Source of the DNA: Pyrenophora tritici-repentis
Taxonomy: Eukaryota; Ascomycota; Dothideomycetes; Pleosporales; Pleosporaceae
Direction of reading: 5' to 3'
Length of the DNA: 64,000 bases
NCBI RefSeq assembly: GCF_003171515.1
Contig: NC_089397.1
Span: forward strand, 186,001-250,000
Shown here: positions 1 through 64,000 of the stretch, piece by piece
How the letters are laid out: each line of letters opens with the position of its first letter
How positions within the stretch are numbered: position 1 is the stretch's first letter
The notes under the pieces: model-generated
What the model was told of the DNA's origin: nothing
Databases searched by the model: none
The model's input: the letters and a program-made list of their open reading frames with translations, nothing else
Position numbers and translations under genes: made by a program

Positions 1-90
1 TTCGACGCCGGGACTAGGATCCGAGTGTCTGAGGCGCACCGGCCGAAGATCGTCGAGGATTTCAGGGTGGAGCTACCCACTGGGTGTTAG
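1..90 (+). CDS. C-terminal end of an unidentified protein (partial)
   Basis: Frame 1 is open from the first base to a TAG at 88-90 and gives about 29 residues, including the stretch KIVEDFRVELPTG. This would be the tail of a gene that starts left of the window and converges on the next gene. The stretch is too short to identify and could be chance, although the codon choice looks coding. Confidence 0.35.
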   Translation, partial: FDAGTRIRVSEAHRPKIVEDFRVELPTGC

Positions 91-119
91 TGAATGCAAA
101 CAAGCCTTGCCTGCAAAGC

Positions 120-1592
120 TTATCCTCTTGCTACAACCCGCTGAAACATCGATAGTCGACTTTTCTTGGGCTTACCTGTCGTCTCCTTTGGCTCATCCCA
201 CGGTAAAACGTCATTGATTTGCAGCCGTCTACCCAGTCCGAGACGTTCGCGCGGAGACTTGTACCAGTGCTTGGACAGTTCAGATGGGGCAATGGTGGAA
301 GGCGCAATTGAATAGGAATCCTCGTTATCATCGTTGTCGTCGTCTTCATAGTCTTGGGCTAGGTCTTCGGTACTAGCCATTGAGGCTTCGTACAGGGTTG
401 GCAGTGTTGGAACTGATGGCGTCCGCTTGTACGGTGGTGCAAATCGCTGAACAGGTGGTGGTCCCATGGGCCGACTGAAGTTTTGGATATTTTTTGAAGG
501 GGAGTAATGAGGGATGGATGATTGAGCAAAGGGTGATTCAGAACGCATAAGTGGTTCACTGTTGCGGCGCTCTACACCAGGCTGCGGCTGGAACAGGAAG
601 TCGTGTGATTCCGGCACATTCGACGTGTTTTCTCCGTGCATTGGACGGTCGTTTAGCTTCCTGAAGATGGCGTCGGCAGTATCCATGACAACAGTGTCGG
701 CCGATGTGGTGGACGAGGCCGGCGAGTGCGGCCTAGAGTCTATCATTTCGTCCATGCTTGGCCGATGGCTGGAAGTTGAGTCTGAGATACGAATAGGTGA
801 TTGGTCCTCGGTCTCTTGAATCGGACTAGACGCTAGCGGCGCTTCTGGAGCGTGGTAGGAAATGTCCGGGAGATCAGTGGTTGACAGTGAAGAACCAAAT
901 TGATTGTTGAGGTTCGAGATGGAAGCCGAAGCGACGGAGTTTGGTGGGTTGCGGGTACCGTCAGTTAATATAGAAAATCCTGAATCGTTCCACGGAGCGA
1001 CCTTGAGAGGCGAGCTCGGTGAGCCTCTAGACGACAGATTTCGGTTATCCTTTGTGGGTCCGCTGGAGGTGATGTTACGGTTTTGTTTGAAGACCTCAGG
1101 CACGCCGTCCCATTTCGAATTGACCTTGGGAACGGTGGGAGGAAGTTTCTGGCCGACAAAGTTTGTGGAGATTCCTGATTGCGGTGAAGTCCTTCCGGCG
1201 GCGGCGTTTTGTTTGCGCTGTTGCTCGGCAAATTGCTCCAACGCGACTTGGGATGGCTCCTTCAAGGAAAGGAAGCCGAGCACGGAGCTAGACTTTTTCT
1301 TCTTCTTCGATGACTTTGAGTCATTGGAAGACGAACGACTTGGCGTTATGGAAGCCAGACTGGATGACGTCAGGCTGGTAGTGTCGAAGGACGGGTGGAA
1401 GATAGTCGAGGTTTGAGCGTTTGTATCCGTGGTGGTGGGCGGCTCTTGACTGAATGTAGAGTGGGGCCCAAGACGATGGGAAATTGGTAGTGAGACAAAG
1501 GCTTTGCTGTCGGTCGGCACCAGATTTCTGTACTTTAGCTTAGGCATGCGCGCAGGCGGGGGCTGCGCTGTTAAGTCTACGTTCGGGGCCAT
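120..1592 (-). CDS. Disordered, Ser/Pro-rich hypothetical protein
   Basis: A single open frame of 490 residues starts at the ATG complementary to 1590-1592 and ends with TAA at 120. I do not recognise a catalytic or binding domain. The sequence is dominated by Ser, Pro and Thr and looks intrinsically disordered. Visible landmarks are a lysine run near residues 95-101 (KKKKKSS), an acidic patch near residue 420 (EDDDNDDNEDS), and a basic C-terminus (KPKKSRLSMFQRVVARG). The better-ordered part is probably the last 70 residues. The layout suits a fungal regulatory or scaffold protein, but no function can be assigned. No intron is needed. Confidence 0.75.
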   Translation of the reverse strand: MAPNVDLTAQPPPARMPKLKYRNLVPTDSKAFVSLPISHRLGPHSTFSQEPPTTTDTNAQTSTIFHPSFDTTSLTSSSLASITPSRSSSNDSKSSKKKKKSSSVLGFLSLKEPSQVALEQFAEQQRKQNAAAGRTSPQSGISTNFVGQKLPPTVPKVNSKWDGVPEVFKQNRNITSSGPTKDNRNLSSRGSPSSPLKVAPWNDSGFSILTDGTRNPPNSVASASISNLNNQFGSSLSTTDLPDISYHAPEAPLASSPIQETEDQSPIRISDSTSSHRPSMDEMIDSRPHSPASSTTSADTVVMDTADAIFRKLNDRPMHGENTSNVPESHDFLFQPQPGVERRNSEPLMRSESPFAQSSIPHYSPSKNIQNFSRPMGPPPVQRFAPPYKRTPSVPTLPTLYEASMASTEDLAQDYEDDDNDDNEDSYSIAPSTIAPSELSKHWYKSPRERLGLGRRLQINDVLPWDEPKETTGKPKKSRLSMFQRVVARG

Positions 1593-3051
1593 GGTGATTT
1601 CGGCCAGGTGGGCCGGTTGGAGTTTAGCGGTCAGTCTGTGTCAGGCCTATCTGCGCTTGATTGGCAGGCTGTGGCCTGGGCGTCACGCATTGCATGTGAA
1701 TGGAGGGTAGGGGACGTCGAGCAGTACGAGTGCGAGACTTGGATGGCATCAAGAAGTACTAGACCATGGTTGCAGTGCCGTTGGTTGACGATGGAGTAAC
1801 GGGCACATGCGGTCCAAGCTGGGGTTCTGCAAGCAGCAGGTGCGATTGAAGCCATCATCGCTTAGACGAGCAACAACGGCTCAGGGCACCGACGGGTTTG
1901 AGCGACGGAAATAGAGATGTGATGTTTGATAATCTGATTGTGGGTGTCGACGCAAGCCCACGCAGCGCCGCGTATCCGACTAGCACTATTGGCCGACATG
2001 TGCTGGCTGGCTGAGTGAGAGTATCTTGAGTGGCTTTTCCCACGCGCTGATCCTTGCAGCCGTCTGAACTACACAAAGGTTCCCTAGGCCAGGACTTGTG
2101 AGTGCGTGGACAGGCTTTGGATTTCAGCCTGGAAACGGTAGCAGGTGGGCAGCTGCCTCAAATGAGCGCACTGACGCCGTGTTGACGCCCATACCGCCTT
2201 TTTGGCCCTGGCCACCTCTGCAGCGGTGACCCTCTGATAACTTCGGTTGGCATTCTGCTCGACCAGTTGACGGCGGAGACGGGCATGGACATGACAGAGC
2301 GGACAGGGAAGGACCGAAGCGTTGCGCAGGCTCGGTCTGAGACATGGCACGCAATGCATCTACGTACGGCAGTTAGTCATCTGTCAGTCGTGATGAACCG
2401 CAGGTGAGAGTTAGAGTTTGGCGGGTTAGTCAGCGCCGTCACATGACCGAACCTTTTTGAATTACATGATGCGCATGTGTAGCTGGATGTGAGGACGGTC
2501 TAGACGGTTCTCGTTCAGACTGTAACCGTGGTCACAACGATGCATACTGCACACTACAAGCCATGGACCATACAGACGATTGACAAAAGCCTTCATCTCT
2601 AGGGGGTGGCGAGCTTTGCAACGGCAACTGTGTGCATGGCGTCGCAAGAGATAGACGAGATCGACTGCCTCCTTCCGAGTTCCCGTTGAGCCGACTCTTA
2701 ACCACAGGGATTTGTCTTCCGCACGCCGGCACCGGCATCCGCACAACCTCAACCAAGCGTAAACAGCCTGACTTTTGGCACGCGCAATCTTGTATTACAC
2801 CATCCGCGACAAAACTGGTTCCAAATCACATCTGGTATGGACGGGCGAGACGCAAGTCTAGACAGCGCCTAATCGCCGCCACCACGCGGCGAACACGCCC
2901 GGAGATTTACCATCAGACCAGAGACCCCTCAGGTCGACGTCTGGCCTAACCTCACACCCACTGCAGCTTGGTCGCTGGTCGCCGGTCGCCGATCGCCATC
3001 TTGCGAGCCCTCTCTGGCCTTGCGCCTGGAGTTGACTCTCCCCACGCCGCC
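1593..3051. other. Intergenic, divergent promoter region
   Basis: About 1.46 kb separates the starts of the 490-residue protein (minus) and the next gene (plus). Only short unconvincing frames occur. It must hold the 5' regions of both genes, but I see no RNA gene, repeat or transposon remnant. Confidence 0.5.
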
Positions 3052-3867
3052 ATGCCAGCGCTTTTGGTCGATACGAATGCACGGCCAGCCTCGTCCAGCG
3101 ACGCCTCGGTCGCTTCTGCGCATTCAGGAACCCGCTCCAAATCTCCTACTCCAGACCGTCCGCCTGTGTCACCTCTCACGCCCACGGCCACTGTTGCCCA
3201 GCTAGCTCCCGTCGAGCGCACTGAACCCCGACCCCGCCCTGCCCCTCCACCTACGGCCACCTTCAGACCGCAACCCCCGGCTGTAGCCATTTCTGAGAGC
3301 GACAATCCAGATGCCATCGCCCTCCGTTCCGCCATATCCATCCTGCAGCTGCAGCGCGAGAAGAGCAAGCGCGACCTGAAAGCCCTGGACGAGCTCAAGG
3401 CCGTCGCCGTAGCCAACCCCGAAGCTTTTGTGCGGTCGCTGCAAGAGCAACGTGCCCAGGCCTCGCAGTCGTACCAGGACGTCCTCACTCCAACACTAGC
3501 AGGTCTTACCGACCCAGTACGCACTGACGATGAACGACCAAGCAGTGCTGATGCGCGCAAGGACTCCACCCAGGAAGTAAAGCCAGAGCCGCCCAAGTTC
3601 CCCGCCATCCCCCAGCCGCAAAACATAGTGCGCTGCCCGCCCATCAACTGGGACAAGTACCACGTTGTCGGAGAGTCACTGGACAAGATGCATGAAGAGC
3701 AAAAGAAATGGCCTGGCTCGTCTGAGCCTCCGCGCACAAAATCCGGCCAACGAGCGCCGCCGCACTCAGTAACGGCGCCTTACTCGCCATTCACAGATGG
3801 GATAAGTGCGGGGTCGTCGTCAGCAACAACACAACCTCCAAAGCACCCGAAGAAGTCACCGTCTTGA
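3052..3867 (+). CDS. Small conserved fungal protein of unknown function
   Basis: The frame is open from 2968, but the first ATG is at 3052, giving 271 residues ending with TGA at 3865-3867. The N-terminus is Pro/Ser/Thr-rich. A predicted helical stretch follows at about residues 80-125 (AIALRSAISILQLQREKSKR). A conserved-looking tail contains PQNIVRCPPINWDKYHVVGE and later APYSPF. I recall this helix-plus-tail layout from uncharacterised proteins across filamentous ascomycetes, without a known role. There is no signal peptide, membrane segment or catalytic motif. It is transcribed away from the upstream gene across a 1.46 kb gap. Confidence 0.7.
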   Translation: MPALLVDTNARPASSSDASVASAHSGTRSKSPTPDRPPVSPLTPTATVAQLAPVERTEPRPRPAPPPTATFRPQPPAVAISESDNPDAIALRSAISILQLQREKSKRDLKALDELKAVAVANPEAFVRSLQEQRAQASQSYQDVLTPTLAGLTDPVRTDDERPSSADARKDSTQEVKPEPPKFPAIPQPQNIVRCPPINWDKYHVVGESLDKMHEEQKKWPGSSEPPRTKSGQRAPPHSVTAPYSPFTDGISAGSSSATTQPPKHPKKSPS

Positions 3868-4698
3868 AGGCCGGGTAGCACCGAGCTTGGGCGATCCCAT
3901 GACTCTTTATCAATACACCGACATCTACAACGATTCACCCAACAACCCAACAGCACATGCTCGCGTACAACCCAAGGCGCTTATGATAGACGAAGCCTCA
4001 CGGATAGAAGATGAGGAACATCGATAGATGCGAATACAAACTGTTTAGAGAACCATGGTAATCTGTAAAGTGCCTTCAGCCCTACCCATTGCTGCTGTGG
4101 TCCCAGATACGCAGGTGCGGCTGTGTACCCCACCCACTCCACGTGGCCGTGTTGCAAGCGCCACACTTGCGTATACCAATGCATGCCGTTCCACTCTGAA
4201 TCCTTCGTATCTACTTCTCGGTCTCTCTTGAGACCATCTTGCTCGTATCTTCCCTCGTCGCCCACCCAACCATTGCGACGTTCCTGCCTGCACCCCCTGC
4301 TTGGCTGCTTCGCTTAGCGCTGCACCTACGTCATCAGCTCAGGGTCTAGAAAACAAATGCCCAGCAACACGTCAACACGGTGGTCGGTGTGGTGAAAACC
4401 TTGATTCTTCACCCAAAAGCCCTTGTTTTGGGGGTTAAAGCGCCGTTGACTATAGATATGCTACTCGCGTGTGGCTGCGCCATGGCTGGGACCCTTGGAA
4501 GTGACGTCCACGTCTTTGGTCGATGCGGTCGCACTATTGCGCGCCTCTATAAGTGAATGAATGTTCCACTAGTGACTGGTCTTTGTCTGTCTTTGACACA
4601 TTCCGCGTTGTTGTCTTTTTTTTTTCCAACGCTGAGGTTTGGAGCAACTTCGTTCACTCTACATTCCTCATACACTACACTCTGCGACAACCACAACG
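3868..4698. other. Intergenic, includes the SUR7-like gene promoter
   Basis: 831 bp with no convincing gene. A TATA-like CTATAAG lies near 4548, followed by a pyrimidine-rich leader with a T-run near 4617-4626, both typical of a fungal core promoter for the gene starting at 4699. Confidence 0.45.
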
Positions 4699-5628
4699 AT
4701 GCGGTTCCTAGCCATCCTCCCAGTGCTATGCTGCACAGCAGCCCTCATCCTCTCCTTCCTCTGCCTCTTCGCCGGCCACAAAAAGGGCTTCATGGAAGAC
4801 TATTCCCTAATCACGCTCAACACGTCGGCCGTGGGCGAAAACATCATCACCAGACCTTCCTCGTCCTCGTCCACCCTCCAGAACCTCTGGGACCTAATCC
4901 CCGACTCCATCACCGACGGCGTAACAAACGAAATCAACGAACAAGTCGACAAATTCCGCGAGCGTGTCGGCATCCAAGACTTCTACTCCGCTCACCTGCT
5001 CAACTACTGCGAGGGCCAATACACACCGGGCGAAAAAGCAAACGCCACACTCTCCGAATCCGACATTAGTAAAAACGTTACCGAGTGCTCGAAATCGCGG
5101 GCGACGTATAAATTCAACCCTACGCAGATTATTCAGTCTGCTCTTGATAAATCGGGCGTCGATGTCACGCTGTCGGACTTGAACTGGCCAGAGGACCTGC
5201 AAAACGGCATCGACGCTTTAAACGCCCTCATGGCTGCCATGTTCGTCCTCTACGTGCTTGCCATCTGTCTAATCTTCCTCACCTTGGTCGCATCCGCCCT
5301 CTCCTTTTTCCTAGCCACAACATCACGACTCACGCCGTGTGTAAACTTCCTCCTCGCTCTCCTTGCCTTTTTGGCGATTGGCCTGGCAAGTGCGCTTGTG
5401 ACGGCGGTTATGGTAAAGGGAACGGATGTGCTTAATGAACATGGCGATGCTGTGGGCTTGGAGGCGGATCGCGGAAACAAGTTTTTGGCAATTACGTGGG
5501 CGGCCACGGGGCTGATGTTTGTGGCTGTTGTTGCGTGGGTGGTGGGCTTTTGTGTTAGGCCAAGGGAGAAGAGGAGGGGGTATGGGGAGAAGGCGCAGAT
5601 GGCGCAGCATAGGAATGCTTATGATTAG
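4699..5628 (+). CDS. SUR7/PalI-family four-transmembrane protein
   Basis: 309 residues from the ATG at 4699; an in-frame TTG at 4639 is not a credible start. A hydrophobic signal-anchor segment lies at about residues 4-25. A long extracytoplasmic loop follows, with Cys residues and N-glycosylation sites (NATLS, NVT). Three membrane segments then sit near 180-205, 213-238 and 265-288, and the tail is basic and cytoplasmic (RPREKRRGYGEK). This one-plus-three arrangement is that of the SUR7/PalI (pH-response RIM9) family. Family members sit in eisosomes or cortical patches, or in the ambient-pH sensing complex. Which branch this belongs to cannot be decided by eye. No intron is needed. Confidence 0.85.
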   Translation: MRFLAILPVLCCTAALILSFLCLFAGHKKGFMEDYSLITLNTSAVGENIITRPSSSSSTLQNLWDLIPDSITDGVTNEINEQVDKFRERVGIQDFYSAHLLNYCEGQYTPGEKANATLSESDISKNVTECSKSRATYKFNPTQIIQSALDKSGVDVTLSDLNWPEDLQNGIDALNALMAAMFVLYVLAICLIFLTLVASALSFFLATTSRLTPCVNFLLALLAFLAIGLASALVTAVMVKGTDVLNEHGDAVGLEADRGNKFLAITWAATGLMFVAVVAWVVGFCVRPREKRRGYGEKAQMAQHRNAYD

Positions 5629-6341
5629 GCGGGGTGGTTCTACCGAATAAGGACGAGGTAGATTGCATAAAGCGCCCCTTTTTTTTTTGGGGGGGGGGGG
5701 GGGTGTGGGTGTGGTGAGTTGGGGGGAGTGTGGTGGTTGTTTTTCCCACTCTTTCCTTTCCTTTGTCTTGTTTTGTTCCGTTTCAGCGACGACGATGGCA
5801 TGTCAGAATGATGTTTTATGTCTTTCCTTTATTACGAGTTTTTAGTCAGATACCCCGACCGATGGAGGATGCATAAGTGTGGATTTAGCGATCAAATATG
5901 AAGAATGATAGTTTAAAAAGATATAAAAAAATACTTGTCTAGCTCTGTCTGTTGTGTTGCTACGTAAATATAGTGGCGCTACGATATCCATGCGTACAGC
6001 ACTTCGTCGCCGTTGGTACAAACACACCTACTCTAACCATAGGGTTTGGTTTACTGCTGGCACGCCATGTATCGAGCCATCACACAACCTCACCTGGACA
6101 CTTACTCATCTTGAACAACGAACTCAGTATACTCATACGCATTACACGTCATCCTGCATGCACAGCCTTGTCACCTCCTACATCTACATCTGCATCTCCC
6201 CACCCCATCTCCCTCCTCCTCTCCTCTTCCTCACCATTTTCTCCACAACCCCACATCTTCATCTCCATCTTCAAAGCCCCATACAACCTGTTTACCAAAC
6301 ACCCTATTTCCCAAACATTATCAGTAATACAGGCAGCCAAA
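5629..6341. repeat. Intergenic with a T10-G15 homopolymer run
   Basis: 713 bp between two plus-strand genes. A run of ten T (5679-5688) runs straight into fifteen G (5689-5703), just after the SUR7-like gene, and lies in its 3' region. Such a run is prone to slippage and assembly error. The rest shows no gene; pyrimidine-rich sequence before 6342 looks like the promoter and leader of the next gene. Confidence 0.6.
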
Positions 6342-6865
6342 ATGTCCCGCCTCCCAGATAGCTACACCTACTACAGCCACAGCCACAGTCGCAGTCGCAC
6401 TCACAGACCATCTTCCACACCCCCATACACCCAAACCCAAACACCAGACTCCCACCGCTATGATACCTCAGCGTAAGCCCCCGCCCCTTTCCTTCCACCA
6501 TCAACTAACACACACCCAGCCACACCTACGGCCCAACATTCGACACCCTCTCCTACCGCGAAACCCCCTCCTCCGCCTCCGGAGAAACAGTAAGACGCTA
6601 TGTATACCGGCATGCTGGATCAGGCAGGGAGGTTCGGAGGTACGAGAGTGATTATGAGCCTGAGCGTGAAACCGAATATCAAAGCAGAAGTGGGGGTGGT
6701 GATGTTTTGTATTATAGGAGTAGTAGTCTTGATCGTGACAGAGATGACGATAGGGGGAGGAGAAGGGAGAGGAGGAGGGAGGATACTGAGTGGGATAGAG
6801 GTAGTGGACGGAGTGGAAGGTTAAGAAGGACGAGGTCGTGGAGGGATGTTTTGAGATTTTGGTGA
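6342..6865 (+). CDS. Two-exon Arg/Ser/Tyr-rich small protein
   Basis: Exon 1 is 6342-6472 and exon 2 is 6520-6865. The 47 bp intron has GTAAGC at its 5' end, a CTAAC branch site near 6504 and CAG at its 3' end. Joining keeps one frame of 158 residues. Exon 1 encodes a low-complexity start with YSHSHSRSRTHR. Exon 2 continues with VRRYVYRHAGSGREVRRYES, an Arg/Asp-rich block (DRDRDDDRGRRRERRRE) and the end RSWRDVLRFW. I know no family match. The composition suggests a disordered, possibly RNA- or nucleus-associated protein, which is only inference. The intact exon-2 frame across 345 bases and the canonical splice signals are the evidence that the gene is real. Confidence 0.6.
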
Positions 6866-7321
6866 AGAAGCAGAACACCTGGTTGACAGGAAGCAAGTAG
6901 GAAGTGAGGAAACGAGCAAGTTGTATGCAAACAGATGAATGAATGGAAATGTTACTCGTCTCGGGTATCTAAAATCTGCCTTTGATTTCACTTCCGCTTC
7001 CATATGATAGAGTGCATATGACTCACTACAAAGCCCACCCTTTCACCACATATATACCTCAAAGTTGAAATATAAAATTCGTCATTCGTGTGTCTTTTGG
7101 AAACAACGCCATACACGCGAGGAAGGGAGGGAGGGAGGGGAGGGAACCAGAGGTTGTGATTCCAAAGTCTTCCCTCGTGTATTTCTCTGGAAACAACGCT
7201 AATCCGTCCGATTCAACTAGCTGGCTGGTTGAGTGGCAGGCAGACGAGACCAAGACCAAGACCGTAGGCGGATCTCGGTATTCCAAATCAGGGCCTGTGT
7301 GTATCCAATATAGCTTCTCAT
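6866..7321. other. Intergenic between convergent genes
   Basis: 456 bp of 3' flank for the Arg-rich gene (plus) and PEF1 (minus). It contains a purine run GGGAGGGAGGGAGGGG near 7124-7141 and no gene that I can support. Confidence 0.4.
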
Positions 7322-8593
7322 TCACCGCTGACGGATGATTTCTAGTAAAGTCCGGTATCAGTGGTGGCCGAAATCGAGTTGAAGAGGAACAAAGCTTGCG
7401 CACCTGTGAGAAATTCCTCGCTGTAAAAAAAACGTCATTAGCCAAAACTTCCAAACCCCCCCCCCCAATCACTTGCAGAAAGAACTTACAAGCTCAACGT
7501 AATATACCCATCACGATCCTCATCATACTTCTTAAACACATCCGTCATGCGCTTCAAACTAATACACGCCTGCACAAACAAATCAAAACTCAACCCGTTG
7601 CGCGAATCCCGCTCGTACGTGCGATACAGCAGCGCGACGAATTGCTGCGACAGACGGTAGCCAAACGCCACGAGCGCTTCGTTGAACTCTGGGTATGATA
7701 TGTTGCCGCTGTGGTCCTGGTCGAAGCGGTCGAAGAGGCTGCGCCAGGCGGAGAGGAAACCCCATAGGCCACTATATCAACTTAGCGTTACGAGTCTCGA
7801 ATAAAGGCAGTGGGAGATATCTACCAGAATTCATCGAAATTGACGGTACCGGAGCGGTTAGTGTCGAACATGCGAATCATCATGCGTACGGTATGCGGGT
7901 CAAAAGGAGTCCAATCGCCATTGACAAGAGCGGTTCGCAACTCCGCTTCTGTAAGCTCACCACTCTCTACCACACATATAACATTAGCAATCTTCTCCCT
8001 CAATTCAAACTCGACGAACATACTATTCTTATCCACCGCCCCAAACAACCGCCACAAAGCCTCGCGATCATTCCCATCTCTCGGCAGCGACGGCGCAGGC
8101 GTAGGCGGCGGCCGACTCTGCTGCGCAAGCTGCGGCCTACCGTGGTAACCCTGCGGCGGGGGTCCATGGCCGTAGTTTGCAGGTGGAGGCGATCCTACGC
8201 CTAGTTTGTTGTCCATTCGTGAGTCGTACCGGTTCTCGTAGCGCGGGTCGTTGAATGCGCCGGGAGGGGGTCTGCTTTCATATCCTCCAACACCACCAAC
8301 GGCGCCGCGGCCACCACCGCCGCCGTAGCGCTCGTCGGGGCGCGCGTCGTATCTCTGGCTGGGGAGCGCGGGCGGCGGCTTATTGTATTCCGGGCGGGCG
8401 GAGCTGGTGCGTGGTGGGCGCGTGGCCGAGGCAGGTGAGTTTTGCGACATCATGGCCGCTGCCTGGAGTATCTATGTCAGCCAAGCAAGCAAGCAAGTGT
8501 TTTGTATAAAGAATGAAAAAAAAACCCCCCCACCTGATCTGGCTCTGCATGCATCGGCAACCTGTCCGGGTTGAAGCCTTTGTTGTATGCCAT
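7322..8593 (-). CDS. PEF1: Penta-EF-hand calcium-binding protein (Pef1/ALG-2 type)
   Basis: Five exons on the minus strand: 8593-8534, 8471-7825, 7771-7490, 7420-7404 and 7341-7322. The introns are 62, 53, 69 and 62 bp with GT...AG ends. Together they give 341 residues in one frame. A Gly/Pro/Tyr-rich N-terminal half leads into about 170 residues of EF-hands: DKNSMFVEFEL, the canonical loop DTNRSGTVNFDEF, then DQDHSGNISYPEF and DEDRDGYITLSFEEF. The C-terminus is EFLTEIIRQR. This matches yeast Pef1 and metazoan ALG-2/peflin, cytosolic calcium sensors that dimerise through the fifth hand and act in budding, cation stress or vesicle coating. The last two coding exons are only 17 and 20 bases long and easy to miss. 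Without them the protein would end at an in-frame TAG after the fourth-exon extension. Confidence 0.9.
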
Positions 8594-9401
8594 GGTTACT
8601 TCAAGCTGTGTCGTTGGTGTTGTGTTGTGTTGTGTAGATGTTCGCAAGGATCGCGGCCTGATATATGAATGTGACACTGACACGGAATCGGGTCGAGCAA
8701 GTAACAGTCAGCTGGACAGGCGAAGTCTTTTTGGCAGGTAGATGCCAGCAGATGACGGTCAAAGCAAGATGCGGCTCCAGCGATCAAAGCCCAACCCCTT
8801 CACAGCCCATCTGCGGCTGATACCACCCGCGAACCCTTGGACAAGCGTAGGCGCAGCGGGGCACTGGCTTGGCCCTATGACGCTGTACCCGTACCGCTCA
8901 CCGCAGAAGGTTTTTGTGTCCCGCAATACAACAGCGGGCGCAGTCGGGCGCACTGCTCAGCTCTCGGACATGGCAGTCCAGCCGACTCCCGAAGGCTCGC
9001 TTTTAGGCCAAGACAGGGTTGGCATGTCAGAGTTGGGTTCACGTTTCAGCCTTGGTGGTTCGGTGGGTTTTCTGGACAACATCCGACTTGTCATTTGATT
9101 ATCTACAAAAAAAGAATTTACGCTTCTCTCCACCCGTCTTCTTCTTCGTCATCATGCAATGGTTTGGTATGCCGAAGAATACCATAAGTGCAATCGTCAA
9201 ATTGTGAACAGAAGTGAGGACAAAATATCGTGGGTATCCAACGCCCCTGCCAAAACCTACAGAAAATCAAGAATGTATGGGTAAAAGGTATGCATCGAGC
9301 GTCGCTAGCTCTCAAGTGAATACCAAACAAGATGAAGAGTAAAACCAAACATATGCCAGTACAAATACAGCGCTGCACAACTGCACGAGCAAAGAAATCG
9401 C
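8594..9401. other. Intergenic between PEF1 5' end and RLM1 3' end
   Basis: 808 bp with no supported gene. It should contain the PEF1 promoter next to 8594 and the RLM1 3' untranslated region near 9401. A GT-rich microsatellite-like stretch lies at about 8611-8636. Confidence 0.45.
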
Positions 9402-10356
9402 TCAAGTCTTGACCCTCTTCTGACTTCCATCATCTGAGCCCTGGTCAGACGTCTTCCGCTTACGATCTGCAGAGTCATCGCGCGCGAAACTCGGTCCGTT
9501 CGGGGCTACTGGTGTTTGGAATGTCAAGGGACTTGGCAGCATGTTGGAGTCGCGGCCAAAACCCCACTCGGGGTAAAAGCTCGAAGGCGAGGGAAGTAGT
9601 CCGTTCTCAACAAAACGGCTGGGAAGTGCCGAGATTGGGGTTTCCATATCATTGCGACTTCCATACGAATTACTGTTCGATGGCGGTGGAGGACGAGCAA
9701 AGGGATTCGGGGGACCAGTCGCACCAGCACTTAGTAGTGAGTTGGCGCTGGGTGAAGGAGGCGGTAAGACGACACCAGAAGAATGTGATGCATCAGTGCT
9801 TCGTCCAGGGGTTGCACCTGTTGTGCCAGAATCCTTTGGAGAGGAGTCGGCAGTAGCACTGCCAGCATCCGAGTGTTCGCTAGGGATCTGCACTCTCAGT
9901 CTCGGCTTACTCTCACCCATGCGCAGACTGTTGGTTCGCGTTGGCGGTGGGATGGCTGGCATTGAAGACGTGGATTGTGTTCGTTGTGGCACTTGCTGCA
10001 TGGACAATGGTGAGGGCTGGGGCTGAGGTTTAGGCTCCCCGTTTGGTTGCGACCGCGACATGGAAGCCACGTCAATGGACTGTGAACGATTCTCCTGTTT
10101 GATGAAAGGAATGTCTCCGCGTGGTGCGTTGGCATTGATATTGCTGCTGCTGCTACTTCCCCAATGCGCTGCAAGCATGGATTGGCTGTCATCAATGGGC
10201 GTGAAGATGCTGTGCCTAGCGGACGCATGAAGAGGCTTTGGCTGTGGCAGAGGCGGGCTTTGGAAATCATTTTGCGGAGATGGGACCGTTAAAGTGGGTG
10301 GTTGCGGGCGCTCTGGCTGTGGCTGAGACACTTGTGGAGGTGGCGGCGGCGGCGGC

Positions 10357-10406
<50 letters not shown>

Positions 10407-11437
10407 TTGTTGTTGTTGCTGCTGTACTACTTGTGCCTGAGCCTGTGCTTGAGCTTGCGCCTGCTGTGCTTGCTGTTCTTGCTGGTGCTGATGCTGTTGC
10501 TGCTGTTGATGTTGCTGCTGTTGTTGCTGTTGCTGCTGTTGTTGCTGTTGCTGCTGTTGAAACGTGGGTGGCATTGATTGGCGGCGTTGCTGCTCATGTT
10601 GCATATATTGAACCTGCGAATGTGTGGGCATGGGGTGTGTGAATTGGTACTGGGTGGCTGGGGGTGTGGGTTGAGGCTTGGGAGCCATCTGCTGGGCAGC
10701 CTGGGGGTTGTAAAAGGGAGGATTTGGTATGTAAGCATAGTTGTTGGGCGGCGGCGGTGCTTGCGACGGGTACGGCTGCGGAGGCGCGAGGTTTGAACTG
10801 GGCCGGCGGATGTGGCCGACTCTCGAGTTTGGTCGCGAGAGGTGGTGGGGAGGTTGCGGCGAGGGTCCTCGCTGCTGAAAGGGCATGCCATTCCCAATGG
10901 GTGGTGACATGGACGGGGCGCCATGCCTGATGTGCTGGAATTGCGAGTGTTGCATGTGAGGAGGGATCATGGCATGCTCGGGTGGGGTGTGCGAGTCGCG
11001 TGGAAGCGCGCCGCCCTCTTCGTCCTCATCATCGTCGTCGTCGCCGTCCTTTTTGCCCATAAAGTCCTCTGGACCTTTGTGTTCGTGTGCGCCGCCATAC
11101 TGCGTGACCTGTCAGTTTCATTCCATCTTAGCGCAACTCTCAATCCACGGCAGAAGGGAAGGTGCATACATATTGGTACCGGCCAATGGTTTCGTTGATG
11201 TCGCCAGACGAGAACTCGTACAGCTTCTTGTTATGGCCGAAGATGATGACGGCAACGTCTACCGAGCACAGCACAGAGAGCTCATGCGCCTTCTTGAATA
11301 GGCCGCCTTTGCGCTTGAGGAAGGTGCTGTGGCAGGTCAGTTGGGTTCGGATGCGCACGTGTGGCTGGTGGCTCAACTTACACGGAGCGGTTCCGGTCGT
11401 CCTTGATGGCCTTGATCTCGATCTTTCTGCGACCCAT
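9402..11437 (-). CDS. RLM1: Rlm1/MEF2-type MADS-box transcription factor
   Basis: Exons are 11437-11382, 11326-11170 and 11099-9402 (introns 55 and 70 bp), giving about 636 residues. The MADS domain starts at residue 1 ([18 protein letters not shown]) and continues with [20 protein letters not shown] and the MEF2-like extension ending GRYQY. The rest is disordered: a Pro/Gln-rich centre with two long polyglutamine tracts and a Ser/Pro C-terminus with many SP/TP sites. Rlm1 is the nuclear target of the cell-wall-integrity MAP kinase (Slt2/MpkA) and activates cell-wall genes; that role is known for the family. The third-exon acceptor could lie nine bases upstream, adding three residues. All exon phases agree. 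Confidence 0.92.
10353..10562. repeat. Two CAG/CAA (polyglutamine) tracts inside RLM1
   Basis: Read on the coding (minus) strand, two tracts of mixed CAG and CAA codons occupy about 10353-10430 and 10471-10562. They encode runs of up to about two dozen Gln, separated by an Ala/Gln segment (QAQAQAQAQ). The CAG/CAA mix lowers but does not remove slippage, so length may vary between strains. Confidence 0.9.
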
Positions 11438-14419
11438 GGTGGACTTGAATACTAGACGTCAAAGCTCATGGAGTGGCGATGAAGGGTGCGCGTATTTTTG
11501 GGGGGACTAGTCGAGGGCTCTTGGGGAACAAAAGAAGATGGCAATGGTACTAGCTTGCGCGGCAGCGGCCTGATCACGAAGACGTTCAGCGTTTCAGCAC
11601 CGGCAACGCAAGAGCCAGCGGGATTAGGAGGTGGGCGGCGAGAGTCGGCGCTGCAGATGTGCAAAAGCTTTCCGCGACTTCAGGGCTATATGGCTGTGAT
11701 GCGCGACACGTCGATGCCTTGCTGCACTCACAGTCGCTGTGAGGCTCTGAACGTGATGTGCAGAGGAAACCATCATGGAGTGGGTGGGCGCCCCTATATT
11801 TAGAAAAGCGGCGTCTGCGGAGCCCAGGCCATGCAATCGCTAAATTGCCCGCTTGGAGCATATTTGGTACGTTTGGAGCACCGGGCCACGTCGACTGCGC
11901 CCTCGTTATTGGGCGTGCAATTTGTGCCTCCATCATCCCACCGCTGACCTAGCCGATTCTGGGCTGTTTACTCCACTATGCGACGCCCACAAGGGCTATT
12001 TTAAGGACATATCAGGGCCGGGGTCCAGCGGCCTCACACAGCTATCACGCCCTGGATGGCATTGCAGTCACAGATTGAGTCGACCAGTGTCTTTTACCGG
12101 CATGGCGCCAGACGACAAATGCCCTATGCGAAGGTGCCCTAGGATATGCAAAGTCCATCTTACCGGCTCCAACTGTCAAACGAGCCTCGCTATTCTTTGC
12201 TCGCTACATCCGTCCCGAACAGGACGCGGCGCTTGCAGAAGAGATGGCGACGCTCGGAGAATTCTGACCCTTTGCCTTGAGCGGAGGCATCTGGCCTGTG
12301 TACGGATTGTGCGGCATTGCACCTCCTGGTGCGCCTTTGCACCCTGTGCCGAGCCCAAATCTGCTCGCAACACAAGGCGGAGCACCTACCCGACCCCAAT
12401 GGTCAAACTCTAGCCTCAGCAGCCCGTAAAGGGACGTCCTTGTGTTCTGCCCGCACCTGCCCTTCAACCCACCTGCCACCATAATTTGTTATTATCCCAC
12501 CCGTCCCGTCCACTATCAAGACCAACCCCACTTCCCCGCCGTGTGCGGCACGGCAATACCCAGGCGATTTTGATTCCTCGACATATGCCATCCTTTCTTC
12601 CTTCTGCAGGCACAGGCACAGGCACGCCGCATGCTGACAGTTCGGAACACGACCAAACAGAGCAATTGCAACTCGTCTCCCTCCATGTCCTAAGCTTGAT
12701 GTCGGAATAGGCCTGCAGCACGCGCTTCCTAGCGCGATCGCCAGTCAGGCCCCAAACGCGATATTTTTAGCAGTACATGCTGGGATGACGCACCTCATTG
12801 ACTGGTCGGCCCAACTACGTCGACACTCCAGAACGTCATACGTTGCTAAGCTTCTGTCCATCTGCCTTTTTTTCCTTTTGCGTTGCCGTCACATCCCAGT
12901 TGACAAGATGATCTGACTGGGCTAACCGCCAGCGCCGCAACGTCGTTGGATATTTACCACTAGCTTGTGCTTTCTTATTCGTACAACCTCACTACTAGCT
13001 CCGTAGTCTGTGTGACTTACACTCTTCGCCTGCTGAAGCGAGACATGTGCCGCAACCTGACAGCCGTTCGAGGCACGGTTGGGGTTTCTAATTGAAGCTT
13101 TTTCGACCGCTCGACATCACTCAGCATCACATGGACAATCATGAATCCTCCAGTCGAGCGGAAGATAAGGCGGCCCGATGCGTCTAGTTCATCTATCAGA
13201 TGCAGGTACAGTCCTCGGTTGTTATTCTTAGTCGTGTATACACTCCCGACAACCGTTCCTTCGTCACCTCCCAGTAGCCTGAACCCCTCATCGACCTGTC
13301 AGATGCAGTTACCACCTGTCGGGTTATTCTTGGTCGCACACTAGCCCTCGAGTAGTTTACATCTCCAACCGCCTGAATGTGGACCCAACCTGAGACCGTG
13401 AACGCGTGGTCGATGCAGGTACCCAACACCATGTATGCAGTAACACAGCTCATCTTATTCGCTGAAAGCTATCATGACTTCTCCGATCCACCTCCCCTCT
13501 TGGTCAGATGTTATTCTTGGGACGCGCCTACAGCCCCCTTGATATACAGGCTTCAATATCAAAATGATATGCACCTACATACTCATCATCGACAGCCACG
13601 AGTTGGCGGCGCCTACAGATGATACATGCTCAGAAGAAGGGGTAGCTGATGAGCAAGTTGAAAATAGAACGATGAAGCTTACGCGTTGTGACTAACAGAG
13701 GCAGTTATGATGAGCAAACAGTGTCAGAGGGGAGGGGAGCCGGCGTCAAAGACAACTACGATGATCGAACCATCGTTCGAGAACCATGGCTTTTGTCATT
13801 CCATATTATTCAGCAACCAGCCCTGGCATGGGATCCAGTACAGCGTCTTCGTCAAGTTCTCGTCAAGTTTAACAAACTATGGAAATCCTACACAGGCATC
13901 TACCTATCATAAGCTAAACCCCGATATCCCTCCAGAAAAAGCCAGAAAAGCACTACCTACAATAGGACTACCGAACCCCTTTAGCGTTAATATCGATCTA
14001 GACCTCATCTGTACATGTCTGGATGAACATGCTATCACTGTTGACAATCTTAACATCCGCTATCTGAGTCTCCGATCCATTATGAATTTCACAATAGGAG
14101 AACAGCCACAATATCCATCCAAAATCTCACGTCATGACACACAACCCACTCACCCACTCAACACAAAACAAAAACACACATCAATTGCAGGTGAACAATC
14201 GTAGGATTTTCGACTTATGTACAAAAGGATATCCATCCGAAAGGCGTGATTTGGGCCAAGACAAGCTCTGGCTGGAATGATGAAACTGTTTAAGAACTTG
14301 TGTGTTCAGACTTTTTTAGTACCTACACTGTTGGCTCGGAATGTCGCTGCAAAAGCATACCACATCTCCCCTATGCTGACAATTCCCCCAAGGGTAATAT
14401 TGATATTTTGACACGCAAT
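11438..14419. other. Gene-poor 3 kb stretch
   Basis: Nearly 3 kb lies between the RLM1 start and the ABP1 3' end. All frames are short and start poorly. The longest ATG frame (13707-14204, 165 codons) has no recognisable domain. Around 13197-13520 the nonamer GTTATTCTT occurs three times (about 13221, 13323 and 13510) near GATGCAGGTAC-like words, which hints at an old degenerate repeat. The part nearest 11438 is the RLM1 promoter. I see no RNA gene. Confidence 0.45.
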
Positions 14420-17176
14420 TTACTGGTCAAGCTCGACATAGTTGGCGGGGAAGAGACCAGACTGGCCGTTGAAGCTACCGAGCCACCAGTCCTCGTCTGG
14501 GAATTCCTGTAAGGTGTAAGTGAGTGTTTGCTAATTGGGTCAAATTTACTTACCAGTCCGGTGATAGTGGCGCCTTCGGGGAAGCTTAGCTCGTTGTCTT
14601 CAGCAGCTTCATAGTCGTAAAGTGCAGTGGCGGTGGGGCCGGAACTAGCAGCGGGTGCTGCGGCGGGCTCTTGCTCGTGTGCTGAGGGATGTGCGGGTGG
14701 TGGTGGTGCAGCACCGCCATTGTCCTCATCTTCGACCAACTCGACATAGTTGGCTGGGAACAGACCACGCTCGCCTTGAGAGTTTGTGCCCATCCACCAG
14801 TCGTCGTCTACCATGTCGATATCAGTGACGTATTCACCCTCGCGGAGCTCGACTTCGTTGTCCTCTGCCTTCTCGTAGTCGTATTGGATGACTGCACGCT
14901 TGCCTGAGCCGCCTGCAGCTGCACCCTCATCGTCATCGTGACCAGCAGCAATGGCAGCGCCAACAGCTGCACCGCCTACCGCGGCAGCGCCGAAGGTAGC
15001 AGCTGCAACAGCGGCACCAGCACCACGAGCAGGATCCTTGGCTTCCACTTGAGGCTCTGGGGACATGTCGCGAGATTGCTTAGCTGCTTGCTCGAGGGAT
15101 CGAGCAGGCATAGGTGGCGCGTGTTCCTCGGCAGGAGCCATTTCTTCCGGTTGCCTTCCCCGAGCAACAGGCATAGCGATGCGAACAGGTGAACCAGAAG
15201 GTTCGGGAGATGGGCTGCGGGGCACTGCTGGTGGAGAGGGGACGCGTTGGTGCTGAGTGGCAGGCACATCATCCTCTTCTGGCTCCTTGGGGCGGCTGGG
15301 CAGGCCCGGCATGGGAACACCTCCCCGTATGCCTGCATTGGGCTTGCTGGATGTGTCAAGTGGTGGTGGGCTTGAAGCTTGTGGCTCGGGTACAGGGCGT
15401 GATGTTGGCGCTCCCATGGGTGCAGCGCCTGTGAAGCGATCTTTCAGGGAGCTCACACCACCAGCTGCGGGAGAAGCTGGCTCCTCTGGCTGGTCATTGG
15501 GGTTGCTGGTTACAGACTGACCTGTTCGGGTAGTCTGAACAGGTGCCCATGATTTGCCAGAGTAACCACTTTGCCAGCCACCGCCTCCACTCTGTTGGCT
15601 TTGCAGAGGAGCTGGGCGGCTTCCAACATCAGCAGTAGGTGACCGAACAGGCTGGCCACGAGCTGCCTTCTTTTCAGCCCAGATCTGAGCAGGTGTCTTT
15701 CCTCCCTCATCGGCAAAGGTTTTGCTTGCGGCGCCGACGAGCGGTGCAGGAACAACGGGCTTTGCACCGAAACCTCCAGGCGTGGGAGCCTTGGTTCCAG
15801 TGAATGTGCTGGCGCCCGCAAACTTGTTGGCAACCTTTGGCTTTGGCATACTGGTCAAGCGTTCGGGCTGCGAGCTAAAGGCCGCTGACCTTTCCGCGAG
15901 CGATTTGGGCTTCTCTTCCTCCTCGCCATTGGATCCTGTTGCAGCCGGAGACAACGAGGGAGGAGCGGCTTGAGCCTTAGCGCGAATAGCTGCAATATCA
16001 ACTTTTCCCACTGGCTCATATGCGCCCTTGACCACGGTGGGTCGGTCGTCTTTGGCCTCACGCGCCTGAGCTCGAATAGCGGCAATATCGACCTTACCGA
16101 CTGGTTGATATGCGCCCCTGACGACTTCGGGTCGGTCGCCGCTAGTCGAATCGTCTTTCTTTGCAGTAAGTTCTGCCATGTTCACTTTGGTGGGCGTGTA
16201 TGCAGTTCCAACCTTCTCCAGCTGTGACCTGGAGACCTGCGGGGCATCCGCACCCCACCCGTCGGCATCCTCATCAGCTTTTGGTGCCGATGCACGCGAG
16301 CGTCCCAATGGGTTGAATCCAGCACCTCCGCCTCCTATTGATTTGGGTGTGAAGACGGGCTTCTTCGCAACGGGGGGTGGGCCGCTTGAAACGGGAATGT
16401 CTCCGCCGCCGGAGTACTTTGCGCCTGATGCATCTGCAACTTTCTGCACAATTTTCTCTGGAGTAAGGTCGGCTTCGGAGCGGGCGGTGACTTGGACGTG
16501 GTATCCCTGGTTGAGTCAGACGGCGAAAACAGTGAGAGCTGGGTATTGAGCCACATACGTGTAGAAGCTTTGAAACGACTGTGAGATGGCTGCCAAAGTA
16601 GCCCTTTGTTCGCTCTGGAACACCCTCACCGCACTGCGTAAATGTTAGTTGGGTAATTATGATTGGGACTTAATCAGCACATACCCATGCAATGAGGACA
16701 TTCTTGGGCAGCGACGTATTTGGGTCCTTGACTTTGACGAATGCAAACTGAATTCGACCATCTGAGAACTCGTCGATCAAGTCGACTAGCTCACCCTCTG
16801 CCAGACGTCAGCTTTTGTTTTTCGTAACGGCGGTGGCTTTTGGCTGCTGCCATGCGTTCCCGCTGCCTGATTGTGCCGACACCCGAGCTTAGGCGGATAC
16901 CTAGCTTGGAGACGGCTGTGGTGGGATACACAGGAGAGAGAAATTGAGTTTTGGGCCTTTCAATCACATACCTCCTGTGCTTTGGACTTTGAGTACGCTT
17001 TCTTTTCCGCCATCTTGCTGGAAGGCACTGACGAGCGGGGCAGCTACTGTGAAGACGGCCCATTGCCCGTAAGTCGGGGAGCTCGCCTGGGCACCAGATG
17101 GCGGAGGAGCATTGACAACATTCTGGTAGCTCCGGGTGATGTTGGGGCCGTTGCTGGAGGTGTTGAGCGTGGCCAT
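14420..17176 (-). CDS. ABP1: Actin-binding protein Abp1 (ADF-H plus two SH3)
   Basis: Exons are 17176-16972, about 16797-16687, 16633-16559, 16506-14554 and 14506-14420, encoding about 810 residues. The first three exons and the start of the fourth make an ADF/cofilin-homology domain, with FAFVKVKDPNTSLPKNVLIA and GYHVQVTARSEADLTPEKIV. A disordered centre follows with two repeats of the type AYQPVGKVDIAAIRAQ and many PxxP segments. An Ala-rich stretch precedes two C-terminal SH3 domains (IQYDYEKAEDNEVELREGE and ALYDYEAAEDNELSFPEGA). The last exon completes SH3-2 with the conserved DWW and FPANYVEL. Abp1 binds actin filaments at endocytic patches and activates Arp2/3. Yeast has one SH3; two is usual in filamentous fungi. 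The first intron, about 174 bp, is unusually long. Confidence 0.9.
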
Positions 17177-17799
17177 GGTGGAGGGGGGGGGAGGAGGGGA
17201 AGAGGATGTCTGGAGGGCTGGGGAAAGAGAGCGGTGGAGTGAGGAAGAGTGGAGGTGGAGGAACACAGGTGGCAGATTTCAAGTGCCCTCAGCTAGCAGG
17301 ATGCGTCGGACAGCTCAGTGTACGCGTATCCGAATGCGTGTATATGGCGAATTGGGCTCGAATTATCCTAGTAGGCACAGAGCGGCACAAGCTCGGGTGA
17401 GGCAGCTATGTCATTCCTTGGCCCACACTGTTGGCAGGGCAGACCCTCGTTCGCCTCACCGGGTCGATTGGACATAGCTTCTGCGCACCGCTTGACAACG
17501 CTGCACTCAACAGCAGACTCTTGCGTCTCTTAAAGCGTCGCCTAGACGCCTCGCATGACCTCTGCCGCCTTTTTTCTGGTGTTCTAGCCCGCTTACCTTC
17601 ACCTCCACTCTGCCACGACAAACACTAGCATCCGACAGCACACCAAGCCCCATCGCACCGCCTTTTCGATTCCCCATCATCTCCACTTCACCCGCGCTTG
17701 ATACTCGACATCTGCCTTCATGTCTCTCGCCTGCGCACTGCTGCGACGACGAGGCGACTTTGAGCGCTGCCTGTGAAGACCCTGCTCTAGTAGTCCGCC
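17177..17799. promoter_or_regulatory. Divergent promoter between ABP1 and the F-box gene
   Basis: 623 bp separate two divergently transcribed genes. A CT-rich tract upstream of each start is visible (GGGGGGGGAGG near 17183 on the plus strand is the ABP1 leader). I cannot name a factor site. Confidence 0.4.
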
Positions 17800-20700
17800 A
17801 TGGAGGATCGCGAGTCGAGCGTTGTGTCGTCGGTCGACTTTTACGGCTCAGACGCAAATGCTACACATGCGCCTGCCCCAGCTGTTCCCAGTGACGCGCC
17901 GCTGCCGAAGCGAAAGGCAGACGATGCGCCAGCTGAGCCCGACAAGAAGCGCAAGTTGGAGCTGGACGCGTCGTCGCCGCCCTACGACTTGCCATGTTGC
18001 GCTGGCCTGCCTCCAGAGCTGTGGCAGCATGTTTTCTCCTTTTGTTCTCTTGCAGATCTTGGTCGATTGATTCAGGTCAATCGACCTTTCCTTTCCTACC
18101 TCACAGACGTGCGCACTGCCTCGACTTCAAAGTCGGGCCATGGCCGTCTGCATCTCCTAAAGTCTGAATCGTTGTGGGCCTCTGCCCGCAATGCACTATG
18201 TACAAAGCCCCCGAAGCCGCTCCCAGGCTTCAGCGAGCTGCAAATGTGGCAGCTGGCCTGGTCCAAGAGATGCCAGTTTTGTAATAAACTTGATTCTTAT
18301 ACACCAGGCGAGCGTATATGGCAAAAGGGCCCCGGCAACACAGGCGTGCGCGCCATCTGGCCCTTTGCTATCAGAGCGTGTGGGCCATGTCTGCTACAAC
18401 AGTGCCAGACGGTAAGTAGCATCGAATTGCCCTACATGGGTCGTCGCTGACTGTTTAGGACGCAAGCCTTCTCTTCTCAACTGCTTCCGCAGTGCGACCC
18501 GCGCTCCCCTTTGCGCTCCTCACAAATGATCAGCACTACATTGCCGCCTACACATTGCAATCTGCCACTACGCCAGCTGACGTTGAAATTGCAAAGTACT
18601 ATTACAAAAACGACGTGCAAGACATGACACAAGAGCTCAACGAGGCACTTGGCCGGGGCCCGGCAGCAGCCGAAGAATGGGCCAAAGGCCTCGAAGCCAG
18701 AGGAAGAGAGCGTATGAAGCTCGCCGAAAACTGGGAGCGCTGGGAAGTCAAAAATCAGTGGTGGGAGCAGCACAACGAGGGCAAGCGCGCAGCATCTGCA
18801 GCTCCTTCACAGCCCGCCACGTCACACAAGCGGCCGTCCAGGTCACCCCCTCGCCGAACCCCGTCTCCTATAATTCATGCCCCGATTCCAGCAAGTAAGT
18901 CGACTTCTGCTGTCTCATTTGCTGTCACGCATGGTAACCCTTCTCGATATCTCAACAACGCCCCTCCTGTCCCCAACCTAACAGCCGTAGCACCATCGTC
19001 TCAGCAAGGGCAAGCGCGCCCGCCCACGGTTCCACCACAGGCCTTTACCCCATCTGGACAAAGAAACCTTCACGATGCAAATGAGGCCAAAGCAACTCGC
19101 AAGACGGACATAGAACGTCGGTGTCAGCAAATGGAACCCCCAATTGCTCCCAACGTCCTGCGCCACATGGACTCGTTCAAGGCCGCGATCCAAATCCCGC
19201 AGCCAATGAATGACTATGCATGGAGTGTGCTTCAACCCCGCCTGATCGCCCAACTCCCTGCTGCCCAACAAGCAGAAGCTGACCACGTGGCCCGCGCTGC
19301 TTCCCACTCGTCAAAAGCAGCAGACCGCCGTCACCTAGACGCAAACTCCAAGGAAGCGCGGGAAGTCATGGACCGCGAGTGGGAAGAGTCTCAGCGCCCA
19401 ATTCGTGACAGACTCGACGCCATTGCCGACGAATTCATCAATCGGGACTGGGATCACGGCAACGCGGTCACTTACGAAAACAGCCCGAAATTTGCAGCCG
19501 ATCTTCTTGCCTACGTGCGCCGCACATTCTACGCTGAGAGAGCGCGTAGCTCTACTGACCATGCAGATTCTAAACCCAAGCTTGTTCTGGACAATATGAA
19601 GTGGGTGTATGACAACAAAATCAAACCATTAACAGAACAGTTCCGCAAGGACATCTTCTTGTGCCATGGCCAAGGATGCGAGCACAACAACAAATACTAC
19701 GGGTTTGAAGGTGTTACCCAGCACTACGGAGCCAAACATACCTCCAACTTCAGCTCAGGAAACGTGGTCGTGGCGTGGAGAGAAGCTGAATGGCCTGAGG
19801 AGACCCCGTTCCATCCAGACCCTAGTTCCGTGAAACCTCTCCATGCCCACCACCCGTCTTCTGGCACGAATGGGTATGGCGGCTACTATAACGGATACTC
19901 GCGTGCAGGAGCATCGACCCCACACATGCCCACTCACGCCCCACAGGCGAGCCCCGGACCGTACAATTATGGTGGCCACTATGCTGGACCCTTTGCTCCA
20001 CCCCAGCTCCCTCCCGGTTCGATGCCTAGTTTTGAGTATCCCCAGCCCTATGCGACTCCTGTGGACATGTACGCGCACCACGCAATGGGCCCACCAGGAT
20101 ACGGCGCTCACACAGCCCAAAATCCTTACCTGACATCCCCAGCAATGATCAGTAATGCCATAGCACCACCACCCAGCATGCCACCGCCTGGTCAAGGAGT
20201 TCCTGAGATCGTTCCCAGCGGTACAGAAGATACTGGCCAAAGCACTAGCTCGTTTGACAAGCAAGTAAGTTCAGTCATCGAGATGACCCAGGACATCTGG
20301 AAGCGTACCTCTGGTGTCAAGGACATGCCAAACAGTCTCCGCATCTACATTTTGCTACACCGCGTCATCTCCAAGTTCCATGTGGAGTTCAACCACGAGC
20401 CAAATTTGAACCACTTCATTGATGCTCTATCTAATCATGAGATGCCTAAAGCATTAAAGAATGCACCAGGTCTCTCGTGCAAAGCTTGTCAGGTTGGGTC
20501 TGCACATCAGCCTCCGGGCTCTTTCTACTCGAAAGCGGAAGAAAGGACGACATACACCGTTTTGGGTCTGTTGTCGCACTTTAGGACGCAACATCTTCCG
20601 TACCAGCACTCAAGTTTTGGCCACCCTGTACCGGGCACTGCACTGGATTGGAAGGAAAACATGATCGAGCTTCCTAGTGAACGTTTCATTTCCGGACTAA

Positions 20701-22436
20701 TCCACGCTCCGGGTATGGACGACGAGAAGCTACTAATGATAGCGACCGTCTTTCCGAGCTTGTTTCCCATGCCACTGCCCAAAATCGGTGTGATTGATAG
20801 CCACGGATTAGCCTCACCTGCGTCTTCTGGCCCCAAGGATCCAGAAAAGGCCCCAGGCATAGTTGAGGTTTCTCTTGAGACAGCTGCTCCTGCACGTGCC
20901 GGCCCCGCGGGCATGATCGCTGCGGATGCAAATGTGGCTCTTCCTCCAAAACCGTTGGAAGCTGGATATGACCCTCTTCGACCAGGTCTCAATACCGAAC
21001 CGCAGGAAGTACCAGGTGCCATGAATAGGAAACGTTCCTACCGAGACAGTCCGCCTAGTGAGCGTAGACAACACCAGTATCCCGAACCTCGGTACTATGT
21101 AGGTGATCTGCAACACTCCAAGCATGTTCATGCAACTGACTTTTCTGTCTGTCAGGTGGCCAGGGATCATTTGGATGATGGCTATCACCGTCCACGAGAG
21201 TACGATTATGCTCCAAGCCCCAGAATCGTTCATGCAGGCCCGGCATATGACGACTACCCTGGTCGCCGGACGGCGTTCCGGGAACAGGAGCGATTCTATG
21301 GACCACCGGACGAGATTGTCTACGCGCACCCGCGCGAAGGAAGTCATGGTAGCCGGGAATACAGTGCGTATCCTCGGCAGGTACGGTACTATGAAGAAGA
21401 GGAGCACCGCCCTGAATACCGGTTTGTGAACGAGCGTCGTTCGCGAGACGACAGCCCTCCTCGAGCACTGTCTGCAGCGGAGCGGTTCCTGGCAGAGAAC
21501 GAACCTCCACAGCCCTCGTTGGCACAACAGCCAGAGGCAGAACCTGCTACACCAGTGCAGGAGAATGAGAATGGATCACGCTACACTCCTCCACCCACAG
21601 ATGCTCCTGCGCCAGCCGAGGCCAATGCACCGATTCGTCCGCTCGGGCCACCGCATCCCAGAGCCCCATCTACCGTTTCAAATGGTTCTAGATTTGATGA
21701 CTACCAACCAAATGGACACCGAATGCCCATGTCTGGACCGGGCGGCCCGCCACGGAGGTCTGGTCCACAGCGTCGACGAGATCGGCCGCATGACCAACGT
21801 GGGCCTTCTCGGTACCAGCGGTATATGAGTGTCGCGCGTGACGATCCATACGGTCGTGGGTCGAGCATGAGTCGCTCGCAAAGCAGAAGATACGAGGAGC
21901 AACGTCGCCGTATCGATCAACAGGAAACCCCGCAGCCCAATGCCGAACCAGACTACGAGCCAGACTACTCCAGAGAGCATAGCGCTGATCATTCCGTACA
22001 AGACGATAGTTTCTTCCCGCCTCCACGTCGTCAGCCCCGGGGCTATGTATCCGTACAAGATCGTCTTCATCCCCATACTCGTGCATACTCGCCTCCCCGA
22101 TACCGCTACGACGAACCACGCGGCCCGCATTACGTAGACGAGTATGGCCACCCGATCCATGAGTATGAAGTCATTCGAGTACCCAGACACCGCGACCCAT
22201 ATATGCCCCACCAACCTCACCGCTACGAGCCTGAGCCATATAGATATGTGCAGTATGAACGACCACCGCCACAGCGGTATAATAGCCGACACGAAGAGTA
22301 CATGTACTATGAAGAGAGGGAGAGGCCTATACCGAGGAGGCCAGCGCAGGATGCAGAGAGCGATGTATACGAGCCACCGCCGCCAGAGATCAAGGTAGAG
22401 AGCGTGCCTGTACCCATGCCACCTGAGGCATCATGA
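17800..22436 (+). CDS. Large F-box protein with disordered Tyr/Arg-rich tail
   Basis: Exon 1 is 17800-18411 and exon 2 is 18459-22436, joined across a 47 bp intron (GTAAGT...TTTAG). The product is about 1,529 residues. A basic nuclear-signal-like stretch (DKKRKLEL) precedes an F-box at about residues 66-105 (LPPELWQHVFSFCSLADLGR). Next comes a Cys-rich patch (RCQFCNKL...CGPCLLQQC). A conserved-looking region near 20271-20760 has a CxxC...H...H arrangement (SCKACQVG, LSHFRTQHLPYQH). The last 450 residues are disordered and rich in Arg, Tyr and Pro. F-box proteins recruit substrates to SCF ubiquitin ligases; the substrate here is unknown. Two internal stretches, 18895-18984 and about 21099-21155, look like introns of 90 and 57 bp without stops, so the mature protein may be shorter. 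Confidence 0.8.
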
Positions 22437-22789
22437 TTGTGCTCTTTAGCATGGCGTTATGAGATTTGTGACGACTTGTAATTCTGGCTTGGATCAATCG
22501 ACTAATGGAAGTAATTGTTTATAATGGATGGTTCCTTTGAGGGTTGGGCATAATATACTTGCTTCCTGTTCGTTGATTGGTTTTTTCGTGGTCCACCTAT
22601 GCATGACGGATGGCATGCTGAGTTCATCATGGTGATGTTACACAACGGCAGTGTCTTTCTCTCCCGAGTTGTTATAACAAAGTGTTCTCAAAAGGAGACA
22701 GGAATGTGATGACGAGAAACTTTTATTTGGCACGTGTGCCTTCTAGCGGGTATCAGAAAGAAAATGACATATCGAAGAATAGGCGCTGT
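22437..22789. other. 3' flanks of convergent genes
   Basis: 353 bp between the F-box stop and the MTD1 stop. AT-rich 3' untranslated sequence of both genes; nothing else is visible. Confidence 0.4.
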
Positions 22790-23920
22790 TCAAGCCGTCG
22801 ACGGAACCACAGGCTGAACAGAAGAGGTCTCCTCGACACCCTGAGCAGCAGCATCAATCTTGTTCTGCGCAAGTCGCTACAATATGTTAGTCCCAATCTT
22901 CCAAACGTCATATGTAAACATACCAGCAAATTCCTCAACAAGACGGCAATCGTAACCTTGCCAATCGCCGGCACATAAATCGACGCCTTCTCCTTGACCT
23001 CTGGTGTGAAGTTCTTCTCACTACTAAAATTGATACACGCGGCTCCATCCTTGATCAGCTCCGTCGGCACTTTGAACTTGTCGCCCGGAACACCGCTAAT
23101 GACCACATCACTGAGTGGCAGGCAGTTTGCCAGCGTCCAACCCGGCTTCTCAACAACCTCATGACGGCGCTTGCGCAACCCAGCACCTCTTGTAAACTCC
23201 TGAACATCCGCAATATCAACACTATAAACAGTCGCCCCATCATTCGCCAGCAGCGCCGCCAACGGCCTCCCCACAACCTCACTGCGATTAATCACCGTAA
23301 TAGTCCGTCCATGCAGGCGATTCCCATACGGCAGAATCGTATTGTAAATCCGCAGATACTCCAGAATCTTGATGACCGCCAGTGGTGTACAAGGCAAGAT
23401 GCTCTTCTTTGTGTTTTGTGGGTCCAGGAAGCGGATGTTCTGGTACATGTTGAAGATGTAGCGGTGGGAGAGACCCTCGACGTCTTTGTCGATGGAGACG
23501 ATTTGTTGCAGGTATTGGTCTTGGCGCGAGGAGAAGATTGGGTAGTAGACTATTATTCCTGAGACGGAGGGGTCGGCGTTTGCGGTTAGGAGGGCATCTT
23601 CGAGGTTTTCGCGGTCGAGGGTGCGGAGGGAGAAGTCGAAGCCGCTGGTAGGGGTGGTGGGTTAGCTGGGTGTATCTTTTGCCCTGGACTTCCTGGTGTG
23701 TTTTTTGGGATCATGGAATGTAGTGGCTTGCTCACTTTTCAACACATGTCTTGCCTGTCCAGTCTGCGTAGACTTTGGCAGCTGGGTCGGAGCTGGCAAG
23801 GAAGCCAACGAGTAGCGGTTTCTTGTTGATTTTGCTGAGGCCATCGCGGACTTCTTCCAACAAGCTTTTCGCAATGTTGTTGGCGAGAACGACCTTACAG
23901 TTGGGTTTATCGTCAGCCAT
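22790..23920 (-). CDS. MTD1: NAD-dependent methylenetetrahydrofolate dehydrogenase
   Basis: Exons are 23920-23736, 23644-22924 and 22876-22790 (introns 91 and 47 bp), encoding 330 residues, close to yeast Mtd1 at 320. The cytosolic enzyme oxidises 5,10-methylene-THF to 5,10-methenyl-THF with NAD, in one-carbon metabolism. The N-terminal part carries the family-like SSDPAAKVYADWTGKTCVEK, where the conserved Tyr/Lys region binds folate. Further on are PCTPLAVIKILEY and the Rossmann segment TITVINRSEVVGRPLAALLA, followed by DVVISGVPG. It is monofunctional: no cyclohydrolase or synthetase domain is fused. The start lies 437 bp from the divergent MMS19 start. Confidence 0.93.
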
Positions 23921-24357
23921 GGCGGGGTAGATGTCTATGCTAATCCGGGGAAAGGAAGGTTTCGTAGTTGGTAAAGTTTGTGTTTTCCACCCAAAGGAAG
24001 AAAAAAGTGAAGTAGCCCTTATAAAAAGTCGCCCAGCCCTCTATATTAGCGGAAACAAGAGAGAGAAATTAATTCCCTCTCCCATCACCTGCAGAAACCC
24101 AACTGCCATCCGTAAGCAGCATTTTTTCGCGCGCAAAGCTGCCCCACCATTGGACCCCCGATACCGGCCAATCAGCAGCCCCGCAACTCCGTAACGTCAT
24201 ACGCGGGAGTTTGACGGGTGATGCGGGACGTGGATTTGTTGCGCATCTTTGTGAATTCTTTACGGTGTTCTTTCACGAATCGACGGTTACCTGGTATCGA
24301 TTTGCATAATCACACTCCCGGGACCAAACAACCCTCCCTGGCTCTGGATACGTGAAT
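23921..24357. promoter_or_regulatory. Divergent promoter between MTD1 and MMS19
   Basis: 437 bp shared by two housekeeping genes transcribed apart. It includes an AT-rich patch (CCTTATAAAAAGTC near 24018) that could serve as a TATA element, and a CCAAT on the minus strand near 24168 (ATTGG at about 24149). Confidence 0.4.
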
Positions 24358-27300
24358 ATGTCAGATATTCAGCAGTATCTGCTTGACTTTGATAGGAGCA
24401 AGAAGGAGGCTACTGCGACTGCGAAACAGAGCGCGACGCGTATGTACGAGGCGGGAGCACGCGCGGGTTGTGGGGAGACGTTGCTGATTGTGGGGTAGGG
24501 CTCGAGGATGGCAAGTTGAAGCTTGTTAGTCTGGTTACGGACCTGGGTGAATATCTGAATAGTGAGGATGGGGCGATTAGGGCGAAGAGTATGTGAATTG
24601 GGAGATGAGATGGAATTGGCGTTTTGCTAATGATAAGTGCAGCGATGTCGTACCTCGCCGAGGTGCTAGAGCAGACTTCACCGAAGGTCTTGTCTTTACA
24701 ACAGCGTACGTACCTTTAGAGGAGTCGTCGTATCGGCGGACCGAACACACAAGCCCAAGACAGATATAAAGGGACAAAATAGGAGTATAGGGTGGCATTA
24801 TGACTGGACTGACTGTAACTAGGAAATTTACTATGCGACTTTACCGTCTCCCGAACCGAAGACAGCGAAGGCCTAGGATCATGTGCGACAGCGCTGTTAG
24901 CCCTCGAGAACCTCGGAAAGTGGGACGACCAACGGGTTGTCAGCATCGTGGAAGCGCTCCTGAACAACACACATCCTCTCCGCCAATACAAACAACAGAG
25001 CGAAAGATACCCGGTGTTGAGACTTATCGATAGGCTCATGGCCAAGTACAGGGACATTCTACAAGCCCACCACGATGCAACGCCCGGCTTCATGGAGCGC
25101 TTTATATCATATTTTGACGGAGAGAAGGATCCTCGGAATCTGATGGTAGTATTCTCAATTCTACGAGTGCCCATGGCAGAGTGGAATATTGGCGCAGATG
25201 CACAAAATCTTTTTGATGCTGTATTCAACTACTTTCCCATTACCTTCCGGCCACCTCCCGATGACCCGTACGGCATCACTGCTCAGGACCTCAAGGATCG
25301 TTTGCGCGACTGCATATCTTCTACGGCCGACTTTGCGCCATATGCCTTCCCTGCGCTGCTAGATAAGCTTGACTCAACGTCGATGAACACCAAGCGAGAC
25401 GTGCTATCGGCAATCACCGCATCGGTAAACGGATATGGTCCACGGACGGTGTCTTTATATGCTGTTACGTTATGGGATGCACTAAAGTTTGAAGTGCTCA
25501 ACGTACAAGAGGAGGATCTTGCTAAAGAGGCTCTGGCGGCTTTGGCTGCTATCGCGAGAACGCTGTCGCAGGGTACACCAGGGTCCCTCCAGGCTTACTT
25601 GAAACCAATCATCAAAGAATGCAACGAGCACTTAGAAGACGCGCCGACGAAGCAGTCGCAAGCCTCCGCGCGGTTCTTGGAGAGTATCGCAAATGTGTCT
25701 CCGGATGTCACCAGCATTCTGCTAGCTGGAGTTCTGCCAAATCTCTTTCTCCTGTTCCAGACAGCAGATACCATGCAAAAGCGCCGAGGCTTGCTTGAGG
25801 TCCTTGTTCAACTCATCAAAGCGAACATTGATGTCTACGGCGACTGGAGAAAGATGGGTCCTGGTGGAGAGCAAGTTGGGAAAAACGCCCTTCTCCAATT
25901 CCGAGACCAAGCGCTGGAGGTAATGGTGAATGGACTGGAGACTGCTCCGAGTAAGGAGGTATCGTTTCGACTTGTATGTCTTGGCGGTTTGATACAGCTA
26001 TCAAAGGCTCGCGGACTGCTTAGCGACGAGGATGTCGGCAGGATTATCCAGTTATTGCATTCCATCGTCATCCACGAGGAATCGTACGGGAAAGACGAGG
26101 TCAAAGGAGCAGCCATCAACGGTATCGTTGAGATCGCTCATCAGAAACCACAAGTCGTCGTCGATAAAGCATTCCCAGCGTTCCTAGCCCAACTTCCTGA
26201 CACAGACGCAAATGGATCGGATGGCTACATGGCCGTGCTCGAAGCTTTCGCTAAGCTCGCCAGCGAGGAGCAGGTATTTGACACAGTCATACTACGACTC
26301 AAGAACAAGTTCAGTGCAGCGGTACAGCAAGGTGCTTCGTCCAAGTATATTGTTGCACTCCTCTCGGCCATGTTATATGCGCTCAAGAAGGGCGAGAACA
26401 AGCTGTCCCAGAGCTCGGACACCTCGACGTACTACAACGATATAGCCCTCCCGCTGATTCAGCGTGCGTCAAGCTCCGATACGACCCATCCTGTCGCATT
26501 CAACAATGAGATGACGCTGGATCTCGTCGGTCGCATATGCAACTTAATCATCAGATATCTGCCCACTGACCAGCAGAACAGTATCGCTTCGGAGTTGTAC
26601 ACACTGTTCCGTGGCACACCACAAGCCGAACTCCCACCTTTCAACACCAATGCAAGTGTCGAAAGCAACAGAACGATGATTGTGTCGACTCATCTACTCG
26701 CCTCTTTCCGCAAAGATACAACTCTTCCTTGCGAGCTCCAGCTACTAATAACATCCCTCGCAAACTATGCACAGCAACCCGCGCTATCACCACTGGTTCG
26801 ATCAACCTCTCTTCGCCAGATGTCGCTCGTAATCAACAAATACTACACTCCCGCCGCCCTCAAAACATGCATGGACCCCCTCATTGCCGAGTTCGACCTT
26901 CTAAACCCCGAAAAGCTCGACCTACCCAGAATACGAATCATCTTCGCCTGCCTCCGGGGAATAGTCCTCAGAAGCAGCGCCGTACTAAACACACTCTACC
27001 CAACCCTCCTCTCACTCCTCTCCCACCCGCAATACGGCATCACCGTCGCCCAAGGCTTCACAACCCTCCTCCAACCAGACGACCTCCTCACAAAAGAAAA
27101 TCACTGTCAGATCCTCGGTCTGCACAAGCACAAGACTTTTGCTCTCTTGGTGCCAAACATCACATCCGCGTTCAAAGACGCAGACGCAGAGACTAAACCA
27201 AACTACCTCATCGCTCTCAGCGGAGCACTCCGATGGATGCCCTTTGACATTGTCGTCGAAGAAGTCGGACAACTCGTGACCTTACTCCTCCAATCTCTCG

Positions 27301-27674
27301 ATCTCAAGGGCGTGGATATCGTAAAAGAAGCTGCAATCGGCACGCTGATTTCTACCCTCCGCGAGAAACATGAGGTGCTCGAGGAACATACCGGAGCGCT
27401 GATTTCGAGACTGTTGGCTTGTGCTACAAAGGAGAAGAACGGCAAGGGTAAGAAGGAGGGGGCTTCGCCGCCGCCGCCGAGTGTGAGAATAGCTGCGCTC
27501 AAGTGTTTGCTATTGGTGGCGGAGAAGTTCTCGGAAGATGTGATTGTGAGGTATAGGAGGGCGGTGTGCAAGGGGCTTGTTGCGGCGTTGGATGATGGGA
27601 AGAGAGATGTTAGGAGGGAGGCGGTGAGGTGTAGGGCTAAGTGGTTGATGGCTGATGAGCCGGATGATGATTAG
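24358..27674 (+). CDS. MMS19: MMS19/Met18, cytosolic Fe-S targeting HEAT-repeat protein
   Basis: Exons are 24358-24439, 24499-24588, 24643-24705 and 24823-27674 (introns 59, 54 and 117 bp), encoding 1,028 residues, the usual family length. The N-terminal MMS19 domain shows LVSLVTDLGEYLNSEDGAIR, SYLAEVLEQ, LLCDFTVSRTED and the diagnostic FPITFRPPPDDPYGITAQDL. The C-terminal half is alpha-helical HEAT repeats ending VRREAVRCRAKWLMADEP. MMS19 works with CIA1 and CIA2 to deliver iron-sulfur clusters to cytosolic and nuclear proteins such as XPD/Rad3 helicase and DNA polymerases. Loss causes repair, transcription and methionine defects in yeast. Three short 5' exons precede the long one, so the first ATG of the long frame (24948) is not the start. 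Confidence 0.93.
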
Positions 27675-27962
27675 GCGATATGAAGCCAGGGGTGGTGTGA
27701 AGTAAGTGTTGTTAGCATAGACACAGATAAACTATGCGAGTCAATACAATAAAGAAATGTTAATCGACTTTTTTCTTTTCGTAGATGCCTAAAGCGCGCT
27801 AGATATGAGACGGATTGGTATAGTCTTCTCTCGTTCGTTGCAAACATATGTAAACATGGAAAACGCCGTAGATACCGTTGTAACGCCGCCCCATGCAAGA
27901 TATACATCTCGAGCTCTTTCTTTTCTCCATCCATCGCATTTGCCCAGCGCAAGATGGGAAGA

Positions 27963-29000
27963 TCAGACCCTCAACTTCTTAGGTGTCTTCTCCTCATCGT
28001 CAGCCTCACTCGCCGTATCCTCCACACCCACCTCCTCATCTTCCTTCTCGCCCCTCGAACGCTTCAGTCCCTTCATCTTCCTCGTCTGCAAGTTGCCAAA
28101 GTCCTGCTTACCCACATGCACCTTACCGGTACGATCACCCATGGCATCCATATCGATATTCTTCTTGGTCCTAGGTTCCGCGCCCTTTGGCTTCTTCAGC
28201 GCCTGCTTCATCATATCAGGGTCTGGGAACATTTCGCGACCAAGTGTGAAATCCATGCGCGGCCCCATCTCCTCGACTTCAATGCGCGGCAGTCTCTGAC
28301 CCGAGCGCTTGGTGCGGAGGAGGTAGCAGCGCAGTTTGATCTCGGGTTTTGGCAGCGCGTCTGTGGGTTCCTCTGCGGAGAAGGAGATTAGGTATTGCAA
28401 GCCTTCGACGTCGATTTCCGTGGCGTCTTGGCCCTTGAACATGTCGATGAAGAGAGATTTGGCAAGCGTGTACTTTGTCTGCGTGGGGTCTTCGAAGACG
28501 GTGCCGTGGAAGCTGAGGAGCGGCTTCAGTCCAATCGACGGCTTCTTGTTCTTGAATTGCTGTAGCGTGCGGAAGGTGTCGGGGTTGATGTAGAGCTCGA
28601 GCATGTCGAGGAGCTTGTAGGAGAATGTTCGGGCGAGCGTGAGGCAGTGCGGGCGCTTCTTGGAGTGCAGCGATAGCACGAGGAGGGAAGTATCGTTCTT
28701 TTGGGCGAAGAACTCGAGCGAGGAGGCGTCATCGAAGGGGTGGATGTCGTTTTTCTTGGTGAAGCGCTCGACGAAGGGGTTCTTGAGAATGACGAGGTCG
28801 GCGACGGCGAGTTTGAGGATTTGAGAGGTGCGCTGGCCCGGGACGAAGAGCGTCGTCTTGGGGTTCTCGTGTTGTTGCGGCTCGCGCTTTGCCATTGCGC
28901 GCTTTGCGCGGGCATTCTTGGGTTTGCTGAATTATGCTGTTAGAATCGCATGCATTATTAGTAGGTAGGAATCAGCATCAACTTACGCCTGCTTCAACAT
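27963..29000 (-). CDS. RPF2: Ribosome biogenesis factor Rpf2 (Brix domain)
   Basis: A 14-base first exon (29000-28987, MLKQ plus part of Ala) is joined by a 60 bp intron to 28926-27963, giving 325 residues. The N-terminus KNARAKRAMAKREPQQHEN leads into a Brix domain of about 200 residues (KTTLFVPGQRTSQILKLAVA, ILKNPFVERFTKKND, LLSFHGTVFED). A basic, disordered tail ends KTPKKLRV. Rpf2 pairs with Rrs1 to load 5S RNP (Rpl5, Rpl11, 5S rRNA) into 90S/66S pre-ribosomes in the nucleolus. The tiny first exon is supported by exact phase and by its conserved basic sequence. It is transcribed divergently from GRX4 over about 286 bp. Confidence 0.93.
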
Positions 29001-29286
29001 TTTGTCGTTGTTCTGCTGCTCAAATGTTGATCCTGGTCGAAATCTTGGCTAACACAAAAAAGTTCCAGAGATAGTCGATGCCGGGGAAACTATTAGCCGG
29101 ACCACGGACATGATATCCCGGTAACCTCCGGCATAGCGGGGTGGTTCCGCAATTCGGCCTCTGACGTGATTCTGGTTCGTCTTTTTTGCAGCGCGGTGAC
29201 TACATCAATTCACATTGAATGATACTAGAAAGTTCGACTTGAAGTTCGAAGTACCGCAACACCACGCAGACATCTATCCGACAGCC

Positions 29287-30189
29287 ATGGCGTCCATGCA
29301 GGAGATAACGGATGAGTCCGTGTTCCAATCGACCATCACTGCCCTCCCCGCTTCCACACTCGCCGTCATATACTTCCACGCGCCATGGGCAAAGCCATGC
29401 GAGCAAATGTCCGTCATCCTCAAGACACTCGCCAGCACATACACGGCCGACGCCCCAATAACGTTCCTCTCGCTCAACGCCGAAGAATTACCTGAGGTCT
29501 CCGAGGCCTACGACGTCACAGCGGTACCTTACATAGTCCTGCAAAAAGACGGCAAGACCCTAGAAACAGTCTCTGGCTCAGACGCATCAAAAGTACGAGC
29601 AGCGGTGGAGAAATACGCCGGCGCCGGCAACGGTTCAGCATCGAGTTTACCACCCGCGCAAACCGTCACACCACGAGCAGAAAACGGCACAGATAGCACA
29701 GGCAAGAACCTCGCAGGTTACGCGCCTTCCGCACAAGACCCCAAGACCGCGCCCGAATACAGCGGTAGCGAACACCAACAGGGCGAGCAGCAGACGAACA
29801 AGGATGAGCTACACCAGCGGCTATCAGAGCTGGTCAAAGCAGCTCCTGTTATGCTGTTCATGAAGGGCACACCGAGCGCGCCACAGTGCGGGTTTAGCAG
29901 ACAGACTGTGGCTATTCTGCGCGAGAAGGGCATTAGGTATGGCTTCTTTAACATTTTGGCCGACGACGAGGTCAGGCAGGGGTTGAAGGAGTTTGCGGAT
30001 TGGCCGACTTTCCCGCAGTTGTGGGCAGATGGGGAGTTGGTGGGTGGTCTTGATATTGTGAGTATACCCCCTTTTAGTCACACGAGATGATGAGCATGCG
30101 CTAATATTGTTCAGGTCAGGGAAGAATTCGAAAACGACCCAGAGTTCCTGTCACAGTACGCCGCAAACGCGCCCAAGACAGCGGCTTGA
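29287..30189 (+). CDS. GRX4: Multidomain monothiol glutaredoxin (Grx3/Grx4)
   Basis: Exons are 29287-30057 and 30115-30189 (57 bp intron, GTGAGT...TTCAG), encoding 281 residues. An N-terminal thioredoxin-like domain has WAKPC at residues 34-38. After a disordered linker comes a glutaredoxin domain with the monothiol CGFS at residues 201-204 and the glutathione-binding WPTFPQLW and GGLDIV. The second exon adds the final helix (REEFENDPEFL). Grx3/4 proteins bind a bridging 2Fe-2S cluster with glutathione and report iron status to transcription factors (Aft1 in yeast, HapX/SreA-type in filamentous fungi). The upstream in-frame TTG codons are not needed. MMS19, 2 kb away, is also a cytosolic Fe-S factor. 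Confidence 0.93.
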
Positions 30190-30340
30190 GTTGCTACTTT
30201 CCTTTCACTGCCGACACTAAGGTCATATGCTTGGCTACCTTTCAGTTCCAAACGAGCTATGTGGAAGATACATTGATGATGGGATTTTTTCGGACTTGGA
30301 CTTGACGAAAATCAGGGATACAGGGTTTATCTAGCTATAT

Positions 30341-30381
30341 CTCCTCCTCCTCCTCCTCCTCCTCCTTCTTCTTCTTCTCTT
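30341..30381. repeat. CTC/CTT trinucleotide microsatellite
   Basis: About nine CTC units followed by four CTT units in the GRX4 3' flank. Confidence 0.9.
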
Positions 30382-31311
30382 CCCAGTATAAATTAATATC
30401 TTTTTGCTTGGCAAATATCAGTCTCTTGACTTATGTGCCACCCACAGTCCTATTTTACCTATCCAGCACTATACTTGAATGAGGTCTATCAAAACGAAGG
30501 AGATCCAAATGCAAAGGTCGTAGCGTTGGGCTTGAAACTACGGCCTTGGGGCAAGTTCCGTCTTCTCTAGGTAATGCTTGGCCATGGCATCATGATTCCA
30601 TATCATTTACTCATTGCCTAAAATTGACAGAGAAACCTGCATATTCTACTGGTCAATCTTGTTAGCCTCCGTAACTCTTTTAAGATATACACTTAGTATA
30701 CCTGTTTGTTATCACCAAGCGGAAACAAACATCAACCGATCAGACCGTCGTGCTATGTGTGCTGGACTAACACAAGGGCTGATTCTCGAACTTTGCGGAG
30801 TAGGCACGTTGGAAACTGGTGAAACTACAACAATTATTATACACGTTCACAGAATCTACACTCTATTCGAGATTAACGGGTATTTCGGAGGTATCAAAAT
30901 GCAGCTCACAGTTCCTAGGAAGTTAGTGAGGGATGTTCGGTATTCCGAGGGTGCAGTGCGACACCATTCTTCAGTGAGGGATGGCCGTGTGGGTTACATA
31001 CGTGGGTACTATGAGACAGCGGTTAGGAAAGCTCAGACTATTTTTGTTTGGGGACTTATTTACGGGGAAGTGGTTGGCGGGGTAGAGGAGGCGTTTTGGC
31101 TATAAATCATTAAGCAAGTACTCATACACTGAAACATCCACTCACTCATACCCAGCCACTGCTGCTGCTGCCTCACTCTAATCCCCGATAGGCTTTGATA
31201 CCCATCGCTGCGTGGTTTCGAAAGTGGGGAGTAATCTTCGCATTGGTTCAGTGGGATTTCTGAGCCAGCGAACGCTGAGAGTTTGGTTTTTCTGATGACC
31301 ATGGCGTGGGC

Positions 31312-31910
31312 TTATGCTAAGGAGGCAATGAGTGCAGTGGTGGTGAGCTGGGTGCTGTAGAGCTCGGTGTAGGATTTGTTGCCTAGGGCTTTTGAGACAT
31401 TGGCGATCTGTATGTCATTTCGTAGGGTTAGGGATAGTTTGGTCGTCGAGAGGGAGGACAGCGGCGAGGAATGCAGTAATTCGTCTTTGTTTGCACGCCT
31501 AGTTGTGTGGCGAATTATCGGCCTCCTGGTAGTGAGATGTGTAACAAAAGTACCGTTGTAGGGCTTTGATAGGAATGCCATGCGATGGGGTGGGGTATCG
31601 TAGGAACCGGCGCTAACTTGTTGGGTTGTTAGACGATAAGGACACCAGCAGATGTGAAATCGAGGCTGAAGACGTCATCTTTAGTTGCAAACCTAGTGTA
31701 CTTTTTCATGATGAAGTTTTTGAAGATCGGGAGTTTCTCGAGATTATGGACAACTATAGGATCAGGCAATGTACCAGGTATAGGTACTGCGAGAGGTAGT
31801 CCATACTCGGTGGACAATTTAGCATATCCAGTCTGGATTATTTTGTCTCGAACCAAGTACTTTCCAGAGCCAATGTGCACGGTCCAGCATTGACGGATTG
31901 ACGGTGACGA
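31312..31910 (-). pseudogene. Possible remnant of an unidentified gene
   Basis: Two neighbouring minus-strand frames have coding-like composition. 31629-31880 contains SGKYLVRDKIIQTGYAKLS and PIPGTLPDPIVVHNLEKLP; 31312-31581 contains GTFVTHLTTRRPIIRH. They do not join through obvious splice sites, and neither has a strong start. I do not recognise the family. They may be exons of a decayed gene or chance. Confidence 0.25.
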
Positions 31911-32149
31911 GCATATAGTGGTACGAACTGACTGGAGGGCGTGGCCGACTAGCGGGTCAAGATTGATAAGATTTTACTGAGAGGGGTATCAGAAAGCAGA
32001 TAGGAAAGCAACTGTTTTCATTCAACATACCTATATAAGTAGCATCTTCTTATTATATTTCTATATCAGGCCGTTACGCAAATTACAATAACGAAAAAAA
32101 AACAACAGTCAGTTACATATATATCCACCCAACATGCACACCATCATCC

Positions 32150-33917
32150 TCATTCAACAGTATGTTCCGCCGCCAACCGCGGCAACGTCCCACGGGAATG
32201 AATCGTTTCAGAAAGTCCCATCGGGCGCTCATCCAACAGCCTTCCATCATTTTCTTCGTCAACCTTGCGAAACCCATCTTGAACCAATCCCCTACGAGGG
32301 TCCTTGTGCTTGTCGATCTTGGCACTCTTCCTACGAGCACTGACCGGAGATGGGAACGCAGTACCATCACTCAGTACCATGGCGGGAGGTGGAGGTGGAG
32401 GAGCCTGGCGCGGTAGCTCGAGAGATTTGCTGTCTCCTGACTCGTTGGTAGCCATGCGGTCAACTATCGGTTTCTGGGATGTCGCAGTTGGTGCGTCGCT
32501 ATCGCCGCGGGAGTGGTGTGAGCTTGTCGCATTCATTTTACGCCTGCGCAAGAACAAGGCTAAGCCGACGAGTAGAAGTGTGCCGATGACGGCTCCGACG
32601 ATGCCTCCAGCTAGAACAGCGACTGGGGACTTTGCTTTTGCGCCAGGTAGGACGCGACACACTTGTTTTACTTTTGCGTCTGCGCCCTTGGGGTCGGCTT
32701 TGGCAACCACGGCTGGTGCGAGCTGGAAGGTTTTTGCGTCGGGGTCGACGATGAGGTAGTTCTGGGTGAAGAAGGGGAGGCCTAGGGTTCCGATGGTGAG
32801 GGATTCTGTTTGGTTTGTCACGGCCATGTTGTATACTGTTGCGTTGTCCACTTCAAATACTCCTGCAGCGTTGTATGCTCGGGGTCGGCTGTACAGCTCA
32901 GTCACTGGAATGACGGACTTGTACGAAGCGACTGAAGGCTTTGATGCATCACCGCCGGGTTTGCCCATGTCGGATAGCGTGATGGTGATGGTGCCTGCCG
33001 GAGCGGGAGTGGTGGGGAGCTCAAAATGGCGTGAAGTTTCGTTCCAAACGGCAGTCTTCTCAGCAGCAGCAAGGTTTTGCAGCATGGCAGCAGGAAGCTT
33101 GAGGTCCGAGGAAAAGGGATCCAAGTGTACGACAAGCGTGTCTGTTGCGGCTGTGAAAAGGGTCGTACTCTTGCCGCCAACATCGTAAGTGATAGCAGTG
33201 AGAATGGCGCATGTTGGGCAGTCTGAAAACATAGGGAACGCGGTCGCGGGACTTTTGAGGCGGCTTTCGTCGTAGCCACCGACGATGAGTAGGCCATCTT
33301 GTGGTGTTTCTTCGGATTCCGATCCAGCCCATAATCCATATGTCCGAGATGAAGCCTGTCCAGAGTCGACAAGGAAGTTTAGAAAACTGGAGTCCATTCC
33401 CAAGGGCAGAGTCGCTCGATAGCTTGGCTCATCTTTCTTGAAAGCGTCTGCGCTTGCTGAGGCGCGTCAGTTTCGTGTACCTATACTGACCAGCTGCGAA
33501 CTCACTGTCGGTAGACCCATTGGTATACATGGGAAATTTAGGGAACTTGTTGGTGGCGGGCTTGAGACCAAAAGCCGCAGTATCATCGAAAAAGATGTAT
33601 GAGCTTGCTGAAGCTAGATCCACGGACTCTCTGCTGCCGGTCCATACTGCGTAGTTTACCTCTGCAAACGAAGTCGAAGTTGCACTCGCGTAGACACCAC
33701 CAAGCTGACCGATACAGCTGGTGTTCGTGGCTGCTCCGCACTCTGCGGCATTGTTGATGAAAAGGTTGTTGGAAAGTGTCGATGGTGTCAAGGAAAACGG
33801 CTGTGGAGGAGTGCCAATAGCGAATGATATGCCCCTGGAAAGGATGCTGCCGGCTGCGGAGACTGAGTTGTTTGCCCAGGGCAAGAGCAATGGTACAGAA
33901 CCATTTGGGCAAGCCAT
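32150..33917 (-). CDS. Membrane-anchored pepsin-like (A1) protein without catalytic Asp
   Basis: Exons 33917-33506 and 33456-32150 (49 bp intron) give about 572 residues. The start is the first in-frame ATG and is uncertain: no signal peptide is seen, so an upstream exon may be missing. An A1-peptidase-like domain begins with ISFAIGTPPQPFSL. Where active enzymes have DTG, this one reads LTPSTLSNN. The second active-site region reads HLDPFSSDLKLP rather than DTG/DSG. Later family features remain (LGLPFFTQNYLIVD). One membrane segment (AVLAGGIVGAVIGTLLLVGL) and a cytoplasmic tail with a polyproline run follow. It is probably a cell-surface pseudoprotease, a common class in filamentous ascomycetes; its role is unknown. 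Confidence 0.75.
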
Positions 33918-35844
33918 CGCTACCACAAGTGCCCTCCCAGAAGGCAGAATCTGAAGTTGCGTGAATTTGACAGCATGAGCCTTGTCCAGGCCATGTTCCA
34001 AGTTTGGGATCAGTCATCACCGCCCTTGATATCAACATACATGGTCGCGTAAATCAGGGGATGATCTCCAGGGCTAATGCATGGTTACCTGGGCTCTTAG
34101 ATCGGGCGTCGATGCTGGGGTCGAGAATTCATGTAAGGAACAAAGCCTTATTAGGCTAGTCTCATGGTCTGAGGTCATGCCTAGGTATATTTCACCAGTC
34201 TCCATGCTTCAACGACTTCAACTCTCTTTTTCCGAGACCGAGAAAAGAAGTCCTGTCTCTAACATCCGGAACATCTTGCGCTGGGCATTATCGTCTTCCA
34301 GAAAGTTCATGACGTCATTGTTTAGCTGCGTCTAGACTTGATTTACTGAGCCCGCGAGTCGTCCTCATCTCAACTTCCAAGGAATGTCGCCGTTCATGCC
34401 GCAATAACTCTCACACAACGGGCCTTTTGCGGGGGCGTGAAGGTATCGAACATGTTAAATTCGGACCGTATAAACGTCGCAACAGTTTGAGCCACGCGAT
34501 GTCCCGTATATCGAGCCAATCAACGCTTTCAAACGCACTAGCGCCTGTCGGGGGAGAAACCTCGCTTCTGCAACCCTTTCGCGGATCCCCTTCGCGGCTG
34601 TGACATCTTCGCCGACTGCGTGCCCAACCTTGGAACCTTGCAACCCAAGTATGCACCCAATTTTTGCCTCCCGTTCCGCCCGCAGCGAAAAAAAAACTTT
34701 CATCACGCCAGAGGACCTGGTGCTGGCACGCCTTGGGCTTTGATCGCTGTGCTTATCGGCAGTTGTACTTCTTGACGTCCAATCACGTATCGAAGTACTT
34801 TCGGCTGAGGGCGTTTCCGTGCTTATGTTGGCTCAAGCTACGGTTACCGTACCAAGCCCTCTTGTCTCGTAGCGAGAAATTCTGCCGAAGACGTCACTTG
34901 GGCGACCTCGGTTACTCCGAACAGCCCTCGTGTTCGAAGCATAACTACGCGGTGATAGTTGCGAGCGGGAACGTTAGAGTACCCTTGACAACGTGTCCGT
35001 AATAACGGACACGTCGGAGTAGTCAATCTTTATCGCTTGACTAGGAAGACTAAAAAGACTAGAAAGGTCTACATGCTGAAAGAACTCCAGACAGTATGAG
35101 CAAGCTTTCGCATGTTTCTAGAGCGGTCCAGACATGGTTGTCCTTGATATCGATATCACAGTCAGATCTTGACGCCATAATGGCATTCCAAGCGAATTGC
35201 TCATACAACTTCGATCGACCGAAGTGACAGACAGGATCATCGTCGTGGATCTGCTTACAGACCGTCGCTACCCCTTGAACAGCGATCATTACCACAGGCG
35301 AGGGAGTACGTTCAGCCTCATTTTGTAGCTCTCCTTGGCCTCGTATTCACTCTCAGTTACGAGGTCTTTCCCTGACGCTCCAGCTTGGCGACCGCCGGCC
35401 CATTTACTTCCCGTGAAGCACGCTCATAGTTCGCTTAGTAGACATTCACGAACTTACAAGATCCAATTTCGTCGCTTGAGAGATATATCATGGGTCGCAG
35501 AGAAGCGCTTGATGGGTGACAAACAACTAGATAGGCCTAATATCGCTGAGATTAGTACCTTGTCGTCTCCTTGGTAAGCTGAGGTGAGGAGCTACTGCTC
35601 TGATTTCTACGCTGTCTTCTTCAAAGTCTTCACGCGCATCAAATAAAAAGACTGTCATTGTTGTTATGGATTAATCATTCTGTACGCCTGTGTTCCTATG
35701 TTGAACCCACTCATGTATGAAAAGACAAAGAGAACAGTCTGGAACAGATACAAAAGGTGGTATTTGCGACTAAGACGGAAAGGTGCTGTCTAAGCAGAGA
35801 GGAATCTTAGCTTCTATTCCTCGAAGTTGCGGTGATGGCCATCA
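33918..35844. other. Intergenic, 1.9 kb
   Basis: No gene that I can support. A minus-strand frame at 35059-35289 has no recognisable domain. The upstream part should contain the promoter, and perhaps a missing first exon, of the pepsin-like gene. A perfect hairpin at 34991-35014 is listed separately. Confidence 0.4.
34991..35014. repeat. Perfect 10 bp inverted repeat
   Basis: ACGTGTCCGT and ACGGACACGT are separated by AATA. It could be a DNA-factor dyad or a trace of a transposon end. It is not a bacterial-type terminator, as there is no T run and the host is eukaryotic. Confidence 0.6.
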
Positions 35845-38670
35845 CTATGGAAACGTGGAAAGGTCCATTTGAGACGACGTGGTCGTGAGGCTGAGTTGCT
35901 GATCGGGTGTCTGGTTATCCTGGCGACTTTGATACTGCTGCCAAAGAAGCTCAACGTGTCGCTTTGTAGCCATGTGGCCGTTCATTTCAGCAAATCGCTT
36001 AGCGCGCTCGTATTGACTTTCAGGAGGTTCTCCGACTGTGAGTTCAAGTTGGACGCCCCGCTGCATCAGGAGCGATAGGACATCATAACGAGCCCATTCT
36101 GCTGCTGCTTCGAATGCAGTGCGTCCATCGCCCCGAGATGGCGGGTAATTTGGGTCGACTTTTAGGTCGAGCAGGTATCTGACAATCCCACAATACCCGT
36201 TCATGGCGGCTAGTTGCAATGCAGTGCCACTGGAGTGCGCAGGAGTTGCATTAATTTCTACACCCTGACTGATCAGATATTGCACGATTTCCATACTACC
36301 AACTTCTGCGGCCCTTTGCAGAGGCGTCCGGAAAATACCCATTGAACGCTTGTAGGATATCTCAGCACCCGCTTCCACGAGTAGCCTGGCTATCGTGAGG
36401 TTTTTTATGTCGATAGCGGCCAGGAGTGGAGTTACTCGTCCGAGGACCCAACTATCGTTTTGCACTGGCGACTGTAATCCGCTTGTCGAGATACAAGCGT
36501 TCGGACTCGCACCATGTTGTAGCAGCATCTCCACCAGTTGATAATCCTGCACTTTAATAGCCTGTCCCAAGGGGCTAATGGGTTCCTCACTTTTATCCGC
36601 CAAGTGTTCCTGTGTCGACAATTCGATTGAGTCGGTCTTCACACTTCCACAGAGAATTCCTATCATCGTGGGATCACGGTGCTGCATAGCTTGCCGGAGT
36701 GCTGCAGAACCATAGTTATGTTGTGTTGAGAAGCCTTGGCTTTGTGGAGCATCTAACAGGAGGCGAATTGTATCGATCTCTGCTTTGAATTTCACTGCCC
36801 GCAATAGTGCCATAGAATCTGCAGTTGTGCTGCCCTTAGTGAGAAGAAAGCGAACCCACTCTCGGAGGTTTCTTTCAGCTGCGACAGCTAGTAGAGATGG
36901 GAAGATCTTAAAAGTCCAGAGAGGCGTTCCATCTTTTCTGAAGCTATCGCACCAGACTGGAACTTTCCGAAGTTTTTTTTCAAATGAATCCTCATAGGAG
37001 AGCTCACCGGAGTCCATACCAAGTTGGAATAGCCATTGACAAAGATCAAAATCGTTCATCGTCATGGCGTAAAAAGCGAGGACCCGGAAACAAAGTTGTT
37101 GCCTGCCGCCCTCAAGGGGAACGCAATCAACATACGGAAGATCCATGCTTTGAAAAATGAAGAATCCCAAGGTGCCAAAGTCTCGGCTTGATTTGTCATT
37201 CCCCAAAGCTAGATGCCACTGAGGTTCTTCCTGTAGAAGTGCGCCGACTGCTGCAATGTGACCACTCTCTAGGAGGGTCAATACCTGCCACTTCATATCA
37301 TATCCGCGAGCCTTCATCTCCTGAATGATTTCTATGGATATCCGAGGTACGCCATCACTGGTGTCGAGCTCAATGAGGGTTGATGCGTATTTTTCCCACG
37401 GGTCTTCATGGGGAAATTGTTTCAGATATGTCCAGGCTTTTTTCGGATTTCCCTCCGTAATGGCCTCCCTGATGGCGCCCTCGCTGACCCGCCCGGCTTC
37501 TCCCAAAGGATTGGCCTCCAATTCTCCCTCTTCACTGTATGTACTATTCACTTTCGGGTCTCCAAAGACCACGAAGGTTGCGGCCAAATGCCAGTCTTCT
37601 TTTTCGCAACATTCTCTGACCGCATTCGCTTGATAGCCTAAGTTTTCATGGAAAACTAAGTCGGTGTTGGAAGCATATCCTAGAGAATACAATGCTTCCA
37701 AAATCACTGGGACGACGGATGTGTTTTTCCTCGCACCTGTTTTCAAGGCGCTCAATAGTGCTGATCTGAGGCTCAGATCTCCAGGTGGAAAGTCTTTTCT
37801 AAGATTGTCGAAAATATATCGCACTGCTATGACTGAATCTGGCCAGGAACTGCTGGCACAATGTACCAGCCACCCTGCCTGAATCGATGGCGTAAGATTT
37901 GATGTCATAGTGGCCTCGTGGAGTTGCTGGGAAGATTGTAAGCTGTCGACCCAGCGCAAACACTTCTCTGTAGGACGAGCTCCGGCCTCAAGCGTGATAC
38001 ATATCAGTTCTCTCCTTCCTGGATTTGACATATAGTGAGATCCCTCCGTGTCCTTCCATATATACTTCTCAGTCAAGACATGCTTCAACAGCTCATCCGG
38101 GCATGATCCAGCCGCATCTTTACACATGTGTGTCAGGATTGTCTTAGCAACAGGTAAATCTCCTGCAGCCACTGCATACTCGAGAGAACAGATTGCTTTT
38201 GGTGTGGACTCTTGGTCCATCATGGTTTCTTCAGATGGATCCACGTTCAGTTCCAGCATGGCCGACACAAGGCCCACCTTTCCAGCCTTGACAGCGGCAA
38301 CAAACAATCGCTCTCTAAGAGCATCGAAAACTGGGGTTGGTAGATTCTTTAGAATTTGTGACAAGGTATCCAGTGACAATGATCCAAACACAGCACAGGC
38401 GTTGTTTGAGTTTACATTTCCAGATAGCGGCATGTTGTTGACAAGTGCGGTGATAGCATACAATGGGTCTATAATGTCTTCGTTTGGAAGCGACAGGGTC
38501 GTCAAGGTCTCTGGTCTTGGACAGAATATGGCATCGAGCTGATTCTTGGGGGTCCGTTTCCAAGTCGTCAACTGCTGCGATTCAGACATCTTCCGCGCGA
38601 GCAGATCCAAATTGATAGCTTGTATCCAAGAGAATTGAATCTCCTGTGATATAGAAGCGATAGGCCTATG
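35845..38670 (-). pseudogene. Ankyrin-repeat 3' part of a Clr5-ankyrin gene split by a transposon
   Basis: The frame is open from the transposon border at 38670 down to the stop at 35845. The first ATG inside it (38587-38589) would give 914 residues on its own. The C-terminal third carries ankyrin repeats: TPLLAAIDIKNLTIARLLVE, TPLQRAAEVGSMEIVQYLIS, TALQLAAMNGYCGIVRYLL and TAFEAAAEWARYDVLSLLM. The rest is helical and unrecognised. Its 5' end lies 8.9 kb away at 47547-48198. Dropping 38671-47546 joins both parts in one frame of 1,122 residues without a stop. Clr5-ankyrin proteins are common in filamentous ascomycetes; most are uncharacterised. The 3' part has no stops and no RIP damage, so a shortened protein could still be made. 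Confidence 0.8.
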
Positions 38671-38919
38671 GTTGTAACCAGACTTGTCAACAATCAAGCG
38701 GCTTGCAAGCGCTTGATTGATAGCTTGATAACTATCAATCCCATCAAGTCAAGCTCGCTTATAATAATTTTTTAGCAATCTAAGCTAAGGAGGGTTAGCT
38801 TAATTATTCAGCTTAATGGGCTTGATTAAGGTAGCGCGTGAGGCTACTCGTTTTGCAGCAGGAGCGATTTTACGATAGGTTTTTAGTGTTGTAGTCGTCG
38901 CAGTACTACGCTGGCAAAT

Positions 38920-39048
38920 GGGTCGGGGTGTGGTTGGGGTTGGGTTAGAAATTTTGCGACCCCAACCCAACCCCAACCCATTTGTCAGCGCCAAGCTTAG
39001 GGTTGGGTTGGGGTCGCACGGACCATGGGTTAGGGTTGGGTTATAGTA
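38920..39048. repeat. Left subterminal G-rich repeats, telomere-like words
   Basis: Repeats of GGGTTGGGGTTGGG and TTAGGGTTGGGTT occur in both orientations around a short centre (38939-38980 against 38999-39045). The block GGTCGCACGGACCATGGGTT matches, inverted, the tandem unit at the right end of the element. Confidence 0.85.
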
Positions 39049-39207
39049 AAAAAATTGCAAGATGTATAATATAGATTTCAATAAAAGAAAAGTTTATATA
39101 GTATCACAGTAGATTAACACAGTGTAGCATTAACTAGTTTCATTTATAATATACAGAGGCTTCGCCAGCTAGCATTTAAGCACGTGTATCTAGATATATC
39201 TTATAAT

Positions 39208-39780
39208 CTAGAGAAAAGCTAGTAACTCGCGCGCAAAGTAGCGCCTAGCCAATTGAGAATCCTTCTCTTGAATAGTAACCCTCTTTGCGTGAATAGCATT
39301 GATGTTGCAGTCTATAAAAGTTATTAAATGAAAAATAGTATAGGGTAGATAGACTATACCCTCAAAATAACCAACTAAGAAAGCTTCTGTAGCTTCCTGA
39401 AGAGCTTCGATTGCAGATCGTTGAAAGCGGATATCGGCCTTGTGCACCTGTGCAAATTCGCGCACTACGCGGGAAAAGGGGAGTTTTCGCAAGAGTAGTC
39501 CAAAACCTCTCTGGTATCTCTTGATTTCCCGTAATGCGACAGCTAAGCTAAATTAGAAAATAGCTGTGATAAACGACTGTGATAACCTACTGCCGGCCTT
39601 AAACTTGCGCTTCTTCTTAACAGCTACAGGTGCCTTTCGCGTAGACTTTCCTGCTACTTGACGTCTAGCCTTACTAGCAAGGGCCTTCTGAGCCGGCTTG
39701 CCGCCAGTAACTGTCTTGCCATCAGGACCACCCCGGCCGGCTTTACCGGTGACCTTAGGCCGTGGTTTTGTCCTTGCCAT
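39208..39780 (-). CDS. Transposon-borne histone H3-like protein
   Basis: Exons 39780-39591, 39542-39360 and 39311-39208 (two 48 bp introns) give 158 residues. The tail starts ARTK as in H3. It then has an 18-residue longer region with [14 protein letters not shown], and [20 protein letters not shown] leads into the fold. The complete histone fold is present: [40 protein letters not shown], and [20 protein letters not shown]. Loop 1 has the length of canonical H3, not the longer CENP-A loop. Aligned to H3, Lys4 is kept. Lys9 and Lys14 have counterparts, but the ARKS motifs are lost and Lys27 is replaced by Gln. The C-terminus ([10 protein letters not shown]) is four residues longer. Divergent from the acidic-protein gene over 510 bp. 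Confidence 0.93.
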
Positions 39781-40290
39781 TGCGTAGTAGAGTAGATGAT
39801 GAACGTAGGCGACGTATGTGATTAATTACTGTGATAAATGTGGTCGACAATTAAGAAAGTAGTAGGCTGAAAGAGTTAGGTAGCTGGAAAGTTTGGGCGA
39901 CGGCAATTTCCCGATTTCCGCACTAGTAAAGGCAGCAGCGCACGGACTGCATGACGTAATTTGCTGTTTCACGATCGCATACAACCATTTCTGTTGCAAA
40001 ATCAGTAGCGAGCATATCATACAAACGTGTTAAACTGCTGTGATAAACGCCGAGCTCGCGCATGCGTGCAGCCCAAAAATGAAGGAATCATCGATGTGTT
40101 GATCATTTTGGGTAATTTCCGCGTTTTCGCGCTAGCGCAGGCAGCAGCGCACGGACCATTTCTAGGTGAGCATAATGCTGTCTACCCATTTCTCCAGCCC
40201 CTGACGCCCAGTAACTCCCAACACCTAATAACTCTCTTTACTACATTGAAAACACCCCATTTACAACAGCGCATTATCACAGTCCCCGCC
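39781..40290. promoter_or_regulatory. Bidirectional promoter of the transposon cargo genes
   Basis: 510 bp between the divergent starts of the H3-like and acidic-protein genes. A module containing GGCAGCAGCGCACGGAC occurs twice in the same orientation (39931-39947 and 40140-40156), each time preceded by an AATTTCC...TTTCGC-like stretch. TGTGATAA/TTATCACA words lie at about 39830, 40039 and 40274. A shared set of sites could co-regulate the pair. Confidence 0.55.
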
Positions 40291-41494
40291 ATGCCTGTCG
40301 CGAAAGAGCAAGTCGGCGACGTACCTGAAGGCCTAGTTCCAGCCATCAAACTTGAACCTCCGCCTGGGTTCGAACAAGATGAGTGGGAGCAGCTTACCGA
40401 TGTAATAATCACAGCCATTTATCACAGCTTATGCTAATATAAGCAGGGATTTGCGTGTGAAGCTGACGAGATTGACGGTATCTTAGATCAAAGAGGTAGT
40501 GGGGGTTCACGAAAAGGCCGACCTATCAATTTGAGCGTCCCCTATACTGGCTCTCTGAGTGGTAGCGCCCGTGCTATTGCTCAACGTGAACGCAAAGCTC
40601 TTTTCGATAAAGAGGAGAAGGTACTTGAAAGCGTTAGAACAGCCGACCGCTCCGCGAAGTACCAACTGAAGAAATCGCTTTTGCAACAGCCTAAGTATAA
40701 ATTAGCAAATAGTGCTAGACAGGCTAAGCTGCTAGAGAAAGAGTGGGATATACTTTCAGAGAAGCGGTTTACCCAGAAAAAGTCTGGTAAGTTATCACAG
40801 CTGTTTATCATAGACATCTGCTAATAGACTATAGCTGAATGGCTAGAGACAAACCTAACTCATGTGCATCGTAAATGGGATGCGATCACTAAGCAGGTGG
40901 ATATGAGAAAACACGAGATCACGATTGCGAAAGTGCTTAGCAAAGATGACAAGCCCACCCATGACATTAGTGGTAGAGGAATAGCAAGAATTTACGGCTC
41001 AGGTGGTGTTTTGCAAAAGATTCTTCGAAAGACCTATCAAGAAGGATTAGCAAAGCTTAACAACAACGACTTTGAGAGCAAGGAGGCTAAGAGAGAGTTT
41101 GAGAAGTTCGTGGAGGAACTTACACCTGATGAGATGAAAGTCGTAACTGATAATGACTGGCAGTAAGTTTATCACATCCTTTTATCACAGAGATACTAAT
41201 ATAATAAGGCAACGGGAGCCACCTAGCATTCTCGACTTACTTGGTGACGCTGATATTGAGCTGGAGGGTGATAAGCCGTACGTTAAAGGTGACGATAGCG
41301 ATGAGTGTGAAGAAGAGGTTGACTATGACTCTGATCTTGAGGAGCATTTCAATTCACTTGAAGACGAGTACGAGGATGACGACCAGTGGGCTGCTGTACA
41401 GAAGCAGGCAGCGCTTGAGGAGTCTGAGGAATCTGAGGACTCTGAGTTTGAGGGGTTTCCGGATTCTGATGCCGCTTCTGAGTCTGATAATTAG
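40291..41494 (+). CDS. Transposon-borne protein with coiled-coil centre and acidic tail
   Basis: Exons 40291-40401, 40447-40786, 40835-41162 and 41209-41494 (introns 45, 48 and 46 bp) give 354 residues, all phases matching. The N-terminus is short and Pro/Glu-rich. Next is a Gly/Arg segment (RGSGGSRKGRPINLS), then a Lys/Glu-rich helical centre likely to form coiled coils (AIAQRERKALFDKEEKVLES, QPKYKLANSARQAKLLEKEW). A conserved-looking ISGRGIARIYGSGGVLQKIL follows. The last 90 residues are strongly acidic (DECEEEVDYDSDLEEHF, LEESEESEDSEFEGF). I recognise no domain. Acidic tails of this kind are typical of histone chaperones, and its partner gene encodes an H3-like histone, so a chaperone or assembly role is an attractive inference, not a demonstrated one. 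Confidence 0.88.
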
Positions 41495-41843
41495 AGTTTT
41501 AGGCTAAGACACTTTCAAGCATTGAGGGATAGTAAGCAGTTATCACAACTAATTAACACGGATTATTGCGCCATATAATCTTAACTTAAGATTGTGATCT
41601 GTCATTTATGCAGATTAATATCCGTGCACTCCTGACGATCTCTGTGTTTACTATGAGGCATTAAAAATGATATTCCGCTAGTAATATGCCAAGGTTTCAA
41701 GTTAAATTACAGGCGTCATAGCGCAAGCAAAGCTGAGAGGAGCGTGAGAAGCCTTGAGTCCTACATCCAAACTTAAACTTCTCAACTTTTTCCTATTGTG
41801 TGCTACTACTATTAATGCCTTATTCTACTACTTTCTAGAAGCG

Positions 41844-44490
41844 ATGGACATAGCTGCACAGTCTATTGAGCTTATGCCTAATCCTACTAATATTGAATTT
41901 CCGGAGGACCTCAACTGTTTAAAAATCAATTCTCCACAGGTTACAAAGGGGGGTGACAGGAGAACGATTGGATTAGTGAAATATCCAAATAATCGTTTTC
42001 TGCAAGATTATAGTGTAAGTGAGATCTTAGGGACATGGACAGCGTCGTGGAGTAATACTAGCTGGGGTATAAACCCTAAAAATGATAACCCACGATGGAA
42101 CTCTCCTACTCGCTATGGCACAGTATGGTTACGATTTGGAGAAGCTGCTGAGCTTCGAACTGGCCACCCCTACGTGTTCTGCTACAACTGTAGTCTTGCA
42201 CTCCAGCATCCAAATCTAGGTGGTATTGGGACAAAGCACCTTATTACTCATCTTAAAACAAAAAGCTGTCGAAATGTCCTTACTCCTATTCATAATGAGG
42301 CAGACTTATCGGCCTCTACTCTATCCCAACGTCAACAAAGAAACAGTACTTCATCAATACCAGCTTACACTACTACTACCTTTGAAAAGGAGCTTGTACG
42401 GGTAGTAATCGACAGCAACTGGTCATTCCGAACAGTTGAACGACCATCTTTCCATCGATTTCTTCGGTTCCTTCGACCAGATACTGTGATAATTAGTCGT
42501 TGTAAATTCAAGACGATATTCAAGAGTCAACATGAGGAAGCAAAAAGGTCTATCCTTCGAGATCTTGGAAAATCAACAAAGATCTCAATCGCCTTAGATG
42601 CCTGGTCTGCAGCTAATCACCTCTGCTTTCTTGCGGTAAAGGGTTACTACATTAACAAAGACTGGAAACTTCAGGAAAAGCTACTTGACTTTCTCCCTAT
42701 GCGCGGCAGGCACACCGGTACTTCTATGGCAGACGAGGTACTGCATATTCTTCTGGATACAAAGACCAAAACCCAGCTTCTAGCTATTACTTGTGATAAC
42801 GCTAGTAACAATAGCGTACTTGCTCGCACTCTCCAGTCTAAACTCCAAGAAGTCGACATTCAGTGGAGTGCCAGAGAAAACACTATCCCTTGCCTTGCCC
42901 ATATTATCAACCTCGTTGTCCAGGATATTATCCAACACCTTCGGCTAGCAGCAACTACAGAGTTAGGAGCAAGGGATACCCTACAGAGACGTCATATACA
43001 GGACATTGAGACGCATATTTCAGTCCCAAATTCCCTTCGCAAGGTATTTCGCTTTTAACACATTCATTTATCACATACTAATAATAGACTAGATAAGGGC
43101 GATTTGTATCGCTATTGACGTATCACCTCAACGCTTTGAGCGGTTTATTGCGGTACAACAACATCTACCGCCAAAGGAGCGATTATCTGTTATCCGCGAC
43201 GTGAAAACCCGATGGAACTCAACATACGACATGTTAGAGCGCGCGCTCAAAATCCAAAAATATATTGATGAATGGCTTAAACAAGAAATCTTGCTAAGGC
43301 CAGGTAGTCACCTGGATAGCTCTCTAGACAACAATCAAATGGCTGAGATTGATTTCCGGGATCTTAAACGCCTCCGCTTATCTTCGACTGAGTGGCATCA
43401 TCTCGAACTCGTTACTGAGATGCTTAAACGGTTTAAAACAGCAACTAGCTTCCTCAGCCAGAACGAGAAGCCCCAGATTCAGTATATTTGGTTAATGTAC
43501 AATCGACTGTTTGATTTCTTGGACAAAATGTCAGAGGACCTAGATGAGGATGAAGAAAATCAAGATGATAGGGAATGGCTAGACGTAGTACGAGCTGCAG
43601 CTGACAGGGGTCGTCTAAAACTGAGCAAGTACTATTCGAAGACAGACGCAGAACGTGGGTTCTTGTTTAATTGTGCCACTATCCTTGATCCAACGCAGAA
43701 GCTTACAGCATATGAAGTATGATTATCACAGCTATTTATCACAGTCACGCTCTAATTACGCTTATAGGACGATTCATGGGAGCCACAGTACAAGCATCTC
43801 TACCGAGGCCAATTTCTTGCTTACCTTGATCGTTATGATAATACGGACGGGAGAGGTTCAACCCCAGGCTCTAGCATAGTCAAAAGGAGGTCACTTGGGA
43901 ATGAGTGGTTCAGAAAGCCAGCTCCTCCCCCTACATCAGCGTTAAACAGCTTTTCTTCCCAGAACTCTTCACTAGTAGAATCAGACAAGACAACTGGCCC
44001 AACCCGCCAAGAAGGAGAGTCCTACCTTAGTACTGCCTGTGTAATGACAGATGACTCTTTCGATATTCTAGAGTGGTGGAAGACGAACGAGCCTACCTAC
44101 CCACGACTATCCCAAGTGGCGAAGGATATACTAGCAATACCAATTGCTCAGGTTGGGGTTGAAAGAGTTTTCAATGTTGCTAAGGATGTTATTGGTAGTC
44201 GGAGGCACCGACTATCTGCCCGGACAATACAGCAGATAATGGTTCTTAAGGATACAATATCTCAAGAGGAAGAACAGGGTCTAGACTACCTAGTTGCTCA
44301 ATTAGGGGAGGATGGAGAGCCAATTGACGAGGTTAATGATCTTTTTGAGCTTCCAGCCTCGTTAGAGCATACCTTCGATATAGATGAGGAGAACCAGACT
44401 ACAGAAGAAGAGTCGGAGGAAGAGGTCCAGGAGGAGCGTCAATTGCCACCTCGAAAGCGCCAGCGTCCTCAGCGCTACCGTGATAATTAG
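41844..44490 (+). CDS. hAT-family transposase (intact, three exons)
   Basis: Exons 41844-43043, 43093-43716 and 43768-44490 (introns 49 and 51 bp) give 848 residues. A BED-type zinc finger is visible near residues 105-145 (FCYNCSLALQHP...KHLITHLKTKSC). The RNase-H-like core has ISIALDAWSAANH, LAITCDNASNNSVLA and the TRWNSTYDML motif. The C-terminal hAT dimerisation region is AQVGVERVFNVAKDVIGSRR followed by HRLSARTIQQIMVLKDTI. After that comes an acidic tail ending in PPRKRQRPQRYRDN, a likely nuclear signal. hAT transposases cut and paste with 8 bp duplications, matching the flanks here. The frame runs open upstream to a TTG, but the first ATG is 41844. The first intron's acceptor is the second of two AG sites, since the first would bring a stop. 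Confidence 0.92.
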
Positions 44491-44586
44491 CTGTGTTAAT
44501 ATATCTCGTTTTATGTATCTACTATATCATCAACGTGTACACATTATCTTAATTAAGTGTTGTTCCGTTAAAGTACCCAAAAAATA

Positions 44587-44760
44587 TAACCCAACCCCAA
44601 CCCAACCCAGCCCAACCCAACCCCAACCCTACCACTTGGTCTGTGCGACCCCAGCCCAGCCCTAACCCATGGTCTGTGCGACCCCAACCCAACCCTAACC
44701 CATGGTCTGTGCGACCCCAACCCAACCCCAACCCAAGACTGGGTATACCCAACCCATTTG
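44587..44760. repeat. Right subterminal C-rich repeats with a 33 bp tandem unit
   Basis: GGTCTGTGCGACC recurs at 44638, 44671 and 44704, giving three 33 bp units that each contain CCCAACCCAACCCTAACCCA or a close variant. It is the inverted counterpart of the left subterminal repeat. Such subterminal arrays are usual transposase-binding regions in hAT elements. Confidence 0.88.
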
Positions 44761-44859
44761 CCAGCGTACGCAGTACTAGTACGTTATTAGCCTAACTTCT
44801 ACAACCTACTATTACGTTACTTTTTTTGCTTCCGTCGCCCTTCTTATATTTCCACCGCT

Positions 44860-47367
44860 ATGCCTCCTACGAAACACGCCTCTGATAACCTTACTCGCCT
44901 AAAAAAACGCGTTAAATCGTCCACCGCCCACAGCACTGTTAGCTAGCCTATAGCCGTTAATAGTTAGCTATCGCCTCGCAAAGCTCTCGTAGAGGCGTCC
45001 TAGGCTTTAACTTTTAAGTCGCAACTACGCGAGTCGCGGCCTAAAGACGCTATCGTCGCGCCTACTAAGGGCAGCGAGAGGGTAACAGCAGCCTCGTCGG
45101 CAGCAGCCCTAGACAATAAGACCTTGTAAGAGGCTCTAGACGCGAGCCTTATAGACAACTTTAAGGGAATTAATTAAGGGCGTTTACGTATATATATAAA
45201 GCCGCTCTCGTCGCAGAAGTCGCGTAAGAGCTAGATCTATTACTATAGCTACCGCGTTGCGCTGCTAAAGGACCTAAGTAAGCTATACTTCGTGTGCCGT
45301 TACTGCTACGAGCATAAGTACATAGATACCGGCGTCGGGATATATAAGACGACGCTCTTAACGTCGTTAGCGCAGCGACACTTAGAGCTGCCTAAGCGCG
45401 GCTATAGCTATAGCAAGTTGGCCGTCGCTGTAAAACCTACCTAGCTACAACGTCTGCTTAAGGACGGTAATAACAGCGTATCACAGAAGGTCGCTAATAA
45501 GATCGCTAGCTTTAATACCTAGCGCTTCTAGCTAGCAGCTGTTAGCTAGCTTATTAAGAATAATTACCCTCTCTCTAAGTTTAAAACACTAGCTTTTTAA
45601 CGCCTCTTTAAAGCTGCTAACCTACTAGCAGAACAAGCGCTCTAGACGTCTTATATAAGCGTCTCCTAGTACGTTGCGCGCTTATATAAGTACCTAAAGC
45701 CGCGCGTTATCTTGCAACTATCGCAGGCGCTCAGCAAAGTACACCTTAGCTTTAATAGATAGACGACTAAGGGCGGCAAGCGTGGCTTTCTAGGCGTCGT
45801 TGCGCACTTTGTCGACAGCAGAGGCGACCTATAGGACTTACCTATAGCGCTGCCCTAGCTAGCAGGCGCTTATAGTAGCGAGAGGATAGCTAAGGTTGTT
45901 ATAAAAACGCTGCAGGACTTTAAGATTACGTTGTAGTTAATTAGTTACTTTGTACTTAATAACGCCCCTAATAATAATAGTACTATTACAATATTAGCTT
46001 AAAAGTACAGTTTTAATGCCACCTACCGGCGCCTCCGCTGCGGACCTTACACGCTCAACCTTATTAGCCAAACGCTCTTTTAGGGCAAGGGTAGCGCCGC
46101 CTTGTTCGACAACGACGTATAAGAGCTCACCGACGAGCACGACTTTATAGAGGAGTAGAGACGCGTAGGCCTACTTAGCGTACTGCTTAGTATTATAAAC
46201 TACATTAAAACGCCACAATAGCATAAGCTCTTCAAGGACTTCTAGTGCCTCGCCTACACTAAGCTGCTGTCTAGCGCGTTAGCTAACGATCGCAAGATCC
46301 TTAAGCCTGTTAAACCCGTTGTTACGCGGTAGAACTCGTACTACTTATGCTTTAAGCGTGCCGTAAAGCTGCAGTTTGCAGTTAACGCCTACGCTACTCA
46401 CTATATACAGCGGGTGCAAAGGGAGGACACGTTTACGCAAAGTCGCGGCAATAAGCTGCTAGTTGCGCAGCCGTAGATGCGATTAGACGGCCTTACAGGT
46501 GCTAATTAGGCAGTAATTATAGAGTATATAGACATCCTAAAACCGCTTAAGACTACTATAAAGCGCCTCGAAGGGCGTGGTAAAAGCGGCAGCTTTAGGG
46601 CTATTGCTAAGATAATTCTAATATTCGAATACCTCCTTACCTACTACGAGCAGCGCGTTAACGCGTATAAGGCGGTTAACTACAACGAGCACAATAAGTT
46701 ACCTAAGGATTATATTATAATTAACTTGCGCGCAGCTTAGCAGAAGGCCGATAACTACTACTCTAAGCTAGACGACTCGCCCGCGTACTACGCTGCTACA
46801 ATACTCTATCCGATGTACAAGTACTACTGCGATAAGGCGTAGGCTAGGAAGCCTAACTGGCTCGAGGCTAGCAACGCTAGCTTTTAGGCGCTCTAGGCGC
46901 AGTACAACACCTTACCGCGCGCGGTAAGGCTGTCGGCAGTGATCCTAAGCGATATAGACGACGCAATCGATAGTATACTTAATCCTAGTACTACTAGCAG
47001 CCTTACTAATAACGAAGATAAGTTTAAGAGGTAGAAGCGCAGCGAGCTAGCAGCTAAGAGAGGTATAGAACACGCAGATAACCCTATTAAGTACTAGGTG
47101 AGCATGCGCGATTGCTACCCTAGCCTTAGTAAGCTTGCGCTTGACGTACTCTCTATCCTAGCGTTAAGCTGTGAGTGTGAGCGCCTGTTTAGTGAGCTAG
47201 GCGACCTGTTAGAGCCGCGACGACGACGTCTAGGACCTCAACTTCTAGCGGCAATACAGTGCGTACGACGGTGGCAAAGAGCTAGCCTTAGAGGCGACGA
47301 CGAAGTAGTAGAGGAGGAGGCAGCAGATGACGACAATATAGAGCTTTTGTGCGGGCTAGCGACTTAG
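44860..47367 (+). pseudogene. RIP-damaged hAT transposase of the outer element
   Basis: An ATG at 44860 opens a frame (MPPTKHASDNLTRLKKRVKS) that soon meets TAG and TAA codons at many sites, in places where Gln or Trp would be expected. Between stops, pieces of a hAT transposase are readable: KLYFVCRYC with a following H (BED finger), and at the end ILALSCECERLFSELGDLLE (dimerisation region), which is intact at 47098-47367. CpA and TpG are almost absent through the region while CpG remains frequent. It cannot encode a full protein. Confidence 0.88.
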
Positions 47368-47546
47368 GACGACGAAACTTAACACTAAGGCTAGCGCTAG
47401 TACAGGTTATTAAGCCGATTAATTAAGCCTTAATTAAGCTTACAATCTCAGCTTGTTAGCCCTAACAATCCAAGCTGACGCTCTCAAAAAACGAGCAATC
47501 CAATCTGACGCCTCAGCTTGGATTGGCTTGATTGTTGACAACTATG

Positions 47547-48198
47547 GTTGTAACGAGCTGAAGTTGGAAATGAAAGCCTTGGGGTTATCTCTAGCGATTC
47601 TGCCCCCTCGAGAGCTGCAGACGGGATCGGAAGCGATGGTAGGGTTACAGGAGGAACCAGCACGACACCGAGACCGTTCGCGTTCTCAGTGCATGGGGCG
47701 CTCAATCGGGGTCGGATGATAACGCACTTAGGAAGTTCGCAGTTATCTACGCATGATTAGCAAATGATAAATTATTTAGGATGTCTACGAACATCTATGC
47801 CGCTCACTCGTTAGGTCTGCCGCTAGACCACGTCGTGCAATCTCCCGGAGGGTTCTCTCGTGAGGAAGCATGATACCCTGTAACAACACTTCAATTCCAT
47901 TAACAGAAATTGATTCGTTGTTGATGTATCTGATGGTCCTTCGCCATTCTTCATCTGTTAGGTTTTTTCGCACTTTCCATTTCTTAAGCTGTCTCTCGTA
48001 CTGTGAGCTACTGTTCGAAGTCAGAGCCTAGCTATTAACAATGCGATATTGTTAATACCTAGCGATGAAATTATGGTGCCTCTTCATGTATGCCACAGTT
48101 TCGCCTAGTGTTTTCGCTACATATAACCCCTGAATTGTGGAACGGTGCTGATCCCAGATTCGCTCATCGATCCTGATGGCCCTAGAGTCACTGTCCAT
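47547..48198 (-). pseudogene. Clr5-domain 5' part of the split Clr5-ankyrin gene
   Basis: Exon 1 is 48198-48059 (ATG at 48198), exon 2 is 48010-47808, and exon 3 starts at 47746 and runs to the transposon border. The introns are 48 bp (GTATTA...ACAG) and 61 bp (GTGAGC, CTAAT branch, GTAG). The first two exons form a Clr5 domain: RIDERIWDQHRSTIQGLYVA and QYERQLKKWKVRKNLTDEEW. A Pro/Ser linker in exon 3 stops at the 8 bp duplication GTTGTAAC. It then joins in frame to 38670 downward, where the ankyrin part continues. The Clr5 domain is a short N-terminal module shared by many fungal ankyrin and TPR proteins; its function is mostly unknown. Confidence 0.85.
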
Positions 48199-49129
48199 AT
48201 CTGCTGTGAAGAAGCGTGAAGGTAGGAAATGCTGCAAGGGAAAAAAGTCATCAGGCTAAGGTGGGTGGATGATTATGAGCCCATCTACTTGACCGGTCAG
48301 TTTTAGATCCTAAGGATGCCCATCCACTACATTGTAACACCACAACATGCACTGTGGTTGTGATGGGCCAATTGAAGGACTGTGGCGTATCACTTTTCAG
48401 CCGCAATCCTGCTAGCGAATGATGCGAAACCTGCAAAGTCAGCCACTACGAGATTCCGCAAGCCCTGCATGTAAGCAACCAATAGCGTACAGGATACGTC
48501 GCGCTAAGGTTCTGTAAGTAAGACCTCCTAGCATAACCAATCATACAAAACCTGTGAGACGAGCCTCCGCGCACTTCGTGGGCCCAATCTCGCAGACTTG
48601 GCTACATAGCCGTGCCGATTTTGCAGGAACGATTACTTGAGTGTTTTCCGGGGCCCCTGGAAGAACATCGCCCAATCATGCAAAACCTGAGATACTCCAG
48701 TTACAGGATCTTGAAGTCTCAATTCTCGCAGATTCTGCATTTGAGTATGCACATAGCAGATTCTGCATTTCAGAATACACATAGGAGATTATGCATTTCA
48801 GTATGCACATATACCATGGCCCAAGTCCGCTCTACCTCCTCAAACGGAATAAAAATTGCTTTAGAGTACCAATCTCTATTGCAAGCCTTCCAGCCATTCA
48901 GATTTCCATAACACCGGCACAACCTTGGGAGAGTACCAACCACGAAACCCCCACGAATCAGTCAGTTGTAAGTTTACATCATGTTTCCTTTCTTATGGCT
49001 CTTCCCTCATATCGCCTAATTTTGGACATCGGTATGGCTCCCAACAAGTCAAAAGAGCCATAATTTTTGTCATGTGCCCAATGTGCCCGTCTCTAACAGA
49101 TAATAGACATCACTAGACCGAGCACCAGC
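48199..49129. other. Non-coding stretch upstream of the Clr5 fragment
   Basis: 931 bp. Besides the 28 bp tandem repeat, the phrase CCAATCAT(A/G)CAAAACCTG occurs twice (about 48537 and 48671), a degenerate direct repeat. Short frames here are not convincing. Confidence 0.45.
48729..48812. repeat. Three tandem copies of a 28 bp unit
   Basis: Units at 48729-48756, 48757-48784 and 48785-48812 share CAGATTCTGCATTT(C/G)AG and CACATAG with few changes. Confidence 0.9.
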
Positions 49130-49580
49130 ATGTCCTGGTCTATCGAAGCAATCATAGCATTCGTGACCCTTATGCTCACTATTTGTGTCCCATTTTTAGT
49201 ATACGTCTGGCGCAGGTTCAGGTCGCAACGTCAAGTTGAACGTGCACAGCCCGGTAAGCCCTTCAAGTATCCGATACACCCGACCAAGCTTCTGACAAGC
49301 ACCAGATGTTGAACTCGGCAATCTTTCAGAATCTCCCAGACCCCTTACACCACTTCCACCGGTTCTGTTGAGGCGTGATACAGATTCGCAATATATGGTG
49401 GACACTCTGGCGCCTTGGTACGGTCGACCGAACGAGCCCCAAAACTACCGCACCCACACGATTTCGAACGATTGTAGCGACACCCCAGCTCCAAGATCGC
49501 ATGACCATCTTTACCCTGAGGGGCGTTCGGGAATGGATCTTGGGCATTGGCTCCCTGACGCCGGCGAACACCTGCCATAG
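49130..49580 (+). CDS. Small single-span membrane protein, two exons
   Basis: Exon 1 is 49130-49253 and exon 2 is 49300-49580, with a 46 bp intron (GTAAGC...ACAAG), giving 134 residues. The N-terminus MSWSIEAIIAFVTLMLTICV and following PFLVYVW form a membrane segment of about 22 residues. A basic stretch (RRFRSQRQ) and a polar tail rich in Pro, Asp and Ser follow. Similar short proteins opening MSWS-EAII are familiar to me from Pleosporales as uncharacterised, often accessory genes; that is recollection, not a search. It lies between two transposon clusters. Function is unknown. Confidence 0.55.
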
Positions 49581-50513
49581 CGCAATAAACATCTGGTTAT
49601 GTATATCATGGAATCGCGCCATGATAATTGTTTGGTTTTTGGTCAAGTTATTCCAAGCGTTTTATTCGAGTTGCGCATAGCGGTCATCTTTTGAGACAAT
49701 GTTGGAAAGATACCTAACATGGGGGCGTATGGACTAGAATAGACAATATACGCTGTAAGCCACTGTAGACCATAAGCGAGTTACTTCTTCTTATAATCGA
49801 GCGGAGATTGATTATACCCGTTTGTCATTTTATTATCGGGTTTCTATTAAACTGGTGGTTGCGGTTGGGCCCCTTCGACAGAAAGGAACCCAGCAGTAAA
49901 AGTAAGAGAATGAACTAACTCAAGATCGTAGGTGAGCTGTAAGCTAGTTTATAACAGCACTCCCGGACTTAGAGAGGGAGAGCCTACAATGCACTGCATC
50001 CTGCCCTCCCATACAGCGCTCACCCCCACAACTCAATCAATACTTTCACCCTTCAAACCTCCGTCACGCAATCCTCTCCTCCCATACCATCCCTGGCGCT
50101 TGTACCTCACACTAAACCTCCTCGGCTCCAATACAAGATCAAAATTCAGTGATTAGGACATATGTACCCAGGTACAGTGCAGTACAGTAGGTTGCCCATG
50201 CGCTGTCTTAAAACAAGTAAAGACAGCGAAGCCCGGTTCCATCCATGGCAAGGGGGAGTGCAGGACTCATATATCATGCCCTGCTCAACCAGTGGTGAAA
50301 ACTCGGGTTTATATAGCAGACACACCACCATAAAAATAGAGGATTGTAAGTTAACTACAAACACAGGGTATCCCGGTCATCGTCTCGTCACCATCTAACA
50401 ACTACCAAAATCACAGTTTTCCCATTCTCATCGTCGCAGCTTATGCGGATCAATGGTAAGTTCCGTGCTGACTGTATTCTAATCAACATGTACTAAAAGC
50501 TTACCACCGTGAT
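49581..50513. other. Intergenic, nothing recognised
   Basis: 933 bp between the small membrane protein gene and the second RIP-damaged hAT. Only short frames are present, such as 50162-50398, which lacks family features. Confidence 0.4.
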
Positions 50514-52841
50514 CAGACTTTCCAACAAGCAAGTCAAGTCAAGCCGGCTGGCTGGCTCGAGTGGAGCTTGATAAGATGGTGAGCAGCTTGACTTGATCAC
50601 ATAATCAAGCTAAAATAGGTAGCTTGCTTGAGGCTTGACTTGATAGCTTGATAGCCTATACTACAAAAATTCCTAATGTTAAGTCTTATAATCGTCGCCA
50701 CCCTAGCTGCTAAGGTCGTACAAAAGCTCTATCTCGTCGTCTGTTATCGTTGACTTAGCCGCTACCTCGACGTCGCCTAAGCCAGCTCTTTGCCACCGTC
50801 TTACGCACTATGTAGCCGCTAGAAGTTGCGGTTTAATAGCGCGGCGACGCGGCTTAAGGAGGTCGCTAAGCTTACTAAACAGGCGCTCACGCTTACAGCT
50901 TAAGGCTAGGATAGAAAGTACGTTAAGCGCGAGCTTGCTAAGGTTAGGGTAGCGCTCGCGCAGCTCTACCTAGTATTTAATAGGGTTGTTTGCGTAATTG
51001 CTACCCTTCTCTGCGCGTGGCTCGCTGCGCTTCTACTGCTTAAACTTGTCGTAGTCTATGTTATTGTTAATAGAGGCGCTAGGGTTAATAAGGCCGTTAA
51101 TCGCGTTGTCTATGTCGCTTGTAAGGACGTTAGGGCGCCTTACCTTGCGCGGCGAGGCGCTATATAGCTGCTAAAGGGCGCGAAAGTTGCGGTTATTAGC
51201 GAGGAGCCACTTAGGTTTATCGCTCTAGACAGTGTCGTAGTACGCTTTGTAGTATAGATAGAGTATTATAGCAGTATAGTACGCTAGCGAGTTGTCTAAT
51301 TTAGCGTAGTACTCGCTAATTTTAGCCTACGCGGCACGTAAGTTAATAGCAAGATAGTCCTTAGGCGCCTTATTATGCGCGTTGTAGTCCACCGCCTCGT
51401 ACGCTTTAACGCGCTGCTCGTAGTACGAGAGTATATACTTAAAGACTAGAATAATCTTAGCAATAGCACTAAAGCGTCCGCTTTTACCGCGTCCCTTAAG
51501 TCGCTTTATAGTAGACTTAAGCGGCTTTAGGACGTCTAAGTACTTAGTAACTACCGCCTAGTTGTGTCAGAATATGGGCATATTTTGGGTGGTGGACAAA
51601 ATCCGGGTGTTTGGAGCTGTGGATTCTGTGGATCAGTTAAATTAGTCAGCGCGCACAATCCACCGCGACCCAATTGATCGAACAGCGTTGGACAAGAACA
51701 ACACACGACATCAGACCAGAACAATACAATCGATCCCCATCATATTATTATACTATTATCCCCGTCTTTGATAACCCATCACAATCTGACAAGTTGGCTG
51801 CTGTAAGCCCGTCCGATCGCATCTACTACGGCGCCTTAGGTAGCTTATTGCCGCGACTCTTAGCGTACGTGTCCTTATCTCGCACTCGTTGACAGTAGAT
51901 TGCAGCTTCACAGCGCGCTTAAAGCACGAGTAGTACGAGTTCTAGCGCGTGACGACGGGCTTAACAGGCTCTAGCACCTTGCGGTCCTCCTCTAGTGCGT
52001 TAGTAGGCAGCTTATAGTAAGCGAGCGTCTAAAAACTACTAAAAAGCTCGTACTGTTATAGTGTTTTAATGTAGTTAATAACGCTAAGCAGGACGCTAAG
52101 CAGCCTATCGCGCCTCCACTCGCCTATAAACTTAGTCTCGTTAGTAAGCTTACGCTTATTGTTGTTATAAGCGTTCTTATCCTAGCCCTAGAGAAGCCTC
52201 TAGCTAACGAGATTAAGCGTGTAAGGTCCGCAATAGTGGCGGCGATTAGACGCGCTAAAGCTAAGCTTCTAACTAATTACTACGACGGCTAAGTTATTAT
52301 TACTTACATTATTAAGTACAAAGTAGCCTACTATTTGCGCGTTAATACTAAATAGATCTAGCGTCTTAAGGATAACTTCTACTATCTTCTAGCCGCTGTA
52401 AGCGCCTATAAGCTAGGGCAACGCGATAGGGAGGTCCTAGAGGTTGCTACGAGCGTCGACGTAGTGTACAACAATACCTAGGTAGCCACGCTTTCCGCCC
52501 TTTGTCGTCTATCTATTAAAGCTAACGTATATTTTGCTTAGCGCGTGCGACAGCTCCTTTATAACGCGCGGCTTTAGGTAGTTGTACAGGCGTAGCACGT
52601 AGCGCGACACGCTTATAGAGGACGTCTACAGCGCCGCCTCTACCTCTAGGTTAGCTATAGCTAGCATCGTCTAGAAAGAAGATCTCTTAAATTTAGAGAG
52701 TAGGTAGTTACTATCTACGAGCTAGGTAACGGCGGCGAGCCTAAAGCGCGTAGTGTTAAAGCTAGAGAGCTTGTTAGCGGTCGCCTGCGCGACTGTTATT
52801 TTGCCGTTATACCTATTAGTTGTAACTATAGCCTATAACAC
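50514..52841 (-). mobile_element. Second RIP-damaged hAT copy, inverted and 5'-truncated
   Basis: The left end at 50514 starts CAGACTTTCCAACAAG, close to the CAGACTTGTCAACAATC end of the outer hAT, with the same AGCTTGA-rich subterminal DNA. The minus strand then aligns by eye with the outer transposase from its C-terminus back to about 45480 of that copy. For example, GAGCGCCTGTTTAGT occurs at 47179 and, inverted, near 50883. The N-terminal coding part and the other terminal repeat are missing. Stops and CpA/TpG loss show RIP. A solo LTR interrupts it. Confidence 0.8.
51565..51791. mobile_element. Solo LTR (227 bp) inside the second hAT copy
   Basis: The stretch begins TGTCAGA and ends TCTGACA and is flanked by the 5 bp duplication AGTTG (51560-51564 and 51792-51796). 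It breaks the transposase homology exactly. Its base composition is normal, unlike the RIP-damaged surroundings, so it arrived later. No internal retrotransposon sequence remains. Confidence 0.88.
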
Positions 52842-53146
52842 TCCAGACAGAAGAGACGTGGATACTTGGCAGATGGTTGGTCAGCAAATCATGTGACCAT
52901 CGGAAAGACCGAGTTGGTAAGCTGAATACTCTAAACTCTTCGCGGAAGAAAATCGGCACGATAAGAAGGCTGAGAATCAGCTTCTGTTAGAGTACATAGT
53001 GGCAGAGAGTCAGCCTTGAACAGTTCTATTTCTACATCCCGAAATGTGACCTTTCAGCACAGTGAACGAGTTCACAGTACTTGATGGATAGCTGGAATTC
53101 TCGATATTAATGCCGTTGACATATATTTATTCAGATCTCGGCTACT
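52842..53146. other. Intergenic next to OGG1 3' end
   Basis: About 305 bp of normal composition between the hAT debris and the OGG1 stop codon. Nothing else is visible. Confidence 0.4.
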
Positions 53147-54484
53147 TCAAGAACGTTGCCGTTTACTCCTACGAGTGGGCTCTTGCTTTACTTTCACGGC
53201 CGCAAGGTCTTCCTCTTCAGCTTCCTTTTTGATGCGTTTCCGTTTTGTGGTTTCCTTCCTGACTGCAATTTTGGCCACTGCTTCTTCATCTTCCTTCTTG
53301 ATGGTGACCTCTTCTTCTTTGATCTCCTTCTTGATAGTAACGTCCTCTTCCTTGATCTCTTTTTTGATGGTAGTCTCTTCTTTGATCTCGACCTTGGCAA
53401 CAACTCTCTCTGAAAAGGCCCTTAGGTCCGCCGTGAATAATACCGAATGCGCCCATCCCGCCTCTTTACCCCATAGTTTGCGAAACAAGTTCCCAATGGC
53501 TGCATATGTGGCGGCAGTCAAGCTACTGTGCTTGCCTTTCCCAAACCGGTAATCGCGTTGCGCAATCTGCCAAACGTGCGTGTCAACGGGAACAGACTCG
53601 GACCAGCCGAGACCAAAAAGACACACACAGTCTGCAACCTTTGGACCGACACCGTGTAAAGCCAAGAGCTCCTCGTGAGCTTTTCGGTACCCCTCGCGAC
53701 CACCTTCCGGCATATCTCCAGCTGGCTTTTCTTGTACGCCAAATTGGGGATATTCAGGGTTGCTGAGATCCTCCAGCCACTTCATCCCTTTGTCTTCAGA
53801 TACCATGCGCGCGGTCTTGGCAATGTACTTTGCCCTGTATCCGAAGCCAAGCTTCATGAGATTCGCCTCTACGGCTGGACCAGAGAGGGCAGCGGGCGTT
53901 GGGAAGTCGTGATATGGTACGTCATGGATATGTCCTATCAGAGGTCCATAGTGTAAACAGAGATTATGCACCATGCCGGATATGCGACTGATATTGTTGT
54001 TGCTGCTGCAGATGAAGCCAATGAGGGCTTCCCATGCGTCTTGTCGCAGTATCCTGATGCCTGTGAATTTCGGTGCTCTCTTTTTGAAGTTGGCGTCCGA
54101 GGCCGCCCATTGCTCGTATAGTTGACCGAGGTTTGGGGTCAGGTTGAAGTAGTGGTTGATGAGGGCCGGGGTGTCATCCTCTTCGGGGGCGACTGAGGGT
54201 GCTTTGGATGGAGGTGGAGTAAGGGGCGTGGTGGTAATAGATGGGTAGGTTGCCCGGTAATGGAGATGTTCGGCGTCCTGACGAAGAGTGATGATGCGAC
54301 CGTGAAGAGCCATTGACCATTCACCATCAGCAGACTTGCGCCATCTGATGGTATGTTAGTAGTTATTGCGACTACAGTGACATGTCGCATACCGAAATGA
54401 CTGCCCGCATCGCAAAGTCGTATCTATGCATAGCTCTGTGAGGCTTGTAGGCAGCTTGTGCCATTCTGCAGCGCGCAAGGCCAT
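53147..54484 (-). CDS. OGG1: 8-oxoguanine DNA glycosylase/lyase
   Basis: Exon 1 is 54484-54393 and exon 2 is 54344-53147 (48 bp intron), giving 429 residues. The N-terminal OGG domain begins LPTSLTELCIDTTLRCGQSF. The helix-hairpin-helix and Gly/Pro-rich loop reads LHGVGPKVADCVCLFGLGW, with the catalytic Lys at 266 and the conserved Asp at 285 (VPVDTHV). The enzyme removes 8-oxoguanine opposite C in base-excision repair and cuts the backbone. The C-terminus is an unusual Lys/Glu-rich extension with three similar units of about 13 residues (TIKKEIKEED type), followed by KRKRIKK and RRSKRQRS basic clusters, likely nuclear signals. It is divergent from the U2AF gene over 375 bp. Confidence 0.94.
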
Positions 54485-54859
54485 TTTGTATCGACAATGT
54501 TGCGCAATGCCAGTGTGAGGTCAGAGTGAATGTCGCTCGGCCTGCTCCTGCTCCTGATCCATCTGGCTCCAGTGACAGGGGTAGTCGCGCCAAGGGCACG
54601 CTAATATGGGCCCTAAGGAGGCGCTAACCAGGCCCCGACTTTCTCTCGCACGTTTTCCGCGACGGCAACAGCAATCACGGCCAAAGCATCGCGTCCTAAA
54701 TTCGGGACTATTGCAAGCAGTTGATTCATCAATTGCTTCTTGATCCAGATCTGCTAATTGCAGCTTCTTCCGCCCTCTTACCCGCCGTAGCAGCAAAGTC
54801 TCACGTGGCTGTGCTTCTACTACAGCGCGACAGCTCCGGGCAACGACGACCCGGCCAGT
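54485..54859. promoter_or_regulatory. Divergent promoter between OGG1 and the U2AF gene
   Basis: 375 bp shared by two divergent genes; no specific site is identified. Confidence 0.4.
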
Positions 54860-56814
54860 ATGAACGGCGATAGCTATCCCAGAGGTAAGCGACATCTATC
54901 AGTACACGTACTGACTAGTGTACAGCTCCCATCATGAAAGAGACTAACATAAGCAGACGGCGGCCGATCGAGTGGATCGCGCAACTACGTGAGCACGCCT
55001 AGAATGCGACAACTACTTTACATGTACTAACCAGATAGTCCTCGAGAGATGCCCCTCGCGATCGCGATGACCGTGGTGATAGGCGCCGTCGCCGTTCTCG
55101 CTCTCCCCGCCATGGTGGTGGCGGCGGTGGAGGCGGAGGTTCACGCCGCGACTACGAGGTAGATACGTACTCGTCGAGCCGCGACTATCGTGAGCGCGAG
55201 CGCGAAGACACATATGCTCGCCGTGAGAGGCGTGATGACCGGGGCGAGCGTGGGGGAGAGCGCGGTGGCTGGGGCGATTCTTATTCTAGACGCGACCGTC
55301 CTCGAGACCGCGACCGAGATGATGACCGTGGTCACCGACGAGAGCGCGGAGCAGAGCGCAATGAGAGGGGCGGCGATAGATTCGGCGGCGAAGATCGTAG
55401 GGGCGGCCGAGGAGGACGCGACGGAGGCTTTGGTGGTGGGCGCGATAGGATGCGTCAGCAAAAAGAAGAGTCTCCGCCCTTCAACAAGCCACGCGAGGCT
55501 ACTCCAGATCTCGCAAGCTTCACCAACATTCTGCAACGCCCGCGTCGCATGACACAATGGGACATCAAACCCGCAGGCTACGAGAACATCACGGCCGAGC
55601 AGGCCAAGCTGTCCGGCATGTTTCCGCTACCTGGAGCTCCTCGTGCTGCTCCTATGGACCCGTCCAAGCTGGCCGCTTTCATTTCACCCTCTGCTGGAAC
55701 TGCCACAGCCGCCGCTCTCGCAACATCAGCCGCAAAGCAGTCGAAGCGTCTCTATGTCCACAACCTTCCCTCTGGTTGCACCTCCCAGGAGATTATGGAA
55801 TTCTTCAACAACCAGCTCAACGGCCTGAACGTTGTTTCTGGTAACGACCCATGCTTGTCAGCCCACATTGCGACCAGCAAAGAATACGCCGCACTGGAAT
55901 TCAAGGCACCCGAGGATGCGACACTTGCTCTTGCCATGACCGGCATCTCTATGCGCGATGAAGGTGGAGCTCCTGATAGGTCAGGTCTCTCCATCCGTCG
56001 TCCCAAGGACTACATTACACCCACAGCCGACGAGAATGCATACCCGCCTGGTGATGAGGTGTCGTCTGTCGTCAAGGACAGTCCCAACAAGCTGAGCATT
56101 GTCAACATCCCCACGTACATTGAAGAGGAGCAAATCCGAGAACTCGTTGAGACCATGGGTAAACTCAAGGCTTTCATCTTGGTTAAGGACACTGGCACCG
56201 ATCAACATCGCGTAAGTACTACACTCAGTCTTGACCTATTTCCAACTAACATAACCCAGGGTATTGCATTCTGCGAGTATGCCGATAACGAGATCATCGA
56301 CGCCGTTATTGAGGGTTTGAACGACATCCCGCTTGGCGATGGTAACCTCAAGGTCTCGCGTGCGACTGTCGGCCTTCAGCAGTCGACTGGTCTCGACGGC
56401 GGAGTCGGTGCCATTTCCATGCTGGCAGGAGCGAGTGCCGCCGAGAACCACGAGCACAGCCGTGTTGTCTGCCTAATGAACATGGTGACTTCGGATGAGC
56501 TACTCAACGACGAGGAGTATGAAGGTAAGCAACTTTTACCATCTTACAGACTAACTTTCAATGCTAATACTCTCTCAGAAATCAAAGAAGACATCGAAGA
56601 AGAGTGCGGCAAGTACGGGCCCATCGTCGAGACCAAGATCCCTCGTCCTGCAGGAGCCCGTGTCAATCTCGGCGTTGGCAAAATCTACATCAAATACCAA
56701 GACACAGAGTCCGCGCAAAAGGCCATCAAGGCGCTTGCTGGTCGCCAGTTCTCGCGGAGAACGGTTGTTGCGACTGAGTTCTCAGAGGAAGGATTTGACG
56801 TTGACGCGTGGTAG
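54860..56814 (+). CDS. U2AF2: Splicing factor U2AF large subunit
   Basis: Exons 54860-54884, 54957-54988, 55039-56211, 56260-56524 and 56579-56814 (introns 72, 50, 48 and 54 bp) give 576 residues. A long Arg/Asp/Gly-rich RS-like N-terminus (RDRDDRGDRRRRRSRSP) precedes the U2AF35-binding Trp region (RRMTQWDIKPAGYENITAEQ). RRM1 starts near residue 254 (KRLYVHNLP), RRM2 near 370 (NKLSIVNIPTY) and the C-terminal UHM near 460 (VVCLMNMV). U2AF binds the polypyrimidine tract and branch-site partners to define 3' splice sites. The last two introns are multiples of three without stops, so unspliced message would still be translatable. The two tiny first exons put the real ATG well upstream of the long frame. 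Confidence 0.92.
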
Positions 56815-57642
56815 ATGCCGTCTCTTTGCATTGCAAGTTCGATTGCGAGTCTCTTTCCTGCATTTAGCATAGCATGTTTGCTGTATTGGGGAGTATCAAA
56901 AAGGCAAAGTAGGGCCTAGGCTTTTGTACAATAATTTGGTCGCTGGGGAGCCAAGTACGCGCCTGCGCGCGCTGGTAGTAGCACGGGGTTTTGTCTTGAA
57001 TATTTGGGCCATTTTAACGGCTAAAATGTTGATAGCTGGTCTGATTACGATAACGCAGAATTATTAGCCCTTGAACAAACTAGTGCTGTGATGTTGGGGT
57101 CATGGTAATGTGTCAGCAACACAACAACATCAAGATGAGATATTGGCACGTCGTGCAGACATCGGCCCTTTTAGATCCTTCGATACATAACGCCAAGACC
57201 ACGTGCAAAAACAAGACATAACTAAGCTAGTTATTCACTACGCTGCTTATAAATCTGAACCAACAAAACCTAAAAATACCAAATCCTCCAGAGCCCAGTC
57301 CTTGATTATCTGGTATGGTCGCGATGGACAGAAGCCGAAATTTGAAATCAACAACCCGATAATGGTCCGACCCGTGTCAGGGCGGGGGAGATTAGAACCT
57401 AATCCCCGCTGACCGCATGCGATCGAATATGCGTACAGCCATAAAGTCGCCAATGACGCCCACAACTTGAATGTACTCTATCCTTAAAGCCGGAAGTGAA
57501 CAATAACTTAAACCCGATAGCCACATACTATCACCGAGGAGCTTTCAACTCCCTACAACTATAAACAGACTCAAACACCAGAGCACTTTACACAGTTCCC
57601 CTCTTTCCGCCATCATCCGTTCAGCAAGCCATCACCACCAGA
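56815..57642. other. Intergenic, nothing recognised
   Basis: 828 bp between the U2AF stop and the dehydrogenase start. The last 150 bp are pyrimidine-rich leader. No gene, RNA or repeat is supported. Confidence 0.4.
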
Positions 57643-58699
57643 ATGCCAGACATTCTCCGCTTCCTCCATTCCCAATTCTTCGTCACTCCACCCAAACCCA
57701 CCACCGACCTCACCGGCAAAACAGTCATCGTAACCGGTTCCAATGTCGGACTGGGCAAGGAAGCCGCCCGTCACTTCACCGCACTCAATGCCTCCACCGT
57801 AATCCTCGCCGTGCGGTCCCTTGAAAAAGGCGAAGCCGCACGCGCCGACATCGAAGCAACCACCGGCCGCAAGGGCGCAGTAAAAGTAATGCAACTCGAC
57901 ATGTCGTCGTACGCCTCCGTGCTCGACTTCGCCGCCCGCGCAGCCAAAGACCTCGACCGCATCGACATCGCCGTGCTAAACGCCGGTATCATCCGCGGCG
58001 CCGGCATCTGGGAAGTCTTTGAGCAAGACGAATCCACCATTACTGTAAACGTGGTATCTACGTTCTTGCTGGCGTTTGCGCTGCTGCCGAAAATGAAGGA
58101 GACGGCGGCGAAGTTCAACACGAGACCCACGCTTACGGTTGTGAGCTCAGAGGTACACGGATGGTCGCCCTTCAACGAGCGAAAAGCGCCCGAAGGTGGT
58201 ATCTTCGCCAGGCTGAATGAGAAGGTTGTAGATGGCAAGGACGTAAGTCTCGCAGTTCGGTACCAAACGAGTAAATTGCTAGAAGTACTGTTTGTCCGAG
58301 AATTCTGCGAAAAATACCCCAGTGGAGACATTCCCGTCACTGTGAATTTGGTTAACCCGGGGTATTGTAAATCGTAAGTTTTCCCACCCCACTACTTCCT
58401 CGTTTGACGTATGTGTGGTTTACTAATCTGATAATAATAGGGAATTCCAACGCGAACAATCTTTTGCAGCGAAGATCGGGGCGTTATTACTCGCTAGGAC
58501 GACGGAGGTTGGGTCGAGGACGCTGGTGCATGCCGGCGTGCAGGGTGAGGAGAGTCATGGCAGGTATTTTAGTGATTCTCAAATTACGGAGCCTAGCCCG
58601 TATGTGAGGAGTGAAGAGGGGAAGAGGGATCAGGGGCGTGTGTGGAGGGAGTTAGTGGGGAAGTTGGAGGGGATTAAGGAGGGGGTTACGAAGGTTTAA
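57643..58699 (+). CDS. Short-chain dehydrogenase/reductase
   Basis: Exon 1 is 57643-58373 and exon 2 is 58441-58699 (67 bp intron), giving 329 residues. The Rossmann motif TGSNVGLGK lies near residue 30, LNAGI follows, and the catalytic set is Ser168/169 (VVSSEVHGW), Tyr207 and Lys211 (YQTSK). The NADP or NAD preference is unclear, although RSLEKGEAAR after the second strand suggests NADP. It resembles fungal retinol-dehydrogenase-like SDRs of secondary or lipid metabolism. No biosynthetic cluster is visible around it. Substrate is unknown. Confidence 0.88.
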
Positions 58700-59876
58700 G
58701 GTGTGTTGGGCATGGTCAGGGGTGGGGGGGGATCTTTTTGGATAATGAAAATAACTACGACTTCCCCCCTCTTCGTCGCCACTGTAGTCTTTTGATAACA
58801 TGTATGATGCAGAAGAAGTATTTATATCGCAATATCCTCACAGCCGGCGCGAAAATTAACAGAGCCACACACGACTTAAGACGCCTCCGCCCCTGATTTC
58901 GCTGACAGCACACCAAATCCCCACCCTCACAAAGTGTCACGGTTTGGGGTCTCTCCTGCTCTGCTCCTGTAGTCGCAACTTACCTTTGTAATAGACCGAT
59001 GCCTATCTAGGACTAGCGCTGTTTACGGTCACCCACCTACATATGCAGTTTGTAGACTCAGACAATACAACCTCAGTTCAATCCTTCAATTCTTCCAGCA
59101 CCCACTATCCCCCACACAAAGCCTCACCACCTAGGCACCTTCGCCAAATCTCGTTCCAGTAACCAGTACGTCGATACAACCTCCGATAAGCACTCACAAC
59201 AATATCGTCTATGCCTGACTTCCTAACGCGCAAACTCTCCTATTCGACGCATGGTGGTGCCTCTACACGCTGTAGATATTACAAGTAGTTGGTTAGCCTG
59301 TAAGCCAAGAATATCTGATTGATAACTAGTCGTATTTTTGATAGATTTCTATGATTTGGTCGATAATCTTCATTGCGGTTTCCCAAGTTTTCTAGGATTA
59401 CATGGAGCTGGTACAATAGTTCTTCCTGCCGGTGAAAAAGTTTTTGGCTGGGCGGAACATAAGTACCAATATTTATCTACTTAATTCTACTAATTCTTCA
59501 TACGCATAAAACGCTGTTCATGTTTTATAGGAATGGTAAGAGCACTCGCTTTTTCTTGAGTGAACGAAAGTTAGATGATTTAGTGGCTCTTCCTCAAATA
59601 TAAGTAGCTGCATAAAATAAAACACGCACCTCTATGAGATAGACTACCGTGGAAAGACTCTATTCATAAAACGGTGACGCTGATGTTGCCGTGTCTATAG
59701 TATGTCGCATATACTTCAAACATTCGTGATTATCTCGAGTAGGTTCTAGTCGTCGACTACTAGATGCTTATTATGCACGTGAAACGTCGACATGCTCTAT
59801 AATTAGGTGAATCTTTCTTCTTTGGAACAAATGTAAGAATTAATAAGATTGGTTACTTTGACAAGTGTTAAGAATA
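58700..59876. other. Intergenic, partly AT-rich
   Basis: 1.18 kb upstream of the copia LTR. 59280-59870 is markedly AT-richer than the gene regions and holds no open frame of note. No gene is supported. Confidence 0.4.
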
Positions 59877-60100
59877 TGTTAGGTTCAGTCCAGGTCGGCG
59901 AGGTGAGGTTCGTGGAGTAAGCCCGAGCAGAAGGACCGACGCGGAATGATGATCTGTCATGTACGTCCTAAGATCATCATAACAACAAGTAGATAGAACA
60001 ATAGCTCTTAGTGAAGTTCAATCCAATACAGGGTTACCTTTCGTACCTCTACTCGGTCGCCTATGGTAGTCATACCACCAGAGGAGACCTTGTTCTAACA
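59877..60100 (+). repeat. Probable 5' LTR of the copia element
   Basis: It begins TGTTAGG and ends TTCTAACA (224 bp, short inverted ends). It is followed at once by GGTTATGAGCCC, which could be the primer-binding site. The second LTR is not available for comparison. Confidence 0.6.
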
Positions 60101-60292
60101 GGTTATGAGCCCGGTTGCCTAACCCAACGTTATTGTTTTCAAACACCTACCCGAGTCACGAAGGACTCAGATTCAAGAAGGAATCAGAAAAGAAAAGAAG
60201 TCGTGTACAACGCGGTTAACACGCAATCACACTTAAATACACCGTCTCTACACCCGAGAACCGATAACGACTGCACCGCCCGCAGAATATCA

Positions 60293-60346
60293 CCCGGATC
60301 GCCCGGATCGCCCGCATCGCCTGTATCGCCCGCATCGCCCGCATCA
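60293..60346. repeat. Six tandem 9 bp units (CCCGCATCG type)
   Basis: CCCGGATCG twice, then CCCGCATCG with small changes four times, in the copia leader before gag. Confidence 0.9.
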
Positions 60347-60414
60347 CCTACACTCTTAGCATCATACCACGTACCTTGCTCGCATAATAGTCTCACCAAC
60401 TCAAAACACACAAG

Positions 60415-61812
60415 ATGGCTGTAGAGAAGGAAGAATGGAAGATTCCCCAACTTACAGCTGAAAACCACGATACTTGGTTCCGCCGAAACAAGGTCAAGCT
60501 TAAGGGGAAGAAAGTCTTCTATGTCTGCGAGAAAAACCTGGTACAGCACTGCCAAATAGCAATAGCCGGTGAACTAACGGAGGCTATGGAAGAGTTGGAA
60601 ATTGCTGAAGCAGACAAGCATACTAAGATCCGCGTCAACATTGAAAAAAGAGACAAGTACCTAGAAGATGAAGCCACTGCAATCGATCTCTTGTTTCGGT
60701 CGCTTACTGAAGATGACCAAGCCCTTATTGACGAATACGACACTGCCTTCCAGTTCTGGGCCTACCTACAAAAGAAGTACACCCAAACTGACGCCACAAC
60801 CGCCAACATTTACATGACCAGAATTCAAACGTTCACATTCAATCCTGGGAACACAATTGTTGGATCATGGGAAAAGCTAAAGGAATACCGACGCAAACTC
60901 GTAGCAGCAGACGCTGACACCAACGGAGCTTACAAGGACTCTGCACTACTACTCGTTCTTATTAGATCACTCCCGAAAGAATTTAAGACTACGATTGACA
61001 CCTTAAACGCCCAACTTAACCTTACGGTTGAACAGAAACTTAAGTTTCTGGAAGAGAAGGAGGTTCGAGACCAGCAAGACGCCGACGAAAAAGCTCTCCC
61101 AGCATTCCGGAAGACGGAGAAGTATGTTCCGCCTTACAAGCGCCGAAATCACAAGAGCTCACCACTATCGTCTGACTCCGAATCTGGTACTAAGTTTATG
61201 GTCCAATGCTTCCTTTGTGACGGAGCCCATGGCGTACGAGACCACAGTCCGCAACAATCAATTAAGTGGGTCCTAGAAGGTTCAGATTGGATTGATTGAT
61301 TACCGCTTTAAGCCTAGTAGTTACCTATAGGAGTTTAAGCCCTACCTAGATAGGTAAGTGGGTCTAGGAGAGTGACCGGATTGAATTGATTGTTGCGGAG
61401 TCTATACGAGACTGTCCAAGACGTGAGAGAGCTCGAAAGCTCCTTAAGGAATACGACGCTAAGAAATCATCTAAGCCGCCTATTAAGACACTCAAGCAAA
61501 GGAATTCTCACAAAAAGACTGGCAAAGCATATGGAGCCGAAGAAGTCAATTCAGAGTCAGATGAATTATCCGAGACCTCAGACTCTGAACCCGAGGAAAT
61601 TGAGACATGCCGTCTCTCAAAAGACATTGTCGGTAAGGCCTCTCCATCTACTTGGGCTGCCGACACTGGCGCCTCCTCCCACATGTCTGACCAACCCTCA
61701 TTGTTTAGACGAATGATCAAGATCAAGCGAAGACTAGTTCGGGTTGGAGGGGGAGAATTATATGCAGACTGGAAAGGAGAAGCTCAAGTGGTGTGTAAAG
61801 CAGAGTTGCTAT
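60415..61812 (+). pseudogene. Copia Gag-Pol, interrupted and truncated
   Basis: The frame from 60415 encodes a copia-type Gag of about 275 residues (ENHDTWFRRNKVKLKGKK, FQFWAYLQKKYTQTD, LIRSLPKEFKTTIDTLNAQL). It reaches a zinc knuckle whose last Cys is displaced by the MITE. After the MITE the same polyprotein resumes (RRERARKLLKEYDAKK) and enters the aspartic protease with its WAADTGASSHMSD active site. Integrase, reverse transcriptase and RNase H are absent because a hAT element begins at 61813. As it stands, translation stops inside the MITE at 61297-61299. Confidence 0.82.
61243..61404. mobile_element. 162 bp hAT-type MITE inside copia gag
   Basis: It is flanked by the 8 bp duplication TACGAGAC (61235-61242 and 61405-61412). 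The terminal inverted repeats share TCCGCAACAATCAATT (16 bp). It has no coding capacity. Its CAACAATCAA core also occurs in the terminal repeats of the outer hAT at 38679-47546, so that hAT family may have moved it. Confidence 0.88.
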
Positions 61813-64000
61813 CAGTCAGTTCAGTCAGTCCGGAGCTCTCTGGACTGACTGAACTGACGTCCTGAGGTCACTGAACTGGACTGGACTGACTGCCAAGACT
61901 TTTCAATTAAACTAAAACTGACTGACTGAACTGACGTCGCCGCGGCCTGCGGACTGACTGGACTGACTGAACTGAGTTACCTGACGTCGAACTGAGATAA
62001 ATGCTCCTGTACTTTTGAGATTTCTTCCTCTGATAGTGTGCGCGCTAGCCCAGAAGCTGAAGTAGTTGTTGGCTGTATACCAAGCCTCTTCCAGCTCTTC
62101 AAGCTCTGCAAAGCTGAAATAAGCTCTGGCTTCATATGGAGTCTCCGGGTGCCTAACATGTCGCCAAGCTCGCTGAAAGTCCGCTCACAGTCTGCCGCTG
62201 CTGCTGGTATTGTTAGGACGTCAATAGCGAACTTTGAGAGTATAGGGAACTGCCCAGCAACTGACTCCCAGTATAGAAGCGGATTAAGAGACAGCCAATC
62301 CTCCTCAGCTAACGCTGGTTGCCGCTTCCATATCTCATACTCATCCTCAGCAAGGCTTGCCTCTAACTGCCGTGTGCTTTGCTCAATTGACGACTGTAGA
62401 AAAGCTGATCGCGACGTTGAAATCCCTAGCCGGGGCTTCTTACGCGGCGGCGTTACAGTGTGAGCTGAAGTGGCTGCAGAGTCCTTCCGCCCCTGCCACA
62501 TACGCAGGAATGCCCGGTGGTTATTGTCAAGCCAGCCGTCGCGATAGTGGACACCGTCACGGGCAGTGACATGGGTGTCAGGCACCTTCCAGAGCGCTGA
62601 GAGGTGGTGTTTGTAGTGCGGGTGTAGTATTGTAGCAGTGTAGTAGACAGGCGCGTTATCGAATTTTGCGTAGTACTCAGCAAGCTTACAATGCGCAAGG
62701 TTAACGTTTGTAATAAGATGATCTTCAGGCGCATCTAGATCTTCGTAATTTACATCCTTAAGGCGGTCTTTGAGAGCCTCAAGCTGGTCAAGAAGCCACT
62801 CAAACGTTACTAGAACTTCCCATATAGCGCCGTGTCGGCCGTGTCGGCCGCGACCTTCAAGTAGCCGTGTAGCTTCGGCAAATGGCTCAAGGAGTCGAAT
62901 GTATTCTGTTATTGTCGCCCAGTCCTTGCCGCTTAGACCCCCTTCGCGTATATATAACCGTGGCTGGGCAGCAGGGAGCTGCTCACGATTCTTCCGGCGT
63001 CGTGAGGTTGCTGTTGCAGCACTATGCTCCTCAAGTTTACACTCAATATAGCCATCGATAGGGCCGTGTAGCTCAGCTGCACGGACAAACGTGTTGAAAT
63101 AGCTATTCCAGCGTGTCTTAACAGGCTTCACAAGCTGCCGGATGTGGGGTGTAACACCTAGAGACTCTGCCTCCTCGCACTGTAGGCGCTCTAGTAGTTG
63201 TCGAGTTTGAGGCGTACAGATAGACGCAATCACGTCAAAGAGGACGCCAACAGGACCGTATTTGCGCCACTCATCCATGTACTTCTCCTCTTCCTCAAGG
63301 TGTGCGGCTTCATTCTCGTACGCGCTACGGTCTTTGCCCCAAATTACTAATTGTGCGCTTAGGTTGAGTATATGGCAGCAGCACCGCAGCCGCCGCTCGC
63401 TTGCGATAAAGCCAAACTCCTCTGCTAAGGACTCAACTGCAGTATCATTGTTACTTGCGTTGTCAAGCACAAAGTACCCAACCCTCGCGTTGTCAACGCC
63501 AAATAGCCGAAGTATTGTTGTTGCTGCAGCGGCAATATTATTGCCAGTGTGCGCCCCGTGTAGCTCAGGCAACCCAAGCAGGTGGTCAACTAGCTTGCCC
63601 TCGCTGTTAAGGTAATGTACGCAGAGGCCAGTAAAAGCATACTGCCCACCAGTTGAAGTCCAGTTGTCGAATGACACGTGTATAAGCGACCGGGCTTCGC
63701 GAAGGTAGTTGGCAACAGCTAGTATGTATGTATTGTACTCAGTAATAATATGATCGTGGAGCGTTTAGTGGCTACGCCAAAGGAGAGCTTCGGCTAGCGG
63801 GCTCACGGCCGCAATCATGGCTCGAAACTGCGGCGTTTCTATTACGCGAAGGCTCTGGTTGTCCGCGACTACCCAGTCCTTCAGCGCGTCCTGAAATCGA
63901 GAGGTTGAAAAGCTTGCTGCTATCTCGTTTGCTACCTCTTGCGATACTTCTATCCCTTTAGACCTCATAATATATACTTGGGACTTTGCGAGCGCGCCCA
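61813..64000 (-). mobile_element. Third hAT transposon, cut by the window edge
   Basis: The visible end starts CAGTCAGTTCAGTCAGTCCG at 61813, directly after broken copia protease sequence. 61813-61976 is packed with ACTGACTGAACTGA-type words in both orientations, a subterminal binding array. A minus-strand transposase follows. The other end is beyond 64000, so the target duplication cannot be checked. Confidence 0.82.
61977..63998 (-). pseudogene. hAT transposase, 5' partial, one in-frame stop
   Basis: The frame is open from the window edge to TAA at 63765-63767, then open again to the end at 61977, about 673 codons in the same frame. Core motifs are MSFDNWTSTGGQYAF (first Asp), FVLDNASNNDTAV (second Asp), VKTRWNSYFNTF, and the C-terminal ILSKFAIDVLTIPAAAADCE followed by RTFSELGDMLGTRR. 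Only the single stop (after LLWRSH) prevents a full protein. The composition is normal, without RIP. The absence of other lesions suggests a young copy. The start codon and zinc finger are outside the window. Confidence 0.85.

Follow-up and report, generated by a model that had tools for sequence, protein, structure and literature searches.

The element at positions 38907-44768 of the window, the 64,000-nucleotide stretch of DNA analyzed here, is a 5.86-kb hAT transposon containing three genes, namely that of its transposase, a central one and a histone H3-like gene of three exons (H3L). The best explanation of the data as a whole, considered probable, is that it is the long form of an H3L-carrying hAT, that H3L is an old H3-like gene, and that a short form was derived from the long one by deletion. 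The element itself is already published and is not new. What looks new over the published account is that the H3L family seems to be old, with members in related fungi, and that a conserved partner gene seems to adjoin H3L.

Structure of the element and its three genes

The features of the element are as follows.

38899..38906, no strand: left target-site duplication CGCAGTAC, same 8 bp on both flanks
38907..38923, plus: left 17-bp terminal inverted repeat (TIR) TACGCTGGCAAATGGGT, perfect
39101..39122, plus: composite site near the left end, outside introns (site search)
39208..39311, minus: H3L exon 3 (gene model; PF00125; P0001)
39312..39359, minus: H3L intron 2, the sole intron of seven without the repeated site (gene model, site search)
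39360..39542, minus: H3L exon 2 (gene model, Pfam)
39543..39590, minus: H3L intron 1, composite site 39564-39585 (gene model, site search)
39591..39780, minus: H3L exon 1, tail (gene model, Pfam)
39816..39837, minus: composite site preceding the start codon of H3L (site search)
40261..40282, plus: composite site immediately before the start codon of the central ORF (site search)
40291..40401, plus: central ORF exon 1 (gene model; P0121)
40402..40446, plus: central ORF intron 1, composite site 40406-40427 (gene model, site search)
40447..40786, plus: central ORF exon 2 (gene model)
40787..40834, plus: central ORF intron 2, composite site 40792-40813; short-form deletion junction GACTAT lies here
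40835..41162, plus: central ORF exon 3 (gene model)
41163..41208, plus: central ORF intron 3, composite site 41169-41190 (gene model, site search)
41209..41494, plus: central ORF exon 4, encoding the acidic tail (gene model)
41540..41561, plus: composite site downstream of the central ORF (site search)
41844..43043, plus: hAT transposase exon 1 (gene model)
43044..43092, plus: transposase intron 1, composite site 43055-43076 (gene model, site search)
43093..43716, plus: hAT transposase exon 2 (gene model)
43717..43767, plus: transposase intron 2, composite site 43723-43744 (gene model, site search)
43768..44490, plus: hAT transposase exon 3, containing the Dimer_Tnp_hAT domain (gene model, Pfam)
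44478..44499, minus: composite site close to the right end, overlapping the stop codon of the transposase (site search)
44752..44768, minus: right 17-bp TIR, exact reverse complement of TACGCTGGCAAATGGGT
44769..44776, no strand: right target-site duplication CGCAGTAC, same 8 bp on both flanks

The initial annotation had described perfect 17-bp inverted repeats with an 8-bp duplication at both ends, enclosing an intact hAT transposase and a three-exon gene with the whole H3 fold, and all of these were borne out. The terminal arms pair over 21 nt at 95%. The 8-bp duplication, the short perfect TIRs and the C-terminal hAT dimerization domain (Dimer_Tnp_hAT, PF05699; E 2.4e-20 by Pfam) of the predicted three-exon, 848-aa transposase are marks of the hAT superfamily. 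The RNase-H-like PF14372 scored E 0.041 on the transposase, below the family cut-off, and the precomputed domains PF27041 and PF27039 are present in many transposase homologues.

H3L encodes 158 aa on the minus strand (exons 39780-39591, 39542-39360 and 39311-39208). Pfam Histone (PF00125) covers residues 34-148 with E 1.1e-31, and solved H3 chains were matched at E 2e-39. P0001, a public Pyrenophora tritici-repentis protein of equal length, is 99% identical to H3L from end to end, indicating that the same splicing has been annotated by others. Splicing of the introns, a point raised in the initial annotation, is matched by public protein models; ESTs for H3L were reported by Manning et al. 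2013 (PMC3538342), where a figure legend says that ESTs are drawn with introns. The two H3L introns fall in or at the histone fold; for host H3, one interruption was seen, at roughly residue 18 of the N-terminal tail.

The third gene, unlisted in the initial annotation, is the central ORF (354 aa, four exons, 40291-41494). The public protein P0121 agrees with the model over its whole length with one residue different, and domain and structure searches gave no convincing family or fold match.

Genomic copies, the short form and the composite site

The 17-bp end pattern gave 112 matches in the P. tritici-repentis genome at up to one mismatch, 62 of them exact, whereas the pattern read backwards, used as the control, gave 0 in the same genome, indicating that the repeated ends are not due to chance. 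The exact matches pair into 31 intervals (11 long, 18 single short and 2 double short copies), and every one of them contains H3L (11/11 long and 20/20 other). The initial annotation is upheld in that H3L sits inside the termini of the element and is mobilized together with it; copies lacking H3L, which it had named as contrary evidence, did not occur among those with exact ends. As support it had asked for several copies at unrelated sites, each with an 8-bp duplication of its own: the duplications are perfect and all different in 21 of the 31 copies, in four others the halves are swapped between two pairs of copies, and six are unmatched. An intact H3L was counted in 30 of 33 units. At many sites the transposase, the central ORF and H3L are found together between the TIRs as a single unit.

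The short form (2.59 kb) arose through an internal deletion that spared H3L and fused the central ORF with the end of the transposase. Since its junction GACTAT equals the published one and the public H3L proteins bear the P. tritici-repentis name, the element studied here is the long form of the published H3L-carrying hAT of this species.

The transposase search of the genome, in which 53 of 697 candidates were scored with E up to 1e-20, listed 56 matches. Among these, only one close copy falls outside the 31 intervals, namely a fragment at C2:4951952-4954091 with matches covering residues 68-747. No histone match was found near this fragment.

The composite site TTATCACAG-N4-TTATCACAG is present in six of the seven element introns, and five of its 11 occurrences in the element lie outside introns. 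In ten relatives, introns that were read through likewise contain the composite site or can encode it. A genome search with the strict form of the paired site gave 54 matches, of which 53 fall by coordinates in the H3L hAT family (one in the fragment) and 1 outside, which argues against an introner-like element spread through unrelated host genes. The introner-like elements of fungi described in PMC4457414 are alike in that similar introns occur in several genes, but here the shared sequence belongs almost exclusively to a single element family and is found outside introns as well.

Ancestry and chromatin features of H3L

Among the 11 long copies, ten are almost the same in sequence: nine differ from the window copy by 0.09-0.22% with gaps not counted, indicating that the present amplification is recent. 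This near-identity favors a recent transduplication, in which the element lately captured and copied an ordinary H3 and H3L is a drifting passenger without function, as do the drift suggested by Manning et al. 2013 (PMC3538342) and a divergence of H3L far exceeding that of host H3. However, the age of an amplification is not that of the capture. In the protein tree, H3L falls in one clade of eight rows (support 100/97) together with H3-like proteins of P. teres, Paraphoma (P0058), Alternaria (P0065), Massariosphaeria and metagenomes, and a grouping with host H3 was rejected by the AU test (p 0.0002). The relatives of H3L retain open frames and DNA-contact residues, and a central ORF relic with 69% identity over 80 residues is also present in the same genome. 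Recent transduplication is therefore regarded as unlikely, and the published view of a recent transduplicate with drift fits poorly. Rather than being a fresh copy of host H3, H3L probably belongs to an old H3-like family separate from it, as judged from the protein tree rather than from DNA of other species. Given the length of the H3L branches, the grouping could partly reflect long-branch attraction, though derived residues are common to the rows. Grouping with the host CenH3, which we read locus L010 to be, was likewise rejected (AU p 0.004), so H3L is not placed as CenH3/CENP-A.

Alternatively, H3L may be a Pleosporales host-family H3 variant that elements picked up or merely adjoined, mobile in P. 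tritici-repentis only. Consistent with this, neither an H3L between TIRs nor one linked to a hAT transposase was seen outside P. tritici-repentis, and P. teres, Alternaria, Paraphoma and Massariosphaeria were absent as labels among 50 transposase matches, many of them unlabelled (8000 candidates of similar length scored). Linkage of H3L to the central ORF outside P. tritici-repentis is known from one neighborhood, in P. teres, and rests on locus tags: CFE70_001393 (H3L relative) and CFE70_001394 (central ORF relative) are consecutive, and both records give the longest contig as 5,608,903. That this neighbor of an H3L relative is itself a central ORF relative speaks against a host variant, as does a second central ORF (P0131) with a second transposase (P0146) in P. 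tritici-repentis, both records giving a longest contig of 17,060 bp, which suggests that the central ORF is a gene of elements outside the H3L element family too. The host-variant reading is accordingly given little weight, and an old gene of the element is preferred.

The DNA-contact positions of H3L remain conserved, while its tail has changed. At the positions we take to be the DNA contacts of H3, 123 of 133 cells from seven H3L rows hold the canonical residue, compared with 270 of 420 elsewhere in the fold (Fisher p 1.6e-11, a value too small because the cells share ancestry). By this protein comparison, H3L has probably been kept as a working histone fold.

The contexts TARKS9 and ARKS27 are read by H3K9/K27 methyltransferases and HP1. 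Both are missing from the window H3L, whose tail (27 residues not shown) continues ASKARRQV, excluding a canonical H3 tail. Neither P0067 nor any of the nine rows that bear H3L signatures contains TARKS, whereas 92 of the 120 listed matches do. With the DNA contacts of the fold conserved, this would suit an anti-silencing histone, by which nucleosomes containing H3L would let the copies escape heterochromatin. A freely evolving tail would look alike, however, and the change is not uniform over the clade, since P0068 (PRKT) and P0067 (ASKS) have a K9-like lysine in near-canonical surroundings, and P0067 and P0058 retain AARKS at K27; P0058 is without its N terminus. Any escape is also not complete, as one copy, L026, has been heavily hit by RIP. 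Anti-silencing is thus judged quite improbable, and an escape of H3L nucleosomes from H3K9-type silencing would be equally doubtful as a step of the preferred mechanism. It is possible, though less likely than not, that the H3L protein is produced, combines with host H4 and is built into nucleosomes, perhaps at the element or close by, and that the acidic central protein assists it; the chaperone idea for the central protein comes from its acidic tail only. The initial annotation had suggested that H3L may mark the chromatin of the element, resist silencing, guide target choice or package the excised transposon. A broader scheme is highly speculative, in which a Pleosporales hAT lineage would carry a long-lived chromatin module made up of an H3 variant of its own, with a nucleosome-forming fold and altered silencing motifs in the tail, a dedicated acidic partner, and repeated 13-bp-spaced sites for a regulator encoded by the element, the module keeping the element's chromatin out of H3K9-type silencing.

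Comparison with published hAT-H3 elements

In the published account of the known element, the histone gene is a captured passenger. If H3L has instead long been a gene of the element, next to a conserved partner, a histone can remain in the possession of transposons over long spans of time, chromatin made by an element can be put to a direct test, and the occurrence of two hAT-H3 associations, separate from each other, in Dothideomycetes (Manning 2013, PMC3538342; Dhillon 2019, PMC6710886) would look less accidental. These two papers overturn the initial annotation's statement that no described hAT family encodes a core-histone homologue. A recent transduplication is close to the reading in Manning 2013, and Dhillon 2019 likewise treats the event as recent and independent.

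The element description in Manning et al. 2013 (PMC3538342), from P. tritici-repentis, agrees with the present one in the hAT ends, the transposase, central ORF and H3L between TIRs, the long and short forms, the junction gactat and the fused short-form gene. The long form was considered likely autonomous, and H3L "may have undergone drift", whereas relatives in other genera were found here. Their reference held 10 long and 16 short copies of about 5.6 and 2.3 kb, compared with 11 long and 20 short intervals (18 single and 2 double) here, where the two forms measure 5.86 and 2.59 kb.

The hAT described by Dhillon et al. 2019 (PMC6710886) represents a separate capture in Mycosphaerellaceae, found in Pseudocercospora fijiensis and five relatives. 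It likewise has 8-bp duplications and an H3-like sequence inside but is about 9.5 kb long, and its H3-like copies are reported to derive from an intronless transcript or retrocopy and to be all inactivated by RIP. For their consensus sequences the authors found no similarity to that of P. tritici-repentis, and in their tree, which is without the H3L relatives, the P. tritici-repentis H3L is closest to ordinary H3.

Organization and copies of the element

The hAT element was delimited, as the initial annotation held, by perfect 17-bp inverted ends and a flanking 8-bp duplication (CGCAGTAC). Three genes were modeled within it, of which H3L is the H3-like histone gene and the central ORF lies between H3L and the transposase gene.

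Features of the element in the window
38907-44768: hAT element
Within 38907-44768, minus strand: H3L, 3 exons, 158 aa
Within 38907-44768, plus strand: central ORF, 4 exons, 354 aa
Within 38907-44768, plus strand: hAT transposase, 3 exons, 848 aa

H3L and the central ORF point away from each other, their start codons lying 510 bp apart. The reading of H3L as a three-exon gene with an H3 fold was confirmed by a Pfam match to the histone fold (E 1.1e-31) and by the public P. tritici-repentis protein P0001, which reproduced the model at full length with 99% identity. The central ORF model was reproduced at full length by another public protein of this species, P0121, with a single residue different, and the hAT dimerisation domain of the transposase was matched by Pfam (E 2.4e-20). 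Repeats that are G-rich on one strand, such as GGGTTAGGGTTGGGTT, make up both element ends (38919-39045 and 44585-44756); they are telomere-like, and at the right end a unit of ~33 bp is present some three times.

Cargo and transposase form one repeated, duplication-flanked unit. In the genome holding the window (40.9 Mb, 41 contigs), the end pattern gave 112 matches at ≤1 mismatch, and the 62 exact ones paired into 31 intervals, a count that takes exact ends only and leaves copies with altered ends outside it. H3L was present in 31/31 intervals, including the window copy (L049), with 33 H3L units altogether, and a genome search for H3L reported no match beyond these 33. A perfect 8-bp duplication flanked 21 of the 31 copies, and all 21 sequences differed; in six copies the duplication had no match. 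The duplication halves were swapped within two pairs of neighboring copies, L034/L035 on contig C4 and L045/L046 on contig C6, as expected after inter-copy recombination, indicating rearrangement.

Forms of the 31 intervals
Long (5.86 kb, with transposase): 11
Plain short (internal deletion derivative keeping H3L): 15
Short with nested insertions: 3 (L045, L046, L054)
Palindromic double-short: 2

The two palindromic intervals, L048 (C7) and L055 (C18), are mirror images of each other and may represent one locus assembled twice or a duplication. Relative to the window copy, nine long copies showed 0.09-0.22% difference (gaps uncounted). The transposase search reported 56 matches (53 of 697 candidates scored); among those outside the 31 intervals, the close ones all came from a single C2 fragment, identical (100%) across the 601 bases compared, and the remainder showed 24-30% identity only. 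Four pairs of ends carrying a one-base change (CGCTGGTAAATGGGTCG), at G000:C5:244073-244202 and at three comparable places on C5 and C6, resemble very small non-autonomous elements, the two ends of a pair being ~130 bp apart. A decayed relic of a central ORF (G000:C7:2008350-2009000), with 69% identity over residues 57-136, suggests that this genome has older members of the lineage.

Integrity, conservation, and relatives of H3L

H3L was intact in 30/33 units, 27 of which encode one identical protein; an E-to-G change is common to the window copy and L051, and L039 carries one other change. The non-intact units were in L026 (mutations with stops), L041 (one-base gap), and L045 (interrupted). 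The long copy L026 (G000:C1:7525429-7531889) differed from the window copy by 4.8%, and its C-to-T changes fell at 177/704 CpA vs 9/843 CpT, 12/540 CpC, and 25/451 CpG, which is a RIP signature (CpA to TpA). The presence of this single RIP-damaged copy among nearly identical long copies shows that the family has been reached by host defence on at least one occasion.

Among the best 120 of 7926 matches, a sample beyond which more relatives may exist, H3L-like proteins were found in P. teres (P0054, P0093), Paraphoma (P0058), Alternaria alternata (P0065), and Massariosphaeria (P0066), together with two metagenome-type records, P0067 and P0068, called H3L only after falling within the H3L clade of an initial 27-row tree. 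In a 17-row tree these proteins and the window H3L formed a single clade (support 100/97), also recovered in the initial 27-row tree (98/96), and its long branches call for caution. Constraining H3L to group with host H3 was rejected at a cost of 40 log-likelihood units (AU p 0.0002), as was constraining it to group with host CenH3 (21 units, AU p 0.004). H3L rows share EDCN[I/L]N or EDTNIN where canonical H3 has EDTNLC, and RYY or RYF (HYY in P0067) where canonical H3 ends RRLRG. The H3L introns fall between G and TVALRE and between YFE and DCN; the sole interruption seen in host H3 falls in the N tail, leaving the fold uninterrupted. Judged from sequence, H3L is probably old.

Conservation was counted over seven H3L rows, with P0093 left out. 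The canonical residue was kept in 123/133 cells at positions which we take to be nucleosomal DNA contacts, in 53/63 cells at presumed four-helix-bundle positions, and in 270/420 cells at other fold positions. Fisher p-values against other positions were 1.6e-11 (DNA contacts) and 0.0015 (four-helix bundle), both of which overstate significance, as the rows are related by descent. The canonical TARKS9 context was missing in all nine H3L-signature rows and in P0067; the K9 region reads ASKS in P0067 and PRKT in P0068, and P0058 is without its start. AARKS was retained at the K27 region in P0058 and P0067.

The central ORF and a composite direct-repeat site

The central ORF had 22 protein matches, including ones from P. 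tritici-repentis, P. teres, P. seminiperda, Boeremia, Exserohilum, and Parastagonospora. In P. teres 0-1, the relatives of H3L and the central ORF (CFE70_001393 and CFE70_001394) carry consecutive locus tags and share the same longest-contig size, 5,608,903 bp; likewise, in P. tritici-repentis a longest-contig size of 17,060 bp is common to an additional central ORF (P0131, 44%) and an additional transposase (P0146, 68%). The C-terminal 56-88 residues are acidic, with net charge −17 to −37 in nine full-length rows, our own included. An AlphaFold model from 12 sequences was mostly helical (mean pLDDT 74.3), and its comparison with known folds gave no convincing match. From the acidic tail and the neighboring gene, a histone chaperone would be our guess.

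The element also contains 11 composite sites, TTATCACAG-N4-TTATCACAG, with two copies exactly 13 bp apart and ≤2 mismatches allowed per half. None was found in the element at the other spacings from 9 to 39, and 100 first-order Markov sequences gave a mean of 0.05 and a maximum of 1. Six of the seven introns carry one site each, always sense; of the other five, two lie near the element ends, one at each, one lies upstream of the start codon of H3L, one upstream of that of the central ORF, and one after the central ORF. By coordinates, 53 of 54 genome matches to the strict form belong to this hAT family (one in the C2 fragment), and the remaining match lies outside a zinc-knuckle reading frame, past its end. 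The reverse strand includes TGATAA, presumably a GATA-factor core, and the site may either bind a protein or act in splicing.

The composite (≤2 mismatches in total) could be encoded by the read-through peptide in 10/10 relatives whose protein records contain read-through introns, a rate that is not unbiased since these were chosen by eye, partly on look-alike peptides; it was encodable in 1/10 records without such an intron, in 1/36 more distant transposases, and in shuffles at 0.055 per protein. At ≤1 mismatch, sense matches at spacing 13 numbered 8, in 7/10 relatives; elsewhere, 3 sense matches occurred at spacings 11 and 15 together and 1 antisense match at 18. Since these ten relatives, with just 41-57% identity to the window's proteins, can still encode it, the site is likely under selection.

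Comparison with described H3-carrying hATs

H3L would be expressed, as published ESTs suggest (Manning et al. 2013, PMC3538342), and its product may fold with H4 and join chromatin, possibly on the element itself, where the changed tail could blunt silencing. The initial annotation's view that no hAT family encoding a core-histone homologue had been described does not hold, because Manning et al. and Dhillon et al. (2019, PMC6710886) already report hAT-H3 elements. The P. fijiensis element of Dhillon et al., found also in five relatives, is a separate hAT with RIP-inactivated H3 copies; there the P. tritici-repentis case is termed recent and independent, and its H3L is nearest to ordinary H3 in the tree. 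Manning et al. describe the same element as ours, with H3L, which "may have undergone drift", a central ORF of unknown function, and a hAT transposase between TIRs, in 10 long and 16 short copies; the published short-form deletion junction, gactat, is identical to the GACTAT observed here.
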